From positions 62,001 to 126,000 of the forward strand of contig NZ_JARCJD010000013.1 in assembly GCF_028890115.1 (NCBI RefSeq): 64,000 nt of DNA, written 5' to 3'. The notes under the pieces are model-generated. The model worked only from the letters and a program-made list of their open reading frames with translations, was not told the DNA's origin and did no database searches. The first letter of the stretch is position 1, and every line of letters begins with the position of its first letter. Position numbers and translations under genes: made by a program. Below, in pieces: positions 1-64,000 of this stretch. The stretch is from Phaeobacter sp. QD34_24. Lineage in GTDB: Bacteria > Pseudomonadota > Alphaproteobacteria > Rhodobacterales > Rhodobacteraceae.

Positions 1-302
1 GCGGCAGCGCCTTCAAGGATTTCGGCAAGATGCTGATCGGGGTCCAGATCGCCGTAGATGTAGCTCCAGCGGGTCGCGCCGCCGCTCAGGATCATCGCGC
101 AGCCGCGCTTGCAGGCCGACAGGCATTCGACGCCGCGCACCGAGACACCCTGGGGCAGGTCGGTTCCACTCAGGGCCTGCAGCAGCAGGGCGCCGGGGCG
201 GGGGGCTTCCGGATCGACGCCGTCGCGCCTGCAGGTGGTGCAGACGGTCAAGAGCACCGGTGCCTGTGCCGGGGAGGGGCAGTCTGAAGTATCCTTGGCC
301 AT
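1..302 (-). CDS. DUF1636 metal-binding-like protein (partial, 3' end outside window)
   Basis: The first 100 codons of a small soluble protein are visible; the stop lies beyond the window edge. It starts at the ATG read from 302, behind a GAAGGAG ribosome site about 8 nt upstream. A CTTC pair at residues 21-24 and a later CLSACKRGC cluster give a thioredoxin-like-ferredoxin arrangement of cysteines typical of DUF1636 proteins, which are thought to bind a metal or iron-sulfur centre. A cobalamin riboswitch lies just upstream on the same strand, and cobO lies divergently. I infer a role in cobalt or cobalamin metabolism; the biochemical function is not known to me. Confidence 0.8.
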   Translation of the reverse strand, partial: MAKDTSDCPSPAQAPVLLTVCTTCRRDGVDPEAPRPGALLLQALSGTDLPQGVSVRGVECLSACKRGCAMILSGGATRWSYIYGDLDPDQHLAEILEGAA

Positions 303-423
303 GGTCCGGCGGCTCCTTCGCGGTCCGTTCGACAGACGGGGAAGGGCCAGAAGGGAGCCGCACTGCTGCATCGGCTCTCAACCGGTCGCGGAAACACCCC
401 GTCCGCCCGTTGATCAAATTCGT

Positions 424-612
424 TGGCAGGTCTCCCGGCTTGCGGATCTCAAGGCCGACACAGATGTGCGGGGCCTTTTCGGTGCTCCGGCCTTCCCGGT
501 TTTACCCAGTGGCATGGAGACCTCTCCGGTCACGGTCGCGGGGGCGGCTGTGCTTGGGCCAGATGGCCGTGTCACATTCCCTCTTCGCCTGCTTGCGCAG
601 GAACCAACAAAA
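424..612 (-). promoter_or_regulatory. Cobalamin (B12) riboswitch
   Basis: Read on the minus strand the leader contains the conserved blocks of an AdoCbl riboswitch in order. They are GGGAA (581-577), the B12-box core GCCGCCCCCGCGACCGTGA (548-530), GCCACTGG (513-506) and the closing AGCCGGGAGACCTGCC (440-425). It ends about 120 nt before the DUF1636 start codon, so that gene is the controlled target. The divergent cobO gene is on the other strand and is not downstream of the element. Boundaries are approximate because the outer P1 stem was not folded. Confidence 0.88.
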
Positions 613-675
613 TCCCCTTGCGCTATTGGGGGCTTCCTTGTCAAGACATGGGGCCACAGAGCAGGAGGGCACCCG

Positions 676-1311
676 GTGAGCCAAAAGTCCGATAACGGCA
701 TTTCCGAAGAGGAAGCGGCACGGCACGCGTCAAAGATGGCCAAGATCAAGGCGGCCCGCGACCGCATGATGGCCACCAAGGAGGGCGAAAAGGGGCTGAT
801 CATCGTCCATACCGGCCCCGGAAAAGGCAAATCCAGCTCGGGATTCGGCATGATCATGCGGTGCATCGCCCATCAGATGCCCTGCGCCGTGGTGCAGTTC
901 ATCAAGGGGGGCTGGCAGACCGGCGAGCGCACATTGATCGAAGAGCATTTCGGTGATCTCTGCCAGTTCTACGCCATGGGTGAGGGCTTTACCTGGGAGA
1001 CCCAGGACAAGGCGCGTGATATCGCCGCCGCCCGCGCAGGCTGGGACAAGGCCAAGGAGATGATCCTGGATGAGCGCAATACCATGGTGCTGCTGGATGA
1101 GATTAACATCGCGCTGCGCTATGAGTATCTGGACCTCGACGAGGTGCTGACATTCCTGGTCGAGCAGAAGCCGCCGATGACCCATGTGGTGCTGACCGGG
1201 CGCAACGCCAAGGATGCGCTGATAGAGATCGCCGATTTGGTCACCGAGATGGGCCAGGTCAAGCATCCCTTCCGCGCCGGGATTAAGGCGCAGAAGGGGG
1301 TGGAGTTCTGA
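676..1311 (+). CDS. cobO: Cob(I)yrinic acid a,c-diamide adenosyltransferase
   Basis: This cytoplasmic enzyme transfers the adenosyl group of ATP to the cobalt of cobyrinic acid diamide, giving the coenzyme form of B12. The 211-aa product is the usual CobO/BtuR length. It carries the P-loop HTGPGKGKSSS near residues 38-48, the LLDEIN Walker-B-like segment, and a C-terminal PFRAGIKAQKGVEF tail typical of the family. The GTG at 676 is preferred because GGAGGG sits 7 nt upstream and the protein then begins like other CobO proteins; the frame stays open far upstream without support. It is divergent from the riboswitch-controlled DUF1636 gene. Confidence 0.95.
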   Translation: MSQKSDNGISEEEAARHASKMAKIKAARDRMMATKEGEKGLIIVHTGPGKGKSSSGFGMIMRCIAHQMPCAVVQFIKGGWQTGERTLIEEHFGDLCQFYAMGEGFTWETQDKARDIAAARAGWDKAKEMILDERNTMVLLDEINIALRYEYLDLDEVLTFLVEQKPPMTHVVLTGRNAKDALIEIADLVTEMGQVKHPFRAGIKAQKGVEF

Positions 1312-1357
1312 CAGAACTAAGCTGTTTCAATAGCTTGGTCGCCGCGGCCCCGGATGC

Positions 1358-2983
1358 CTATGCAAGAGCGGTTCTGTCCCCGCGCGCCGGATCTGCCGCC
1401 TGTGCGGGGTCTGTCTGCGGCGCGGTTTTCTCTTTGATGTAGGCGTCCACTGCGGCGCGCTGGGACTCGCCCAGGCGCAGGCCCAGTTTGGTGCGGCGCC
1501 AGAGGAAATCCTCGCCGCTTCGGGTCCATTCGTTGGCGATGGACCAGTCCAACTCCCGCGCGGTGATGGTGGCGCCGAAATCCTGCCCCAGGGCGGCGGC
1601 CGTCTTGGCATTGCCGAGGATCAGCCGCGCCTCGGTGCCATAGGCACGGATCAGGCGGCGCGCCCAATATGCGGTCAGGAAGGGGTAATCCGCTTTCAGC
1701 TGGTCCTGCAGTTTCACAACATCGCCAACCGGGAAATCGCCGCCCGGCAGCGGGATCCCCGCCGTCCAGTTGTGGCCCACGCCCGGCAGGGCTTCGCCGA
1801 TCTTTTTCAGCGCGGATTCGGCCAGTTTGCGATAGGTGGTGATCTTGCCGCCAAAGACGTTCAGCAGCGGTGCAGCGCCCTTTTCCAGCGTCAGCACATA
1901 TTCCCGCGTGGCCGCCGTCGCCGAGCTGGCGCCATCATCATAAAGGGGGCGGACGCCGGAATAGGTCCAGACGATATCCGCGCGCTGCAGCGGTTTTTCG
2001 AAGTACTGCGAGGCAAAATCGATCAGGTAGTCCTGTTCCTCGGGGGTGCAGCTGGGCGCGGTGCCGGGATCGGGGTGATCGGCGTCGGTGGTGCCGATCA
2101 GGGTGAAATCCTCTTCATAGGGAATGGCAAAGATGATCCGCCCGTCGGTGCCCTGGAAGAAGTAGCAGCGATTGTGCTCATAAAGCTTTGGCACCACGAT
2201 ATGGCTGCCGCGCACCAGGCGCACCCCTTCGCGGCTGTTCTGTCCCAGTTTCTGTTTCAGCACATCGGCAACCCAGGGCCCTGCCGCATTGACCAGCATC
2301 TTGGCGCGCCGGATGAAGACCTCGCCGGTGGTGTGGTTCTTCAGATGGATGACCCAGTGATCTTCGGCGCGTTCGGCCACCAGAACCTCGGTGCGGGTCA
2401 TGATCTCGGCGCCGCGGGCCAGGGCATCACGGGCGTTCAGCACCACCAGACGGGTGTCCTCCACCCAGCAATCGGAATATTCAAAAGCGGTTTTGAACTT
2501 GTCCTTCAGCGGCAGGCCCGCCGCGTCGCGGGTCAGGTCCAGCTTGGCCGTACCCGGCAGGATGCCGCGCTTGCCCAAGGAATCATAGAGAAACAGGCCC
2601 AGCCGGATCAGCCATGCCGGGCGGCGGCCCTTCATCCAGGGCATCACCAAGGTCAGTAGCCGCGAGGTGGGGGTCTCGCTGTCAAAGCGCATATCCCTAT
2701 GAAACGGCAAGACAAAGCGCATCGGCCAGGAGATATGCGGCATCGCCTTCAACAGGACTTCGCGTTCGATCAGGGCTTCGCGCACCAGGCGCAACTCGAA
2801 ATACTCAAGATAGCGCAAGCCCCCGTGAAACAGCTTGGTCGAGGCCGAGGAGGTGGCCGAGGCCAGGTCGTTCATTTCCGCAAGGCTCACCGTGAGGCCG
2901 CGCCCGGCCGCATCGCGCGCGATGCCGCAACCGTTGATGCCGCCGCCGATGATGAACAGGTCGGTGATCTTGTCATCCGTCAT
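1358..2983 (-). CDS. glpD: Glycerol-3-phosphate dehydrogenase (FAD, respiratory)
   Basis: GlpD oxidises sn-glycerol 3-phosphate to dihydroxyacetone phosphate and passes electrons to quinone at the inner membrane. The 541-aa protein has an N-terminal FAD-binding motif GGGINGCG near residues 12-19, the GLRYLE segment, the family motif NAAGPWVADVL, and a C-terminal domain rich in Arg/Glu, all in the normal order and at normal length. The start overlaps the end of glpR by 11 nt, which indicates a glpR-glpD transcript. No glycerol kinase or facilitator gene is present in the window, so the substrate supply genes must lie elsewhere. Confidence 0.96.
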   Translation of the reverse strand: MTDDKITDLFIIGGGINGCGIARDAAGRGLTVSLAEMNDLASATSSASTKLFHGGLRYLEYFELRLVREALIEREVLLKAMPHISWPMRFVLPFHRDMRFDSETPTSRLLTLVMPWMKGRRPAWLIRLGLFLYDSLGKRGILPGTAKLDLTRDAAGLPLKDKFKTAFEYSDCWVEDTRLVVLNARDALARGAEIMTRTEVLVAERAEDHWVIHLKNHTTGEVFIRRAKMLVNAAGPWVADVLKQKLGQNSREGVRLVRGSHIVVPKLYEHNRCYFFQGTDGRIIFAIPYEEDFTLIGTTDADHPDPGTAPSCTPEEQDYLIDFASQYFEKPLQRADIVWTYSGVRPLYDDGASSATAATREYVLTLEKGAAPLLNVFGGKITTYRKLAESALKKIGEALPGVGHNWTAGIPLPGGDFPVGDVVKLQDQLKADYPFLTAYWARRLIRAYGTEARLILGNAKTAAALGQDFGATITARELDWSIANEWTRSGEDFLWRRTKLGLRLGESQRAAVDAYIKEKTAPQTDPAQAADPARGDRTALA

Positions 2984-3773
2984 TTTCGTCGCTTTCGTTT
3001 TCGTTTTCGCTTTGGCCAGCGATCAGGATGCGGGTTCCCGCCATGCGCGCGGCCTCGGCAAAGGCATCGGGCACCGGGGCGTCGGTGATGACGAGGTCCA
3101 GATCCGCCACATCGCAGATCCGCACCGGGGCAGAGCGCTGGAACTTGCCGTGATCGCAGACCAAGACGCGGGTGCGGGCGTTTTTCAGGATTGCGCGGGC
3201 CACGGAGACCTCGCGGGCGTCGTGGTCGAGGATGGCACCGTCCTCGTCCATGGCCGAGGCGCCGATCACCGCGAAATCCACCTTGTAGCGGGAGATGAAT
3301 TCCACCGCGTCTTCGCCCACGATGGCGCCATCGCTTTGCCGCACCGCCCCGCCGACCAGGATCAACTCCCGGCTTTCGCCGCCCATCATCATGTTTATAA
3401 TATTGATATTGTTCGATATAACCGTAAGGCCGCGATGGCCGGACAGGGCGCGCGCCACCTGTTCTGTGGAGGTGCCGATATTCAGCGTCACCGAGCAGTT
3501 TTCCGGGATTACCTCTGCGGCGATGGCGGCCATGGCCTGCTTTCCCTCGGCATTGAGCTTGCGCCGGTCGCCATAGGCACGGTTGGCGGCGGCGCTGATC
3601 CGAACCGCGCCACCGTGGATGCGGGACAACGCTCCGCGGGTCGAAAGATCCCGCAGATCCGCGCGCACGGTCTGCGCCGAGACGCCAAAGCGCCTGGCAA
3701 GGTCATCGACCTCGACGCGATCCTGTTCGTTCAACAGGTCGACAATTTCACTTTGGCGCGTTGTGGCATCCAT
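2973..3773 (-). CDS. glpR: DeoR-family transcriptional repressor, GlpR type
   Basis: This regulator is expected to repress glycerol-3-phosphate genes and to release DNA when it binds a phosphorylated ligand. The 266-aa product has an N-terminal DeoR helix-turn-helix (VEVDDLARRFGVSAQTVRAD, residues ~20-39), the SRIHGGA linker and a DeoR C-terminal sensor domain. I place the start at the ATG read from 3773 because AAAGGA lies about 6 nt upstream; an in-frame ATG 24 nt earlier has no ribosome site. It overlaps glpD. The last residues are unusually acidic (ENENESDENDG). Confidence 0.9.
   Translation of the reverse strand: MDATTRQSEIVDLLNEQDRVEVDDLARRFGVSAQTVRADLRDLSTRGALSRIHGGAVRISAAANRAYGDRRKLNAEGKQAMAAIAAEVIPENCSVTLNIGTSTEQVARALSGHRGLTVISNNINIINMMMGGESRELILVGGAVRQSDGAIVGEDAVEFISRYKVDFAVIGASAMDEDGAILDHDAREVSVARAILKNARTRVLVCDHGKFQRSAPVRICDVADLDLVITDAPVPDAFAEAARMAGTRILIAGQSENENESDENDG
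2983..3009 (-). promoter_or_regulatory. Tandem TTTCG array at the glpD start (candidate GlpR sites)
   Basis: On the plus strand TTTTCG or TTTCG occurs four times in 27 bp (2983, 2993, 2998, 3004). It overlaps the glpD start and the 3' end of glpR, where it encodes an acidic Glu/Asn tail. Tandem TTTC-type repeats are known operators for some DeoR-family regulators, such as AgaR. The same TTTTCG word forms the palindromes in front of glpR. This may be an internal operator or just an acidic tail. Confidence 0.4.
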
Positions 3774-3807
3774 GGGCTTTCCTTTCATGGGTGCCACCTA
3801 GTGATTC

Positions 3808-3840
3808 ATTTTCGAAATGTCATCACTTTATTTTCGAAAA
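3808..3840 (-). promoter_or_regulatory. Paired TTTTCGAAA palindromes in the glpR promoter
   Basis: Two near-identical palindromes, ATTTTCGAAAT (3808-3818) and TTTTCGAAAA (3831-3840), lie 35-67 bp upstream of the chosen glpR start. Their centres are 22 bp apart, close to two helical turns. A third half-site, CTTCGTTTT, follows at 3842. The arrangement fits an autoregulatory operator for the adjacent DeoR-family protein. Confidence 0.6.
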
Positions 3841-3959
3841 ACTTCGTTTTGATGGTTCCTATGCGTTTTTCCCCATTTTGCCGACGCAAGGGAAAGGCGC
3901 CGCCCCAAGGTGTTTTGGAGCGGCGCGGCAAGGATTGGCGTGATCGGAGTGTGGCCGTG

Positions 3960-5039
3960 TCAGTTGAGCCGGATCAGGTGATTGTCCCAGCGCAGGGCGG
4001 CGCTGCGCAACGGTCTGAGCTGGCCCTGGACAAGCTCGACAACCTTTCCGGTGCCGGAACTGGCAATCAGGCCCGCGCGTGATTGCGCCAAGCCACAGAC
4101 ATCCGCCAGCCCGTATTCGCCGTTCATCTCGCCGCTTTCGCAGTCGAACACCTGCATCACGCTGCCCCGCGGCGAGGTCACCGCCACCTGGCGCCCGTCC
4201 GGGGTAAAGGCGATCGAGCCGCCATAGCCGTTGAGATTGCGCAGGCGCGGATCATCTTCGGCCATCAGGCGGGGGGACATGCCCGGGCGATGCAGGCCAA
4301 CGATGGGCACATCCGCGCCCAGATCCCCCTGCCACTGCATGGCAAACCCCACCGTGCCATCCGCCCGAATGGCCAGGTGGCGGATCGAATTCTTGTGCAG
4401 CTCCGGTTCCAGTTCGACCTGCTCGGTGATCGCTCCGTCGAAATCCAGATAGCTGAGGTTGGGGCGCATGGTGGGAATGTTCAGCTTGGCCCGGCCACTG
4501 TCGGGGTGGGTCTCGATGCCGCCATTGGCCACCACCAGCCCGCTGCCATCTGCCTTGAGCAGCATGTCATGCGGCCCGGTGCCGCCAGAGGCAAAACTGC
4601 CAATGCGCCGGTAGTCTGCGCGGGCATCCCAAACACCGATGATGCCCCGCCCGGCCTCATAGTCGTTTTCGGTGGTCATCAGCAGGCTGCCATCGGCGGT
4701 AAACACTCCGTGCCCATAGAAATGATGACCTGCCGGAGGTTCCAGCCGCGACAGCTGTTCACCGGTGCGGCAGTCGATCACATCGGCAAAGCGACCGGGG
4801 CGGCGGGCAAAGCCGACCGCTTCGGGGCGGTGGGGATGGGCGGTCGCCGCATGGCCGCGGGCGGGCAGCGGGCGGGTGAACAGGATCTCTCCGTCCTCGG
4901 CGAGGCCTGCCAGAAGGTGGCGTCCATCGGCAGTTTTGCCGGCCGAAAGATAGGCCGGTGAGCCAAGATCGGCCCAACTGGCCGCAGGCGCCATGCCCGC
5001 CGCCAGAAGCCCTGCCAGAAATCCACGTCGTGAAGGCAT
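3960..5039 (-). CDS. DUF1513 periplasmic beta-propeller-like protein
   Basis: The 359-aa protein has a twin-arginine type leader (PSRRGFLAGLLAAG), so export to the periplasm in folded form is likely. The rest is a repeated-strand protein of the DUF1513 family with motifs such as GHGVF, NGGIETHPDSGR and SIRHLAIR, probably a beta-propeller. DUF1513 genes usually follow an imelysin and a dihaem oxidoreductase, as here: the imelysin ends 17 nt upstream. Its biochemical role is unknown; the neighbours suggest iron uptake. The start at 5039 has AGGAG about 8 nt upstream. Confidence 0.85.
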   Translation of the reverse strand: MPSRRGFLAGLLAAGMAPAASWADLGSPAYLSAGKTADGRHLLAGLAEDGEILFTRPLPARGHAATAHPHRPEAVGFARRPGRFADVIDCRTGEQLSRLEPPAGHHFYGHGVFTADGSLLMTTENDYEAGRGIIGVWDARADYRRIGSFASGGTGPHDMLLKADGSGLVVANGGIETHPDSGRAKLNIPTMRPNLSYLDFDGAITEQVELEPELHKNSIRHLAIRADGTVGFAMQWQGDLGADVPIVGLHRPGMSPRLMAEDDPRLRNLNGYGGSIAFTPDGRQVAVTSPRGSVMQVFDCESGEMNGEYGLADVCGLAQSRAGLIASSGTGKVVELVQGQLRPLRSAALRWDNHLIRLN

Positions 5040-5056
5040 TGCGGGTACTCCTGTGC

Positions 5057-6109
5057 TTAGTCGCCGTCGAGCGAATTGAAGCCCGCCTCGACACCCAGCG
5101 CCGGGCCAAGCTCCAGCCCGACGGTTTCGCGCAGGTTGCGGATGCTTTGCTGCAGGGCCTCGATACGCAGTCTGGGCCCCGGTTGCGTCACCCCGGCAAA
5201 GACCGGATCCTCCAGCCGGTCGGCCTGGGCGCGGACCTTGGTGAAGCTCGTCGCAAGCTGCGCCTGCAGCTCCGGATCCTCCTGGGCCAGGATCAGCGTC
5301 AATTCCTCCAGCGCCTGCAGGGACAGCTGGACATGACGCAGGGACCGGCCCGAGCGATAGGCCTCGGCGCGTTTGGGGCGAGGTTTGTCAAAACTGCCCA
5401 GCGGACGGCCCAGGCGCATGTCGATCAGGATCTCCAGGCCGGTGTTCACGGCCTTGAAAAGCTCCTGTTTGACTTCGATCTCGCTGCGGTAGCGATCCTG
5501 GGGGCTGCGCATCTTGTCGGCATAGTCAGCGATCCAACCCTCCTGGATGGCGCGGCTGGTTGCGGCGATGTCTTGGGCGATGGCGCGGGTCAGCTGGCAG
5601 CGGAACGCGGCGCTTTCGGTTTGCTGCATGTCCGCGTCGAACAGAAGAAACTCCAGCGCGTAAAAGCCGCGCGCCGCGATCGAGACGGTGGAATAGGCAT
5701 CGGGGTCGGCCACAATCGGGTCGTTTGCGCGGATCAGGGCATAAAGCGCCTTGGGGGTCTTGCCACGGCTGTCGGGCCAGAAGGCCAGGGCAAAGGCACG
5801 GTTGTCCGTCTCGCTGGGGCCGAAGCGCAGGTGGCTGACGCGGACCCAGGCATCAAAGGCGGCGCCATAGGCCGCGCGCAGCGGTTCCGAGTTCGGATCG
5901 CAGTCTTGCGCTGCGCTTTCGCTCAACTGCTCCGATGTGTCCACCAGGGCGCCATATCCGGGCAGGATATGCTGATCGATCGCCTGTGCGACCACGTCGG
6001 CGCGCAAGATCGAGGGCGGCAGCAGCAGAGCAGCAGACAGGGCCGCAACGAGCAGGCGGGCCACGGGCATCCGAGGCAGGGAGATCTGGGGCAGGGGGGG
6101 ACGCATCAT
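5057..6109 (-). CDS. Imelysin-family (M75) periplasmic protein, variant motif
   Basis: The 350-aa product has a hydrophobic export signal (residues ~16-37) and an imelysin/EfeO-like helical domain. Imelysins are periplasmic iron-uptake proteins with a GxHxxE motif; here the equivalent segment reads GFYALE (residues 148-153), with Tyr in place of His. The start ATG read from 6109 overlaps the stop of the dihaem oxidoreductase gene (ATGA), so the two are translationally coupled. It lies between that gene and the DUF1513 gene, a widespread iron-related arrangement. Confidence 0.85.
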   Translation of the reverse strand: MMRPPLPQISLPRMPVARLLVAALSAALLLPPSILRADVVAQAIDQHILPGYGALVDTSEQLSESAAQDCDPNSEPLRAAYGAAFDAWVRVSHLRFGPSETDNRAFALAFWPDSRGKTPKALYALIRANDPIVADPDAYSTVSIAARGFYALEFLLFDADMQQTESAAFRCQLTRAIAQDIAATSRAIQEGWIADYADKMRSPQDRYRSEIEVKQELFKAVNTGLEILIDMRLGRPLGSFDKPRPKRAEAYRSGRSLRHVQLSLQALEELTLILAQEDPELQAQLATSFTKVRAQADRLEDPVFAGVTQPGPRLRIEALQQSIRNLRETVGLELGPALGVEAGFNSLDGD

Positions 6110-7677
6110 AGGCTCTCCAGGAAACGCAAAAGATCGGCCCGGGCATCGGGCGCTAGGGATATCACGCGGTCGCGTGCGGCTTCGGCCTCGCCACCATGCC
6201 AGAGGATCGCCTCCAGCAGGGTGCGGGCACGCCCATCGTGCAGGAAGGTGGCGCGGGCAGAGACCTGCTGCGTCAGCCCGATCCCCCAGAGTGGCGGCGT
6301 GCGCCATTCCCGCCCTGTGGCGCGCGCCTCGGGGCTGTGATCGGCCAGACCATCGCCCATGTCATGCAGCAGCAGATCGCTATAGGGCCAGATCAGCTGG
6401 AAACTGTGCTCGGGGCGGTCGTTCAGGCGATGGGTGACGAATTTCGGTCTGTGACAGCTGGCGCAACCGCTGTCGTGGAAGATCCACTTTCCGCGCAGCA
6501 CCTGTGGATCCTCAGGCGCGCGGCGGGCAGGCACGGCCAGGTTGCGGGCATAGAAGGTGACCAGATCCATGTTCGGCTGGTCGATCTCGCTGCCGCGCGC
6601 ATCGCCATCTCCGTGCGGAGCGCTGCGGCAGTCGTGTTGCTGGTCGGTGCAGTCGCCCCAGGCCGCGGGAAAAAGCGGCGTCGAAATCCCGATATCGCCG
6701 GAAAAGGCGGCGGCGGATTGTTCGTGCACCGTGGCCATGCCGGCTTTGAGACCAAAGCGCCCCAACATGATCTGCTGAAACTCCCGCGACCAGACCAGAT
6801 TGGCGCGGCCGGAAATACCGTCGCCGTCCGCGTCCTCGGGGTCGGCAGCGGCGAGGATATCGGCCGTGGGGATGGCCTCCAACAGGCCCAGGCCGATCAT
6901 CGATGGCGCCAGCCGTGGCGACAGTCTTGCCTGAGGGTGCAGCGGGCCATAGCCCAATTGCGTGGCCTGATAGCTGGGCTTGCGCAGGGTCACGGTGTCA
7001 CCGCCGTTCAGCGTGACCGGGATCTCCTCGTATTGGATGGCCAGCCGGTATTCCGGAGCGATGCCGGGGGCAGAGAAATCCTGCAACTGGCGGCCATAGG
7101 TGGGATCGGGAGCGGTGCCGATATAGTCCCGGATCGCCTGCAGTTCGGAGGGGACCGGCCCCGGCACCGAGATGCGCAGGAACATGGCGGCAGAGCGATA
7201 TTCCGGTCCCTCTGGCACATGGCCGCGCCCGTCCTTGATATGGCAGCGTTGGCAGGACCGGGCATTATAGAGCGGGCCGAGCCCGTCCGAGGCGCGGGTG
7301 GAGGCCGGAGAGAACACCCAGATCTTCTTGAACAGACCATTGCCGAGTTTGAACTCGAGCTCCTGCTCGAAAGAGAGGTTGGCGGAGTGTTGGGAAAAGG
7401 CCTCGTCATCGCCGCGGGCGCGCACGGTTGCGGCCCCGGCAGGGCGGTCTTCGTAGGGTTCTGCTGCGGTGAAATCCCTTGGCGGTGCAATGGCCTCCCG
7501 GATACGGGCGGTTTCGGCGTCGGTACGGGGGATCACGTCCAGATGCGGATCGCCCAGGGAAAGCGGATCAAGGTCCATCGCCCCGGCAGGGGCGGCGATG
7601 CTGGCTGCGAACAGGATCGCAGCCAGACAGAGGTTATTCGTCCGCCTCTTCCATCTTGGTGGCGTTGAGTTGTGCAT
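6106..7677 (-). CDS. Di-haem oxidoreductase (DUF1111 family)
   Basis: This is a periplasmic c-type cytochrome-like protein of 523 aa with two CxxCH haem sites, CQRCH (142-146) and CASCH (405-409). An export signal covers residues ~9-33. The family is related to dihaem peroxidases and is often annotated as thiol oxidoreductase. The ATG read from 7677 is chosen because it gives a proper signal peptide; it overlaps the bfr 3' end by 44 nt and has only a weak ribosome site, so the start is uncertain. Neighbours are bacterioferritin upstream and an imelysin and DUF1513 gene downstream, suggesting a redox step in iron acquisition. Confidence 0.88.
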
Positions 7678-8122
7678 AGTTTTCGGCGCCGATGCGGTCG
7701 TGGAGTTCCAGCTGGGTTTCGAGGAAATCGATATGACCTTCTTCATCGGCCATCAATGCCTCAAACAGCTTCATGGTGACATAGTCGCCCGCCTTATCGC
7801 AGGCTTCGCGGGCTTCCTTGTAAAGCGCGCGGGCGCTGATTTCCGCCGCCAGATCGCATTCCAGGGTTTCCTTGGGTGTCTGGCCGATGCGCAGCGGGTC
7901 GAGCTTTTGCAGGTTGGGATGACCGCCCAGGAACAGGATCCGCTCGATCAGCTTGTCCGCGTGTTCCATCTCTTCGATGCTTTCTTCGCGGCTTTTCTTG
8001 GCCATGCTGCCAAGACCCCAGTCGTCTTGCATCCGGTAATGCAACCAATACTGGCTGACTGCGGTCAGTTCATGGCGCAAGGCTTTGTTGAGATATTCGA
8101 TGACTGTTGGGTCGCCCTTCAT
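7634..8122 (-). CDS. bfr: Bacterioferritin
   Basis: Bacterioferritin is a 24-mer haem-containing cage that oxidises and stores iron in the cytoplasm. The 162-aa product is full length. It keeps every ferroxidase ligand at canonical positions: Glu18, Glu51, His54, Glu94, Glu127 and His130, plus Met52, the haem axial ligand. The start lies inside the 3' end of the bacterioferritin-associated ferredoxin gene and the stop lies inside the start of the dihaem oxidoreductase gene, so the genes form one compact operon. Confidence 0.97.
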
Positions 8123-8363
8123 GGCTTATCTCCTGTCTATGTGGCGTGCGTAGATTCTGCAGCTGCGCAGGCACATTCACCTTAGCATTGCCACGCATGG
8201 TGTCGAGGAAGAGTGGCATGCAGCCGCCGCAGTCGGCGGCTTTTCCAAGGGCGTGATAGATCTTGCCAGGCGTGATGATGGTCTGTGGATCGCTGGTGCG
8301 CATCCAGTCAATGGCGGCATGAATGTCGTGATCGGTGATCTGGGTGCAGTGGCAGACAATCAT
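8070..8363 (-). CDS. bfd: Bacterioferritin-associated ferredoxin
   Basis: Bfd is a small [2Fe-2S] protein that reduces bacterioferritin so that stored iron can be released. The 97-aa product begins [11 protein letters not shown], giving Cys4 and Cys6, and has CGGC at residues 45-48; together these are the four cluster ligands of BFD-type domains. The family core ends near residue 60, so about 35 C-terminal residues are extra. This tail is encoded by DNA that overlaps the bfr start by 53 nt. The gene heads the bfd-bfr-dihaem-imelysin-DUF1513 operon. Confidence 0.9.
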
Positions 8364-8433
8364 GCGCGCAGTCCATGCAGGGGGCAGACAGAGAGGCCGG
8401 TCAGAGCGGCTTCGGTGGTGGGTGTAAATATCC

Positions 8434-8475
8434 GACAAAAACAGTCATCAAGCAAGTCAAAATGCTGAGTGTTTC
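8434..8475 (-). promoter_or_regulatory. Candidate iron-responsive region upstream of bfd
   Basis: The region holds GACAAAAACAGTC (8434-8446), a GAC-N7-GTC palindrome, and AATGCTGAGTGTTTC (8461-8475). Near-matches to both words occur in the hemP promoter, at 11559-11571 and 11463-11477. On the minus strand TTGACTTGCT lies between them and could be a -35 element. I infer a shared regulator of iron genes but cannot name it. Confidence 0.4.
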
Positions 8476-8532
8476 TATCGGAATTTGCGTCGATCACCGG
8501 ATTTTGAGCGTTCAGCCAGAGGTTTCCGCCAT

Positions 8533-8559
8533 AAAAAAGGGCCGCAGAACCTGCGGCCC
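8533..8559 (-). terminator. Rho-independent terminator of the porin gene
   Basis: On the minus strand GGGCCGCAG and CTGCGGCCC form a 9-bp GC stem with a 3-nt loop, followed directly by six T residues. It lies about 70 nt past the porin stop codon. Confidence 0.9.
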
Positions 8560-8625
8560 AGTTCGGTCTATCTGGATGTCTCCATTCAAAACCGAGGGAA
8601 ATTCATGGGCTTGTCAGCCACCCAG

Positions 8626-9636
8626 TCAGCCACCCAGGGGGATGACCACGCTCAGACCCAGAATGGTGTCTTCCACGCCGGTGTCTTCGACCCGGGCCAG
8701 GGCGCCGGAAAGGGCGACGCCGCTTTGGAACTCATAGTCCACGCCGATGGAGACCAGATCGGTTTCGCCAGCGGTTTCCAGATCGCGCTGGGCCAGGGTG
8801 CCGGAGAAGCTCCAGGGGCCGGTGCCATAGGCGGCATTCAGGGTGACGAAGGTCGCGTCATCGACGCCACCGCCGAAGTTCGAGAAGGAGGCGACCTCTG
8901 CAAAGACGTCGACACCGCCTGCGAAGGAATGGCCGATACCAGCCACGATGCCCTGCTCGTCATCCACGTCGCCAACGCTGGCGCTGAGGTGGCGCGCACC
9001 GATGTGGAAACGGGTCTCGCCGACGTTGTAGGCCCATTGGATTGCGAAGTTGTCCAGCTCGCCGGTGTTGCCGGCGCCGCCAGCGGAGGCACGATTGCGA
9101 CCGCGGTCCTCGCCCCAGGAGCGGCTGAGGCCGGTGTCATCTGCATAGAACAGGCCAAAGGACAGGGTGCCTGCGCCCTCCAGTTCCACATCGGCCAGGA
9201 CACCGATCTGTTCCGCCAACTCATAGTCTTCGGCCAGGCTGCTGCCGAAGAAGCCCGCAGCATCGTCCCAGGCGGTGCCGAAGACCGGGTGCAGTTTACC
9301 AATGGTGACGGTGGTCGCCTCGCCGATGCCAAAGCTGAAGCCGATCTCTTCGACATAAAGACCGATGTCTTCGAAGGTACGGTCTGCAACCGGATCGATC
9401 ACGCTTTCGGCGGTCAGGGTCGAGAAGAACTCAACGCCGTTGCCGAAGGAATAGGTGCCGGTGGCGGTGACAACCAGGTAGGTGTCGCGGATTTCGTTGG
9501 CCGCCACATCCGAGGAGACGACCTGTTCATTGCCAAGTTCGATTTCGCCTTCCCAGGAGAATTCGGCATGTGCAGCGGTTGCGCATAGAAGGGCGGGTAC
9601 GCCCAGGACAGGCGCGAGGGAGGAGTTGATTTTCAT
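8626..9636 (-). CDS. Outer-membrane porin-like beta-barrel
   Basis: The 336-aa product starts with a Sec signal ending in ATAAHA before the mature EFSWEGE sequence. It then shows the alternating hydrophobic/polar strands and Gly/Asp-rich loops of a Gram-negative porin, ending in strand-like SVVIPLGG. The ATG read from 9636 is used because it begins the signal peptide and has a GAAGAAAG ribosome site. It lies downstream of an imelysin gene in the iron region, so it may serve metal or chelate passage, but no substrate can be deduced. A terminator follows. Confidence 0.8.
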   Translation of the reverse strand: MKINSSLAPVLGVPALLCATAAHAEFSWEGEIELGNEQVVSSDVAANEIRDTYLVVTATGTYSFGNGVEFFSTLTAESVIDPVADRTFEDIGLYVEEIGFSFGIGEATTVTIGKLHPVFGTAWDDAAGFFGSSLAEDYELAEQIGVLADVELEGAGTLSFGLFYADDTGLSRSWGEDRGRNRASAGGAGNTGELDNFAIQWAYNVGETRFHIGARHLSASVGDVDDEQGIVAGIGHSFAGGVDVFAEVASFSNFGGGVDDATFVTLNAAYGTGPWSFSGTLAQRDLETAGETDLVSIGVDYEFQSGVALSGALARVEDTGVEDTILGLSVVIPLGG

Positions 9637-9657
9637 AGGTTTTCTTTCTTCAGAACA

Positions 9658-9682
9658 GCCTGACCGCCAAGGGCGGACAGGC
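9658..9682 (-). other. Intergenic hairpin before the porin gene
   Basis: GCCTG-n-CCGCC and GGCGG-n-CAGGC form an imperfect 11-bp stem with a 3-nt loop in the 89-nt gap between the imelysin and porin genes. No T-run follows, so it is more likely an attenuation or mRNA-stability element than a full terminator. Confidence 0.5.
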
Positions 9683-9725
9683 CAGACCACAGGCTTGTGA
9701 TGTTATGTTATTACGTCACTGTGAC

Positions 9726-11006
9726 TTATTCGAAGACAGCCGAGGGATTGTCAAGGCTGTCGGATCCTTCGAATGCGATGCTGCTCAGTTTCAGGGCTGT
9801 AACAGCGCGCTCGATCGAGCGGGTCTGGTCGATCAGCCCGTTGACGCCGCCCATGACCAGCACTTCGCCCGCGGCATTTCCCTGCTCCAGCATCTGGTCA
9901 TAGGAGAAGCCTGCTTCGGCTGCGGTCTTGATGCGGCCAAGGGCCAGCATGGTGGTGGACAGCTTGCCGCGCAGCTCGGTGTCAAGTTCCGCATCAGCGG
10001 CTGCCACCAGATCGGAGAGGGACGGACCGGAGACCAGTTCACCGTTCACGCGCACATATTCGCCAAGGTAGACGTTCTGAACGCCCAAGCCGTCATAGTA
10101 ATGGCTGTTGTGGGTGTTGTCGGAGAAGCAATCGTGCTCTTCCTCCGGATCGTTCAGCATCAGGCCCAGGCGCATCCGCTCACCGGCCTGTTCGCCGTAG
10201 GACAGCGATCCCATGCCGGTCAGCATGGCGACGATGCCTGCGCCTTCATCGGCCATCAGAGTTCCGCGTGCCTCACCGCCTTCGGCCCATTGCGCGCTCA
10301 TCCATTCCAGGTCGGAGACCAGGAGGTCGGTTGCGGCCTTCAAATAGGCGCCGCGACGGTCGCAGTTGCCGCCGGTGCAGGCGTCGCCCGCGGCGTAGTC
10401 GGTCCAGGGACGGTTGCCTGCGCCGTGATCGGTGCCGTTCAGATCCTGACCCCACAGCAGGAATTCGATGGCGTGATAGCCGGTTGCCACATTGGCTTCG
10501 ATGCCGTCCGCCTCGTGCAGGGTCTCTTCCAGCAGCGCGGGTGTGATGTCGCTGGTGTCGATGGTCTTGCCGGAAAGTTCGAACGAAGGATTGGCGATGA
10601 CGTTCAGCGCGGCCAGGGCGTTTTCATCCGACGGGCCACCATAGGAGGCGTCCACATAATCGATCAGGCCTTCATCCAGCGGCCAGGCATTCACCTTGCC
10701 TTCCCAGTCATCGACGATGGCATTGCCGAACCGGAACACCTCGGACTGCTGATAAGGCACGCGGGCGGCCAGCCAGGCGGCGCGGGCGGCCTGCAGCGCT
10801 TCGGCCGAGGGGGAGGCAATCAGGGCCTCGACGGCGCTTTGCAGCTCTTGTGCGGTGGCCAGGCTGTCTTCGTATTTGGCCTGAGCGATATTGGCATAGG
10901 TGGTCAGCACGGCGCCCTTTTCGGGTGCTGCGCCCGCGGCCAGGGCTGCGGTGCCGCTCAGGATCATGCCCGCCAGGGCGGTTCCGGAGAGAAACAGAGA
11001 CTTCAT
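9726..11006 (-). CDS. Imelysin-family iron-regulated protein (IrpA/ICMP type)
   Basis: This 426-aa exported protein carries the classic imelysin motif GYHAIE (residues 176-181) within a long helical domain, after a signal peptide (residues ~1-25). Imelysins are surface or periplasmic proteins induced by iron limitation and linked to iron uptake; M75 'peptidase' is a historical label. The ATG read from 11006 has AAGGA about 9 nt upstream. It lies 98 nt after hemP and 89 nt before the porin gene on the same strand. It differs from the shorter imelysin at 5057-6109, so the region carries two distinct subfamilies. Confidence 0.92.
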   Translation of the reverse strand: MKSLFLSGTALAGMILSGTAALAAGAAPEKGAVLTTYANIAQAKYEDSLATAQELQSAVEALIASPSAEALQAARAAWLAARVPYQQSEVFRFGNAIVDDWEGKVNAWPLDEGLIDYVDASYGGPSDENALAALNVIANPSFELSGKTIDTSDITPALLEETLHEADGIEANVATGYHAIEFLLWGQDLNGTDHGAGNRPWTDYAAGDACTGGNCDRRGAYLKAATDLLVSDLEWMSAQWAEGGEARGTLMADEGAGIVAMLTGMGSLSYGEQAGERMRLGLMLNDPEEEHDCFSDNTHNSHYYDGLGVQNVYLGEYVRVNGELVSGPSLSDLVAAADAELDTELRGKLSTTMLALGRIKTAAEAGFSYDQMLEQGNAAGEVLVMGGVNGLIDQTRSIERAVTALKLSSIAFEGSDSLDNPSAVFE

Positions 11007-11104
11007 CAGGGAGTATCCTTGCTTGGGTTGGTTGTAGGTCTGAATTGAAAACGGGGTAGAGGGTCCGGCACCTGGCAAGTCTGGCAGCACTGTCGCGCCA
11101 TGCC

Positions 11105-11275
11105 CTATTTGGTGAGGATCAGCTTCCCGGCGCGGGTGATGCGCAGGCTGTAGATCTGGCCGTTCAGCAGGATGCGGGCCTGGATGCCGCCCCGTGTCAG
11201 GTCTTCAGCGTTGTAGGTCGGGAATACTTCGGTCGTGGCGGTGGTCGCCACCGGTTCTGATGCGATCTGGTTCAT
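11105..11275 (-). CDS. hemP: Hemin uptake protein HemP
   Basis: This is a 56-aa small protein ending in the HemP core (GGIQARILLNGQIYSLRITR, then AGKLILTK). HemP proteins are encoded at the head of haem-uptake operons and are thought to aid expression or function of the haem receptor; the exact mechanism is unsettled. The ATG read from 11275 overlaps the stop codon of a 60-codon upstream gene (ATGA), so translation is probably coupled. Unusually, the genes that follow are an imelysin and a porin rather than a TonB-dependent haem receptor. Confidence 0.9.
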   Translation of the reverse strand: MNQIASEPVATTATTEVFPTYNAEDLTRGGIQARILLNGQIYSLRITRAGKLILTK

Positions 11276-11454
11276 AAGGGGTGCCCATTTCTGTAATCCG
11301 CCCTGTCGAACTCGGCCCGGTCCAGAAGCCATTCCAGGCAAAAGCCGCTCAATGTGCCGGAGCGCGCAAAGATCCCGGGCAGTATCGGGCTCAGGGCATC
11401 CTGAAGCTGTGGCTCACTGGAGCGCTGACGGGGGCTGGCTGCGGGGTTCGACAT
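11272..11454 (-). CDS. Small unknown protein coupled to hemP
   Basis: The reading frame encodes 60 aa, begins MSNPAASPRQ and ends DYRNGHPL. Its TGA overlaps the hemP ATG as ATGA, and the hemP ribosome site would lie within it. The central part (LPGIFARSGTLSGFCLEWLL) is moderately hydrophobic but too polar for a clear membrane helix. I do not recognise the family. The position between the candidate iron operator and hemP suggests a leader or partner gene, though it could also be a non-functional leader that only couples translation. Confidence 0.5.
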   Translation of the reverse strand: MSNPAASPRQRSSEPQLQDALSPILPGIFARSGTLSGFCLEWLLDRAEFDRADYRNGHPL

Positions 11455-11462
11455 GATGACGC

Positions 11463-11571
11463 AATGTTGAGTGTCTCGATTCTCTCGGGCTCACCTGAAA
11501 TCCGTCAGGCTGGCTGGATTGGGCTATACCTGATTTATTTACTCAGCAAAGTCAATCTGACTTTTTTAGTC
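11463..11571 (-). promoter_or_regulatory. Candidate iron-responsive promoter of the hemP operon
   Basis: The region contains two overlapping inverted repeats, AGTCAATCTGACT (11550-11562) and GACTTTTTTAGTC (11559-11571). On the minus strand it has TTGACTTTGCTGAG, a possible -35. AATGTTGAGTGTCTC at 11463-11477 matches 13 of 15 bases of a motif in the bfd promoter. AT-rich sequence is concentrated here, in contrast to its surroundings. The remainder, to the terminator at 11799, holds no gene I can support. Confidence 0.5.
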
Positions 11572-11798
11572 GGAATAAGGTTTTCCGTAGAGAATTGTCT
11601 GCTCGGTCGCGGAGAAACGCCACATTTCGGCGCAATTGTTCATTGGGTCGCAACAGTGATCGAAGGGGCGGCGGAGCGCGTGCAAGGCTCTGCAATCAAA
11701 GGCTATTGTAGCACGGGCGCAGCGGACGCAGGCGCGCGGCGGATCAACAGGCGGCAAGGGGCCCGGATATGTTGGCTGGCCATGAAGGCCAAAAACAG

Positions 11799-11824
11799 AA
11801 AAGGCCGCCCAATGGGCGGCCTTT
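11799..11824 (-). terminator. Terminator of metG
   Basis: On the minus strand AAGGCCGCCC and GGGCGGCCTT form a 10-bp stem around ATT, followed by a T-rich tail (TTCTGTTTTTGG). It sits just beyond the metG stop codon. Confidence 0.9.
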
Positions 11825-11846
11825 GAACGGTGTGCATGGTTTTTGA

Positions 11847-13565
11847 TCAGTCGCGGGTGCCGGAAAAACGCGTCTGCCAGTCTTCGCGCTGCTCGTCGGT
11901 GATCTTGGCAAACAGCACCTCCGGCACGGTGAAGCCATGGCCTGCGGGCAGGGCGGAAAGGGCTGCCGCCACGTCCGAGGGCCAGCTGTCGTCGCTGCTG
12001 TTCAGCGCCTCCATCAGCTTGGCGCTGGCCTGTGGGATGAAGGGTGCGCTCAGCACCGCGTAGAAGCGGATCAGGTTCAGACCCAGGCGAACCTGCGCGG
12101 CGGCGCGCTCGGGGTCTTCCTTGAAGACCGACCAGGGCGCGGCCGATTGCAGGTATTCGTTGCCCGCAACCCAGATCGCGCGCAGCTCCTGCGCCGATTT
12201 CCGCACCTCCATCGCCTCCATGTGCTGCTCATAGGCGCGCAGGCGCGTGGTCAGCTCTTCGATCAGGGCCGTTTCCTGTTCGCCGTTGGCGCCGCCCGTG
12301 GGTACCTCTTCGCCGAATTTGGAGCGACAGAACTTGGTGATGCGGGAGACGAAGTTGCCTAGGACATCGGCCAGATCCTTGTTCACCGACTGCTGGAAGT
12401 TCTCCCAGGTGAATTCGGAATCGCTGCTTTCGGGCGCATGGCTCAGCAGCCACCAACGCCAGTAATCGGCGGGCAGGATCTCCAGCGCCTGATCCATGAA
12501 GACGCCGCGCCCCTGGCTGGTGGAGAACTGGCCGCCGTCATAGTTCAGGTAGTTGAACGACTTCAGGTGATCGACCAGCTTCCACGGCTCGCCTGATCCC
12601 AGGATCGTGGCCGGGAAGGACAGGGTGTGAAAGGGCACGTTGTCCTTGCCCATGAACTGGACGTATTTCACATCCTCGGCGCCCTTGTCGGTGCGCCACC
12701 AGCGCTCCCAGTCGGCGTCCGTTTTGCCATGGGCATCGGCCCATTCCTTGGCGCAGGCGATATATTCGATGGGGGCGTCGAACCAGACGTAGAAGACCTT
12801 GCCTTCCATGCCGGGCCAGTCTTCCGCGCCCTTCTTGACCGGGATGCCCCAGTCGAGATCGCGGGTGATGCCACGGTCCTGCAGCCCGTCACCATCGTGC
12901 AACCATTTCTTGGCAATCGAGGTCGTCAGGACGGGCCAGTCGGCCTTGCTGTCGATCCAGGCGTCCAGCTGATCCTTCATGGCGGACTGGCACAGGTACA
13001 GGTGCTTGGTCTCGCGCACTTCCAGATCGGTCGAGCCGGAGATGGCCGAGCGCGGGTTGATCAGGTCGGTGGGGTCCAGCTGCTTGGTGCATTCCTCGCA
13101 CTGGTCGCCGCGCGCCTTCTCGAAGCCGCAGTTGGGGCAGGTGCCCTCGATATAGCGGTCCGGCAGGAAGCGGCCGTCGGCGTTGGAATAGACCTGCTTT
13201 TCCACCACTTCGCGGATCAGCCCGGCCTCGGCCAGCTTGCCTGCGAAATGCTGTGTCAGCGCGTGGTTCTGCGGGCTGGAGGAGCGCCCGAAGTGATCGA
13301 AGCTGAGGCAGAATCCCTTGGCGATCCCGGCCTGCACCTCGTGCATCTCGGCGCAGTATTCCGCGACCGGCTTGCCCGCCTTGGCGGCGGCCAGCTCGGC
13401 CGGGGTGCCGTGTTCATCTGTGGCGCAGAGGAACATCACCTCATTGCCGCGCCCACGCTGATAGCGCGCGTAAAGGTCGGCAGGCAGCTGGCTGCCCACG
13501 AGGTTGCCCAGATGTTTGATCCCGTTGATGTAAGGGATCGCCGAGGTAATCAGAATGCGTTCCAT
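11847..13565 (-). CDS. metG: Methionine--tRNA ligase
   Basis: MetG charges tRNA-Met in the cytoplasm. The 572-aa protein has the class I HIGH-like motif KHLGN near residues 17-21. A zinc-binding pair ([17 protein letters not shown]) sits in the connective domain, and a KMSKS-equivalent loop FSTSQGRG in the second half. It lacks the C-terminal tRNA-binding appendix found in some MetG proteins, which is normal for this class. I prefer the ATG read from 13565 ([15 protein letters not shown]), which gives the standard N-terminus; an in-frame ATG 15 nt earlier is possible. Confidence 0.96.
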
Positions 13566-13820
13566 ACCATCCATCCACATGTCGCTTTGCCTGACCGTCT
13601 AACGCATGGCGGGGGCGGCGGGAACCCCGCCTGTGGCTTTCCTTGGAAAACCGGTCTTTCCATCGCGGGGCGGAGTTTTCTCTTGTATATCAATGATCTC
13701 CCGGCCATCTTGCCCTAGGGTTGTACGGGTGCGGGGGTTGAAACGGGCGCAAAGCCTTCCCATATGCATTGTATACTATCGCATACTTATTCGAATCCGA
13801 GTTGAGAGGTCCGTATCTAG

Positions 13821-14591
13821 ATGCTGCAATTTCTGCTTGAGGGCGCCTTTGCCCCCTTTACCCTTGCGCTTGCGCTGCTGACCGGCCTGATGGTGCTGGA
13901 ACTGGTGGCCTTGCTGCTTGGGGGCAGTCTGATCGGCGCTGATGGAGATGCGGATCTGGATGTCGGCGCAGGAGAGGTCGGTGATTTCGATCTTGACCTT
14001 GATGGCGCGGATCTTGGCGGGTTTGAGGGCATTGACGCTGCCGACCTGGAGCTGCCGGATGCAGATCTGGATCTGGATCTCGATCTGGAGCTTGGCCCGG
14101 ATACGCCAGTTGACGCAGGTGTTTCGGCACCGGCGGGCTTGGCTGGTTGGCTGGGGCTGGGCCGCATGCCGATGGTGATCTGGCTCGGGGCTGTGCTGCT
14201 GGGCTTTGGCCTGTCGGGCATGGGGTTGCAGGTGGCATTGTCATCTTCCTTCGGCCTGACGGCTCCGGCCTGGATCGCGGTCCTTCCTGCCGCTGCGTTT
14301 GCCTTCTGGTTCGCGCGCATCTTTGGCGCTGCCTTTGCCCGCGTCCTGCCCCAGACCGAGACCGAGGTTCTGTCAGAACGCAACCTGGGGCGCCGCCGCG
14401 GCGTGGTCACCCAAGGCACCGCCGCCAGGGGCCGCCCGGCCGAAGTGCGCGTCATCGATGGCTACGGCAATGCCCACTACCTGCGCGCCGAACCCCTGAC
14501 AGAGGGCGAGACCATCGCCCAGGGCACCGAGGTTCTGGTGATCCGGGATCGGCGCAAAGGGAGTTACGTGCTTGTTGCCGTCTCCGAATAA
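13821..14591 (+). CDS. YqiJ-like membrane protein with C-terminal OB-fold (DUF1449)
   Basis: The 256-aa protein has one N-terminal membrane helix (residues ~8-35) and a low-complexity acidic stretch dominated by Asp-Leu pairs (~40-93). Two more hydrophobic segments follow (~115-170), then a C-terminal beta-rich OB-like domain (GVVTQGTAARGRPAEVRVID onward). This is the NfeD/YqiJ type of protein that partners flotillins. The flotillin gene begins 46 nt after the stop, supporting a two-gene membrane-microdomain operon. The acidic linker is longer than I would expect and could bind cations. Confidence 0.82.
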   Translation: MLQFLLEGAFAPFTLALALLTGLMVLELVALLLGGSLIGADGDADLDVGAGEVGDFDLDLDGADLGGFEGIDAADLELPDADLDLDLDLELGPDTPVDAGVSAPAGLAGWLGLGRMPMVIWLGAVLLGFGLSGMGLQVALSSSFGLTAPAWIAVLPAAAFAFWFARIFGAAFARVLPQTETEVLSERNLGRRRGVVTQGTAARGRPAEVRVIDGYGNAHYLRAEPLTEGETIAQGTEVLVIRDRRKGSYVLVAVSE

Positions 14592-14637
14592 GCTTGACGA
14601 TAAAATTCTAACTTTTCACCCAAAGGGAGGTTTCTCA

Positions 14638-16350
14638 ATGGAGTTTGAGTTTCTGTTGATTGTTGTAGTTGGTATTCTGGTTTTCTTGGCGCTGTTCGGG
14701 CTTGTTCTTGGCCGACTTTACCGGCGCTCCACCCGCGAGATCAGCCTTGTTAAGACAGGGGCTGGCGGCAAACGCGTGATCATGGACGGGGGCACGATCG
14801 TGGTGCCGCTGCTGCATGAGGTCAGCCCGGTCAACATGAAGACCCTGCGCCTTGAGGTGAAGCGCGACGGCGAGGCGGCGCTGATCACCCAGGACCGCAT
14901 GCGCGTCGATGTGGGGGTCGAATTCTATGTCTCGGTCATGGCCACGGCCGAGGGGATCGCCCGCGCGGCCCAGACCCTGGGCAGCCGCACCTTCGATGTG
15001 GAGCAGCTGCGCGAGATGATCGAAGGCAAGCTGATCGACGGTCTGCGTGCCGTGGCCGCCCAGATGACCATGGACGGGCTGCATGAGAACCGCGCCGACT
15101 TTGTTCAGGAGGTGCAGAATGCGGTCTCCGAGGATCTGTTGAAGAACGGTCTGTCGCTGGAATCCGTCTCTTTGACGGCGCTGGATCAGACCCCGTTTGA
15201 GGCGCTGGATGAAAACAACGCCTTTAACGCGGTGGGTATGCGCAGGCTGGCCGAGGTGATCGCGGTTTCAAAGAAGGAACGCGCCCAGATCGATGCGGAG
15301 GCGGATGTCGCCGTGCGCCGCGCCGCGATGGAGGCCGAGCGTCAGAAGCTGTTGATCGAACAGGACGAGGAACAGGCCCGGATCGAGCAGAAACAGAAGG
15401 TGGAAACCCTGCGCGTGGCACAAGAGGCCGAGATCGCCGCCCGTACCGAGGATAGCGTGCGCGAGACCGAACGCGCCCGGATCGCGCGGGAAGAGGCCAT
15501 TCGCGCCGCCGATATCGAGCGGGAGCGCAAGATTCGCGAGGCCGAAATCTCGAAAGAGCGCGAGCTGGAAGTGGCCGAACAGGAACGGCAGATCATCATC
15601 GCGCAGAAATCCGAAGAGGAAAGCCGCGCCCGTGCCTCGGCCGATCTGGCCCGCGCCGAAGCCACCAAGGCGACCGAAGCGGTGGCAACCGCCCGCCAGG
15701 TGGCCGAGGCCGAGCGTCAGAAGCAGATCGTGCTGATCGAAGCCACGCGCGAAGCGGAGCGTCAGGCCACTGGCATTCGACTGGCAGCCCAGGCCGAGAA
15801 GGAAGCCGCCGCCGACCGCGCCGAAGCCCGCCGCGAAGAGGCGCAGGCCGAGGCCGACGCGCTCAACATCCGCGCCGAGGCCAAGAAGAATGACATGCTG
15901 GCCGAAGCCGAAGGTAAACGCGCCATCGTCGAGGCGGACAATGTCCTTTCGGAGGCACAGATCCGTTTCAAGGTGGATCTGGCCCGGATCGAGGCGATGC
16001 CCTCCATCGTCGCCGAAATGGTGAAACCTGCGGAAAAGATCGATTCGATCAAGATCCATCAGGTCGGCGGCATGGGGGCTGGCGCGGGCGGCGCGGGGAC
16101 TGTTGCGGCCTCTGCGGGCGGCGGAGAAAAGCCCGTCGTCAACCAGGCGCTGGATTCCATCATGGGCATGGCGGTGCAGATGCCCGCGCTCAAGAAACTG
16201 GGCGAAGAACTGGGCCTGTCGATGGAGGACGGTGTTGCCGGGATCACCAGCGGTGCCTTGGGGGTCTCTCCTGAAGTCATCGAGGATGCGGGACGGATCG
16301 AGCCCCCGGTCCTTGAAGAAGTGGAGGAGGTCGATACCTCCAAGGCATAA
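14638..16350 (+). CDS. Flotillin-family protein (YqiK type)
   Basis: Flotillins are membrane-anchored scaffolds that organise lipid microdomains. The 570-aa product has an N-terminal membrane helix (residues ~5-27), an SPFH/PHB domain (~35-215) and a very long Ala/Glu/Arg-rich coiled coil (~220-460). A Gly/Ala-rich hinge and a C-terminal helical segment ending EEVEEVDTSKA complete it. The ATG at 14638 is supported by GGGAGG 8 nt upstream. It forms an operon with the YqiJ-like gene and ends at a strong terminator. Confidence 0.93.
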   Translation: MEFEFLLIVVVGILVFLALFGLVLGRLYRRSTREISLVKTGAGGKRVIMDGGTIVVPLLHEVSPVNMKTLRLEVKRDGEAALITQDRMRVDVGVEFYVSVMATAEGIARAAQTLGSRTFDVEQLREMIEGKLIDGLRAVAAQMTMDGLHENRADFVQEVQNAVSEDLLKNGLSLESVSLTALDQTPFEALDENNAFNAVGMRRLAEVIAVSKKERAQIDAEADVAVRRAAMEAERQKLLIEQDEEQARIEQKQKVETLRVAQEAEIAARTEDSVRETERARIAREEAIRAADIERERKIREAEISKERELEVAEQERQIIIAQKSEEESRARASADLARAEATKATEAVATARQVAEAERQKQIVLIEATREAERQATGIRLAAQAEKEAAADRAEARREEAQAEADALNIRAEAKKNDMLAEAEGKRAIVEADNVLSEAQIRFKVDLARIEAMPSIVAEMVKPAEKIDSIKIHQVGGMGAGAGGAGTVAASAGGGEKPVVNQALDSIMGMAVQMPALKKLGEELGLSMEDGVAGITSGALGVSPEVIEDAGRIEPPVLEEVEEVDTSKA

Positions 16351-16375
16351 GCCGGGGGTGACAGGATGAGGGATG

Positions 16376-16406
16376 AAAGGGCCGGTTTCCTCCGGCCCTT
16401 TTCTTT
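16376..16406 (+). terminator. Terminator after the flotillin gene
   Basis: AAAGGGCCGG and CCGGCCCTTTT form a GC-rich stem around TTTCCT and are followed by TTCTTT. The element lies between the convergent flotillin and MFS genes. Confidence 0.9.
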
Positions 16407-16411
16407 GGGCT

Positions 16412-17635
16412 CTAGCGATTCTCGCGCGAGCCTTTGGTCAGGCGCCCGATGGTGAAGGAGGTCCGCGGCGCATAGACGTAATTGGTGCGCTCTTCCGGGG
16501 TCGGGCGCGAGCGCATGCGTGACAGGCCGAAAAGGATCAAGGCCAGGTGTCCAAGCGCGATGAAGACGAACAGGGCTTTTGGTCCGAAGCCTTCGATCAG
16601 AGTGGAGGCGACATAGGGGGCCGCAATCGCGCCAAGGGCATAAAAGAACATCAAGGCGGCGGCCAGCTCGACCCGTTCTTCCGATGTGGCAAAATCATTG
16701 GCATGGGCGGAAGAGACGGAGAAAACCGGAAAGGCGGAGAGGCCGAACAGGCAGGCCATCAGCATGGTGGCTTCGGTGCTGAGGCCAGAGATCATGATGG
16801 TCAAGGCGCAGGACAGGATGGCGGCGACCGAGAGCCAGATCAGCACCCAGCGGCGGTCGATTTTGTCCGCAAGCCAGCCCACCGGGTATTGCGCCAGCGC
16901 CCCGCCCAGCACGAAAGCGGCAAGGAAAAAGGCGATCTGGTTCAAATGCAGCCCCACTTCGGTGCCGTAGATCGGGCCAACCATGCGGAAAGAGGCGGAG
17001 CCGACGGCGGAAACGATGACGCCCACGACCGCCAGCGGCGAACAGCGCCAGGCAAGGCCGGGCCGCAGGCGCGGTGCGGCGGGGGTCGCGGGCTGGCTGT
17101 TGCGGGTCAGGGTGAGCGGCAGCAGGGCGGCGCAGCACAGAAGGGCCAAGAGGTTGTAGGAGACATAGGAGGCAGGCGGCAGAACGGCGATCATCAGCTG
17201 CGCGGCGAGAGAGGCCGTGAGGTCGGCCAGCCGGTAGCTGCCCATCGCCCGCCCGCGGCTTTCATTGGTGACCTTGGCGTTCATCCAGGCCTCGATCACC
17301 GTATAGCAGCCGGCCACCGATAGGCCCGAGGCGATGCGCATGGTGGCCCAGGCCAGGGGGGCCTCGGTCAATGTATGTCCGAGCAATCCCATGGCGCCAA
17401 GGGCGGTGCAGACGGCAAAGGCGCGCGAATGTCCCACTGTTCCCATCAATCGGGGTGCCCACCAGCAGCCGATGAAAAAGCCCAGGAAATGCGCCGAGCC
17501 AAGAAGGCCGATTTCCTGTTTGTCAAATCCCATCGTGAGGCCCGAGATCGCATCAAGCGGGCCGACACCGCCTGCCGAAAGTTGCAGCAGAATGACGGAT
17601 AGAAACAGGGCGGCAAAGGATAGGATCAGGCGCAT
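16412..17635 (-). CDS. Major facilitator superfamily transporter
   Basis: The 407-aa product is a 12-helix inner-membrane transporter of the MFS class. It shows the loop 2-3 motif region (GCWWAPRLMGTVGHSR) and the corresponding mid-protein loop (GWLADKIDRR), then a polar C-terminal tail (TPEERTNYVYAPRTSF). It resembles the YcaD-like group of predicted transporters. The substrate cannot be deduced, and the neighbouring genes give no pathway hint. It is convergent with the flotillin gene and shares its terminator region. Confidence 0.88.
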   Translation of the reverse strand: MRLILSFAALFLSVILLQLSAGGVGPLDAISGLTMGFDKQEIGLLGSAHFLGFFIGCWWAPRLMGTVGHSRAFAVCTALGAMGLLGHTLTEAPLAWATMRIASGLSVAGCYTVIEAWMNAKVTNESRGRAMGSYRLADLTASLAAQLMIAVLPPASYVSYNLLALLCCAALLPLTLTRNSQPATPAAPRLRPGLAWRCSPLAVVGVIVSAVGSASFRMVGPIYGTEVGLHLNQIAFFLAAFVLGGALAQYPVGWLADKIDRRWVLIWLSVAAILSCALTIMISGLSTEATMLMACLFGLSAFPVFSVSSAHANDFATSEERVELAAALMFFYALGAIAAPYVASTLIEGFGPKALFVFIALGHLALILFGLSRMRSRPTPEERTNYVYAPRTSFTIGRLTKGSRENR

Positions 17636-17699
17636 GATGGGGTGACCTTGGCGGCAATGGCGCAGGATGCCTAGCGCTTAGCGCCATTTATGGTCGTAT

Positions 17700-18563
17700 T
17701 CAAACCATGAACTGGGTTTCTGTGTCAGAAACCGGGCGCTCCCGCGCGGCGGCGATCCTCTTGCGATGGCCTTCGCCCCTTGGGCCCAGCGCCGGGCTTT
17801 GCCCGGCGCTGGGCCCAAGGCTGTCAGGGGGCAGGGGCGCAGCCGCTGCATCCCGCAGGCGCGGGAGCCCTCGCGGCATGTTGTCGGGGGCCGCGCCGAC
17901 CCTGTGGCGGTCGGCATTCTGTGTCGAAACCTCGACCAAGGGTGCGCGCGGCGCGGGCTGCGTGATCTGCCACTGGCGCGGCGGCTGGGCGCGGGCGCGC
18001 AATCGTCCTAGCTGCCAACACCGATGGCCTCCATGATGGGCAGGCTGCATGGACCAGCGGCTTTCGATCCCCTGGGCGCCGCCGTCGCCCGGTGTCAGCA
18101 AGAGACCCAGTGGCGGCAACCCGTCCAGGGCCGGGGCAGCACCTGCCGCTGCGGCCAGATGCAGGCGGCGGACCGGGGCGATCGCTGGAGGGGCAGGGAG
18201 TTCGGCCACCACAAGCGGCGCGCCGCCGCTGCGCAGGGCCTCTTCCATGACCCATAGGACATCGTCGCCTCGGGACGGGGTAATCCACAGGAACCGGGCC
18301 GGATCTGCGAAGTCGCAGATCCCGTCGGGGTTCAGATGGGCGCGCTCCTGCGGGGAGGCGATCCACACCACGGGTCCCTGTGTCACACCAGCGAGCCATA
18401 GGGCAAAACTGCACCGCGCCCGCCCGCAGGCTTCATGCGCCCGTCCCCGCAGCAGGGAGATGGATTTCAGCAGGGTCAGGCTGCCCGAGTGCTGCCGTTG
18501 GCGGGGCAGGGATAGGGCGTGACCGGCTGCCAGAAGGCGGGAGGCATTGGGATGAATCGACAT
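17700..18563 (-). CDS. imuA: ImuA-like SOS protein (orphan, altered C-terminus)
   Basis: ImuA proteins are RecA-related accessory factors that work with ImuB and DnaE2 in damage-induced mutagenesis. Residues ~1-230 fit that family: VVWIASP, DDVLWVMEEALRSGG, and the CWQLGRLRARAQPPRQWQI segment seen near the end of the fold. A LexA box lies just upstream. The start is uncertain: the ATG read from 18578 abuts the operator, so the next one, read from 18563, is preferred. The last ~55 codons fall in a palindromic repeat element. No imuB or dnaE2 follows; the next gene is an MFS transporter, so this may be a relic. Confidence 0.65.
   Translation of the reverse strand: MSIHPNASRLLAAGHALSLPRQRQHSGSLTLLKSISLLRGRAHEACGRARCSFALWLAGVTQGPVVWIASPQERAHLNPDGICDFADPARFLWITPSRGDDVLWVMEEALRSGGAPLVVAELPAPPAIAPVRRLHLAAAAGAAPALDGLPPLGLLLTPGDGGAQGIESRWSMQPAHHGGHRCWQLGRLRARAQPPRQWQITQPAPRAPLVEVSTQNADRHRVGAAPDNMPRGLPRLRDAAAAPLPPDSLGPSAGQSPALGPRGEGHRKRIAAARERPVSDTETQFMV
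17738..17868. repeat. Composite palindromic element, copy 1
   Basis: The element is 131 bp long, bounded by GCTCCCGCGC (17738-17747) and its exact inverse GCGCGGGAGC (17859-17868). At its centre a perfect 20-bp inverted repeat, starting CCTTGGGCCC, flanks a 3-nt loop (17778-17820). A second copy with identical ends lies at 20924-21057. It covers the 3' end of the imuA-like gene. There is no T-run, so it is not a plain terminator. It resembles a MITE or REP-type repeat. Confidence 0.85.
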
Positions 18564-18578
18564 GAGGCAAGCTAGCAT

Positions 18579-18593
18579 GTTCGCTATTTGTTC
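18579..18593 (-). promoter_or_regulatory. LexA (SOS) box
   Basis: The plus strand reads GTTC-GCTATTT-GTTC, an exact match to the alphaproteobacterial LexA direct repeat GTTC-N7-GTTC. It lies 16 bp upstream of the preferred imuA start, a typical operator position, and indicates DNA-damage control. Confidence 0.85.
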
Positions 18594-18667
18594 TCAATGG
18601 TGCTTGAGTGTTGCTTGGGGTGGGCAGCTGCACCTGACCGGCTCTGCTGCCCAGTCCGAAATGCAAA

Positions 18668-19069
18668 TTAGCTGTCGCGGGGCACCACGGGGCCGCCCTC
18701 TTCGACCCATTTGGTGAAGCCGCCTTCCAGATGCAGGACCGGGGCCAGCCCCATCTCCGTGGCTGCGCGGGCGCTCAGCGCCGACCGCCAGGCGCTGGCG
18801 CAGTAGAAGACATAGGTCTTGTCCTGATTGAAGACCGGTTTGTGGTAGGGGCTTTCGGGGTCGATCCAGAACTCCAGCATGCCACGCGGGCAGGAGAAGG
18901 CGCCGGGGATCATGCCGGAGCGTTGCAGCTCACGGATGTCGCGCAGGTCCACGAAGACATAGGCCTCGTCCTGGGCCTTTTCCTTGGCCTCTGCCACGGA
19001 TATGGTGTCAACCACGGCATTGGCTTCGGCGAGCAGGGCTTTGATGCCCTTGGTGATGGTCTGCGGCAT
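18668..19069 (-). CDS. Rhodanese-like sulfurtransferase (paralogue 1)
   Basis: This is a single-domain rhodanese of 133 aa. The active-site loop is YCASAWRS, with the catalytic Cys that carries persulfide sulfur; the FVDLRDIREL and GAFSCPRGMLEFWIDPESPY blocks are also conserved. A clear ribosome site (GGGAGAG) precedes the ATG read from 19069. It is cytoplasmic, with no signal. It shares over half its residues with the next upstream gene and was probably produced by tandem duplication. The substrate is unknown. Confidence 0.92.
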   Translation of the reverse strand: MPQTITKGIKALLAEANAVVDTISVAEAKEKAQDEAYVFVDLRDIRELQRSGMIPGAFSCPRGMLEFWIDPESPYHKPVFNQDKTYVFYCASAWRSALSARAATEMGLAPVLHLEGGFTKWVEEGGPVVPRDS

Positions 19070-19168
19070 GAGGCTCTCCCGGTATCGGTTTTGCGGGAGG
19101 CTCTTCTATTTTTGCGGCTTCGGCAAGGCCACGAAGGGGAAGATGGCGCAGGGCTGGTCGGTTGCAGC

Positions 19169-19202
19169 AAAAAGCCCCGGCTGTCCAAGGAAGGCCGGGG
19201 CG
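19169..19202 (-). terminator. Terminator after rhodanese paralogue 2
   Basis: On the minus strand GCCCCGGC and GCCGGGGC form an 8-bp stem followed by TTTTTGC. It separates the two rhodanese genes, so each probably has its own transcript. Confidence 0.85.
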
Positions 19203-19247
19203 GAAGACCGATGGATCAGGGGCGCTAGGTGCGCCTTGCGGGCGGGT

Positions 19248-19649
19248 TCACCATTTCACCGGAGAAAGTGCACCGCCGCCTTGCATCCAGGCATCCAGTC
19301 CACCCTCCAGGTGGCGCACATCGGGCAGGCCCATGTCGAGTGCTGCCTTGGCCGCCAGGGCCGAACGCCAGCCGTTGTCGCAATAGAAGACGAACAGTTT
19401 CTCGCGGCCGAAGACCTCCTTGTAATAGGGGCTTTCGGGGTCGATCCAGAATTCCAGCATGCCACGTGGGCAGGAGAATGCGCCGGGGATGACGCCAGTC
19501 CGGTAAAGCTCGCGAATGTCACGCAGATCGACGAATTGGGTGTGACTTTGGCTCAGAAGCGCCTGCGCTTCCTCGATATCGACATGTTGAACCACGGCAT
19601 TGGATTCGGCGACAAGAACCTTGAAACTCTTTTTGGTAGTGAATGTCAT
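19248..19649 (-). CDS. Rhodanese-like sulfurtransferase (paralogue 2)
   Basis: This is a 133-aa single-domain rhodanese with active-site loop YCDNGWRS. It shares the FVDLRDIREL and GAFSCPRGMLEFWIDPESPY blocks with the paralogue at 18668-19069. The different residues beside the catalytic Cys (DNG against ASA) suggest a changed substrate or acceptor. GGAG about 8 nt before the ATG read from 19649 supports the start. It is divergent from an aldo/keto reductase gene across a 207-bp region that must hold both promoters. Confidence 0.92.
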   Translation of the reverse strand: MTFTTKKSFKVLVAESNAVVQHVDIEEAQALLSQSHTQFVDLRDIRELYRTGVIPGAFSCPRGMLEFWIDPESPYYKEVFGREKLFVFYCDNGWRSALAAKAALDMGLPDVRHLEGGLDAWMQGGGALSPVKW

Positions 19650-19856
19650 AACGGGCTCCTTCCGTGCTGATGTTGCAGTTGTCGGGGTCCTTAAACGTGT
19701 CCTTTCTGTGACTTCGGTCTTGGACTTGGATCTGTGTTAGCGTCATCATCATGGCGGCACGCATGGCGATGCGTAAAGGACACCTTGGCATAGGGTTGCA
19801 CTCCTTTGGGTCAGGAGTAGGTTCTTTCGGGAAATGACAAACAGGGATTGCGCGAT

Positions 19857-20900
19857 ATGAAAATGAACCCTTTGGGCCGTACCGGTATGATGGTCTCCGA
19901 ATTGTGTCTGGGTACCATGACCTTTGGCACCCAGACCAGTGAGGCCGATGCCCATGCCCAGATCGACATGGCGCTGGCGGCAGGCGTCAATTTTGTCGAT
20001 ACCGCCGAAATGTACCCGGTAAACCCGGTCAGCAAGGAGACGGTGGGCGACAGCGAGGCGATCATCGGCAACTGGAACGAAAAGACCGGGCGACGCAGCG
20101 ACTACATCCTGGCCACCAAACACTCAGGCGAGGGGCTGGCGGCGGTGCGTGACGGGGAGGCGATCTCGTCAAAGACCATCGCGCCGACGATTGAAGGCTC
20201 ACTGAAGCGTCTCAAGACCGACTACATCGATCTTTACCAGTTCCACTGGCCCAACCGCGGTAGCTACATGTTCCGCAAGAACTGGAGCTATGACCCTTCC
20301 GGGCAGAACCGGGAAGAGACCCTAGCCAATATGGAGGACTGCCTGGAGGCGCTGCAGGCCCAGGTGGACAAGGGCAATATCCGCGCTTTTGGCCTTAGCA
20401 ACGAAAGCGCCTGGGGCACTGCGCAATGGCTGCGGCTTTCCGAGGAAAAGGGCCATCCACGGGTGGCCTCGATCCAGAACGAGTATTCGCTCCTGTGCCG
20501 GATGTATGACACGGATCTGGCCGAACTCAGCGTGAACGAGGATGTGGGGCTGATGGCCTTTTCCCCCCTGGCGACGGGCTTGCTCACCGGCAAGTATCAG
20601 AACGGCGCAGTGCCTGAGGCATCGCGCAAGACGTTGAACCCGGACCTGGGCGGGCGCCATTCGCCGCGCGTCTATGATGCTGTGGATGCCTATCTTGCGA
20701 TCGCGCGCAAACACGGTCTGGATCCGGTGCACATGGCGCTGGCCTGGTGCCGCACGCGTCCCTTCATGGCCTCCGCCATTTTCGGGGCGACCACCGTGCC
20801 GCAGCTGGAACATGCGTTGCGCTCGGTTGAGGTCACGCTGACCCCGGAAATCCTGGAAGAGATCGACGCAGCCCACCGGGCGCATCCGATGCCTTACTGA
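19857..20900 (+). CDS. Aldo/keto reductase (Tas-like)
   Basis: The 347-aa cytoplasmic NADPH-dependent oxidoreductase has the AKR catalytic set: Asp in NFVDTAEMY, Tyr in the same segment, Lys in ATKHSG, and His in YQFHWPNR. The C-terminal cofactor-binding region ends FGATTVPQLEHAL. Length and motifs match the Tas/YajO-like group. The ATG at 19857 is preferred over an in-frame TTG nine bases earlier because of the CAGGGA site. The substrate is unknown; it is divergent from rhodanese paralogue 2. Confidence 0.9.
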   Translation: MKMNPLGRTGMMVSELCLGTMTFGTQTSEADAHAQIDMALAAGVNFVDTAEMYPVNPVSKETVGDSEAIIGNWNEKTGRRSDYILATKHSGEGLAAVRDGEAISSKTIAPTIEGSLKRLKTDYIDLYQFHWPNRGSYMFRKNWSYDPSGQNREETLANMEDCLEALQAQVDKGNIRAFGLSNESAWGTAQWLRLSEEKGHPRVASIQNEYSLLCRMYDTDLAELSVNEDVGLMAFSPLATGLLTGKYQNGAVPEASRKTLNPDLGGRHSPRVYDAVDAYLAIARKHGLDPVHMALAWCRTRPFMASAIFGATTVPQLEHALRSVEVTLTPEILEEIDAAHRAHPMPY

Positions 20901-20923
20901 CGTGCCGGAACCAGCAGGCGAGT

Positions 20924-21057
20924 GCTCCCGCGCCCGCAGGTGCATCGGCTGATGCCGATACCCCTTGGCGGCCTTGGGCCAGGCTCGGCGCGTAGGCGCC
21001 GAGCCTGGCCCAAGGGGCCGATGTCGCATGACACATGTGACAAGGCTGCGCGGGAGC
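20924..21057. repeat. Composite palindromic element, copy 2
   Basis: This 134-bp element has the same 10-bp ends as copy 1: GCTCCCGCGC (20924-20933) and GCGCGGGAGC (21048-21057). A perfect 20-bp inverted repeat with a GTAG loop lies in the centre (20972-21015); its arm begins CCTTGGGCC, as in copy 1, but then diverges. Smaller hairpins flank the centre. It lies between the convergent aldo/keto reductase and GlxA-type regulator genes and has no T-run. Confidence 0.88.
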
Positions 21058-21128
21058 GCGACGGCTCATGGCTGGAGCTACATTTCGCCGGGCGATACAT
21101 CCGTCACGCTTGACGGAGCGGATCTGCC

Positions 21129-22163
21129 TCAATGCGCGATTGGGCGATGGCTTTCACTGCCAGTGCCTTGTGCAGAATAGCTGGCCGACTGCGCGTCATT
21201 GCGCGCCATGCGCAGATCGCGGGCCGAGGTGCCATGGGCCAGCCGGAATGCGCGGGCAAAGCTTGACTGCGAGGTAAAGCCCGTTGCCATGGCCACATCC
21301 ATCAGCGGCAGGTCCGTATCTGTCACCAGGCGGCGCGCCTCGGCCAGACGCAGCTGCAGGTAGTGATCCTGTGGCGTCGTGTTGAGGCGCAGACGGAACT
21401 GTTGCTGCAGGCTGCGCGGGCTGGTGCCAAGGGTCTCGGCGATCCGGGCCAGGGGCATCGGCTCGTCCAGGGCCGCCTCCATCAGGGCATTGGCCTTGGC
21501 GGTGATCGCATTGTGCTTGTGCCCGCCCAGGCGGCTTTGCGGACGTGGCGCGCTGCTCGGACCATCATAGAGGAACAGCCCGGCCACGCGGGCGGCAAAT
21601 CCGGCGCCGTGGCGGGCGCTGATGATATGCAGCATCATCTCGATCGCAGGGGTGGCGCCGCCCGAGGTGAGCCGCCCGTCAGAGACGGTGAAGCGATCGC
21701 TGCGGCAATCCACATCGGGAAAACGGGCCGAGAAATTCTCCAGATCCTCCCAATGGGTGGTGGCGGGGTGATCGTCCAGCAGCCTTGCCTCGGCCATCAG
21801 CCAGGGGCCACCGTCAATGCCCGCAATGGTGGCGCCGGTGGCCGCGATCCGGCGCAGCCCCGCCAGCAGGCTGGGGGTGGCGTGGCGTGCCAGCTGGAAT
21901 CCTGCGACCACGATCAACAGATCGCAGCCCTCCAACCGCGACAGCGGCGTCGTCGGCACTGTCAGGCCGCTGGTCAGCATCGGCGCCTCGCCGGTTGCGC
22001 TGATATAGTCCCAGTCAAAGGCGCAGCGCCCGGCCAGCCGGTTGGCCGCCCGCATCGGATCGACCGCCGCCGCGAAGGAGAGCGTGTTGCATTCGTCCAG
22101 CACCAGGACCGCGCATTTCAGCGGGCGATGCTCGGGCTGCAGGATGTTTTTCGCGGATTTCAT
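21129..22163 (-). CDS. GlxA/CdhR-type AraC transcriptional regulator
   Basis: The 344-aa protein has an N-terminal class I glutamine-amidotransferase-like (DJ-1/PfpI) domain (residues ~15-190), including GCDLLIVVAGF and GIDGGPWLMA. A C-terminal AraC helix-turn-helix pair follows (~220-325), with ARIAETLGTSPRSLQQQFR and DVAMATGFTSQSSFARAFR. This is the architecture of CdhR, the carnitine catabolism activator of pseudomonads. It is divergent from a BKACE and carnitine dehydrogenase cluster, so I infer that it responds to carnitine. The ATG read from 22163 gives a family-like N-terminus. Confidence 0.88.
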   Translation of the reverse strand: MKSAKNILQPEHRPLKCAVLVLDECNTLSFAAAVDPMRAANRLAGRCAFDWDYISATGEAPMLTSGLTVPTTPLSRLEGCDLLIVVAGFQLARHATPSLLAGLRRIAATGATIAGIDGGPWLMAEARLLDDHPATTHWEDLENFSARFPDVDCRSDRFTVSDGRLTSGGATPAIEMMLHIISARHGAGFAARVAGLFLYDGPSSAPRPQSRLGGHKHNAITAKANALMEAALDEPMPLARIAETLGTSPRSLQQQFRLRLNTTPQDHYLQLRLAEARRLVTDTDLPLMDVAMATGFTSQSSFARAFRLAHGTSARDLRMARNDAQSASYSAQGTGSESHRPIAH

Positions 22164-22298
22164 CAAGTGGGATTCGCTTTGCGTCAACTGTTGGCTCACA
22201 GGCTGAGGCACAGTAGAGGTCAAGGCAAACAGGAATCTGGGGGGGAGTCTGGGGATAACCCAAGGCAAAACCCTGTACATCGAGGGGAAAACAAAAAC
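22164..22298. promoter_or_regulatory. Divergent promoter region of the carnitine cluster
   Basis: This 135-bp gap separates the regulator from the catabolic operon and must hold both promoters. I saw no palindrome long enough to name as the operator. GAGGGG before the BKACE start is its ribosome site. Confidence 0.5.
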
Positions 22299-23216
22299 AT
22301 GCCTCTGACCATGAACCGCGACGTCTTCATCACCTGCGCCGTCACCGGATCGGGCGGCACCCAGGACCGCAGCCCGCATGTGCCCCGCTCGCCTGAGCAG
22401 ATCGCCGAAAGCGCCATCGCGGCGGCCAAGGCGGGCGCTGCCGTGGTGCACTGCCATGTACGCGATCCCGAAACCGGCGCACCCAGCCGCGATCTGGGGC
22501 TTTACCGAGAAGTCACCGACCGGATCCGCGACAGCGACACCGATGTGGTCCTGAACCTGACTGCAGGCATGGGCGGCGATATCGTCTTCGGCGACGTGGA
22601 AAACCCGCTGCCGGTCAAGGAGGCCGGGACCGACATGATCGGCGCCACCGCCCGCATGGCCCATGTGGCCGAGTGCCTGCCCGAGATCTGTACGCTCGAC
22701 TGTGGCACCATGAACTTTGCCGAGGCCGATTACGTGATGACCAACACCCCCGGCATGCTGCGCGCCATGGGGCAGATGATGACGGACCTGGGCGTGAAGC
22801 CCGAGATCGAAGCCTTTGACACCGGCCATCTTTGGTTCGCCAAAGAGCTGGTAAAAGAAGGCATCCTGACCAGCCCCGCACTGGTACAGCTCTGCATGGG
22901 GGTGCCCTGGGGCGCGCCCAATGATCTCAACACCTTCATGGCGATGGTCAACAACGTGCCGGGTGATTGGGACTGGTCGGCCTTCTCGCTCGGGCGCGAT
23001 CAGATGGCCTATGTGGCGGCCTCGGTCCTGGCGGGCGGCAATGTGCGCGTCGGCCTTGAGGACAACCTCTGGCTGGAAAAAGGCGTTCTGGCCGAGAACT
23101 GGCAGCTGGTGGAACGCGCTGGCACCATCATCGAGAATATGGGCGCCCGGGTGATCGGCGCCGCCGAGGTGCGTGAGCAGCTGGGCCTGGTGAAACGCGC
23201 ACCGGTGGCGAAGTGA
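22299..23216 (+). CDS. BKACE enzyme, probable 3-dehydrocarnitine cleavage
   Basis: Beta-keto acid cleavage enzymes (DUF849) react a beta-keto acid with acetyl-CoA. The carnitine member converts 3-dehydrocarnitine into betainyl-CoA and acetoacetate. The 305-aa product has the zinc-binding VVHCHVRDP segment near residue 50, LNLTAGMGGDI, and a C-terminal GLEDNLWLEKG loop. The assignment of substrate comes from its neighbours: a CdhR-type regulator upstream and carnitine dehydrogenase fused to a thioesterase downstream. Its stop overlaps the next gene by GTGA. Confidence 0.9.
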   Translation: MPLTMNRDVFITCAVTGSGGTQDRSPHVPRSPEQIAESAIAAAKAGAAVVHCHVRDPETGAPSRDLGLYREVTDRIRDSDTDVVLNLTAGMGGDIVFGDVENPLPVKEAGTDMIGATARMAHVAECLPEICTLDCGTMNFAEADYVMTNTPGMLRAMGQMMTDLGVKPEIEAFDTGHLWFAKELVKEGILTSPALVQLCMGVPWGAPNDLNTFMAMVNNVPGDWDWSAFSLGRDQMAYVAASVLAGGNVRVGLEDNLWLEKGVLAENWQLVERAGTIIENMGARVIGAAEVREQLGLVKRAPVAK

Positions 23217-23593
23217 TCCGCAAAGCCCTGGCCATAGCCGCTCTGATCGGTGCCCCCTTCGCGGTAAATGCGGAGGACGCCCCCCTCTGGGAGGGCTATT
23301 GGGCGCGCAATGCCGCCTGGTGCGCCAAGGCCGGAGAGGTCGGGGAGGGCACCCCCGATTGGTATGGCCTTGACGGGCTGTTCGGATTGGAATGGAGCTG
23401 TGACATCAAGGGCGTCGAGGCAGTGGGTGTGGGCAATAGCTGGTCCTTGCAGTTGCAGTGTCTGGATGCCGGATACGCATACAACGATGCGCAGATCTTT
23501 CTGGTGACACCGGAGGATCGCCTGCTGGTGATCGGTGAGACCGGTGTCATGGCGAACCTGGTGCGCTGTATGAAATTGGAGAAAACAGAATGA
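23213..23593 (+). CDS. Unknown secreted protein in the carnitine operon
   Basis: A 126-aa product starts at a GTG that overlaps the BKACE stop and ends overlapping the carnitine dehydrogenase start (ATGA). It is therefore coupled on both sides. It has a short signal peptide (residues ~4-20, ending NAEDA). The mature part contains four cysteines (WCAKAG, SCDIK, QCLDAG, RCMKLE), which could form two disulfides in the periplasm. I do not recognise the family. A secreted protein between two cytoplasmic enzymes of one pathway is odd and may link to substrate capture. Confidence 0.8.
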   Translation: MIRKALAIAALIGAPFAVNAEDAPLWEGYWARNAAWCAKAGEVGEGTPDWYGLDGLFGLEWSCDIKGVEAVGVGNSWSLQLQCLDAGYAYNDAQIFLVTPEDRLLVIGETGVMANLVRCMKLEKTE

Positions 23594-25062
23594 AAACAGC
23601 AGCAATCATCGGCGGTGGCGTCATCGGTGGCGGATGGGCCGCGCGGTTCTTGTTGAACGGCTGGAACGTACGGGTCTTTGATCCCGATCCCGAGGCTGAG
23701 CGCAAGATTGCCGAGGTTCTGGGTAACGCGCGCCGGTCCCTGCCGGGCCTTGGCAACGTGGCACTGCCCGCCGAAGGCGCGCTGTCTTTCCACCCCACCA
23801 TTGCGGAGGCGGTGGCGGGCGCATCTTGGGTGCAGGAAAGCGTGCCGGAACGCCTGGATCTGAAGCAGAAGGTCTACGCCGAGCTGCAGGATCACGTGGC
23901 GCGCGGCGCGGTGATCGGATCCTCCACCTCGGGCTACAAGCCCTCGCAATTGCAGGACGGTTTCACGAACGCCGCGCAGATCGTTGTCGCGCATCCCTTC
24001 AACCCGGTCTACCTGCTGCCGCTGGTCGAGGTGGTCACCACTGAGGCGAACACACCTGAGGTGATCGACAAGGCCAAGGAGATCATCTCTGGCATCGGCA
24101 TGTATCCCCTGCATCTGAAAAAGGAAATCGACGCCCATGTGGCGGATCGCTTCCTTGAAGCCGTTTGGCGCGAGGCGCTGTGGCTGGTCAAGGACGGCAT
24201 CGCCACCACCGAGGAAATCGACAACGCGATCCGCTATGGCTTTGGCATCCGCTGGGCGCAGATGGGCCTGTTCGAGACCTACCGGGTGGCGGGCGGCGAA
24301 GCGGGCATGAAGCACTTCCTGGCCCAGTTCGGGCCGTGCCTCACCTGGCCCTGGACCAAGCTGATGGATGTGCCCGAATTCAATGACGAGCTTGTCGATC
24401 TGATCGCGGGCCAGTCCGATGCGCAGTCGGGCAAGCACTCCATTCGCGAGCTGGAACGGATCCGCGATGACAACCTGGTCGGCATGATGCGGGCGCTGGG
24501 CAATACCAACTGGGGGGCGGGCGCGCTTCAGAACGCCCATGACAAGGCGCGCGAAGGCGCCATGGGTCTTGCCAATACCGTGGCAGAGATCAGCGATCCC
24601 TCGCAGCCGGTGCTGACGCTCAATCGTGTCGTGCCGCTGGATTGGACCGACTACAACGGCCATATGACCGAAAGCCGCTACCTGGATGCCTTTGCCCAGT
24701 CCACCGACCGGCTGATGGCGATCATCGGCTGCGATGCGGACTATATCGCCTCGGGTGGCAGTTTCTTCACTGCCGAGACGCACATTCGCCATATCGACGA
24801 GGTGCACGCAGGCCATCCCATTCAGGTGAAGACCCGCGTCATCATGGCCGAGGGCAAGAAGATGCACCTGTGGCATGAGATGTACGAGGGCGAGCGCCTT
24901 TTGGCGACCGGGGAGCATATGTTGTTGCATGTGGACCTGAGCACCCGCCGCTCTGCCCCGCCTGCGCCGCATCTGGCCGAAAACCTTGCCACGCTGGCAC
25001 GCGCCCATGCGGAACTGCCCGCGCCCGAGGGGCTGGGCCGAGCCATCGGCGCACCGCGTTAG
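23590..25062 (+). CDS. lcdH: Carnitine 3-dehydrogenase fused to betainyl-CoA thioesterase
   Basis: This 490-aa fusion has an N-terminal 3-hydroxyacyl-CoA-dehydrogenase-like domain (residues ~1-320) with the NAD motif GGGVIGGGWAARF and the HPFNPVYLLPLVEVV catalytic segment. A C-terminal hot-dog thioesterase follows (~335-475) with LDWTDYNGHM. The first domain oxidises L-carnitine to 3-dehydrocarnitine; the second would release glycine betaine from the betainyl-CoA made by the preceding BKACE. Such fusions are known in carnitine degraders. The start at 23590 overlaps the upstream stop. Confidence 0.92.
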   Translation: MKTAAIIGGGVIGGGWAARFLLNGWNVRVFDPDPEAERKIAEVLGNARRSLPGLGNVALPAEGALSFHPTIAEAVAGASWVQESVPERLDLKQKVYAELQDHVARGAVIGSSTSGYKPSQLQDGFTNAAQIVVAHPFNPVYLLPLVEVVTTEANTPEVIDKAKEIISGIGMYPLHLKKEIDAHVADRFLEAVWREALWLVKDGIATTEEIDNAIRYGFGIRWAQMGLFETYRVAGGEAGMKHFLAQFGPCLTWPWTKLMDVPEFNDELVDLIAGQSDAQSGKHSIRELERIRDDNLVGMMRALGNTNWGAGALQNAHDKAREGAMGLANTVAEISDPSQPVLTLNRVVPLDWTDYNGHMTESRYLDAFAQSTDRLMAIIGCDADYIASGGSFFTAETHIRHIDEVHAGHPIQVKTRVIMAEGKKMHLWHEMYEGERLLATGEHMLLHVDLSTRRSAPPAPHLAENLATLARAHAELPAPEGLGRAIGAPR

Positions 25063-25072
25063 GTCCGGCGCT

Positions 25073-25825
25073 GTGCGGGTTCTGATCACGGCGGGCGCCT
25101 CCGGCATCGGGCGGGCCATGGGCGAAGCCTTCGCCGCTGCGGGCGCCGAGGTCTGGGTCACGGATCTGGATGCCTCGGCGCTGGGGAAGCTGCCGCACAC
25201 ATGGCAGACCCACCTGGCCAATGCGGCGGATGAGGTCCAGATGCACGCGGTCTTTGATGAGATCGCCGCAGCGGGCGGGCTGGATGTGCTTTGCGCCAAT
25301 GCCGGGATCGCCGGGCCAACCGCACAGGTCGAGGACATCAACCTTGAGGACTGGCGCGCTTGCGTCAGCGTCAATCTGGAGGGCGCCTTTCTGGCGGCGA
25401 AATACGCGACGCCCCTGATGAAATCGGCGGGGCGGGGGGCGATCATCCTGACCTCATCTACCGCCGGGATCTATGGCTACCCCAACCGCGCGCCCTATTC
25501 GGCGGCGAAATGGGCGGTCATCGGGCTGATGAAGACGCTGGCGATGGAGTTGGGGCCGCACGGGATCCGCGCCAATGCGATCTGTCCCGGCGCCGTCGAG
25601 GGGCCGCGCATGGAGGGCGTGCTGGAACGCGAAGCGGCGCTCAAGGGCATGAGCCGCGATGCGGTCTATCAGGGCTATGCCGCAGGCACCTCCATGCGCT
25701 CCTGGGTTCGGGCCGAGGATGTGGCCAATATGGCGGTGTTCCTTGGCTCAGATGCTGCACGGCTGGTGTCAGGTCAGGTGATTGCGGTGGATGGCCACAC
25801 CGAGAATCCAGACCCCAAGGTCTAA
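25073..25825 (+). CDS. Short-chain dehydrogenase/reductase
   Basis: The 250-aa classical SDR has an NAD(P)-binding TAGASGIG motif, NAG in LCANAGIAG, catalytic Ser in LTSSTAGIYG and the YSAAK active site. It follows the carnitine dehydrogenase gene by 10 nt and starts at a GTG. In pseudomonad carnitine operons a 3-hydroxybutyrate dehydrogenase handles the acetoacetate released by the BKACE step, so that role is plausible here, but the sequence alone does not fix the substrate. The 3' end overlaps the convergent XRE regulator gene by 4 nt. Confidence 0.88.
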   Translation: MRVLITAGASGIGRAMGEAFAAAGAEVWVTDLDASALGKLPHTWQTHLANAADEVQMHAVFDEIAAAGGLDVLCANAGIAGPTAQVEDINLEDWRACVSVNLEGAFLAAKYATPLMKSAGRGAIILTSSTAGIYGYPNRAPYSAAKWAVIGLMKTLAMELGPHGIRANAICPGAVEGPRMEGVLEREAALKGMSRDAVYQGYAAGTSMRSWVRAEDVANMAVFLGSDAARLVSGQVIAVDGHTENPDPKV

Positions 25826-26682
25826 AGCGGATACTCCTTGTAGGCGCGCAGTTTCTCGGGGAATTGGCGGGCGGTCAGGTCGGCTTCACGCACCAGCCGG
25901 TCAAAGTGAGTGGTGAAGGTCTCCACCCGCTCGCGGTCGCGGAAGGCCATGTAGTGGCTGCCTGCATAAAAGACGCACAGGAGCGGGCCAAAGATGGTCA
26001 GCGGTGAGGAAAACAACCGTTTGGCATCAAATAGATAGACCCGGAGTCGCGGATAGAGCTGGGTGCAGATCTGTTCGAAATGGTCCAGCTGCTCCAGACG
26101 GATCTCCAGCGGCAGGCCTTCGTAATAGCCTGTGGCCTGGGCAAAGCTTTCGAGTTCATAGGTGGGCATGGCGATTTCATAGTCGGACTGCGCCTGCCGC
26201 ATCCAGGCGAGGCGGTCCTCTGATGCGCCGATGGCCTGGTCGGCCGAGCGGCCCAGGTGCGGCGCATATTCCCATTCCAGAAGCGCGCGGGTCTTCAGCA
26301 TGTCGGGCAGGGCCGCAGGAACATGGCGGATCTTGTAGCCCGCAGCCTCGCGGTGCCAGTCAAAGATCTGCTCATCCACCAGGGCGCGCGGTGCTGCGCT
26401 CACCGCCATGCTGGAGGCCAGAAGTTCGGCTGCATTTTCGGGACGTTCCGACAGGCTCAGGAGCCAATCCGCCGAAACTCCCAGCGCCGAGGCACAGGAT
26501 CCTACGACATGGGCATTGGGCAGCCGCGCGCCCTGATCGGTCAGAAGCTGCGAAATGGTGGAGCGATCCACGCCGGTCTGGCGGGCTAGGGCGCTTTGGC
26601 TGATCCCGCGGGTGCTCATGGCCCGGCTCAGGCGCTCGCGGAACTGTTTGGCGCGCAGGCGCTTGTCGATATCTATCTCCAT
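25822..26682 (-). CDS. XRE-family transcriptional regulator
   Basis: The 286-aa protein has an N-terminal lambda-repressor-like helix-turn-helix (ISQSALARQTGVDRSTISQL, residues ~27-46). A long C-terminal domain rich in aromatic residues includes LFDAKRLFSSPLTIFG and FYAGSHYMAFRDRERV. The C-terminal part may sense a ligand, but I do not recognise it. It is convergent with the carnitine operon and upstream of nothing on its own strand in the window. It could regulate the neighbouring catabolic genes or the divergent DUF2061 and desaturase pair. Confidence 0.82.
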   Translation of the reverse strand: MEIDIDKRLRAKQFRERLSRAMSTRGISQSALARQTGVDRSTISQLLTDQGARLPNAHVVGSCASALGVSADWLLSLSERPENAAELLASSMAVSAAPRALVDEQIFDWHREAAGYKIRHVPAALPDMLKTRALLEWEYAPHLGRSADQAIGASEDRLAWMRQAQSDYEIAMPTYELESFAQATGYYEGLPLEIRLEQLDHFEQICTQLYPRLRVYLFDAKRLFSSPLTIFGPLLCVFYAGSHYMAFRDRERVETFTTHFDRLVREADLTARQFPEKLRAYKEYPL

Positions 26683-26829
26683 TGGTGATAAATATCACAG
26701 TCGCTGAGATTTGTTAATCATATTCGGAATTCCGCACATCAGAAGGCGCTCGTAATCTGTCCGTGAACGGCTGCCATCCCCATGCGCAGCAACCAAAAAG
26801 GGTCAGCATGCCCTTGAAAAGGAGGCGGA

Positions 26830-27036
26830 ATGGAGGCGCGCAGGCGGTCGGTCGTAAAGGCCGTGATATGGAACGCAATCGGCTTTTCGGTGATGACGCT
26901 GGTCGGCTTCCTCGCCACTGGTTCAGCCAGCGTCGGAGGCGTGATGGCGCTGGTGAATGCCGCTCTCGGGTTCGTGACCTATCTGATCTACGAGCGGGTC
27001 TGGGCAGGTATTTCCTGGGGGCGGGTGCATGTCTGA
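26830..27036 (+). CDS. DUF2061 small membrane protein
   Basis: The 68-aa protein has two membrane helices (residues ~10-30 and ~35-55) separated by a short Gly/Ser loop, and an Arg-rich N-terminus that would stay in the cytoplasm. It matches the DUF2061 family, whose function is unknown. AAAAGGAGG lies 4 nt before the ATG. Its end overlaps the start of a fatty-acid desaturase gene by 8 nt, so the pair is co-translated. Confidence 0.85.
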   Translation: MEARRRSVVKAVIWNAIGFSVMTLVGFLATGSASVGGVMALVNAALGFVTYLIYERVWAGISWGRVHV

Positions 27037-27952
27037 GATGCCGAAGGTGCCCGCGGAATGCATGCCGCGCGGGGTGGAATGGGGAACGCTTGCGCTGATC
27101 CTGGCCTGCTATGGCGCATGGCTGGCGGGCATTGTCTGGTTGCCGGTGATCGGCATCTGGCTCGCGATCATGGTGAGCGGGCTGTTGATCGCCCTTCATT
27201 CGTCCTTGTGCCACGAGGCGCTGCATGGGCATCCCTTTCGCATCCGGGCCCTGAATGAGGCGCTGATGGCGCTGCCCTTGAATCTGGTGATCCCCTACGG
27301 CCGCTTCCGGGATACCCATCTGGCACACCATCGGGATGAACGGCTGACCGATCCTTTTGACGATCCCGAAAGCAATTACCTGTGTCCCAAGGTCTGGGGC
27401 GGGCTGCCCAAATGGCAACAACTGCTGTTGCGGGCAAATAACACGCTGCTGGGGCGGATGCTGCTGGGGCCGTTGATCTCCCAGGTCTGTTTCATGCACG
27501 GAGACTGGCGAATGATCCGGGCAGGGGAACGGCAGGTGATCGTCGACTGGCTGTTGCATGTCGCGGGCGTGGTGGTGGTGATCTGGCTGGTCTGGCGGTC
27601 CCCCATGCCGCTTTGGGCCTATGCGCTGGCGGTGTACCTCGGCCTTGCTCTGCTCAAAATCCGCACCTTCCTGGAACATCGCGCCCATGAGGATCCCCAT
27701 GCCCGCACCGTTCTGGTAGAGGATCGCGGCCCGCTGGCGTTTCTGTTCCTGAACAACAACCTGCATATCGTACATCACATGCATCCGGGCGTGCCCTGGC
27801 ATGCGCTGCCGCGTCTCTATCGCCTCCACAAACCGGCCTACAAAGAGGCGAATGAGGCCTATGTCTATCGCTCCTACCTGCAGGTTTTCTGGCACTATCT
27901 GCTGCGAACCAAGGATCCGGTGCCGCATCCGCTCTGGCAAAAGAACGGATAA
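27029..27952 (+). CDS. Membrane fatty acid desaturase/hydroxylase
   Basis: This 307-aa diiron membrane enzyme has all three histidine boxes: HEALHGH, HLAHHRDE and HIVHHMH. Four to six hydrophobic segments separate them. Such enzymes insert double bonds or hydroxyls into acyl chains, carotenoids or amines. The extended ESNYLCPKVW region and the short distances between boxes fit the soluble-domain-poor alkane/fatty acid type. The actual substrate is not visible. It forms an operon with DUF2061. Confidence 0.88.
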   Translation: MSEMPKVPAECMPRGVEWGTLALILACYGAWLAGIVWLPVIGIWLAIMVSGLLIALHSSLCHEALHGHPFRIRALNEALMALPLNLVIPYGRFRDTHLAHHRDERLTDPFDDPESNYLCPKVWGGLPKWQQLLLRANNTLLGRMLLGPLISQVCFMHGDWRMIRAGERQVIVDWLLHVAGVVVVIWLVWRSPMPLWAYALAVYLGLALLKIRTFLEHRAHEDPHARTVLVEDRGPLAFLFLNNNLHIVHHMHPGVPWHALPRLYRLHKPAYKEANEAYVYRSYLQVFWHYLLRTKDPVPHPLWQKNG

Positions 27953-27970
27953 GCGCCCATAAGCGAAGGC

Positions 27971-28873
27971 ATGTTGACCTGGATTCCCGTCTCCATCGCC
28001 GCCGCGAGCTTTCAGACCGTGCGCTTCATGCTGCAAAAGGTATTGAGCAGCGTCACCCTGTCACCGGGCGGGGCGACCTTTGCACGCTTTGCCTATTCGG
28101 CGCCGATCATCCTGGCGGCGCTGGCGAGCTATCTGGCGGTGACCGGGCAAAGCCTGCCCGAGCTGAGCGCGCGGTTCTGGGGCTTTGCGGCCATCGGTGG
28201 CACCGCGCAGATCCTGGCGACCGTCTGCGTCGTGGCGCTGTTCAAGCAGCGCAATTTTGCCGTGGGCATCACCTTCAAGAAGACCGAAGTCATTCAGACC
28301 GCCATCGTCGGGCTTGTGGTGCTGGGGGATGGGATCAGCCCCTGGGGCTGGGCCGCGATCCTGATCGGCCTGTCGGCGGTGATGGTGCTGTCGAAAACCC
28401 CTGATGTGCAGGGCGCCTGGTGGCAGCACCTGACCAACAAGGCCTCGCTGCTGGGGCTGGGATCGGGCGTTCTCTTCGCCTTTTCCGCCGTCAGCTACCG
28501 CGGCGCGTCTCTGCAACTGGCGGATCTGGATCCGATGTTTCGGGCCGGGATCACCCTGGCGGCGGTGGTGTCGTTGCAGACGCTGTTCATGCTGGTCTGG
28601 CTGGCTTTTCGCGAAAAGGGCGAGATCACCCGCGTCTGGCAGGCGCGCCGGGTCGCGGTCTGGGTGGGGCTGACCAGCATGGCAGGCTCGTTTTGCTGGT
28701 TCTGGGCCTTTACCCTGCAAAACGCCGCCTACGTAAAGGCGCTGGGCCAGATCGAACTGGTGCTGTCGCTGCTGGCCTCGGTCCTGTTCTTCCGCGAAAA
28801 GATCACCGGGCGCGAGATCCTTGGCATGGGGCTCTTGGGCCTGTCGATCCTGGCGCTGGTGCTGGCGCTCTGA
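27971..28873 (+). CDS. EamA (DMT) family transporter
   Basis: The 300-aa product has ten predicted membrane helices arranged as two EamA halves (residues ~1-140 and ~155-300). Loop motifs FKKTEVIQTAIVGLVVLGD and LGQIELVLSLLASVLFFREK lie at the ends of each half. Drug/metabolite transporters export or import small metabolites; the substrate is not deducible. It starts 18 nt after the desaturase stop, so it may belong to the same transcript. It is convergent with the NUDIX gene. Confidence 0.9.
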   Translation: MLTWIPVSIAAASFQTVRFMLQKVLSSVTLSPGGATFARFAYSAPIILAALASYLAVTGQSLPELSARFWGFAAIGGTAQILATVCVVALFKQRNFAVGITFKKTEVIQTAIVGLVVLGDGISPWGWAAILIGLSAVMVLSKTPDVQGAWWQHLTNKASLLGLGSGVLFAFSAVSYRGASLQLADLDPMFRAGITLAAVVSLQTLFMLVWLAFREKGEITRVWQARRVAVWVGLTSMAGSFCWFWAFTLQNAAYVKALGQIELVLSLLASVLFFREKITGREILGMGLLGLSILALVLAL

Positions 28874-28883
28874 CTAGGGCGCC

Positions 28884-29615
28884 TTAGTGGCTGTCCGGCA
28901 TCGGATAGCCCTTGAGGCGCAGGAACAGGCTGGTTTCATCATCGTTGCGGAAATAGGGCACGCTGCCCGGCGGGCTGGTATCGCGGATGCGGCCGGTGAC
29001 CTCGGCCAGCACCACCTCGGTGATGAAGGGCAGGTCGAAGGTGCGCACCTCGCTGAGCGGGATCCACTGCAGATGCGACAGCTCGTCCGAGGCCTGCGAG
29101 AAATCGTCGAGATCGCCCAGGATCTCATCGGCATCGATCAGGAAGAAACGCGCATCAAACCGGCGCGGCCGACCCGGAGGGGTGAGGGCACGGAACACGA
29201 ATTGCAGCGCGCGCGCCGAGGGCAGGTGCCCGCTGTCGGCAAAGGCCTGCCAATCATCCGGCACCGCGCCGGACCATTCCCCGGGGGTGCCAAGCAGCAG
29301 CCCGGTTTCTTCCCACAATTCGCGGATGGCGGCGGCGGCAAGCGCGTGATGCAGATCCTCGGGCGCCTGTTCGGCCAGCCGGTTGCGGCAGACCTCGGGC
29401 AGGGGATCGGCCAGGGGAACGGCGGCATCTGCGGGATCGACCGCACCGCCGGGGAAGACGAACTTGTTGGGCATGAAGGCCGCCTTGGCGCCGCGCTGCC
29501 CCATCAGGACCTGCGGGTCTTCGGCCATCCGGTCACGCACGGCGATCACTGTCGCTGCATTGCGGATCGCCGATTTATCCTGGCTGGTGACGCCCTGTAC
29601 TTCTGCTGTGCTCAT
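28884..29615 (-). CDS. NUDIX hydrolase
   Basis: This 243-aa cytoplasmic pyrophosphohydrolase has a Nudix box split by an insertion: FVFPGGAVDPAD, then about 37 residues later AAAIRELWEETGLLLG. The insertion is a feature of the NUDT19/CoA-like group. Such enzymes cleave nucleoside diphosphates linked to other groups, and some act on coenzyme A. The ATG read from 29615 follows GGGAGGGG. It ends 10 nt from the convergent EamA gene. Confidence 0.9.
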   Translation of the reverse strand: MSTAEVQGVTSQDKSAIRNAATVIAVRDRMAEDPQVLMGQRGAKAAFMPNKFVFPGGAVDPADAAVPLADPLPEVCRNRLAEQAPEDLHHALAAAAIRELWEETGLLLGTPGEWSGAVPDDWQAFADSGHLPSARALQFVFRALTPPGRPRRFDARFFLIDADEILGDLDDFSQASDELSHLQWIPLSEVRTFDLPFITEVVLAEVTGRIRDTSPPGSVPYFRNDDETSLFLRLKGYPMPDSH

Positions 29616-29645
29616 CTACCCCTCCCTAAAGGTATTGCGAAGGGA

Positions 29646-30065
29646 TCAGTTCTTGTTGTCGAACCCGTGCATCCGCCGCGCCCATTGATAGGCCACGACG
29701 ACACCCTTCAGCCTAGGCAGAAGATACAGCGACGAGGCCAGACATCCAATCGAGAAAACCGTAAAGGTGACAAGAGGTTCCGGTCGGTAGGCAAAATAGA
29801 CCACATGCAGGATCGGTGCCATCAGGTGGCCGACGATCAGAATGGTCAGATAGGCGGGCCCATCGTCGGCGCGATGCCCGGACAGATCCAAGCCGCAGTT
29901 GCCGCAGCTGTCGTTCACCTTGAGATAGGAATGCAGAATGTCGCCCTTGCCGCAGTCAGGGCATTTGCGGCGCCAGCCCTTCAACAGTGCGGGCATGGTG
30001 GGGCGGTCTGCTTCAATGTCAGAGGCCAGTGCTTCGGGCGTCGGCGCGGCGTGAGACTCGGTCAT
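29646..30065 (-). CDS. DUF983 zinc-ribbon membrane protein
   Basis: The 139-aa product has a zinc-ribbon pair (CPDCG at residues ~35-39 and CGNCG at ~54-58) followed by two membrane helices. The fit to DUF983 is good. The function is not established; these proteins often lie beside respiratory or NUDIX genes. The ATG read from 30065 has AGGA about 8 nt upstream. It lies 30 nt before the NUDIX gene on the same strand and they may be co-transcribed. Confidence 0.88.
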   Translation of the reverse strand: MTESHAAPTPEALASDIEADRPTMPALLKGWRRKCPDCGKGDILHSYLKVNDSCGNCGLDLSGHRADDGPAYLTILIVGHLMAPILHVVYFAYRPEPLVTFTVFSIGCLASSLYLLPRLKGVVVAYQWARRMHGFDNKN

Positions 30066-30262
30066 GGAAAATCCTGTGTTGCGTAGCCATGTTTGCCTGC
30101 TTCTTGCCCGAGGAAAAGGGGGCGATACAAGCTCTGCGGCCCGATGCCGCAAGAATTGCGGGGTTTAGCTAATTCACTTTTTTGCGACGGAAAGCCGGGT
30201 CCCCTGCGTTTCTTCCATGCATCAAGCAGCACGGGGCTGCTGCGAACAGAAGGAAAGATGAT

Positions 30263-30754
30263 ATGAAACACTCGCACTTCATGGCCGCGATCGTTGCTGT
30301 TGCCGGTCTTGCCGGGGCATCGGCTGCATTGGCCCAGCCGGGAGCGGGTCATCACGGACCGCGCGTGACCTTCGAAGAGTTGGACGCCGATGGCAATGGC
30401 GAGGTGAGCAAGGCCGAAATGGAGGCCCACCGCACCGCCCGCTTTGCCGCGACGGATACCGATGGCGATGGCAAGCTGTCGGCAGAAGAAATCATTGCCG
30501 AGGGCCACAAGCGCGCCGAGAAACGCGCCGCCCAGATGATCGAGCGGCACGACAGCGATGGCGATGGCGCCCTGAGCCAGGAAGAGTTGCCCATGCCAGG
30601 CAAGCATGGTGATATGTTCTCACGCTTGGACAGCGATGGCAGCGGCGCCATCTCCAAGGCGGAGTTCGAAGAGATGCGCATGCACAAGCGTGGCAAGCAT
30701 CACAAAGGCCGCGACTGTGGCCAGAAACCGGGCCAGGGAATGGAGCAGAACTGA
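30263..30754 (+). CDS. Periplasmic four-EF-hand calcium-binding protein
   Basis: The 163-aa protein has a signal peptide (residues ~1-24) and four EF-hand loops at residues 41-52, 65-76, 97-108 and 123-134 (DADGNGEVSKAE, DTDGDGKLSAEE, DSDGDGALSQEE, DSDGSGAISKAE). The fold therefore resembles a calmodulin-like protein placed in the periplasm. A basic His/Lys-rich tail ends in DCGQKPGQGMEQN. It directly precedes an ECF sigma factor gene and may be its target or part of its signal input. AGAAGGA precedes the ATG at 30263. Confidence 0.9.
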   Translation: MKHSHFMAAIVAVAGLAGASAALAQPGAGHHGPRVTFEELDADGNGEVSKAEMEAHRTARFAATDTDGDGKLSAEEIIAEGHKRAEKRAAQMIERHDSDGDGALSQEELPMPGKHGDMFSRLDSDGSGAISKAEFEEMRMHKRGKHHKGRDCGQKPGQGMEQN

Positions 30755-30821
30755 TCTCTCAGGCGTGCTGCAGAAAACCGACATACCGCCGGGCGGGGCT
30801 TCCAAGGAAGGTCCGCCCAAG

Positions 30822-31403
30822 GTGAGCGCGCAGCCTCAGTCGTTGGAAGACGATGCGCTGCTTGCGCGTTTCGTGGCCGGTGACGGGCGTGCGGCGACTC
30901 TTTTGACCGACCGGTTGGGGCCGCGTGCCTTTGGGGTGGCGATGCGTGTTCTCGGCAACCGGGCCGAGGCCGAGGATGTGACCCAGGAGGCGATGTTGCG
31001 TCTGTGGCGCATGGCGCCCGACTGGCGCCCGGGCGAGGCGCAGGTCTCGACCTGGCTCTATCGGGTGGTGATGAACCTCTGCATCGATCTGAAGCGGCGT
31101 CAGCGTGGCGGGCATCTGGATCTGGATGCGGTGCCCGAGCCGCCCGACCCGGCAAAGGGCGCGCCAGAGCAGTTGCAGGAGGCGGCCCGCCAGGATGCGC
31201 TGCAGGCCGCATTGATGCATCTGCCGGAGCGGCAGCGTCAGGCGGTCGTGCTGCGTCACCTGGAAGAGCTGGCAAACCCGGAGATTGCCGCGATCATGGA
31301 TATCAGCGTCGAGGCGGTTGAAAGCCTGACCGCCCGGGGCAAAAGGGCACTGGCCGGGATCCTGGCCAAGCGACGCGAAGAATTGGGGTATGACGATGGC
31401 TGA
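30822..31403 (+). CDS. ECF sigma factor
   Basis: This 193-aa RNA polymerase sigma factor of the extracytoplasmic function class has region 2 (AEDVTQEAMLRLWRMAPDW) and region 4 (LPERQRQAVVLRHLEELANPE onward), separated by a variable linker. I chose the GTG at 30822 because AAGGAAGG is 10 nt upstream; another in-frame GTG at 30765 would add 19 residues. The gene overlaps the next gene, a putative anti-sigma factor, and is followed by a CnrX-like sensor. This layout matches CnrYXH-type metal-responsive systems. Confidence 0.9.
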   Translation: MSAQPQSLEDDALLARFVAGDGRAATLLTDRLGPRAFGVAMRVLGNRAEAEDVTQEAMLRLWRMAPDWRPGEAQVSTWLYRVVMNLCIDLKRRQRGGHLDLDAVPEPPDPAKGAPEQLQEAARQDALQAALMHLPERQRQAVVLRHLEELANPEIAAIMDISVEAVESLTARGKRALAGILAKRREELGYDDG

Positions 31404-31800
31404 GACCGAAGACGATCTGAAACGGCTGGACAGCCTGTTCGACGATGCCCGGCAGGCCCGCCCGGCCATGCCCGAGGCTTTGACCGCGCGCATCCTTGCC
31501 GATGCGGCCAGCTGCCAGGCAGACCACCGGGCCACGCTTCAGGCCCAAGCAAACGGGACACCACCGGATCGCCTTGCCGACGTAGCCTTTGGCCTGTGGC
31601 AGCAGTTCCGGCGCGCGGTTGGCGGCTGGCCTGCGATGGGCGGCATGGTTGCGGCCACGGCGGCGGGGCTTTGGATCGGTCTGGCGCCTCCCAGTTTCCT
31701 GCCCGACCCGGTTGCACTGGTTCAGGGCACAAGCGAGTCGACGAACCTGCCATATGAAAACTACGATCTGGCGATGCTGCTGGACGAGGAGACGCAATGA
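31396..31800 (+). CDS. Putative membrane anti-sigma factor
   Basis: The 134-aa product has a charged cytoplasmic N-terminus (residues ~1-75, including DDLKRLDSLFDDARQARP) and one membrane helix (~78-98). A short external tail ends LAMLLDEETQ. Its position, between an ECF sigma gene that it overlaps and a periplasmic sensor gene that overlaps its end, is that of an anti-sigma factor such as CnrY. I do not see a named anti-sigma domain, so the call is by context. The start could also be the ATG at 31390. Confidence 0.65.
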   Translation: MAETEDDLKRLDSLFDDARQARPAMPEALTARILADAASCQADHRATLQAQANGTPPDRLADVAFGLWQQFRRAVGGWPAMGGMVAATAAGLWIGLAPPSFLPDPVALVQGTSESTNLPYENYDLAMLLDEETQ

Positions 31801-32339
31801 CCACCGAAGGACAAAACCCGGATCAGGCGCCGAAAACAGCGCCGGACGGCGATGAGCTGAAAACCCGCAGCGGCATGCGGCCCTGGTTGAAGGCGCTGCT
31901 GGCGGTCTCTCTCGCGGCGAACCTGGCGGTTGCGGGCCTGGCTGTCGGGGCCGCGGTGCGCTGGCGCGACGGAGATCATCCGGGACGGCGGCCGCCCTCG
32001 GTTGGGGCGATGATCTTTCGCGATCTGGACCGCGACACCCGGCGCGCCCTGCACAATCGTGCCGAAGGGGAACACGGCAGCCACATCGCGCGCCGCCGCG
32101 CCGAAGGAGACGCCGTCATCGCGATCCTGATGGGTGATCCGTTCCAGGCAGAGGCCTTGGCCACGTTGCTCAGGCAGCAGGCGGAAAGCCGACATGCCTT
32201 CTATATCTCGGTCCAGGAGGCCTGGGTTGCGCAGCTTGAGGCCATGGCAGCGGAGGATCGCAAACGCTATGCGCAGAAGATGCAGGAGCGGTTCAAGAGA
32301 CATGGCGACGACGGCCCGCCCAGACCGCCCGGTCACTGA
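31797..32339 (+). CDS. Periplasmic heavy-metal sensor (CnrX-like)
   Basis: The 180-aa protein has a single N-terminal membrane anchor (residues ~30-52) and a helical periplasmic domain of the heavy-metal-resistance type. This domain includes an AQLEAMAAEDRKRYAQKMQE helix and a His-containing segment, HNRAEGEHGSHIARRRAEGD. CnrX-type sensors bind metal and release the anti-sigma factor from the ECF factor. The gene overlaps the putative anti-sigma gene by 4 nt. The metal is not deducible, and no efflux genes follow. Confidence 0.82.
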   Translation: MTTEGQNPDQAPKTAPDGDELKTRSGMRPWLKALLAVSLAANLAVAGLAVGAAVRWRDGDHPGRRPPSVGAMIFRDLDRDTRRALHNRAEGEHGSHIARRRAEGDAVIAILMGDPFQAEALATLLRQQAESRHAFYISVQEAWVAQLEAMAAEDRKRYAQKMQERFKRHGDDGPPRPPGH

Positions 32340-32445
32340 CCCCTCCGGATTTTGATCCCCGTGGTCACAGAACGCCAGGGCAGATGACGGCTTTGTTCAG
32401 CCGTCTTTGCCTGGTTAGATCTTGCCTTTGCAATTGGGGGCGGGG

Positions 32446-33843
32446 TCAGGCGACCGCGGCGCTGGCCGGGGACATGGTCACCTGATTGCGGCCGGCATTC
32501 TTGGCGTCATAGAGCGCCTGGTCGGCCTTGGCGATCAGCTCGGTGACCTTGATGCTCTCGGTCGTGCCGCCGCCAATCACCGCGCCGATGCTGATGGTCA
32601 CCGAAATCGGCTGATCGATGCCCGGCACATGAAAGGGCTTGCTGTTGATGGCATTGCAGAGCTCGACGGCGGCAAGGCCCGCTTCGAACTCGCTGGCGCC
32701 GGGCAGGACGATCATGAATTCCTCGCCACCGACACGCGCCAGCAGATCCACCGGGCGCAGCCGCGCCTGCAAGCGTTTGGCGGCCTCGATCAGAACCGCA
32801 TCGCCTGCGGGGTGGCCATAGCGGTCGTTGATCTGCTTGAAGTGATCCAGATCGGCCAGCATCAGTGCGAACTTGTCGCCGCTTTCAGAGGCGTTGCGGG
32901 CGGTGCGGTCCAGAAAGGGCTTGGCATAGCGCCGGTTGTATAGCCCGGTCATCGGATCCTCGACGGCGGCACGCAACCCGTTGCGCACGCTGTCGCGCAG
33001 AAGATCGTGACGGTGCTTGTATTGCAGCTGGGTCTCCAGGCGCAGCGCCAGTTCCTCTACATCGAAACCGGTTTGCAGCACGTCATGGGCGCCACGGTCC
33101 AGGGCCTCGGCGGCCACATGGGGATCGGCGGGGTTGGGCACCGCGATGACCACCGATCGGCGGGTGGCGGCACGCGCGCGCAGATCCGCGAGCAGGCGCA
33201 GACCGGCGCCTGAAGAGACCTCGTTCAGCTCGATGATGAAGACATCGGCGACAGGTTCGCTCATCAGGGGCTGAACGTCGCCGATCTGATGGGTGCGGAT
33301 CTCATGCGAGACCGTCTGGCCAAGACGCTGTTTCCAGGCGCGGGCGGTCTGAATATCTTCGGCGACCAGCGCAACGCTCGCCTGGATCCCACGGGCCGAG
33401 GTGGCGCGATCGCTCAGCGGCAGGACAAAGCCATGCGAGGCATCCCGCTGCATGTTCAGCTCTTCATTGGCGCTGCGGGCGCGCAGCAAGCTGCGGATCC
33501 GGGCCTGAAGAATGACATCGTCCAGCGGCTGCGGCAGCACATCGTCGATACCGGCAGAGAGGGCTTCGAGACGGCGTGCGGGATTGTCCGAGCGGCTGAC
33601 CGCGATCACCGGCACATTTGCCAGGGTGTCGTCGCGCATCAGTGCGCGCTTCACATCGGCGGCGCGGCCATCGGGCAGGGCATTCGCGGTCAGAACCAGA
33701 TCCGGGCGGCAGCTGCGCGCGATATCCAGCACCCCGGCAACGCCGGCTGCCAGCACGACGTCATAATAGGCCGCCGCAAGCTGCACCTTCATCATGATCC
33801 GGTTGGTGGAGACACCGTCTATGACCAGAATGGTTCCCTGCAC
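32446..33843 (-). CDS. PleD-like diguanylate cyclase with degenerate receivers
   Basis: The 465-aa protein has two receiver-like domains (residues ~1-120 and ~150-280) and a GGDEF domain (~300-460). The cyclase motif is GGEEF, preceded by an RPVD inhibitory site, so c-di-GMP synthesis and feedback control look intact. In the first receiver the acceptor position falls in LVLTANALP, with Ala replacing Asp; in the second it falls in FIIELNE, with Glu. It starts at GTG with AAAGGG upstream and is divergent from a DUF3572 gene. Confidence 0.9.
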   Translation of the reverse strand: MQGTILVIDGVSTNRIMMKVQLAAAYYDVVLAAGVAGVLDIARSCRPDLVLTANALPDGRAADVKRALMRDDTLANVPVIAVSRSDNPARRLEALSAGIDDVLPQPLDDVILQARIRSLLRARSANEELNMQRDASHGFVLPLSDRATSARGIQASVALVAEDIQTARAWKQRLGQTVSHEIRTHQIGDVQPLMSEPVADVFIIELNEVSSGAGLRLLADLRARAATRRSVVIAVPNPADPHVAAEALDRGAHDVLQTGFDVEELALRLETQLQYKHRHDLLRDSVRNGLRAAVEDPMTGLYNRRYAKPFLDRTARNASESGDKFALMLADLDHFKQINDRYGHPAGDAVLIEAAKRLQARLRPVDLLARVGGEEFMIVLPGASEFEAGLAAVELCNAINSKPFHVPGIDQPISVTISIGAVIGGGTTESIKVTELIAKADQALYDAKNAGRNQVTMSPASAAVA

Positions 33844-33957
33844 ACATTGCCCTTTCGATGCACGGGTTTCGATGACTGGTAGTTTTCCCAGTCACTGGTT
33901 AATAAACTGTTTCGTATTTTTACTAAATTGGCCGCAAGGTGTCAGGAAGGTGTTCCC

Positions 33958-34242
33958 ATGCAGATTTCCGCCGATGAAGCTGAAACCCTCGCGCTGCGGG
34001 CCTTGGCCTGGCTGTCCGGAAATGATGAGCTTTTTCCGGTGTTTATGGGCGCAACGGGTGCGTCTGTCGACGATTTGAAGAGCCGGGCGTCGGATCCGGA
34101 GTTTCTGGGCTCGGTGCTCGATTTCTTAATGATGGACGATGCCTGGGTGGTGGGTTTCTGCGATGATGCTGGGCTAAAATATGAATCACCCATGCAGGCC
34201 CGGATGGCGCTGCCGGGTGGTGCGCAAATCCACTGGACCTGA
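33958..34242 (+). CDS. DUF3572 protein
   Basis: The 94-aa soluble acidic protein matches the DUF3572 family of alphaproteobacteria (AETLALRALAWLSGNDELFPVF, then MMDDAWVVGFCDDAG). Its function is unknown. These genes are commonly found beside pleD-like genes, as here, which suggests a link to c-di-GMP signalling or simply conserved order. The ATG at 33958 follows an AAGGTG-type site. An HAD hydrolase gene follows after 34 nt. Confidence 0.85.
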   Translation: MQISADEAETLALRALAWLSGNDELFPVFMGATGASVDDLKSRASDPEFLGSVLDFLMMDDAWVVGFCDDAGLKYESPMQARMALPGGAQIHWT

Positions 34243-34276
34243 TAGGGATATCCCCGAACGACTGTAACCCTGGATC

Positions 34277-34993
34277 ATGCACATGCCGGTAGATGCTTTT
34301 CTGTTCGACAAGGACGGGACCCTTTTCGATTTTGCCGCCACCTGGAACACCTGGGCGGCGGACATGCTGCTGTCCCTGTCGGCGGGCGACGATGACCTGG
34401 CGCGGGCGATGGCCGAAACGCTGCGCTTCGATCTGGAGCAATCCGCCTTTCATCCCGACAGTTTCGTGATCGCCGGAACCAATGCCGAGGTTGCCAGCGC
34501 CCTGGCGCCGCATGTGCCCCATATGCCCGAGCCGGAGTTGGAACGCTATCTGGCGCAGAATGCAGCAGAGGCGGCCCTGGCCGAGGCGGTGCCCCTAGCC
34601 GCCTTCCTTGATGGTCTGTTGGCGCGGGGCAAGGTGCTGGGGGTGATGACCAATGATGCGGAGCTCTCGGCCGTGAGCCAGCTGCAGCGGGCGGGCGTTC
34701 TGGACCGTTTCGCCTTTGTGGCCGGGTTCGATAGTGGTCATGGCGCCAAGCCGGATCCGGAGCCGCTGCTGGCCTTTTGCGATCACTGCGGCGTCCGTCC
34801 AGACCGCACCGCCATGGTCGGGGACAGCCTGCACGACCTGCAGGCGGGGGCGGCGGCGGGCATGCAGCGGATCGGTGTGCTGACCGGCATGGCCAGCCGC
34901 TGCGATCTGGAGCCACATGCGGATGCGGTGCTGCCGGATATCGGCCATATCCCGGACTGGCTGGATCGCAGGGCCGCCCTGACCCAGGCCTGA
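34277..34993 (+). CDS. HAD-superfamily hydrolase (phosphoglycolate phosphatase-like)
   Basis: The 238-aa phosphatase has HAD motif I FDKDGTLFDF (residues ~10-19), motif II MTND, motif III Lys in AKPDPEPLL and motif IV VGDSLHDL. A helical cap lies between motifs I and II. It is similar to Gph-type phosphatases but the substrate is not defined. It lies 34 nt after the DUF3572 gene on the same strand. Confidence 0.88.
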   Translation: MHMPVDAFLFDKDGTLFDFAATWNTWAADMLLSLSAGDDDLARAMAETLRFDLEQSAFHPDSFVIAGTNAEVASALAPHVPHMPEPELERYLAQNAAEAALAEAVPLAAFLDGLLARGKVLGVMTNDAELSAVSQLQRAGVLDRFAFVAGFDSGHGAKPDPEPLLAFCDHCGVRPDRTAMVGDSLHDLQAGAAAGMQRIGVLTGMASRCDLEPHADAVLPDIGHIPDWLDRRAALTQA

Positions 34994-35211
34994 CCATCCC
35001 CTTCGAAACCGCTGAGCGGCAGCTGCGAATACCGGCTGCTTGCAAATCTGCGCGCGGAACTGTTCAGTTCTGTCCAGAATTTTTGGTCAGCGCCGTGTGG
35101 TTGCGAGAAAACGACAGGCCATGTCGTGAATGGAAAGGTGGCCCAAGGGGATATCGGGCCAGTTGAGGGCGCAACACGGGTGAAGGCCGGTGCAACCGGA
35201 CGGAGGATATC

Positions 35212-36768
35212 ATGGCACGAGCAGCAGCACGCAGACGCGGCGGGGGCAGGGCAGGCGCGGCGGCCCGGCGTGGCGGTGCGGCCCTCAACCAGATGCCCTG
35301 GTCCATCCCGGTCAATATCGACAGGCCCACCGAACCGCTTGATCCCGAGGGGGTTGCCGCCATCCACGATGGCGCCATGCGCATTCTCGAAGAGATCGGT
35401 ATCGTCTTCCTCAACCCCGAGGCCATCGAGATCTTCAAACAGGCGGGCTGCCGGGTCGAGGGTGATCTGGTGCGGATGGACCGCGACTTCGTGATGGAGA
35501 TGGTCGGCAAGGCCCCGAACAGCTTTGACATCACCCCGCGCAACCCGGAGCGCAGGATCCCGGTGGGCGGCAATCATATCCTCTTTGGCAATGTCTCCTC
35601 GCCGCCGAACTACTGGGATCTGGAGTTGAACAAAAAGGCCTCGGGAACGCGGGAGCAATGCCAGAACCTGTTGAAACTCACCCAGTATTTCAACTGCATC
35701 CATTTCGCGGGCGGCTATCCGGTGGAGCCGGTGGATATCCACGCCTCGGTGCGGCATCTGGATGTGCTCTATGACAAGCTGACCCTGACCGACAAGGTGA
35801 TGCATGCCTATTCCCTTGGCAAGGAACGGGTCGAGGATGTGATGGAGATGGTGCGGATCGCCGGGGGCCTCAGCCACGCGGAATTCGAGAGCCGCCCGCA
35901 TATGTACACCAATATCAACTCCACCTCGCCCTTGAAGCATGACTTTCCGATGATCGACGGCTGTCTGCGGCTGGTGCGCAAGGGGCAGGCGGTGGTCATC
36001 ACCCCCTTTACCCTGGCCGGGGCGATGGCGCCGGTGACCATGGCAGGCGCCGTGGCGCAATCACTGGCAGAGGCGCTTTGTGCCGTGGCGCTGTTTCAAT
36101 ATGTGCGCCCGGGCACGCCCTGCGCGATCGGCACCTTTACCTCGAATGTGGACATGAAATCCGGAGCGCCTGCCTTTGGCACGCCCGAATACATGCGCGC
36201 AACCCAGATGACCGGCCAGATGGCGCGTTACTACGGCCTGCCGATGCGCGCCTCGGGTGTCTGCGCGGCCAATGTGCCGGACGGGCAGGCCATGTGGGAG
36301 ACCTCGAACTCGCTCTGGTCCGCGGTGCAGTCCGGGACCAACATGGTCTACCATGCCGCCGGTTGGCTGGAGGGCGGGCTGATCGCCAGCCCGGAGAAAT
36401 TCATCATGGATTGCGAGGTCCTGCAGCAGATCCAGCGCTACATGCAGCCGCAGATCTGCGCCACCGGCCCCGAGGATATCGCCCTTGAGGCCATCCGCGA
36501 GGTGGGCAACGACGGCCATTTCTTCGGCATCCAGCATACCCAGGATCGCTATACAGACGCCTTCTACCAGCCCTTCCTCAGCGACTGGCGCAACTTTGAA
36601 GCCTGGGAGGCCGCCGGAGCCGTCTGGACACCGGAACGCGCCCATCGGATCTACAAGGAGATCCTGGGTGATTTCGAAGCCCCTCCCATGGACCCTGCCA
36701 TCCGCGAGGAACTGGGCGATTTTGTCGCCCGCCGTAAATCCGAAGGCGGCGCGCCGACGGATTTCTGA
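35212..36768 (+). CDS. Trimethylamine methyltransferase family protein (MttB-like, no pyrrolysine)
   Basis: The 518-aa product belongs to the MttB superfamily, whose members transfer a methyl group from an amine such as glycine betaine to a corrinoid protein. No in-frame amber codon is present, so it is the non-pyrrolysine type, like the glycine betaine methyltransferase MtgB. An Arg/Gly-rich leader (residues ~3-25) precedes the TIM-barrel-like domain. CGGAGG precedes the ATG. No corrinoid protein or methylcobamide transferase gene lies nearby. Carnitine, DMGDH-like and cobO genes in this window give a fitting background. Confidence 0.88.
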   Translation: MARAAARRRGGGRAGAAARRGGAALNQMPWSIPVNIDRPTEPLDPEGVAAIHDGAMRILEEIGIVFLNPEAIEIFKQAGCRVEGDLVRMDRDFVMEMVGKAPNSFDITPRNPERRIPVGGNHILFGNVSSPPNYWDLELNKKASGTREQCQNLLKLTQYFNCIHFAGGYPVEPVDIHASVRHLDVLYDKLTLTDKVMHAYSLGKERVEDVMEMVRIAGGLSHAEFESRPHMYTNINSTSPLKHDFPMIDGCLRLVRKGQAVVITPFTLAGAMAPVTMAGAVAQSLAEALCAVALFQYVRPGTPCAIGTFTSNVDMKSGAPAFGTPEYMRATQMTGQMARYYGLPMRASGVCAANVPDGQAMWETSNSLWSAVQSGTNMVYHAAGWLEGGLIASPEKFIMDCEVLQQIQRYMQPQICATGPEDIALEAIREVGNDGHFFGIQHTQDRYTDAFYQPFLSDWRNFEAWEAAGAVWTPERAHRIYKEILGDFEAPPMDPAIREELGDFVARRKSEGGAPTDF

Positions 36769-37214
36769 TCGCTGTTTTGATCCCAATTGCAGGCAGATCG
36801 CCCCTTTCGGCCCTGATTCGCAGGCCTTGATACCTGTGACCACGTCAACTGTGCCGTTGGCGGCCAAATAGGCCATTCACGCGGATTCAGTCTAGAATGG
36901 CAACGCCCGATGGCAGTGCGTGTCTGGCGTGTGTGCGGCAGGATGCAGCGATGGCTCTGCTCAGACTGAACAGGACAAAATCCTTTCTGTTGCAATGATT
37001 TGCCTGCCGGTCCGGCCAAAACCCCTGGTCTGGCCAGTGTTGCGAAATGGAAAGAAATCCCGATCTGTTCCGGGGGTAAATGCTACATTTTCATGGGGTT
37101 CAGGCAATTTTGGAGGGGTTGAAGGCTAAAAGTCTCACGGTGGATCTAAGGGAAAATTAGGAAAAATCGCCTATCCCTGCATCGGAATGCGCCTCATCGA
37201 AGGACCACTTTGAC
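36769..37214. other. Intergenic region upstream of the chemoreceptor
   Basis: These 446 bases hold no reading frame with good codon use or a ribosome site. The GAAGGA site of the chemoreceptor lies at its end. AT-rich blocks around 37040-37170 probably include its promoter, but I cannot name an element. Confidence 0.6.
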
Positions 37215-39101
37215 ATGCCTACGTTTCTGTATCGGCTACCTGCCCGAATTTATGCCTTGGCCGGCCTCGCCGTCGTGCTTGCCGCGGTATTGACCTTCAT
37301 CCTGCTGTCTCGTGCAATCGACAACGCATATGAGATGCGTGAGAAGGAACTCGACAGCCTGACGGACTCCATGGTCAGCGTTCTGGCCAGCCTGGAGGCT
37401 CAGGTGCAGGCTGGAACCATTACCCTTGAGGAAGCTCAGGCGCGCGGGATTGCAGCGGTTGAGTTGCCGCGCTTTGGCGCCGCAGGTTACTTCTTTGCCT
37501 TCAATCGCGACAACTACATGGTAGCCCACCCGGTGGCCAAGCAGTTGCTTGGCGTGGACCAGTCGGAGTTCGAAGATGTGAATGGCGTCTTTGTTTTCCA
37601 GGAGTTCCAGCGCGTGATCAATGAACATGGCAAAGGGGCCGTGATCTACCATTTCAACAAGCCGGATTCGGAAATCCCGGAAGCCAAGATGGGCTATATC
37701 AAGCTCTTTGAACCTTGGGGCTGGGTCGTTGGCACCGGTGCCTATGTGGCCGATATCGAAGCGGATATCGCCGCAATGCGCAACTCGGCGCTGATTGCCT
37801 TGGTCGTTGGCCTGGCGGCGATGGGCGTGGCCGCCTTCTTCATTGCCCGCAGCGTCATCAATCCGGTTGAAAATCTCAAGGATCGCATGCTGTCGATGGC
37901 CGAAGGGGACACCGCATCGGACATTCCGGGCACCAAAAGCCGCAATGAAATCGGCGACATGGCCCGGACCTTGGACGTGTTCCGCAACTCGCTGATCCGT
38001 CAGAAGGAGTTGGAAACCGCGCAGAAAGAGCGCGATGCCGCCCAGGCGCAGGTGGTTCACACCCTGACCGATCGCCTGTCGGTACTGGCCAGCGGCGATC
38101 TGACGGTGCGCATCGACAGCGCCTTCCCGGAGGATTACGAACAGCTGCGGCTCGACTTCAACAAGACGGTCGAGAACCTCAACGGCACCGTCTCGCAGGT
38201 GGTCGAGTCCGCCGCCAGCATCCGCAATGGCGCGGCCGAGATCAGCCAGTCCTCGGACGACCTGTCGCATCGCACCGAAAGCCAGGCCGCAACCCTTGAG
38301 GAAACCGCCGCCGCCCTCGATGAACTGACAGCAAGCGTGAAATCCGCCGCCGAAGGTGCGCGCAGCGTCGAGAACATCATGGACGAGGCCAAGCAGGAGG
38401 CCGAAAACAGCGGCACCGTGGTGCAAAGCGCGGTCTCGGCGATGACCGAGATCGAGCAGTCCTCGACCCATATCGCCCAGATCATCGGCGTGATCGACGA
38501 CATCGCCTTCCAGACCAACCTCCTGGCCCTGAACGCCGGGGTCGAGGCTGCCCGAGCAGGCGAAGCAGGCCGTGGTTTTGCGGTCGTGGCCTCCGAAGTG
38601 CGCGCCCTGGCGCAGCGCTCCTCGGATGCGGCGATGGAGATCAAGACGCTGATCAGCGATTCCTCGCGCCAGGTGGAGCGCGGTGTGGATCTGGTCGGCA
38701 AGGCGGGCGAGGCGCTCAATAGCATCGTCGAGCGGGTGAACCATATCTCGAAACTGGTGACCGACATTGCCGAGGGCGCGGTGGAGCAGTCCACCGGCCT
38801 GGGCGAGATCAACACCGGCGTGGTGCAGCTGGATCAGGTGACCCAGCAGAACGCGGCGATGGTGGAACAGGCGACGGCAGCGGGTCACATGCTGAACAGC
38901 GACGCGACCAAGCTGGCCGAACTGGTGGCCCACTTCAAGATCTCGGGCGGCGGCGGCATCACGCAGCTGAGCGCCCCGAAAGCCGCCCCGAGTGCCCCGA
39001 CGGCCCATGGCGACGACGACTGGGATTTCAGCGACGTCACCCCGGCCGCCGCAACCGGCACCGACGGAAACGCTGCCCTGGACAAGTGGCAGGATTTCTG
39101 A
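37215..39101 (+). CDS. Methyl-accepting chemotaxis protein with Cache sensor
   Basis: The 628-aa transmembrane chemoreceptor has a first membrane helix (residues ~14-33) and a periplasmic single-Cache domain (~45-185, with [16 protein letters not shown]). A second helix (~193-213), a HAMP linker and a cytoplasmic signalling domain follow. The conserved hairpin tip reads [20 protein letters not shown]. The C-terminus ends WQDF, like the NWETF-type tether for CheR/CheB. The ligand is not deducible; small carboxylates are common for this sensor class. A terminator follows. Confidence 0.95.
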
Positions 39102-39182
39102 TCCGGCGCGAAAGCCCACGGGCAACGGTTCGATAGGGTCGTTGCCCTGCCGCCGATGCGGCGCATTCAACAGGTCAAAAAA

Positions 39183-39213
39183 GAAACGCCCGGCAGGATC
39201 TGCCGGGCGTTTC
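39183..39213. terminator. Bidirectional terminator between MCP and icd
   Basis: GAAACGCCCGGCAG and CTGCCGGGCGTTTC form a near-perfect inverted repeat between the convergent chemoreceptor and isocitrate dehydrogenase genes. Both ends are A/T-rich, so it can serve both strands. Confidence 0.85.
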
Positions 39214-39234
39214 CTGTTTCAATAGGCGTCCCTA

Positions 39235-41451
39235 TCAGTCGATGATCGCGTTCAGCGTTGCCGATGGGCGCATGACCTTGGCTTTCAGCTCGACGCTGGG
39301 GCGATAGTAGCCACCGATCTCTGCCGCCGGTCCTTGGGCTGCAGCCAGTTCGGACAGGATCGCCGCTTCGCCTTCGGCGAGGGCCTTGGCAACAGGGGCG
39401 AACTCGGCCGCCAGATCGGCGTCGTCGGACTGCGCCGCCAGGGCTTCGGCCCAGTAGCGGGCGAACCAGTAGTGGCTGTCGCGGTTGTCCGGCTCTCCGA
39501 CCTTGCGCGAGGGCGAGCGGTTGTTGTCGAGGATGCCTTGGGTCGCGACCTCTGCCGCAGCACCCAGCACGCCTGCCTTGGCGTTGCCCTTGACGTCGGC
39601 AAGGAAGCTCAGGCTTTCCCCCAGGGCGCAGAACTCACCCATCGAGTCCCAGCGCAGGTGGTTCTGCTCGACCAGCTGCTGCACGTGTTTCGGGGCCGAA
39701 CCGCCGGCGCCGGTTTCGAACAAGCCGCCGCCCTGCATCAGTTTCACGATCGACAGCATCTTGGCCGAGGTGCCCAGTTCCAGGATCGGGAACAGGTCGG
39801 TCAGGTAGTCGCGCAGCACGTTGCCGGTGATGGCGATGCTGTCCTTGCCTGCGGTGATGGTCTCAAGGCTCTGACGGGTGGCTTCGCGCGGCGCCATGAT
39901 CAGGAACTTGTCGGCAACGCCAGCGGCTTCGAGCGCCGGTTTGACGTATTTGATCAGCTCGGCGTCATGGGCGCGGTTTGCGTCCAGCCAGAAGATCGCC
40001 TCGGAGCCGGTCAGGCGCTGACGGTCCATCGCCAGCTGGATCCAGTTCTCGATCGGGGCCTTCTTCACGGTGCAGGAGCGCCAGATGTCGCCTGCCTCTA
40101 CCGCGTGGCTGTGCAGCGTCTCGCCATTGGCCAGAACGATGCGGATCTCGCCATCGGCGGGGGCTTCGAACGTGGTCGGGTGAGAGCCGTATTCCTCGGC
40201 CTTCTGGGCCATCAGGCCGACGTTGGCGACGGAGCCTGCCTTGGTCACGTCCAACGCGCCATTGGCTTTGAAGAAGTTGATGGTCTCGTCATAGACGGTG
40301 GAATAGCAGCGATCGGGGATCACGCAGTTGGTGTCACCTTTGGCTCCGGTTTCATCCCAGCCCTTGCCGCCTGCGCGGATCACGGCCGGCATGGAGGCGT
40401 CGATGATCACGTCCGAGGGCACATGCAGGTTGGTGATGCCCTTGTCGCTGTCCACCATATACATGGAAGGACGCTCAAGTGCTGCGATCTCAGCCTTGAT
40501 CTCGGCGGCGTTCGGCAGCGTCTCGATGGCGGCCAGAACCGCACCAAGGCCCGAGTTTGCAGATCCCCCGGCGGCGACAATCGCCTCGCCGTGCTTGTCC
40601 CAGACCGGGCCGAGCCAGGCCTTGACCGCGTGGCCAAAGATGATCGGGTCGGAGACCTTCATCATGGTGGCCTTCATGTGCAGCGAGAACATGGTGCCGT
40701 CTGCCTTGGTGTCTTCGATGGCTGCAGCCAGGAAGGAGGCCAGCGCCTTGGCGGACATGAAGGTGGCATCGGCAACGGTGCCTTCTTCCAGCGGCCAGCC
40801 GTCCTTCAGCACGGTGACAGCGCCGTCCTTGCCGACGAATTCGATCTTCGCGTCACCGGCTTGTGCGGCGGTGATGGTTGCGGATTTCTCGTTGGCGTAG
40901 AAGTCATTGCCCGGCATCGACGAGACCTTGGTCTTGCTGTCGGCGGACCATGCACCCATGGAATGCGGGTTGTTCTGGGCGTAGTTCTTCACCGCCCGTG
41001 CCGAACGACGATCGGAGTTGCCTTCGCGCAGGACCGGGTTCACCGCCGAGCCCTTGATGCCGTCATAGCGCGCACGGATCTCTTTTTCCGCGTCACTCTG
41101 GGGATCCTCGGGATAGTTCGGGATATCATAGCCTTGGGACTGCAGTTCGGCGATGGCGGCGGTCAGCTGCGGCACCGAAGCCGAGATGTTGGGCAGCTTG
41201 ATGACATTTGCATCCGGGGTTTTCACCAGTTCACCCAGGGCGGCCAGATCGTCGCTTTGCTTTTGCGCGTCGGTCAGGTTTTCCGGGAAGGTGGCGATGA
41301 TGCGACCGGCCAGCGAGATATCCTTGGTCCCGACGGTGATACCGGCGGCAGAAGCGAATTTGCGGATGATCGGCAGGAAAGAAGCCGATGCCAGCTCGGG
41401 CGCTTCGTCTACGATGGTATACAAAATGTCGGGGTTTGCGTTTTCTGTCAT
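39235..41451 (-). CDS. icd: NADP-dependent isocitrate dehydrogenase, monomeric type
   Basis: The enzyme converts isocitrate to 2-oxoglutarate and CO2 in the TCA cycle, using NADP. The 738-aa product is the length of the monomeric family, not the ~400-aa dimeric one. Family segments include [29 protein letters not shown] and [18 protein letters not shown]. The ATG read from 41451 follows AAAGG. The 440-bp region upstream to the SbcD-like gene contains no gene I can support. Confidence 0.95.
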
Positions 41452-41891
41452 GTTCCACAACCTTTCAGCGATATCGGAAGCTTTGTCGACTTTGGGCGGC
41501 GGCCGGGCGCCCCTCGCAAATTGATGATTGCTCCCCGGTGGGGGGCTGCCAATCGAGGGTCTGGCCGTGCATATCGCCCCCCGTGTAAAACAACAGCGCC
41601 AAAGGCGCAATTGCCTGCAGGGGTTTTAACGGAATCTGGGTGCCTTCAATGGTGCGAATTCAAGCGAAAATCGGCCGGAACCGCTCAATATCCAGGTGTT
41701 TTCGCAAATCCCGCTGTGGTTTCGATCCGCAGAGCAGTCCCGGCTGCCTTTGAAGCGAAGACCGTTGGACGACGCATAGAATCGCGCAGGCCAGGGGCGC
41801 GGCGGTCACAGAGCGGCGTTGACCGTCGCTGTCGGCTCTGCCACTCATGGGGCCTTCCTTCATTTCTGGCCAGGCCCGTCCGGAGACACTG
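41452..41891. promoter_or_regulatory. Divergent intergenic region between icd and the SbcD-like gene
   Basis: These 440 bases carry the promoters of two divergent genes. GGCGCCAAAGGCGCAATTGCC-like inverted runs occur around 41597-41617, but none is long. No well-supported reading frame was found; frames extending into the flanking genes are antisense artefacts. Confidence 0.5.
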
Positions 41892-43049
41892 ATGACTTCC
41901 TTGCGCTTTCTGCACAGTTCCGATCTGCATCTGGGAAAGCGGTTTGGGCAATTCGGCGAAGAGACTCGGATGGCCCTTCAACAAGCCCGGCAAGAGGTGC
42001 TGTTCAGATTGGCAGAGATGGCCCGGGCGCAGGATGCGGCGCATGTGGTGATCGCGGGGGATATGTTCGACACGGAAACCCCTTCGGAGCGGGTGCAGCG
42101 CCAGGCTCTGGCCGCCATGGGGGCGGCGCAGGGGCTGGAGTGGTGGATCATTCCTGGCAACCACGATAGTGCCGCAGCCGAACCTCTGTGGACCGCTTTG
42201 CAGGCGCATGCCCCTGAGAACGTGCATCTGTTGCTGCAACCGGAGCCGGTTCAGATGGCGCCTGGTGTGCTGCTGCTACCCGCACCATGCAGTCATCGCT
42301 TTGCGGGGCGGGATCTGACCGCCTGGATGGATGATTGCAGCAGTGATCCGGGCAGCCTGCGGATCGGGCTGGCCCATGGCGGGGTGCTGGAGTTCGCCAG
42401 CCAGACCACGAATGATGGCTCCGGTGAGACGATCGCCCCTGATCGTGCCAGCCGGGCGGGGCTCGATTATCTCGCCCTGGGGGACTGGCACGGCCGTTTG
42501 CAGGTCAATGAGCGGACCCATTACAGCGGCACCCCGGAGGCGGATCGCTTCAAACACGCCGGGCGCGGACAGTGCCTGCTGGTCGAGATTGCAGGCGCGG
42601 GGCAGCCGCCGCAGGTGCAGCCGCTGGAGGTCGGCCAGTTTCATTGGCAGGAGGTCACTCTGGATTTGACGCCGAGCACCGATATCGCGGCTGCGATCCA
42701 GGATCTTCTGCCAGCGGAGCGGGCCGACTGGCGCTATCACCTCTTGCGGATCCGGGCCGTGGGCTGGGCGACGCCGCCGCAGCGCCTTGCGCTTGGCCAG
42801 GAGGTGGCGCGATACGCGCCGGAGTTCTGCCATCTGGATCTGGATCTGTCCGACCTTGGCGATGAACATCAGGTGGAGGATCTGGATCTGATCGGTCGCG
42901 GTGGCGCCCTGCGGGTGGCGGCAGAGGATCTGATGCGCGCCTGCGAAGATCCGGCTCTGGCCGAGGCCGAGCGACAGGTGGCCGCCGCCGCGCTCAACCG
43001 GTTGTTCGCCTATAGCCAGGACGAGGGCGAGCCGGGAGAGCCCCGATGA
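41892..43049 (+). CDS. SbcD/Mre11-like DNA repair exonuclease (YhaO type)
   Basis: The 385-aa metallophosphoesterase has SSDLHLGKRF, IAGDMFD, PGNHD, and GLAHGGV motifs with the expected Asp, His and Asn metal ligands. It is predicted to trim DNA ends together with the ATPase encoded next. Proteins of this size and partner type are usually called YhaO in Firmicutes. The ATG at 41892 has GGAGA upstream. The stop overlaps the next gene by 4 nt (ATGA). Confidence 0.9.
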   Translation: MTSLRFLHSSDLHLGKRFGQFGEETRMALQQARQEVLFRLAEMARAQDAAHVVIAGDMFDTETPSERVQRQALAAMGAAQGLEWWIIPGNHDSAAAEPLWTALQAHAPENVHLLLQPEPVQMAPGVLLLPAPCSHRFAGRDLTAWMDDCSSDPGSLRIGLAHGGVLEFASQTTNDGSGETIAPDRASRAGLDYLALGDWHGRLQVNERTHYSGTPEADRFKHAGRGQCLLVEIAGAGQPPQVQPLEVGQFHWQEVTLDLTPSTDIAAAIQDLLPAERADWRYHLLRIRAVGWATPPQRLALGQEVARYAPEFCHLDLDLSDLGDEHQVEDLDLIGRGGALRVAAEDLMRACEDPALAEAERQVAAAALNRLFAYSQDEGEPGEPR

Positions 43050-45679
43050 AGATCCGTGCGATCCGCCTTGAGAATATCCGCCGCTTTGTCGACCCGGTCG
43101 AGATCGCCGGGATCGGTCCCGGTCTCAATGTGCTGTCGGCGCCCAACGAACAGGGCAAGTCCACCGTCTTCGATGCGCTGCATGCGCTGTTCTTCAAGGA
43201 TGCCAAATCCTGGGACAAGGAGATCCGCGCGCTGGTGCCTCATGCGGGCGGAGACCCACGGATCGAGGTCGAAGTGGACCACGAGGGGGATCGATACAGG
43301 ATTGCAAAACAGTTCTTCAGAAGCGCCGGCAAGGGCGAGGTGCGCGTCTGGCAGGAGGATCGCCTGCTGCATCAGGCCGATGCCGCTGAAAGCTGGCTGA
43401 AGGGGCTGATCAAGCTGCCCAAGGACGGCGGGCCTTCGGGGCTGCTCTGGGTGCGCCAGGGGCTCACTTCTTTTGAAGACGCCAAGACGACGGAGAAGGC
43501 CCGCCGCGATCTGCTGTCCTCGGTTTCCGGAGAGGTCGGGATGGTCACCGGCGGGCAGCGCATGGATGCGATCTGCCAGCGGGTGCAGGACAGTCTCGAC
43601 CAATTGGTGACCAAGCGCGGCGCCCGGAAAGGCGGTGCGCTGGATCTGGCCGAACGGGATGTGCTGGAGTTGTCGGAGCGCCGCGACCGGCTTGCAGCCC
43701 AGATGCAGGAGCTGCGTCAGCTGCTCGATCAGCGGCGCGAGCTGCGCGGTGAACTGGCCGCCTTGAACGACCCCGAGGAGCGCGCGGCGCTGGAGGCACG
43801 GCTGCAGGCGGCAGAGGCTGCGATGGAGATTGCCAAACACCACCATGAGCAGTTGGCCCAGGCCGCCCATGCGGTGAAACTGGCGGAGACCCTGCAGGAA
43901 AACCACCAGCGCAAGCTGCAAAGCCTGGGCGACCGCCTGCAAGAGGTGCAATCGGCCCGCGCCGAGCAGGATCAGGCCAAGGCCACCGTTCAGGATGCGG
44001 CCCAGGCCTATCAACGCCACGCAGCCGAGCTGCAGCAGCTGTTTGAGGCGCTCAACCCGGCCCGCACCAAGGCCCGCGAGGCCCGCGCCACATTGGATGC
44101 GGTCTTGAAGCGGGCCTCGGTGGCGCAGGCAGAGGGGCTGCGCCGTGATCTGCAGGCCCGCCTGGACAAGGCGCAGCTGCAGGCCGCGGCCATCGAGACC
44201 GCGCAACAGGCCGCTGAAACCGGACCGGATGACGCCATGATGCGCCGGATCGAGACCGCGCGCGAAGCCCTTGGCCTGGCGCAGCGGGCACAGGAGGCTG
44301 CCGCCACGGCGGTGACCGTCCACTACGAGGCTGGCGGCACGGATGCTGGCGCCCCTCGTGTTCTCTTTGGGGGAGAGGCGGTTGCGGGAGGGCAGCGGCT
44401 GCCCTTGCCCAAAGGTGGGAAACTCTTGGTGCCGGGTGTCGCGGCAATAGAGGTGCACCCCGGCCAGATTGGCGGGGCGGATGCGCTGGAACAGGCGCAA
44501 GAGGCGCTGTCCGCTGCGTTACAGCGTGCCGGATACGATGAAGTGGATGCGGCGCGCCGGGCGCATCAGGTCCGAGCGGCCGCGCGGCAGCACCGGCAAG
44601 AGGCTGAAGCGCTGCTTGCCGCCCTCGCTCCTGAGGGGCTGGCGGCGTTGCGGGCGCAGCTGGCGGCGCTGCCCGAGACGGGTGAAACCGGTCCGGAGGC
44701 GGGCCAAGCGGCGCCTTTGCCGGATCAGGCCAGCGCCGAAGCGGCCTGTCAGGCGGCGGAACGCGCCTGTGACCAGCTTGTATCCGATCACGAGGCCCTG
44801 CGCGCGGTTGCGGAAGATGCACGCCTTGTCGAAGAAAATGCAAGGGCCAGGGCCGAGGCCGCAGCGCAGCGGCTGGAGCGCGCGGTGGCGGCACTGGGGG
44901 TGGATCGGGCCTCTGAGCTGCACGCAGAGCTGCTGGCCCAGTTGCCGCAGTTGCAACGGGCCCTGGCCGAGGCGAAGGCCGCCGAGGAGACCCTGCGCCA
45001 TGCCGCGCCCGATTTCGCCCAGGCCAAGGCTGTCTTGCAGCGGGCAGGATCGGCGCTGGAGGCTGCCCGTCAGCGGGGGCAGGAGATCGCGCGGGATTTG
45101 GCGGTGCTGGACACCCGTATCGCGGCCCATGCAAGCGCGGCCGTGGAAGAGGAACTGGCCGATACCGAAGATCAGCTGGCCCGCGCGCAAAAGCGGCTTC
45201 AGGCGGTGGAGTTCGAGGTCTCTGTCCTACGGCGGCTGCTGGCGGCCCTGGAAGGCGCCCGCAAGGAGGCGCAGGATCACTACTTGGGCCCGATCATGGC
45301 CGAGCTGCGCCCGCTGTTGCGGATGCTCTGGCCCGAGGCACAGCTCACGGTGGATGCCGATGAAATCCTGCCCAGCGAATTGGAACGTGGCGGCGAGGTG
45401 GTCGGCTTTGACAGCCTGTCGGGCGGCGCCCAGGAACAGGTTGCCCTCTTGGTGCGGCTGGCCTTTGCGCGATTGCTGGCACGGGCGGGCACCCCGGCGC
45501 CGGTGATCCTGGACGATGCCATCGTCTACACGGATGATGCCCGGATCGAGAAGATCTTCGATGCGCTGACCCTGCAGGCGGATGATCTGCAGATCATCGT
45601 CTTCTCCTGCCGCCAAAAGGCCTTTCGCGGCCTTGGCGGCACGCCGCTCAGCATCCGGCCCGTAGCCGACCGGGGCTGA
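43046..45679 (+). CDS. SbcC/Rad50-like ATPase (YhaN type)
   Basis: The 877-aa SMC-like ATPase has a Walker A NEQGKSTVFDAL (residues ~33-44) and a long Ala/Glu/Gln-rich coiled-coil middle (~185-720). The ABC signature LSGGAQEQVALL and Walker B PVILDDAIVY lie near the end. No CxxC zinc hook is visible in the middle, which fits the YhaN-type branch rather than classic SbcC. The GC-biased coiled coil has unusually many Ala codons. It is translationally coupled to the SbcD-like gene and the two probably act as one complex. Confidence 0.9.
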   Translation: MKIRAIRLENIRRFVDPVEIAGIGPGLNVLSAPNEQGKSTVFDALHALFFKDAKSWDKEIRALVPHAGGDPRIEVEVDHEGDRYRIAKQFFRSAGKGEVRVWQEDRLLHQADAAESWLKGLIKLPKDGGPSGLLWVRQGLTSFEDAKTTEKARRDLLSSVSGEVGMVTGGQRMDAICQRVQDSLDQLVTKRGARKGGALDLAERDVLELSERRDRLAAQMQELRQLLDQRRELRGELAALNDPEERAALEARLQAAEAAMEIAKHHHEQLAQAAHAVKLAETLQENHQRKLQSLGDRLQEVQSARAEQDQAKATVQDAAQAYQRHAAELQQLFEALNPARTKAREARATLDAVLKRASVAQAEGLRRDLQARLDKAQLQAAAIETAQQAAETGPDDAMMRRIETAREALGLAQRAQEAAATAVTVHYEAGGTDAGAPRVLFGGEAVAGGQRLPLPKGGKLLVPGVAAIEVHPGQIGGADALEQAQEALSAALQRAGYDEVDAARRAHQVRAAARQHRQEAEALLAALAPEGLAALRAQLAALPETGETGPEAGQAAPLPDQASAEAACQAAERACDQLVSDHEALRAVAEDARLVEENARARAEAAAQRLERAVAALGVDRASELHAELLAQLPQLQRALAEAKAAEETLRHAAPDFAQAKAVLQRAGSALEAARQRGQEIARDLAVLDTRIAAHASAAVEEELADTEDQLARAQKRLQAVEFEVSVLRRLLAALEGARKEAQDHYLGPIMAELRPLLRMLWPEAQLTVDADEILPSELERGGEVVGFDSLSGGAQEQVALLVRLAFARLLARAGTPAPVILDDAIVYTDDARIEKIFDALTLQADDLQIIVFSCRQKAFRGLGGTPLSIRPVADRG

Positions 45680-45691
45680 TCGCAGGACGGG

Positions 45692-46222
45692 CTATTCGCG
45701 GATCTCGTCGGGCAATACGCCCCATATCTTGGTCTTCGGGGTCCAGCCGCTGTAGCCGCCGGCGGTGATCTCGCACCAGTCGATGATGCAGCTGCCAAGC
45801 CGGGCGACGACCCCAAGTTCAAAGGCGGCGGTGACGGGAGATGCAGGATCCGGGCGGGAGTGAACGGTCAGCATGTCTTCCTGCACCAGGACGGTGCGCA
45901 CGCCGGAAATCAGCGTGTAATGGACCCAGCCGCCTGCATTGTCATGGTCGCTCACCCGCCGCCAGTGGCCGTATTCCGCCGTCACCTTCAAGGGCATGCC
46001 GCGCCGTTTGAACACCCAGTCGATCCGGTGCGTCAGCGAGGGGCCGCGCCGCACATTCGCCTCGGAGGCCTTCATCGAGACGAAACGCGGCAGCGGCAGG
46101 TTGGTGACAGGGCCGCGCGCGTCACTGGCCTGCAGGCTGGACGCACATGCGAGTATGGCACCAAGGGCCAGCAAGAGTGGACGCAAATTCAAAGCCGTCA
46201 TCGCTACCGCCTGCTTGTTCAT
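45692..46222 (-). CDS. Exported SH3 domain protein
   Basis: The 176-aa product has a signal peptide (residues ~8-33) and two SH3-like repeats, with motifs ANVRRGPS/WVFKRRGMPLKV and LTVHSRPD/GSCIIDWCEI. Such proteins usually bind cell-wall or envelope components. The ATG read from 46222 is used; an alternative start at 46201 would shorten the leader but keep the signal. It is convergent with the SbcC-like gene 12 nt away and divergent from the 2-hydroxyacid dehydrogenase gene. Confidence 0.85.
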   Translation of the reverse strand: MNKQAVAMTALNLRPLLLALGAILACASSLQASDARGPVTNLPLPRFVSMKASEANVRRGPSLTHRIDWVFKRRGMPLKVTAEYGHWRRVSDHDNAGGWVHYTLISGVRTVLVQEDMLTVHSRPDPASPVTAAFELGVVARLGSCIIDWCEITAGGYSGWTPKTKIWGVLPDEIRE

Positions 46223-46404
46223 GCTCGATCCGCTGGCCCGCTGGCCATCCATTCATCCGGTCTTATCCCTCGTTGCTCCGGAGGGGAATACCGGAATGCC
46301 GCGTCACTTGGACCGGTTGGTGCGGAAGGGTTCTTGTGCCTGCCTGCAACCTGCGTCACGATGCCATGGCGGTGCTGGAACTGAAAAGCCATGGGAGAGC
46401 GCAA

Positions 46405-47391
46405 GTGGTAAGAGAACGTCTGACTGTTGTTGTTACGCGACGGTTGCCGGAACCGGTGGAAACCCGGTTGAGTGAGTTGTTCAATGTGCGGCTGCGCAGT
46501 GACGATACGCCCATGACCCGCAGCGAACTGGCCGAGGCGATGCAGGCTGCCGACGTGTTGGTGCCGACGGTCACAGATGCAATCGATGCCGGTCTTCTGG
46601 CGCAGGCAGGATCCAGGCTGAAACTGATCGCCAACTACGGTGCCGGTGTCGATCACATCGATGTCTCCACGGCGCGCCAGCGCGGCATTCTGGTCTCCAA
46701 CACCCCCGGGGTTCTGACCGACGATACGGCGGATATGACCATGGCGCTGATCATGGCGGTGGTGCGGCGGATCCCCGAAGGGCTGGCCCTGATGCAAAAG
46801 GGCGAATGGGAAGGCTGGGCGCCCACGGCGATGCTGGGCGGACGGCTGGCCGGGCGGCGCCTTGGCATCCTGGGCATGGGGCGGATCGGTCAGGCGGTTG
46901 CCCGCCGGGCCAAGGCATTCGGCATGCAGATCCATTACCACAACCGCCGCCGCCTGCGCCCCGAGATCGAGGAAGAGCTGGAAGCGACCTATTGGGAGAG
47001 CCTCGATCAGATGGTGGCGCGCATGGATGTCATCTCGGTCAACTGTCCCTCGACGCCTTCGACCTTTCATCTGATGAACGCGCGGCGCTTGAAGCTGATG
47101 AAACCCGATGCGGTGATCATCAACACCTCGCGCGGCGAGGTGATCGACGAACATGCGCTGACCCGGATGCTGCGCGCGGGTGAGATCGCGGGGGCGGGGC
47201 TTGACGTCTATGAACACGGCACCGACATCAATCCGCGCCTGCGCGAACTGCCCAATGTGGTGCTGTTGCCGCATATGGGATCGGCCACCATCGAGGGGCG
47301 GATCGAGATGGGCGAGAAGGTGCTCTTGAACATCAAGACATTCGAAGACGGGCACCGTCCGCCGGATCAGGTGATCCCCTCCATGTTGTGA
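46405..47391 (+). CDS. D-2-hydroxyacid dehydrogenase (glyoxylate/hydroxypyruvate reductase-like)
   Basis: The 328-aa cytoplasmic enzyme has the NAD-binding motif GMGRIGQAVARRAKAFG and the catalytic Arg in NTSRGEVIDE. The Glu lies in the next segment and His in LPHMGSATIEGR. These identify a D-2-hydroxyacid dehydrogenase; similarity is to glyoxylate reductases of the GyaR group. I place the start at GTG 46405, which has GGGAGA 6 nt upstream; an in-frame ATG at 46366 is possible. A GC hairpin with a T-rich tail follows the stop. Confidence 0.88.
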   Translation: MVRERLTVVVTRRLPEPVETRLSELFNVRLRSDDTPMTRSELAEAMQAADVLVPTVTDAIDAGLLAQAGSRLKLIANYGAGVDHIDVSTARQRGILVSNTPGVLTDDTADMTMALIMAVVRRIPEGLALMQKGEWEGWAPTAMLGGRLAGRRLGILGMGRIGQAVARRAKAFGMQIHYHNRRRLRPEIEEELEATYWESLDQMVARMDVISVNCPSTPSTFHLMNARRLKLMKPDAVIINTSRGEVIDEHALTRMLRAGEIAGAGLDVYEHGTDINPRLRELPNVVLLPHMGSATIEGRIEMGEKVLLNIKTFEDGHRPPDQVIPSML

Positions 47392-47398
47392 GACCTAG

Positions 47399-47428
47399 AC
47401 GCGGGCCATTGGCCCGCGTTTGCATTTT
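47399..47428 (+). terminator. Terminator after the 2-hydroxyacid dehydrogenase
   Basis: ACGCGGGCCATTGGCCCGCG forms an 8-bp stem with a short loop, followed by TTTGCATTTTT. The next gene's ribosome site begins only 5 nt later, so the element may act as a partial terminator. Confidence 0.75.
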
Positions 47429-47445
47429 TGATCAGGAGATATTCG

Positions 47446-49236
47446 ATGAAGCCGATTGTGATTGCTGTATTCGCCCTTGCTGCCGGAGCTGCGGCGGCGC
47501 AGGAGGCCGCCGATGCGGTTGCGCCGGAGAGTGCCACCGCGGGTCGCTTTGAAGCCCTGTCGCCCGAGGTCGCCGCGGCGCTGCGCGCCAAGGAGGCGGG
47601 GCAGTCCGTCGATGCCCAGGACTGGATGATTGCCGCCGCCAACCCCCATGCGGTTGCCGCCGGTGCCGAGGTGCTGCGGGCGGGCGGCTCGGCGGCGGAT
47701 GCCATGGTGGCGGTGCAGGTGGTCCTGGGGCTGGTGGAGCCGCAATCCTCGGGGCTGGGTGGTGGCGCCTTTCTGGTCTGGTATGACGCCGCCAGCGGTG
47801 AGATCACCACGCTGGACGGGCGCGAAACAGCCCCTTTGGCGGCGACCCCGCGCCTGTTTCAGGACGAGAATGGCGCGCCGCTGAAATTCTACGATGCGGT
47901 GGTTGGCGGGCGTTCGGTGGGCACCCCCGGCACGCCCGCGCTCTTGGAGGCCGCCCATCGCCGCTGGGGGCGGGCCAACTGGCCATCGCTGTTTGAAGCG
48001 GGCATCGATCTGGCTGACAATGGATTCCTTGTCTCTCCGCGCCTGGCCGGGCTGATCGAAGGCGATGCCAAGCGGCTGTCGCGCTATCCGGCAACGGCTG
48101 ACTATTTCCTGCCCGGTGGGGTGCCCTTGCAACCCGGTGACAGGCTGCTGAATCCGGCCTATGCCGAGGTCTTGCGGACCTTGGCGGCCGAGGGGGCAGA
48201 TGGCTTTTACACAGGGCCAATCGCGGCGGAGATCGTGCGCACGGTGACAGAGGCACAAGGCAACCCGGGTCTGTTGTCCGAAATGGATCTGGCTCTCTAT
48301 CAGGTGAAGGAACGTCCTGCCGTTTGCGCCGAATATCGCGCCTTCGAGGTCTGCGGTATGGGGCCGCCCTCTTCGGGTGCGCTGACCGTGGGACAGATCC
48401 TGGGGATGCTGGGGCAATATGATCTGGCCACTTTGGGTGCCGAAAACCCCGAGGCCTGGCGGCTGATCGGCGATGCCTCGCGGCTCGCCTTTGCCGACCG
48501 GGGGCGCTACATGGCCGATAGCGATTACGTGCCTGTGCCCAGCAAAGGCCTGGTAGATCCCGCCTATCTGGCAGAACGGGCCAAGCTGCTGGCGGGCGAT
48601 GATGCGCTGCCGGAGGTGGCGCCGGGGACGCCGGAATTCGATCATGCGGGCGCGGCTGCGCTTTGGGCGGATGACGCCTCGATCGAGTTTCCCTCGACCT
48701 CTCATATCTCCATCGTGGATGGATATGGCAATGTCCTGTCGATGACCACTACCATCGAGAACGGCTTTGGATCGCGCCTGATGACGAACGGCTTCCTGCT
48801 GAACAACGAGCTGACGGATTTCTCCTTCCGTAGCCATCGTGACGGGGTGCCGATTGCCAACCGGCTGGAGCCGGGCAAACGGCCACGCTCGTCCATGGCG
48901 CCCACGATCGTGATGCAGGGGGACAAGCCGGTGCTGGCTGTTGGCTCGCCCGGGGGCAGTCGGATCATCGGCTATGTGGCCAAGACCATCATCGCCTGGG
49001 CCGATTGGGGCATGGACGTGCAACAGGCGGTCGCTTTGCCCCATGCGGTGAACCGCTTCGGTACCTACGATCTGGAAAACGGGAGCGCCGCTGCCGACCT
49101 GGCCGAACCGCTGGAGGCGATGGGCTACAAGGTCAACCTGCGCGATCTGACCTCGGGACTGCATGCGATCGAGATCGGGGATACATTGAAAGGCGGTGCC
49201 GATCCGCGCCGCGAGGGCATCGCGCTGGGCGAATGA
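47446..49236 (+). CDS. ggt: Gamma-glutamyltransferase
   Basis: GGT cleaves glutathione and other gamma-glutamyl compounds in the periplasm. The 596-aa precursor has a signal peptide (residues ~1-19) and the autoprocessing site STSHISIVDGYGN, where the nucleophile Thr starts the small subunit. Later markers are GNVLSMTTTIENGFGS and SPGGSRIIGYV. AGGAGA precedes the ATG. It lies after a terminator-like hairpin and before a GlcD-like oxidase on the same strand. Confidence 0.93.
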   Translation: MKPIVIAVFALAAGAAAAQEAADAVAPESATAGRFEALSPEVAAALRAKEAGQSVDAQDWMIAAANPHAVAAGAEVLRAGGSAADAMVAVQVVLGLVEPQSSGLGGGAFLVWYDAASGEITTLDGRETAPLAATPRLFQDENGAPLKFYDAVVGGRSVGTPGTPALLEAAHRRWGRANWPSLFEAGIDLADNGFLVSPRLAGLIEGDAKRLSRYPATADYFLPGGVPLQPGDRLLNPAYAEVLRTLAAEGADGFYTGPIAAEIVRTVTEAQGNPGLLSEMDLALYQVKERPAVCAEYRAFEVCGMGPPSSGALTVGQILGMLGQYDLATLGAENPEAWRLIGDASRLAFADRGRYMADSDYVPVPSKGLVDPAYLAERAKLLAGDDALPEVAPGTPEFDHAGAAALWADDASIEFPSTSHISIVDGYGNVLSMTTTIENGFGSRLMTNGFLLNNELTDFSFRSHRDGVPIANRLEPGKRPRSSMAPTIVMQGDKPVLAVGSPGGSRIIGYVAKTIIAWADWGMDVQQAVALPHAVNRFGTYDLENGSAAADLAEPLEAMGYKVNLRDLTSGLHAIEIGDTLKGGADPRREGIALGE

Positions 49237-49290
49237 ACGCATTGCCCCGCGCCTGCTTGCAAATGGGCGCGGGGGCCGTATAGTGCCCAT

Positions 49291-49310
49291 CGTGTTGACA
49301 TGACAACACG
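49291..49310 (+). promoter_or_regulatory. Palindrome in the promoter of the FAD-linked oxidase gene
   Basis: CGTGTTG and CAACACG are perfect 7-bp inverted arms around ACATGA, whose centre CATG is itself palindromic. It lies 25 bp upstream of the chosen start, in the position of an operator. No regulator gene is adjacent, so the protein that binds it is unknown. Confidence 0.55.
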
Positions 49311-49334
49311 CATTTGGAGGAGAAGGGACCAGCC

Positions 49335-50738
49335 ATGGTGCAAGCCACATCACTGCCGCGCAACGAGCCGGGGATCAAAGCCGCTATCGGCGTGTTGAAA
49401 CAGCAGTTCGCAGACCGTTTGCAGACCGGCCAGGCCATTCGCGAACAGCACGGCCATACCACCACCTGGATCGACAACCAGATCCCCGATGCGGTGGTCT
49501 TTCCGACCTCCACTGAAGAGGTGTCAGAGGTCGTGAAGATCTGTGCGCAATATGGCGTGCCTGTGATTCCCTTCGGCACCGGCACTTCGCTGGAAGGCCA
49601 TGTGAACGCGCCTGCGGGCGGTATCTCGGTGGACATGAGCCGGATGGACAAGATCCTCGCCGTCCATGCCGAGGATCTGGATGTGGTGGTGCAGCCCGGT
49701 GTGACGCGCGAGCAGCTCAACACCTTCCTGCGCGACCAGGGCCTGTTCTTCCCGATTGATCCCGGTGCCAATGCCTCGCTCGGCGGCATGACGGCGACGC
49801 GGGCCTCGGGCACCAATGCGGTGCGCTATGGCACCATGAAGGACAATGTGATCGCGCTTGAGGTGGTGATGGCCGATGGCGAGGTGATCCGCACCGCGCA
49901 GCGGGCCAAGAAATCTTCGGCCGGTTATGACCTGACCCGGCTGATGGTCGGCTCCGAAGGCACCCTGGGTCTGATCACCGAGATCACCCTGCGCCTGCAG
50001 GGCATCCCCGAGGCGATCCGTTCGGCGCGATGCGCCTTCCGCAGCATCGATGATGCCTGCCGCGCGGTGATGATGACCATTCAATACGGCATTCCGGTCG
50101 CCCGCATCGAAATGCTGGACGCGATGAGCGTTCAGGCCGCCAATGCCTATTCCAAGCTGGACCTGCCCGAGGTGCCGCTTCTGCTGCTGGAATTCCACGG
50201 CTCCGAGGCGGGCGTGGTCGAACAGGCCGATATGTTCTCCTCCATCGCGGAGGAATTCGGCGGCTTCGATTTCGAGGCGACTTCCACCGCAGAAGAGCGC
50301 AACAAGCTGTGGCAGGCGCGCCATGACATGTATTGGGCGGGGCTGGGCCTGCGCCCCGGCGCCAAGGGGCTGTCAACGGATGTCTGCGTGCCGATTTCGC
50401 GGCTTGCCGAATGCGTCGGCGCCGCCCGTGACAAGGCCGAGGAGATGGGGTTGCTGGCCCCGATGGTGGGCCATGTGGGCGACGGCAATTTCCACGCGCT
50501 TCTGCTCATTGATATGGACAGCGCCGAGGAACGCCAGAAGGCGGATGATTACATCGGCTGGCTCAATGACATGGCGATCTCGATGGAGGGGACCTGCACC
50601 GGCGAACACGGTATCGGCCAGGGCAAACGCCCCTATCTGACCAAAGAGCTGGGCGCGGCGACCCGATATATGGCGGCGGTGAAGGCGGCGCTGGACCCGG
50701 ACAATATCCTCAATCCCGGCAAGATCCTCAGCGATTGA
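49335..50738 (+). CDS. FAD-linked oxidase, D-lactate/glycolate dehydrogenase-like
   Basis: The 467-aa flavoprotein has the PCMH FAD-binding domain in its first half (PVIPFGTGTSLEGHVN, GANASLGGMTATRASGT) and the FAD-oxidase C-terminal domain in its second (GHVGDGNFHALLLID, GEHGIGQGKRPYL). It resembles D-lactate dehydrogenase (cytochrome) and GlcD. No GlcE/GlcF subunits follow, so the single-subunit D-2-hydroxyacid type is more likely. AAGGGA lies 8 nt before the ATG at 49335. Confidence 0.9.
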   Translation: MVQATSLPRNEPGIKAAIGVLKQQFADRLQTGQAIREQHGHTTTWIDNQIPDAVVFPTSTEEVSEVVKICAQYGVPVIPFGTGTSLEGHVNAPAGGISVDMSRMDKILAVHAEDLDVVVQPGVTREQLNTFLRDQGLFFPIDPGANASLGGMTATRASGTNAVRYGTMKDNVIALEVVMADGEVIRTAQRAKKSSAGYDLTRLMVGSEGTLGLITEITLRLQGIPEAIRSARCAFRSIDDACRAVMMTIQYGIPVARIEMLDAMSVQAANAYSKLDLPEVPLLLLEFHGSEAGVVEQADMFSSIAEEFGGFDFEATSTAEERNKLWQARHDMYWAGLGLRPGAKGLSTDVCVPISRLAECVGAARDKAEEMGLLAPMVGHVGDGNFHALLLIDMDSAEERQKADDYIGWLNDMAISMEGTCTGEHGIGQGKRPYLTKELGAATRYMAAVKAALDPDNILNPGKILSD

Positions 50739-50769
50739 TTCTGGCGGGGTGAAACCCCAAGACACTGCG

Positions 50770-50811
50770 GGGCGGTGCAGGCAAAACCTGCGCCGCCCTG
50801 TGCGTTTCTCC
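50770..50811 (+). terminator. Hairpin after the FAD-linked oxidase gene
   Basis: GGGCGGTGCAGG and CCTGCGCCGCCC form a 12-bp stem with one wobble pair and a CAAAA loop. A short T-rich tail follows (TGTGCGTTTCTCC). It lies 32 nt after the stop codon. Confidence 0.6.
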
Positions 50812-50963
50812 TGCCCTTGCCCCCTCATGGGGTCCGCTTTGCCTCCGCCGTGACGCGAAAGGTCGGTTTTGTCGGTTTTTGCGTCGGATGGATTTGGCGT
50901 TGCCTGCGTGATTTCCGGCATATGATTGGAAAAGCCTAGTCATTTCTTCCGGAGAAACGGGAC

Positions 50964-53474
50964 ATGAAAACCCAAGTCAAAGCACTGGTTGTCGGCGGCG
51001 GTGCCGTCGGAACCTCGATCGCCTATCACCTGGCCAAGGCGGGCTGGGACGATGTGATGCTGATCGAGCGGGACGAGCTGACCTCCGGCTCCACCTGGCA
51101 CGCTGCCGGTCTGCTGCCGCTCTTCAACATGTCCTATGCGACCACCCATATCCACAAATACTCGGTCGATTTCTACAAGACCCTGGAAGAGGAAACCGGG
51201 CTCAACGCGGGCTTTGCCGTGGTTGGCAACCTGCGCATGGCGCAGACGCAGGAACGCATGGATGAATACATGCTCTATGCCTCCACCGCCGAGACCTGCG
51301 ATGTGAAATACGAGTGGCTGACCCCGGATCAGATCAAGGAGCGCTGGCCGCTGATCGAGACCGGCGATCTGAAGGGCGCGATCTACCACACCGAGGATGG
51401 CTACATTAACCCCGCCGATGTGACCCAGGCCATGGCCAAGGGCGCGCGTCAGCGCGGCGTCGAGATCGTGCGCAAGGTGCAGGCCGATGCCTTCCACTGG
51501 AATGGCACCCATTGGGAAGTGACCTGCACCAAGATGGTCGAGCAGGGCGGCAACCTGGTGCCCTCGGACGAGCAGGTGGTGATCACCGCCGAACATGTCG
51601 TGACCGCATCCGGCAACCACGCACAACGCACCGCCAAGATGCTGGGCATCAAGATGCCCGCGATCCCGGTCGAACATACCTTCATCGTGATGGACAAGGA
51701 TCCCGAACTGGTCAAATGGCGCGCGGCGGGCAACCCCGAACACCCCGTCGTGCGCGATGCCGACAATGAATCCTATGCCCGCGAGGAACGTGGCGGCTGG
51801 ATCCTGGGCATCTATGAGCATGGCGCGCCGGCACGGTTCGAACACGGCGTGCCGGACAGCTTCCGCGCCGATCTGTTCCCTCTGGATCTGGACCGGATCG
51901 CGGATCAGTACATGGCGATGGCCGAACGCGTGCCGTCCTGTGCCGAAAGTGGCCTGAAGGACGATTTCAACGGCCCGATCTGCTACACCCCCGATGGCAA
52001 CCCGCTGGTTGGCCCGGCACCTGGCTTGCGCAACATGTGGCTGGCCGAAGGTTTCTCCTTCGGGATCACCGCTGCGGGCGGCACCGGCTATTACCTGGCG
52101 CAGATGATGGTCGATGGTGAGGCTGAGATCGACATGGCCTCGCTCGACCCGAAACGCTACTCCTCGAACTGGATGACGACGGAATTCGCCGCCCGCAAGA
52201 ACGAGGAATGCTACGAGCACGTCTATATCCTGCACCACCCGGATGAAGAGCGCGAAGCCTGCCGTCCCCTGCGCACCGCCCCGGCCTATGACCGGCAAAA
52301 GGCGCGCGGCGCGCAGTTCGGCTTTGTCAATGGCTGGGAACGCCCCAACTACTATGGCCCGCTGGACGCGCCTGACAATTTCGACAAGGAGGCCCGCTCC
52401 TTCCGCCGTGGCGGCTGGTGGCAATATGCCGTTGAAGAGGCCAAGGCGATCCGCGAGGGCGTCGGCCTGATCGACGCCACCGCCTTTACCAAACATGTGA
52501 TCAAAGGTCCCGGTGCGACGCAGTTCCTCGATTGGTTCACCTGCAACAAGCTGCCGAAAGTGGGCCGCATCAACCTGACCTACGCGCTGACCTCGGCAGG
52601 CACCACCCGCACCGAATACACCATCGTGCGCAATGGCGAGAACACCTACTACCTGGTCTCGGCCGGAGCCTGGTCCGAATATGACGCCGATTTCCTGCGC
52701 AAGGCGGCCGAGGACAAGATGGAGGAGTTCGGCTATATCGAGATCCAGGATGTCACCACCCAGTGGGGCGTCTTTGCCATCGCAGGGCCGAAATCGCGCG
52801 ATGTGCTGAAAGAGGTGATCGTGGATGCCGATCCCGACACCGCACTGAGCAACAAGCGCTTCCCCTGGCTGTCGGCGCGGTCGATCGAACTGGGCATGTG
52901 CCCCGTGAATGCGATCCGTGTGGCCTATACCGGGGAGCTTGGCTGGGAGCTGCACCACCCGATCGAGATGCAGAATTACCTCTGGGATCTCTTGAACACG
53001 GCGGGCGAAAAGCACGGGATGAAACTGGTCGGCGCCCGCGCCCAGAACTGGCTGCGTCAGGAGAAAAGCTATCGCGCCTTTGGCACTGAGCTGGGCCGGG
53101 ACGCCACCCCGGCCGAGGCGGACCTGCCGCGCTTCATCGATCTGTCCAAGGAGTTCCATGGCAAGGCTGCGATGGTCGAGACGGGCATCCGCGCCAAGTG
53201 CTGCACGCTGCTGATCGATGGCCCTGCCGATGCCGATCCTTGGGGCCGCGAGGCAATCTATGCCGAGGATGGCACAACCCGGCTGGGTCGTCTGACCTCG
53301 GGCGGCTATTCGGTTGCCTTCGAAAAATCGATCGGCATGGGCTATCTGCCGCCAGAGCTTGCGGTCGAAGGGACCAAGGTGAAGGTCAAGATGCAGGACA
53401 AGCTGTGGGATGCGATGGTGACCTGCGACAGCCCCTATGACCCCAAGAACGAGACCATCCGCAAGGACGGCTAG
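50964..53474 (+). CDS. Dimethylglycine/sarcosine dehydrogenase-like flavoprotein with GcvT domain
   Basis: The 836-aa enzyme has an N-terminal FAD domain (VVGGGAVGTSIAYHLAKAG, residues ~8-26), with GSTWHAAG around residue 45 containing the His that is covalently flavinylated in relatives. A GcvT-like folate-binding domain fills the second half (~430-836). This is the DMGDH/sarcosine dehydrogenase architecture, which demethylates N-methylated glycines and loads tetrahydrofolate. Which amine it uses cannot be read from sequence. In this window glycine betaine made from carnitine could lead to its substrate. CCGGAG precedes the ATG. Confidence 0.92.
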   Translation: MKTQVKALVVGGGAVGTSIAYHLAKAGWDDVMLIERDELTSGSTWHAAGLLPLFNMSYATTHIHKYSVDFYKTLEEETGLNAGFAVVGNLRMAQTQERMDEYMLYASTAETCDVKYEWLTPDQIKERWPLIETGDLKGAIYHTEDGYINPADVTQAMAKGARQRGVEIVRKVQADAFHWNGTHWEVTCTKMVEQGGNLVPSDEQVVITAEHVVTASGNHAQRTAKMLGIKMPAIPVEHTFIVMDKDPELVKWRAAGNPEHPVVRDADNESYAREERGGWILGIYEHGAPARFEHGVPDSFRADLFPLDLDRIADQYMAMAERVPSCAESGLKDDFNGPICYTPDGNPLVGPAPGLRNMWLAEGFSFGITAAGGTGYYLAQMMVDGEAEIDMASLDPKRYSSNWMTTEFAARKNEECYEHVYILHHPDEEREACRPLRTAPAYDRQKARGAQFGFVNGWERPNYYGPLDAPDNFDKEARSFRRGGWWQYAVEEAKAIREGVGLIDATAFTKHVIKGPGATQFLDWFTCNKLPKVGRINLTYALTSAGTTRTEYTIVRNGENTYYLVSAGAWSEYDADFLRKAAEDKMEEFGYIEIQDVTTQWGVFAIAGPKSRDVLKEVIVDADPDTALSNKRFPWLSARSIELGMCPVNAIRVAYTGELGWELHHPIEMQNYLWDLLNTAGEKHGMKLVGARAQNWLRQEKSYRAFGTELGRDATPAEADLPRFIDLSKEFHGKAAMVETGIRAKCCTLLIDGPADADPWGREAIYAEDGTTRLGRLTSGGYSVAFEKSIGMGYLPPELAVEGTKVKVKMQDKLWDAMVTCDSPYDPKNETIRKDG

Positions 53475-53495
53475 GCCACCTTCGAAGACCCGATC

Positions 53496-53529
53496 AAAGC
53501 CCCGGTCCCTGCGCCGGGGCTTTCTGTTT
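53496..53529 (+). terminator. Terminator after the DMGDH-like gene
   Basis: AAAGCCCCGG and CCGGGGCTTT form a 10-bp stem around TCCCTGCG, followed by CTGTTT. It lies 21 nt after the stop. Confidence 0.88.
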
Positions 53530-53596
53530 GGAACCCGATGCTTGTCTGCTGCGATACAGGGTGCAACAGTTGAGCCATCCAAGGGGGAGGGATGGC

Positions 53597-53956
53597 ATGC
53601 TTGGCTATCTGACATTGATCCTGGTCTGCCAGCTGGCCGGGGAGTTCATCACCGGGGCGCTGATGCTTCCTGTTCCGGGGCCGGTGCTGGGCATGGTGTT
53701 CCTGCTTGTCTTCCTGATGCTGCGCGGCCATGTGCCGGAGCGGCTGGATCAGACAGCGGATGGTCTGCTGCGCTCCATGTCGCTGTTGTTCGTGCCTGCG
53801 GGCACTGGCGTGATCCTGCATTTCCAACTGTTGGGGGAGGCGCTGTTGCCGCTGGGGTTGGCGCTTGTCGTGTCCACGCTTGTGACCATCGCGGTAACTG
53901 GGCTGCTCATGCAATGGCTCGGTACGGGAGAAGGCGCGGAGAAGGGGGATGGATAG
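53597..53956 (+). CDS. CidA/LrgA-family membrane protein
   Basis: The 119-aa protein has four membrane helices and the family motif LPVPGPVLGMVFL. LrgA/CidA proteins work with LrgB/CidB partners; they are linked to holin-like activity, and plant and bacterial relatives transport glycolate or pyruvate. GGGAGG lies 6 nt before the ATG at 53597. Its end overlaps the LrgB gene by 8 nt. Confidence 0.9.
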   Translation: MLGYLTLILVCQLAGEFITGALMLPVPGPVLGMVFLLVFLMLRGHVPERLDQTADGLLRSMSLLFVPAGTGVILHFQLLGEALLPLGLALVVSTLVTIAVTGLLMQWLGTGEGAEKGDG

Positions 53957-54680
53957 CCTGCAGGACACCTGGGTCTACCTCAGCGCATCGCCCCTGTTTC
54001 ACCTGACGCTGACCTTGGCGGCCTTTCAACTGGCGAGCGCCCTGTTCGAGAAGATGGGGCGCAATCCGCTGCTCAATCCGGTGCTGGGGGCGGTACTGGT
54101 CGTGGTGGCGGTGCTGGTGCTGACGGAGACGGACTATGGCACCTATTTCGAGGGCGCACAGTTCGTGCATTTTCTGCTGGGGCCTGCCACGGTTGCCCTT
54201 GCGGTGCCGCTTTACCGGCAATGGCAGCGGGTGCGCCGGTCGGCCCTGGCAATAGCCGTGAGCCTTTTGGCAGGGTCGCTGACGGCGATCCTGTCGGCGG
54301 TCTTGGTTGCCTGGCTGCTTGGCGGGTCCGAGGCGGTGCTGGCTTCGCTGGCGCCCAAATCGGTGACCGCGCCCGTGGCCATGGGGATCGCCGAAAAACT
54401 GGGCGGGTTGCCCTCTCTGACGGCGGTTCTGGTGATCGTGACCGGCATCCTTGGCGCCATGCTGGGGCCCAAGGTGCTGGACATGATGGGCGTGGTCGAC
54501 TGGCGCGCGCGCGGGCTGGCGATCGGCACCGCCAGCCACGGGATCGGCACCGCCCGTGCCTTGCAGGTGAATGAGACCGCGGGTGCGTTTTCCGGCCTTG
54601 CCATGGGCCTCAATGCGCTGGCGACAGCGCTGTTGTTGCCGATGATCTGGGGTGGAGTGGTCTGGCTGCTGGGCAGCTGA
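53949..54680 (+). CDS. LrgB/CidB-family membrane protein
   Basis: The 243-aa protein has about seven membrane helices and family motifs NPLLNPVLGAVLVV, APKSVTAPVAMGIAEKLGG and GTASHGIGTARAL. LrgB-type proteins are the transport-like partner of LrgA, and the plant homologue PLGG1 exports glycolate and glycerate. With a GlcD/DLD-type oxidase and a glyoxylate-reductase-like gene nearby, a 2-hydroxyacid link is possible but unproven. It is convergent with the HD-domain gene, 6 nt away. Confidence 0.9.
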   Translation: MDSLQDTWVYLSASPLFHLTLTLAAFQLASALFEKMGRNPLLNPVLGAVLVVVAVLVLTETDYGTYFEGAQFVHFLLGPATVALAVPLYRQWQRVRRSALAIAVSLLAGSLTAILSAVLVAWLLGGSEAVLASLAPKSVTAPVAMGIAEKLGGLPSLTAVLVIVTGILGAMLGPKVLDMMGVVDWRARGLAIGTASHGIGTARALQVNETAGAFSGLAMGLNALATALLLPMIWGGVVWLLGS

Positions 54681-54686
54681 CCCGCG

Positions 54687-55277
54687 TCAGCCGTCGCGGG
54701 TTTCGTTCAGCTCCATGTGACCACCGCCGCGCGCCAATACCCGGCGCAGGATCGGCTCGAAAAACTCCAAGGGTTTGGTCGGATAGTCCGGGTCGAATGC
54801 GCATTGATCGTAGTCGTGACAGAACTTGCGGCAGTCCTCCCAATAGGGGCTGTCGCGGTATTTGTCGCGCGCGTGGCGGTCGCCGCCAAGGTGGTGGTTG
54901 TAGTAGTAGCCCTGAAAGACGCAGTGGTGCTTGAGGATCCACCAGGTGCGCTCGCTCACATAGGGTTTCATCATCGCTGCAGCCAGTTCGCCGTGATTGT
55001 AGGGCGACAGGATATCGCCCACATCATGCACCAGGGCGGCGACAATGATCTCGTCATCCGCGCCATCGGCATGGGCGCGGGTCGCGGCCTGCAGGCAGTG
55101 CTGGTAGCGGTTCACCGGATAGGGCGTCCAGTCCTCATCCAGCGAGCGGATCGCATCCAGGATGCGGTCGGGCAGGGCGGCGTTGTAAGCCTCCTCATAC
55201 GCCATGACCGCGTCCCAGTCGGCCTTTCCGGCCTCTTCAAAACTGGTCCAGGTGGGCGTGTGACGTTCATCTTTCAT
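54687..55277 (-). CDS. HD-domain protein, possible mixed-valent diiron oxygenase
   Basis: The 196-aa protein has an HD core: His60, His84-Asp85 (VHDVGD), His95, His117/118 (KHH), and Asp residues near 155-162. This order resembles the H...HD...H...H...D ligand set of PhnZ and myo-inositol oxygenase, HD proteins that use a diiron centre to oxidise their substrate. The Tyr/His-rich GYYYNHHLGGDRHARDKYRD part is distinctive. It could equally be an HD phosphohydrolase. The ATG read from 55277 follows GGGGAG. It lies close to DMGDH-like and amine genes. Confidence 0.75.
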   Translation of the reverse strand: MKDERHTPTWTSFEEAGKADWDAVMAYEEAYNAALPDRILDAIRSLDEDWTPYPVNRYQHCLQAATRAHADGADDEIIVAALVHDVGDILSPYNHGELAAAMMKPYVSERTWWILKHHCVFQGYYYNHHLGGDRHARDKYRDSPYWEDCRKFCHDYDQCAFDPDYPTKPLEFFEPILRRVLARGGGHMELNETRDG

Positions 55278-55337
55278 GGCAGGCTCCCCGTTTGGAGTTT
55301 CGGGAAGCCTAGCCACTCTGTTTTGCTCTGTCAGCGA

Positions 55338-55676
55338 TTATCCCGCTGTCAGCTCGTCAAAGCAGGTCATCGCCTTGGCGGCATACATCATCGAGGGGCC
55401 GCCGCCCATCTGGATTGACATGGCCAGCACATCGGCGACTTCCTCGCGACTGGCACCAGCCTTGATCAGTGTTTCCACATGCAGGCCGATGCAATCCTCG
55501 CAGCGCAGGGCCACCGCGATGCCCAGAGCCACGAATTCCTTCTGCTTGAACTCAAGCGTTCCGCCCTGTTTCACGGCCTTTCCCAGCGCGCCAAAGGCCT
55601 GCGCCGTGTCGGGGATCGCCTGGTTCAGGTTGCGCAGCCCGGTGCGGGTCTTGTTCAGTTTTTCGGTCCAGTTCAT
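55338..55676 (-). CDS. Carboxymuconolactone decarboxylase/AhpD-like protein
   Basis: The 112-aa product carries the AhpD-type redox motif CEDCIGLHVE (CxxC followed by His and Glu) in an all-helical CMD fold. Such proteins act as small peroxidase partners or thiol-disulfide enzymes. The ATG read from 55676 is supported by an AAGGACG ribosome site; one 21 nt earlier has less support. It lies 60 nt upstream of the HD-domain gene on the same strand and may be co-transcribed with it. Confidence 0.9.
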   Translation of the reverse strand: MNWTEKLNKTRTGLRNLNQAIPDTAQAFGALGKAVKQGGTLEFKQKEFVALGIAVALRCEDCIGLHVETLIKAGASREEVADVLAMSIQMGGGPSMMYAAKAMTCFDELTAG

Positions 55677-55750
55677 CGGTCGTCCTTCGCGTTTCATATT
55701 CGATTTTTCGAAGGAGTAGGACGGCCCGGGGCAGGCGGCCTTGATCTGGG

Positions 55751-56407
55751 TCAGAAATCCGGTTTTTGCGCCACCAATGCCAGATTGTTGGCGGGCATCT
55801 CGATCACATCGCTCATGTCGAGGCCCGCATTCTGCAGCCAGTCGATGGTGTCGAAATCGTCCTTGTAGCCGATTTCCGGATCATGGGCGATGAGGGAGGC
55901 ATGGAAGGCACGGTCGCCCTCGCTGGTCAGCTCCTCTGCCCGCATGAAGGGGCCATAGATGCAGAGCTTTCCCGATGGTTTCAGGGCGCGGGCGGCCTCG
56001 CGGATCAGGGTCTTTGCGTCATCTTCGGTGATGAGATGCAAGAGGTTCGACAGGACGATGAAATCGACGGGCTCAACACTCTGCGCCCATCCGGGGGCGG
56101 TGGCATCCAGCTCCAGCGCAGGCCGGATATTGTCCAGTGCCGTGTCAGAGGCATGGGCATCAATGCTGGTGCGGCGGGTGGCGTCCACCTCGCTTGGCTG
56201 CCAGATGAGGCCGGGCAGGCGCGCGGCATAGGCGATGACATGCTGGCCGGTGCCGCTGGCGATCTCCAGCGCCCGGCCTGATGGCGGTGCGATATCCTCC
56301 AGAAGATCGCAGAGCGGTTCCAGGTTGCGCGCGGCGGAGGGGGCATAGAGCATACCCCCTTCGGGTGTGGCGACAGAGGCAAAGCCGGGGACAGAGCGAA
56401 TGGGCAT
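55751..56407 (-). CDS. DUF938 SAM-dependent methyltransferase-like protein
   Basis: The 218-aa cytoplasmic protein is a Rossmann-fold methyltransferase of the DUF938 family. The SAM motif is ALEIASGTGQHV, followed by the acidic segment PSEVDATRR; a later segment reads FIVLSNLLHLI. The substrate is unknown. Its ATG overlaps the stop of the FAD oxidoreductase gene by one base (TGATG), so it is the last gene of a three-gene minus-strand operon. Confidence 0.87.
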   Translation of the reverse strand: MPIRSVPGFASVATPEGGMLYAPSAARNLEPLCDLLEDIAPPSGRALEIASGTGQHVIAYAARLPGLIWQPSEVDATRRTSIDAHASDTALDNIRPALELDATAPGWAQSVEPVDFIVLSNLLHLITEDDAKTLIREAARALKPSGKLCIYGPFMRAEELTSEGDRAFHASLIAHDPEIGYKDDFDTIDWLQNAGLDMSDVIEMPANNLALVAQKPDF

Positions 56408-57483
56408 CAGCGCAGCCTTTCGGGTGAGAGTGCCGCGATGGTCTCGCGGTCAAGTTCTGACGGGCGACCACCGATCAGATCGGCGATCAGGCGCGAGGCG
56501 GCAGGCGCGGTCTGAAATCCATAGCCGCCCTGCGCCGCGCACCAGATGAAATCGGGGCGTGCGGGATCCGGGCCCAGAACCAGCGCCCCATCGCGCACGA
56601 AACTGCGCAGGCCTGCCCAGTTGCTTTCGACGCGGGTCACCGGCTCGGTCACCTTCTCCTCGTAACGGGCCAGCCCTTCGGCAAGAACCATATCGTCGGC
56701 AAAGGCATCATGGGGTTCGACCGGATCTGCATCGGCGGGGGAGACCAGAAGCTTGCCCGCATCGGGTTTGGCATACCAGCCTTCCCCGACGCCCATCAGC
56801 ATCGGCCAGGTGGAGACATCATGACCGCCCGGTGCAGGCAGCCGCGCCATCGATCGGCGTTTGGGAGTGATCCCGATGGGCGCTATCCCGGCCAGGGCTG
56901 CGATACGGTCCACCCAGGCACCTGCGGCATTGACCAGTTGCTTGGCGGCATAGACCTCACCGCCTGCCGTGACCTGCCAGCCTGCGCCGGTATGTCGGAT
57001 CGCGGTGACTTCGGCCTTCGTCACAACCTTGCCGCCGGCGCCACGCACGACGCGGGCGAAATCCTGGATCATGCGGTCGGTATCGAGATCCTGTGCGTCC
57101 TCGTGCAGGGCCGCCAGGGTGACGGTTTCAGGTTTCAGGATCGGCACCCGTGCGTAAGCGTCCTCAATCTCGATGGGGTGCAGGCCCAGTTCGGTCACGT
57201 CGGCAGCAAATTGCGCCTCTTCGCCGGGGCCCGCCACCAGCATGAAGCCGCGCGGCGTCAGATATCCGCCATTGGCGTGGAAATGATAGTCGGCACTGAC
57301 CTTGTTGAGGGCCACGATGGCCGGGTTGCCGTAGTTTTCCTCGAACATCGCGGCAGAGCGCCCCGAGGCGTGATAGCCAAGCGCCTCTTCCGCCTCCAGC
57401 ACCGTCACCGTGCCAAGATCCGACAAGCGTGCAGCGGCGCTGATGCCCGCAATGCCGCCGCCGATGACGATGAAATCGCTCAT
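56407..57483 (-). CDS. FAD-dependent oxidoreductase (DAO family)
   Basis: The 358-aa flavoenzyme has the N-terminal GGGIAGISAAARLSDLG FAD motif and a DAO-type substrate domain. The C-terminal QGGYGFQTAPAAS segment closes over the flavin. It resembles D-arginine dehydrogenase and glycine oxidase-like proteins, so it probably oxidises an amino acid or secondary amine. The start overlaps the aldo/keto reductase stop (ATGA) and the stop overlaps the DUF938 start. Confidence 0.88.
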   Translation of the reverse strand: MSDFIVIGGGIAGISAAARLSDLGTVTVLEAEEALGYHASGRSAAMFEENYGNPAIVALNKVSADYHFHANGGYLTPRGFMLVAGPGEEAQFAADVTELGLHPIEIEDAYARVPILKPETVTLAALHEDAQDLDTDRMIQDFARVVRGAGGKVVTKAEVTAIRHTGAGWQVTAGGEVYAAKQLVNAAGAWVDRIAALAGIAPIGITPKRRSMARLPAPGGHDVSTWPMLMGVGEGWYAKPDAGKLLVSPADADPVEPHDAFADDMVLAEGLARYEEKVTEPVTRVESNWAGLRSFVRDGALVLGPDPARPDFIWCAAQGGYGFQTAPAASRLIADLIGGRPSELDRETIAALSPERLR

Positions 57484-58436
57484 GCCGCGCTGCCTTCGTC
57501 CTGTTCCTCCAGCCGGTCGGTGGCGGGGGCCGGGCGCGGGCTGAGCGCTGACATCCGATCATAGAGATCCGGTGTCATCTCGAAGGTCATGGCGGCAAGT
57601 GAGGGCGCCAACTGCTGCGCCGTGCGGCCCGAGATGATCGGCATGGGTGCCGAAGGATGGGCTGCGGCCCAGGCCACGGCCAGCGTTGCGGGATCGGTGC
57701 CGATCTCCTGCGCGAGGGTCGCCAGATCGGCGGCGGCCTGATGCATCCAGTCCTGCCCGTAGCGGCTGTTGTAGCGGGGATCGTCCTTCAGGCGGCCCTC
57801 ACCGCCGCCTGCTGCATATTTCCCGGTCAGCAACCCGCCGCCCAGGGGGGAGTAGGGCGCAATGGCAATGCTTTGGTCGGCGCACATCGGCAGGATCTCC
57901 ACCTCCACCTGGCGTTTCACCAGGGAATACATCGGCTGCAGGATATCCACCTTCAGATCGAATTCGGCGCCAATCATCTGCGCCTTCACCACCTGCCAGG
58001 CGGCAAAGTTCGACAGGCCCACATAGCGAATCTGCCCCTGCTGTTTCAGGATGGCAAAGCATTCAAGCGTTTCACGCAGGTCGGTGTTGGGATCAAAGCG
58101 ATGAAGATACAGAACATCGACCATATCAAGGTCCAGCCGCGCCCGGCTTGTGTCGAACTGCGCGCGCATATTGGCGGCACCCGCACCGCCCGTGTAACCC
58201 ACCTTGGTGGCGATCAGCAGCTTTTCCCGCTCGCCCTTGATCAGCTTGCCCAGAATGGTCTCGCTGGTGCCCTCGGTATAGACCCAGGCGGTGTCGAAAT
58301 GGCTGATCCCGGCGGCGCGGCAGGCGGCATACATCTCGGCCGATTGCGCCTCATCCGCGCGGCCTCCGAACTGCATGGTGCCAAAGGCAAAACGGCTAAC
58401 GGGTGTGTGATCGGGGGTGGTCAGGGTGCGTGTCAT
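57480..58436 (-). CDS. Aldo/keto reductase
   Basis: The 318-aa NAD(P)H-dependent enzyme has AKR catalytic residues: Asp and Tyr in FDTAWVYTEG, Lys in ATKVGYTG, and His in YLHRFDPN. The cofactor loop is PIISGRTAQQL. It is the first gene of an operon with an amine-type FAD oxidoreductase and a DUF938 methyltransferase-like protein. The ATG read from 58436 gives a family-like N-terminus. It is divergent from the CDP-alcohol phosphatidyltransferase gene across 120 bp. Confidence 0.9.
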   Translation of the reverse strand: MTRTLTTPDHTPVSRFAFGTMQFGGRADEAQSAEMYAACRAAGISHFDTAWVYTEGTSETILGKLIKGEREKLLIATKVGYTGGAGAANMRAQFDTSRARLDLDMVDVLYLHRFDPNTDLRETLECFAILKQQGQIRYVGLSNFAAWQVVKAQMIGAEFDLKVDILQPMYSLVKRQVEVEILPMCADQSIAIAPYSPLGGGLLTGKYAAGGGEGRLKDDPRYNSRYGQDWMHQAAADLATLAQEIGTDPATLAVAWAAAHPSAPMPIISGRTAQQLAPSLAAMTFEMTPDLYDRMSALSPRPAPATDRLEEQDEGSAA

Positions 58437-58556
58437 GGGCAGAACCTGCCACGTCCGTGTAACAGGGAAAAGAGCCAAGATGGCGCGCTCGCACAATTCC
58501 CCGGCCCGCGCGATTGTGACTGGAGCGCGGCGCCATTGCAGGGCAAAAATGATCCC

Positions 58557-59174
58557 ATGTTCGATGCCCGCCTCCGCCCCCTGATCGACCCCGCCCTCAA
58601 TGCCCAGGGCCGGGTGATTGCGCGCTGGGGCATCACGGCCAATCAGGTGACTCTGGTGGGGCTGGCGCTTGGTCTTCTGTCCGCCGCGCTTATCGCGCTG
58701 GGGGTGTTTGGCTGGGCTCTGGTCCCGCTGTTGTTGTCGCGCCTGGCCGATGGGCTGGACGGAGCCGTGGCGCGGGCAAGTGCTCCGACGGGGTTTGGCG
58801 GCTATCTCGATATCACCTGTGATTTCCTGTTCTACGGCGCGGTGCCCTTGGGCTTCGTGCTGGCGGATCCTGCAGCCAACGGAGTGGCGGGGGCATTCCT
58901 GCTCACGTCCTTCTACGTCAATGGCGCCAGCTTTCTTGGCTATTCCGTCCTCGCGGAGCGGCACAAGATGACCAGCAGCGCGCGCGGCGTCAAAACGCTC
59001 TACTTCACCGGAGGGCTGTTGGAAGGGGCAGAGACGATTGGTTTCTTCGTGGCACTCTGCTTGTTTCCGGGAGTGTTCGCGCCGATGGCCTGGGTGTTCG
59101 GGGCCTTGTGTTTCGTGACGGCTGGTTCGCGGGTGCTGTTGGCCTATCGGGTGTTTTCAGAAAAGGCCGAGTGA
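58557..59174 (+). CDS. CDP-alcohol phosphatidyltransferase family protein
   Basis: The 205-aa integral membrane enzyme has the signature DGLDGAVAR followed after a short gap by GGYLDITCD, matching the D-x2-DG-x2-AR...G-x3-D-x3-D motif. It transfers a phosphatidyl group from a CDP-alcohol to a polar head group in phospholipid synthesis. The head group is not visible, and no PgsA or Pcs label is justified. About six membrane helices are present. The ATG is at 58557 behind CAGGG. Confidence 0.9.
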   Translation: MFDARLRPLIDPALNAQGRVIARWGITANQVTLVGLALGLLSAALIALGVFGWALVPLLLSRLADGLDGAVARASAPTGFGGYLDITCDFLFYGAVPLGFVLADPAANGVAGAFLLTSFYVNGASFLGYSVLAERHKMTSSARGVKTLYFTGGLLEGAETIGFFVALCLFPGVFAPMAWVFGALCFVTAGSRVLLAYRVFSEKAE

Positions 59175-59190
59175 CTTGCAGTCCTAAAAG

Positions 59191-59220
59191 AAAAAGGCCC
59201 GCCGAATTGGCGGGCCTTTC
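59191..59220. terminator. Bidirectional terminator between the phosphatidyltransferase and BMP genes
   Basis: AAAAAGGCCCGCC and GGCGGGCCTTTC form a stem around GAATT, between two convergent genes. The A-run on one side and T-run on the other let it work on either strand. Confidence 0.88.
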
Positions 59221-59242
59221 CGTATTGCAATGGGCAAGCCGC

Positions 59243-60316
59243 TTACTGCGGGATGTCGCCTTCGATGCCTTCGACAAAGAAGTTCATGCCCGCCAGGGTT
59301 CCGTCATCGGCGGTCTCGCCCTCTGCCAGCCAGGCCGAGCCGTCCTGCTTGTTGATCGGGCCGGTGAACGGGTGGTAGGAGCCGTCCGCGATGGAGTCTT
59401 TGATCGCCAGAGCCGCAGCTTTGACATCGGCCGGAACCGCGTCGGAGATTTCACCGATGCCGACCATGCCGGGGGCGATGCCATCCCAGGTGTCAACGGA
59501 GGTCCAGGTGCCGTCCATCACGGCCTTGGTGCGGGCGATGTAGTAGGGCGCCCAGTTGTCGATGATCGAGGAGACGCGCGGCAGCGGGCCGTATTCGGCC
59601 ATGTCAGACGCCTGACCAAAGGTGATCACGTTGCCAGCAGCCTGTGCGGCGGCCTGGGGCGCGGTAGAGTCGGTGTGCTGCAGGATCACGTCGGCGCCCT
59701 GTTCGATCAGAACCTTGGCGGCGTCGGCTTCTTTTGCCGGGTCGAACCAGGTGAAGGCCCAGACGATCTTGAACTGCACGTCCGGGTTCACTTTCTTGGC
59801 GTGAATATAGGCGGAGTTGATGCCGCGGATCACTTCGGGGATCGGGTAGGAGCCGATGTAGCCGACGATGTTCGACTTGGTCATGTGGCCCGCGATGGTG
59901 CCTTGCACGGCGCGGCCTTCATAGAAGCGGGCGGAATAGGTCGAGACGTTGTCGGCGCGCTTGTAGCCGGTGGCGTGCTCGAACTTCACGTTCGGGAACT
60001 TCTTGGCGACGTTGATGGTCGGGTCCATGTAGCCGAAGGAGGTGGTGAAGATCAGGTCAGCGCCCTGCAGGGCCATCTGGGTGATCACGCGCTCGGCGTC
60101 GGGGCCTTCGGCGACGTTTTCAACATAGACGGTTTCGACCTTGTCGCCGAATTCCGCAACCACGGCCTTGCGGCCCTGATCGTGCTCATAGGTCCAGCCG
60201 CCGTCGCCGACGGGGCCAACATAGACAAAGCCCACCTTGGTCTTGTCTTCGGCCATGGCGCTGGTGGCCAGGCCCAGGGCCATGGCGGCGCCGGTCAGAA
60301 GTTTCGTCAGTTTCAT
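59243..60316 (-). CDS. BMP-family ABC transporter substrate-binding protein
   Basis: The 357-aa periplasmic protein has a signal peptide (residues ~1-22, ending SAMA) and a BMP/PnrA-like binding domain with FVYVGPVGDGGWTYEHDQ and ADLIFTTSFGYMDP. BMP-family proteins usually bind nucleosides or purines. It is the last gene of the importer operon. The ATG read from 60316 is used; the codon before it is TTG. A GGGGA site lies about 9 nt upstream. Confidence 0.93.
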   Translation of the reverse strand: MKLTKLLTGAAMALGLATSAMAEDKTKVGFVYVGPVGDGGWTYEHDQGRKAVVAEFGDKVETVYVENVAEGPDAERVITQMALQGADLIFTTSFGYMDPTINVAKKFPNVKFEHATGYKRADNVSTYSARFYEGRAVQGTIAGHMTKSNIVGYIGSYPIPEVIRGINSAYIHAKKVNPDVQFKIVWAFTWFDPAKEADAAKVLIEQGADVILQHTDSTAPQAAAQAAGNVITFGQASDMAEYGPLPRVSSIIDNWAPYYIARTKAVMDGTWTSVDTWDGIAPGMVGIGEISDAVPADVKAAALAIKDSIADGSYHPFTGPINKQDGSAWLAEGETADDGTLAGMNFFVEGIEGDIPQ

Positions 60317-60388
60317 CAAAGGGATCCCCCGTGTTTGTTACTATTGTGCCCGGGCAACCGGGCAGGGTGTTTGGCCTTCCGTCAGATG

Positions 60389-61309
60389 CTAACGGGAGGC
60401 GTGGAAATTGCGACCAAGGGCAGCCGGTGCGCTGCTCTTATCAGCCGAGAGGATGACAAGCACCACAATGGTGATCAGATAGGGCGACATTGCCAGATAC
60501 TCCACCGGAATGGCAACGCCCGCTGCCTGCAGATTAAGCTGCACCACGGTGACGCCGCCAAAAAGATAGGCACCCAGCAGCACACGCCAGGGTTTCCAGC
60601 TGGCAAAGACCACCAGCGCCAGGGCGATCCAGCCGATACCGGCGGTCATGCCTTCGGTCCATTGGGGCACGCGGATCAGGCTGATATAGGCGCCGCCCAT
60701 GCCCGCGCAGGCGCCACCGAACAGGATCGCGAGGATGCGGATGCGCACGACTTTGTATCCCAGCGCATGGGCCGCATCGTGGTTTTCCCCCACCGCGCGC
60801 AGGATCAGGCCGACGCGGGAGTATTTCAACACCGCCCAGATGGCCGCCGTCAGCGCGATTCCGAAATAGAGGATGATGTCATGACCGAACAGGATCGGCC
60901 CCACCACTGGCAGATCGCTAAGGACGGGAATATGGATGTCCTGCATCTGCGGCGGTTTGATCCCCACATAGGACTGGCCCATCAGCGCCGAGAGACCCAG
61001 ACCAAAAAGCGTCAGCGACAGGCCCGAGGCAACCTGATTGGCCTGGGCAAACTGGGTGAGGATCGCAAAGAGCGTCGACAGCGCCGCGCCGGCAATGGCC
61101 GCCACGACAAAGCCTAGGAGCGGCGAGCCGCTTTCCACGGCAGTGGCAAAGCCCGCGATGGCGCCCGTGATCATCATGCCCTCGACACCAAGGTTCAGAA
61201 CGCCTGATTTCTCCACCACCAGCTCCCCCACGGCGGCCAGCAGCAGGGGCGTGGCCGCCACCATGAGGGAGGCGATCAAAAGGACCGGGTTGATTGCAGA
61301 AAGATCCAT
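60389..61309 (-). CDS. ABC transporter permease (nucleoside-type)
   Basis: The 306-aa inner-membrane protein of the BPD_transp_2 family has eight to ten helices and the EAA-like loop AVGENHDAAHALGYKV. VEGMMITGAIAGF and the SGLSLTLFGLGLSAL segment match YufQ/NupC-type nucleoside permeases. Its ATG directly follows the TAA of the small unknown gene, so the two are coupled. It works with the second permease encoded at 61630-62712. Confidence 0.92.
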   Translation of the reverse strand: MDLSAINPVLLIASLMVAATPLLLAAVGELVVEKSGVLNLGVEGMMITGAIAGFATAVESGSPLLGFVVAAIAGAALSTLFAILTQFAQANQVASGLSLTLFGLGLSALMGQSYVGIKPPQMQDIHIPVLSDLPVVGPILFGHDIILYFGIALTAAIWAVLKYSRVGLILRAVGENHDAAHALGYKVVRIRILAILFGGACAGMGGAYISLIRVPQWTEGMTAGIGWIALALVVFASWKPWRVLLGAYLFGGVTVVQLNLQAAGVAIPVEYLAMSPYLITIVVLVILSADKSSAPAALGRNFHASR

Positions 61310-61630
61310 TTACGTGTCCTGCCCCTTGAAAACTCGCGTTTCGATTTCTCGCCGAATCTCGTTGCCCATCGTTCCCGGCCAAATTGGGTTGTGGGACTGC
61401 AACAACCGCCAGAATATGCCCATGCTAGCCGGTGGCTCCGGCGAAGAAGTCTCACCCTCGGCGCGCGAAGTTTCGCAAAGATCCTGGTACTCTTTTAAGG
61501 CAGACATCACGGCAGGGTCAGCGCGTACGTCTCGCTCCAAAGAATCCATTTCATCGTGGCTGACTTCGAGAACGACTTCCTTTTGGGCTTCCGCATCCCA
61601 CATCTTGATAGATCTAACCGCCGCTTCCAT
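61310..61630 (-). CDS. Unknown 106-aa protein inside the BMP transporter operon
   Basis: The protein is soluble and acidic, with no signal or membrane helix. It begins MEAAVRSIKMWDAEAQKEVV and contains a Glu/Ser-rich middle (LCETSRAEGETSSPEPPAS) and a Trp-containing C-terminal part (SHNPIWPGTMGNEIRRE). Its TGATG junction with the upstream permease and TAA-ATG junction with the downstream permease show tight coupling. GGAGG precedes the ATG; an in-frame GTG lies one codon earlier. I do not recognise the family. Its place between two permeases suggests a role in assembly or regulation of the transporter. Confidence 0.75.
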   Translation of the reverse strand: MEAAVRSIKMWDAEAQKEVVLEVSHDEMDSLERDVRADPAVMSALKEYQDLCETSRAEGETSSPEPPASMGIFWRLLQSHNPIWPGTMGNEIRREIETRVFKGQDT

Positions 61631-62712
61631 CACGCCACCTCCGGCTTGCCTAGACGCAGGCGAAAATTGGTCAGAAGGTCAAATGCCAGAAGGAAGAACA
61701 GAAGCATTCCCTGGAATACCTGGATCGCCGCCGAGGGCAGACCCATGTTCGACTGGGCGATATCCCCGCCGATGTAGGTCAGCGCCATCAGCCCGCCCGC
61801 CAGCATGATGCCCACGGGATGCAACCGGCCCAGGAAGGCGACGATAATGGCGGTGAACCCGTAGCCCACGTTGAAATCGATCGAGACCTGACCGGATGGC
61901 CCGGAGACCTCGAACATGCCCGCAAGGCCTGCCAGCATGCCCGATGCGCCAAGGCAGAACAGGATCAGGCGGGCCGGTTTCACGCCCGCAAACCGTGCCG
62001 CGCGCGGGGCCTCTCCGGTCAGGCGGATCTGGTAACCCAGCATGTGCCGGTTCAGCAGCACATAGGCGAAGATCACCGCGATCAGCGCTGCAACCACGCC
62101 CCAATGCATGCCGGATCCGGCGATCAGATCAGCGTTATGGGCGCTTTCGTATTGCTGCAGGTTACGACTGCCCGGAAAGCCAAATCCTTCGGGGTTTTTC
62201 AGCAATCCCAATGACATCGATGCCAGGAATTGCTCGGCCACATAGACCAGCATCAGCGACACCAGGATCTCATTGGTGCCAAAGCGCACCTTCAGAAGGG
62301 CCGGGATCATCGCCCAGAGCCAGCCGCCAAAGGCACCCGCAAGGACCATCAGCGGGAAGATGTACCAGGCCTCGTGCGGGTAGAAGGCCAGCCCCATGCC
62401 CGCGCCAAAGAGGGCGCCCATGATGTATTGCCCTTCGGCGCCGATGTTCCAGATCCCGGCGCGAAAGCCCAAGGACAGGCCGATGGCGATCAGGACCAGC
62501 GGCCCGCCTTTGATCAGAAGCTGTGGGCGGTAGTAGAAGGCGAATTCGCCAAACAGCGGCTCCCAGAAGATGGTGCGGATCGCCTCCACCGGATCCTTGC
62601 CGAGGATGGCGAACAGAAGCCCGCCTGCGATCATCGTGGCCAGCACCGCGACCAGCGGCGTCGCCATCGACCAGGCGCGCGAGGGCTGTGGGCGTTTTTC
62701 AAGCCGGATCAT
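61630..62712 (-). CDS. ABC transporter permease (nucleoside-type)
   Basis: The 360-aa permease of the BPD_transp_2 family has about nine helices, the GAEGQYIMGALFGAGMG segment and the loop RLTGEAPRAARFAGVK. It is larger than its partner at 60389-61309, as in YufP/YufQ pairs. The first helix follows a short Arg-rich cytoplasmic N-terminus. The stop overlaps the start of the small unknown gene. The ATPase gene ends 39 nt upstream. Confidence 0.92.
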   Translation of the reverse strand: MIRLEKRPQPSRAWSMATPLVAVLATMIAGGLLFAILGKDPVEAIRTIFWEPLFGEFAFYYRPQLLIKGGPLVLIAIGLSLGFRAGIWNIGAEGQYIMGALFGAGMGLAFYPHEAWYIFPLMVLAGAFGGWLWAMIPALLKVRFGTNEILVSLMLVYVAEQFLASMSLGLLKNPEGFGFPGSRNLQQYESAHNADLIAGSGMHWGVVAALIAVIFAYVLLNRHMLGYQIRLTGEAPRAARFAGVKPARLILFCLGASGMLAGLAGMFEVSGPSGQVSIDFNVGYGFTAIIVAFLGRLHPVGIMLAGGLMALTYIGGDIAQSNMGLPSAAIQVFQGMLLFFLLAFDLLTNFRLRLGKPEVA

Positions 62713-62751
62713 GTGTCAGCCCCTTCCTTGATAGTCACATTCTGGCAGCGG

Positions 62752-64000
62752 TCAGACATGGGCCACCTCCATCCCGTGGGCGCCGCCCATCATCAGGCCG
62801 ATCTCGTCCACCGTGAGGCCGCTTGCAGCCCGCGGGGTGCTGAGGCGGCCTTCGTTGAGGGCAGCAAAACTGTCCGAGATCTCCATCAGCTCGTCCAGAT
62901 CCTGGCTGATGCAGAGGAGGGCGGTGCCGCCTGCAGCGAGATCGAGCAGCGATTGGCGGATGGCGGCGGCGGCAGAGGCATCGACGCCCCAGGTGGGCTG
63001 GTTCACCACCAGCACCTCGGGGCGCTGCAGCACTTCGCGGCCGATGACGAATTTCTGCAGGTTGCCGCCAGACAGGGAGCGCGCTGCATTTTCAGGCCCC
63101 GGTGTGCGCACGTCAAAGGTGGAAATCACACGCTTGGCAAAGGCCTTGGCGGCGGGCCAGTTCAGAAAGCCGCGGTTCACGAGGTTCTCGCGCACGGCGG
63201 CGGTCAGCATGGCGTTCTCCGTCAGGCTCATGTCCGGCGCGGCGGCATGGCCCAGGCGCTCTTCCGGGGCCGAGAGCAGGCCCAGGCGCCGACGCGCAAC
63301 CGGCCCCAGCCTGCCGATCGGCTGCCCGTGCAGCTTGACCGCATCCGGCGCAGACAGGGTTTCGCCGGACAATACCGCCAGCAGTTCATCCTGACCGTTG
63401 CCGGCCACGCCACCGATGCCAAGGATCTCTCCCTTGCGCAGGCTCAGGTGTATGTTCTTCAGGGAGGTGCCGAAGGCCGAAGGGGAGGGGACCGACAGGC
63501 CGCTGATATCCAGCGCCACATTGCCCATGATCCGGTCCGACCGCGTCGGTGTTTTCAGCGCCGTGCCCACCATCATCTCGGCCATGTCGCGGGCCGAGGT
63601 TTCAGCCGGGGTGCATTCGCCGACGTTCTTGCCCAGGCGCAGGATGGTGGCGTGATCGCAGAGCTTGCGGATCTCTTCCAGCTTGTGGCTGATATAGAGG
63701 ATCGAGGTGCCCTCGCTGCGCAGTTTCTGCAGGGTCTCGAACAGGATCTCCACCTCCTGCGGGGTCAGCACCGAGGTCGGCTCGTCCATGATCAGGAGTT
63801 TCGGATCCTGCAGCAGGCAGCGGATGATTTCGACCCGCTGGCGCTCCCCGGCAGAGAGATCGCCTACGGTGCGATAGGGATCCAGCGGCAGGCCGTAGGT
63901 TTCCGACACCTCGCGGATGCGGCTGGCCAGATCCCGCATCGCGGGCGGGTTTTCCATGCCAAGGGCGATGTTTTCCGCCACATTCAGCGCATCGAACAAA
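62752..64000 (-). CDS. ABC transporter ATP-binding protein (two ATPase domains, partial)
   Basis: The 5' end lies beyond the window; about 415 residues are present. The visible part has the end of the first ATPase domain (signature LSAGERQRVEIIRCLL, Walker B LLIMDEPT) and a complete second domain (ALDISGL onward). The second domain has a degenerate Walker A, GVAGNGQDELLAVL, signature LSGGNLQKFVIGREVL and NQPTWGVDA in place of a DEP Walker B. This fits RbsA/YufO-type importers. It energises uptake of the substrate bound by the BMP protein. Confidence 0.93.
   Translation of the reverse strand, partial: LFDALNVAENIALGMENPPAMRDLASRIREVSETYGLPLDPYRTVGDLSAGERQRVEIIRCLLQDPKLLIMDEPTSVLTPQEVEILFETLQKLRSEGTSILYISHKLEEIRKLCDHATILRLGKNVGECTPAETSARDMAEMMVGTALKTPTRSDRIMGNVALDISGLSVPSPSAFGTSLKNIHLSLRKGEILGIGGVAGNGQDELLAVLSGETLSAPDAVKLHGQPIGRLGPVARRRLGLLSAPEERLGHAAAPDMSLTENAMLTAAVRENLVNRGFLNWPAAKAFAKRVISTFDVRTPGPENAARSLSGGNLQKFVIGREVLQRPEVLVVNQPTWGVDASAAAAIRQSLLDLAAGGTALLCISQDLDELMEISDSFAALNEGRLSTPRAASGLTVDEIGLMMGGAHGMEVAHV

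Follow-up and report, generated by a model that had tools for sequence, protein, structure and literature searches.

The window, which is the whole 64,000-nucleotide stretch of Phaeobacter sp. QD34_24 analysed here, carries two copies of what is, on balance, probably a new REP/REPIN-like (or TIR-like) family of non-autonomous palindromic elements, moved as single-stranded DNA and kept as two-way structures at the 3′-ends of genes. As we envisage it from sequence comparison, a family of the Roseobacter group, in which a pair of inverted units called L and R frames a central hairpin, would have spread in the form of hairpins of single-stranded DNA. A Y1-type (IS200/RAYT-like) enzyme, for which no gene is found in the genus today, would have moved them, reading each strand through the side arm on its 3′ side. 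The near-palindrome would be retained as a stable two-way 3′-end structure, acting as a transcript end or in mRNA protection, and the copies of about 131–134 nt probably derive by internal deletion from a longer element (mostly 280–325 nt) with a conserved structured core. This reading is favoured because of the family's ends, its shared sites, compensatory pairing, position relative to genes, a strand-by-arm wobble rule, the long form and a tnpA gene in the genome G018; it is weakened by the lack of a Y1 gene in the genus, of target duplication and of clean recent insertions.

Both elements in the window have the features that the preliminary description had given them, namely identical 10-nt ends in inverted orientation and a central hairpin with a perfect 20-bp stem, as seen in the sequence and in an inverted-repeat search (Table 1). 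The central repeats (17778–17797 with 17801–17820, and 20972–20991 with 20996–21015; each 20 nt and 100% complementary) top a list of 15 inverted repeats in the window. The end sequence GCTCCCGCGC occurs four times in the window, precisely at the four element ends, where 1.15 occurrences are expected and 3 of 100 shuffles reach four, and CCTTGGGCC occurs six times against 1.38 expected (0 of 100 shuffles). Folding gave z = -7.3 for copy 1 as DNA and z = -11.2 for copy 2 as RNA. The aldo/keto reductase gene stops 23 nt ahead of copy 2, and the counterpart of the convergent regulator on a syntenic plasmid of Phaeobacter sp. G2 is annotated as GlxA family; copy 2 has orthologous copies in the congeners G001, G002 and G003. 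The weak ImuA-like match of the ORF that enters copy 1 (32.7 bits) lies under the curated cut-off of 150 for NF033429, and the ORF has no Pfam match. In G001 the ortholog of this ORF (L058, 2087–2827, minus strand) has its stop codon inside its element copy. Elsewhere in the window, at 39177–39219, an inverted repeat of 20 nt (90%) that starts A-rich and ends T-rich resembles an ordinary two-way terminator.

Table 1. Coordinates of the two short-form elements, their parts and neighbouring genes in the window, and the loci of the long form.
Feature	Position	Strand	Evidence
Element copy 1, short form, model orientation +	17738..17868	+	R1 covariance model, 105.6 bits (not independent, as R1 was built partly from this copy)
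Copy 1 outer stem 5′ arm CTCCCGC, pairs with 17861-17867	17739..17745	+	sequence
Copy 1 L-type side arm	17746..17777	+	hairpin parsing
Copy 1 central hairpin, perfect 20-bp stem, 3-nt loop	17778..17820	+	inverted-repeat search
Copy 1 R-type side arm	17821..17860	+	hairpin parsing
Copy 1 outer stem 3′ arm GCGGGAG	17861..17867	+	sequence
Element copy 2, short form, model orientation -	20924..21057	-	R1, 113.8 bits
Copy 2 R-type side arm, CCGCCAAGGGGT-hairpin-GCACCTGCGG on - strand	20932..20971	-	sequence, ortholog comparison
Copy 2 central hairpin, perfect 20-bp stem, 4-nt loop	20972..21015	-	inverted-repeat search
Copy 2 L-type side arm	21016..21049	-	sequence, ortholog comparison
ORF, weak ImuA-like match, 3′ part enters copy 1	17700..18578	-	NF033429, E = 6.3e-8
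MFS transporter, downstream of copy 1	16412..17635	-	PF07690
Aldo/keto reductase, putative start codon	19848..20900	+	PF00248
AraC/GlxA-type regulator, convergent to reductase, putative start codon	21129..22100	-	PF12833, PF01965
Long-form loci	L205-L214, L185, L189, L083, L066, L149, L215-L244		

Searching the whole genome for the exact ends at a spacing of 90–120 nt returns only the two places in the window (reversed-pattern control, 0), while ends trimmed by 2 nt give 6 places (control, 0) and the central hairpin alone gives 4, of which 2 are new (reversed control, 1 per strand). R1, a covariance model built from eight copies, scores 24 places in this genome at 59 bits or more, each place counted once and 8 of them the model's own, so that further copies are indeed present and the suspected dispersed repeat family is real. 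Counted in the same way under stricter filters, R1 finds 20 places in G001 (at least 68 bits), 11 in G002 (at least 63) and 13 in G003 (at least 58). Matches at E 0.001 were confined to 6 of 61 genomes, namely four of the genus together with G034 and G008, and 7 of 248 genomes of the family (one per genus) match at E 1e-12, a strict cut of low sensitivity. A scan with a single pattern gave 52 stretches, mainly from Leisingera, Pseudophaeobacter, Ruegeria, Tritonibacter and Epibacterium, and R1 confirms most of those rescanned; a candidate in Armatimonadetes (L133) was discarded, as the model did not match it at E 0.01. For the short form, viral contigs held 0 pattern matches and blastn with one copy found none in phages. 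We found no description of such a family in the Roseobacter group in the literature that we searched, which was largely open-access.

The element can be drawn as a cloverleaf in which an outer stem encloses two variable side hairpins and the central hairpin; the preliminary layout was right about the ends and the centre and left out both side hairpins and the unpaired, conserved segments. In model orientation the left half reads N, CTCCCGC, an L arm (CCCGTC-hairpin-CTCCCG), TTGGGC and the central stem, and the right half GCCCAA, an R arm (GGCCGCCAAGGGG-hairpin-CACCTGCGGGC), GCGGGAG and N, giving a short form of about 131–134 nt. The sequences of the stems are free to vary, the unpaired segments being more conserved, and each position of the 5′ outer-stem arm CTCCCGC is at least 97% conserved among 90 parsed copies. 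Flanks outside the outer stem have a weak GRRGC/GCYYC consensus, and an extension of pairing into them was rejected, as they do not covary. Three loci (L183, L184 and L186) hold solitary R units with no L unit recognisable by eye, like REP singlets.

Parsing succeeded for 109 of 120 copies, and centres of less than 14 bp were later excluded, leaving the 90 copies used for partner-swap and wobble counts. In these, the 12 inner central pairs are Watson-Crick in 98.2% of cases with their own partner against 50.3% with a swapped one, the maximum among 1000 partner shuffles being 59.1%. In the two kinds of side arm, a hairpin score of at least 6 is reached in 72% and 61% of real cases and in 5% and 17% of shuffled ones, although the side-arm stems were found by a hairpin search and their pairing percentage is thus partly circular. 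The divergence of arms with compensatory change that had been reported for the two elements is seen both across the family and between orthologs: at one central pair of copy 2, A-T in the window is compensated as C-G in G001. One convergent site is common to the window's genome, G001, Leisingera, Tritonibacter and a Bugula-associated strain, with nine orthologous copies in all. At this site 94.9% of cells are paired, 9 pairs have changed on both sides (1 of 500 shuffles reaches that) and the covariation score is 0.168 against 0.081 in shuffles, 0 of 500 being as high; further pair types are no more numerous than in shuffles (463 of 500), and three helix 2 pairs vary solely through unpaired cells.

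Copies are shared widely between congeners, in that 21 of the 24 strong copies match a congener copy through at least one flank. We searched 18 sites in three congeners, most matches, though not all, being judged by eye. The element was read as present in all four species at the L027, L080 and L081 sites. Other sites are decayed, often with the centre gone (for example that of L016 in G002 and G003, and that of L020 in G003), and no recognisable element was seen at the L007 site in G003, at the L026 site in G001 and G003, or in G002 at the sites of L011, L013, L014, L017, L020 and L022. Presence and absence are thus polymorphic among relatives on this reading by eye, as had been anticipated. 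At the L011 site, G002 (L174) has a plain GC hairpin followed by TTTT where G000, G001 and G003 have the element. No clean recent insertion was seen among the congener sites compared, and gains are not separable from losses there by eye. Target duplications, which the preliminary description had also brought up, fared worse, with no clear excess at element boundaries: direct repeats average 1.94 against 1.80 with swapped flanks (120 copies). Such orthologous sites, where copies range naturally from intact through shortened and decayed to missing, offer material for experiments.

The position of the copies relative to genes is the REP-type location that had been proposed, being extragenic, close after stop codons and rarely between divergent genes, with copy 1 overlapping the 3′-end of an ORF. 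Among the 113 copies that have a called gene ending toward them, the distance after the stop codon has quartiles of 18, 23 and 32 nt, and 100 lie 5–60 nt after the stop. Convergent gene pairs flank 60 of 118 copies against 33 of 182 control gaps, and divergent pairs 7 of 118 against 58 of 182, where the control gaps are of at least 40 nt, the genes come from a home-made hexamer caller and the 118 copies include orthologs. The window's genome alone gives 12 of 30 convergent (p 0.014) and 2 of 30 divergent (p 0.004). The caller is imperfect, having missed the regulator convergent to the reductase at copy 2, which the annotation of the Phaeobacter plasmid does show, and the position counts are uncorrected there. 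Four independently annotated plasmid records of one site, from Leisingera and Parasedimentitalea, have it between convergent caspase-family and DUF4384 genes.

This placement after stops and the enrichment between convergent genes are what would be expected if the element were a two-way RNA 3′-end element, whose cloverleaf in the mRNA ends transcription or blocks 3′ exonucleases and whose dispersal is the side effect of old mobility. The GC hairpin with TTTT that stands in place of the element at the L011 site in G002 would agree with this. However, only 26 of 113 copies have a TTTT in the 40 nt that come after them on the sense strand, and the wobble rule, described below, holds for arms antisense to tandem genes, which is unexpected under selection on flanking mRNA. 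We regard this explanation as possible but doubtful.

Wobble pairs in the side arms follow a rule of strand and arm. The hairpin finder scored G.T and A.C alike, and in model orientation the left arms have 0 G.T and 32 A.C, and the right arms 42 G.T and 3 A.C, against 12 and 14 in the centre and 15 and 7 in the outer stem. If each side arm is taken in the strand that puts it 3′ of the centre, the distinct events number 54 G.T against 5 A.C, for which p = 2e-11 provided that events are independent; they are spread over 35 arm-sites, and a T.G that recurs at the base of the R hairpin accounts for some of them. In tandem settings, arms antisense to the gene have 17 G.T against 0 A.C, and sense arms just 6 against 3; site contexts were assigned by hand as a consensus, and the tandem labels come from the home-made gene caller, which mis-called at least window copy 2, here set by hand as convergent. 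Reading the wobbles instead in mRNA sense (tandem, 27 A.C and 13 G.T; convergent, 31 G.T and 22 A.C) looked contradictory and was abandoned, and the contradiction vanished once each arm was read on its own strand. The centre has 5 G.T and 3 A.C in 1656 pairs, and such near-perfect pairing without strand preference fits folding on both strands. The simplest reading of these patterns is that both strands fold as single strands, each needing the centre and its own 3′ arm. The rule favours single-stranded DNA over flanking mRNA as the form that would be under selection, with a two-way RNA role possible. It also provides a cheap comparative test between selection as flanking mRNA and selection as a folded single strand in its own right, which is an open question for extragenic palindromes.

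Solitary R ends were the route to a second module, CCTCAAGGG-N-CCCTTGACCC, which is found at 13 places in the window's genome, at 9, 12 and 8 in the congeners and at 3 in G018 (reversed control, 0), and in none of the other 96 of 101 genomes. In addition, blastn with one core returned 13 plasmid records, 12 of Leisingera and 1 of Phaeobacter. The module sits within a longer version of the same element that has similar ends: 27 of 39 long copies measured have both ends, 263–396 nt apart (280–325 in 20 of these), and 20 of the 39 have both TTGGGC and GCCCAA. Its core comprises GCTGAGA, a CAGGGGCAG hairpin and a three-way junction CCTCAAGGG..CCCTTGACCC. In a core alignment of 31 rows, 18 of 31 predicted pairs are doubly changed; the alignment takes 31 of the 46 known long-form places, core-insert copies and several others being excluded, and invariant letters of the module are partly a product of selecting the pattern. 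Twelve viral matches to the long-form pattern look coding and are missing the rest of the element, and 5 of the 12 are the same sequence; they were set aside as chance. By eye, the orientation of the core relative to the L and R units differs among copies. Intermediates with forked or enlarged centres, again by eye, occur at L023, L024, L026 and L079–L081 and suggest that short forms arise by internal deletion, the direction being inferred. Phaeobacter sp. G2 has a long form, cut on its 3′ side, at the reductase/regulator site of window copy 2, and another shared site has a long form in G000 and an intermediate one in G008. G018 is of another genus, and its three long-form cores, found by pattern (L219, L224 and L229), have CTCCCGC-type ends, with TGAGGTGCCTGAGGAACAG replacing TGAGAGGCG..CAGGGGCAG.

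A RAYT-like enzyme, which the preliminary description had suggested as the mover, was not found in the genus, and that suggestion survives only in part, through an IS200-type Y1 gene within two long forms of G018. PF01797 (Y1_Tnp) has 0 matches in G000–G003, G008 and G034, in a search positive for 10 of 61 genomes and for 5 of 14 control genomes. In G018, L258 has CTCCCGC-arm-TTGGGC at 883–913 and GCCCAA-arm-GCGGGAG at 1550–1597, and between these ends (883–1597, 715 nt) a hairpin, a core-like segment and a minus-strand tnpA ORF (977–1387). L257 (478–1266) has a left end, a near-identical core and tnpA at the same junction, with no recognised right end. Both ORFs score above the cut-off of the IS200/IS605 transposase model NF033573; they are broken, in that their Y1 domain match is internally gapped (in L258, 65–119 and 2–32 of 121), and the G018 tnpA reaches 16.3 bits against the REP-transposase model, whose cut-off is 80. 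A scan of 41 Y1 loci shows both element ends around L258 alone; at a third Y1 place in G018 (L091), a left end resembling that of the element lies about 1 kb off, beyond the gene's own bounds. Plasmid relatives of the G018 tnpA number 33 records.

The long form at L224 is continuous through the insertion point without tnpA, and in L258 the two halves of its joint CCCAATTCACT-TTCTTCAAATATACC are separated by a segment whose own last letters are TTCACT, which suggests that tnpA is maybe an IS200-type passenger with precise excision and insertion, or else the family's own enzyme. Judged from sequence, tnpA may be either, a passenger being an equally good account. Two similar cores with tnpA at one junction would fit a unit that moved together. 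On either account a carrier of the family would have Y1 single-strand chemistry available, which agrees with the wobble rule and with the missing target duplications, and the G018 tnpA is a candidate transposase for experiments.

A more far-reaching reading of the long form, which we put forward tentatively and think rather unlikely, is that it represents an unreported class of single-strand-folding mobile element, of which the cloverleaves would be deletion derivatives, mobilised in trans and kept by the host as two-way 3′-ends. The unlike inverted units would then be recognised one per strand, the core of about 170 nt would act in cis, and the element would originally have had its own Y1 transposase gene, as in G018 L258. 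It is improbable, in our judgement, that the long form is a putative structured non-coding RNA, ribozyme-like and with an activity of its own, of which the window copies are shortened relics. The conserved unpaired segments and the strong covariation in the core would suit such an RNA, as would the result that no Rfam family reaches threshold on the short copies of the window or on 12 long-form loci, but the inconsistent orientation of the core to the L and R units (by eye) and the many copies per genome speak against it. That the palindromes became perfect through a mutational process alone, by template switching in quasipalindromes, and are functionless would agree with a nearly perfect centre lacking strand preference but leaves the conserved unpaired segments, the strand asymmetry of the side arms and the 3′-end position unexplained, and is highly improbable.

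Set beside known systems, the family that we favour as REP/REPIN-like shares features with several. Like intrinsic terminators it places a GC hairpin after stop codons, two-way between convergent genes, whereas TTTT lies within 40 nt in 26 of 113 copies only. It has inverted ends in common with MITEs of DDE transposases and differs from them in showing no target-site duplication. The BIMEs of enterobacteria are mosaics of inverted units in extragenic space, and the family is likened to them by this mosaic, extragenic layout and not by the sequence of its units.

REPINs, in the portion of Bertels and Rainey (2011; PMC3116915) on which we draw, are inverted REP doublets that form hairpins and have compensatory changes. 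To the extent covered there, the likeness lies in two inverted units with a spacer, foldable as single-stranded DNA or mRNA, in the compensatory changes of the hairpin, in the extragenic position and in the occurrence of solitary units. The differences are that no RAYT was found in the genus here and that the elements are larger (about 131–134 nt, and mostly 280–325 in the long form), with a perfect central palindrome, two unlike units and about 24 strong copies. Two inverted units with a spacer, foldable as a hairpin or clover, are present, but the consensus segments contain no GTAG tag 5′ of a palindrome, nor was one seen by eye among the arms listed. The family is not classed as RAYT-REPIN because neither a RAYT nor this tag was found.

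Two further systems are known to us from parts of Di Nocera (2013; PMC3733652). As portrayed there, CGTC-tagged REPs are common in alphaproteobacteria, have no dedicated transposase and lie near 3′-ends. The present family likewise lies near 3′-ends, at convergent and unidirectional gene pairs, with inverted dimers and with CGTC in many L arms. It appears to differ, as far as that account allows comparison, in that CGTC is not regularly at the foot of the stem, in stems of variable length and sequence, and in having three arms and a closing stem of its own. A CGTC REP is marked by an unpaired CGTC beside a stem of 8–9 bp with a loop of 4–5 nt; in the present family CCCGTC is common in L arms at a varying distance from the stem. 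TIRtrons, in the same excerpts, are genes for tyrosine transposases flanked by long inverted ends that bear no relation to GTAG REPs, and TIR repeat families are their gene-less relatives. The G018 gene scores as IS200 type, and the family is likened to TIRtrons by this description and not by a match to a TIRYT protein. Within those limits, the broken tnpA inside inverted ends at L258, accompanied by gene-less relatives, resembles that arrangement. For the Roseobacter group, well studied among marine bacteria, the family would be an addition of REP/REPIN-like type that has a larger structured relative.
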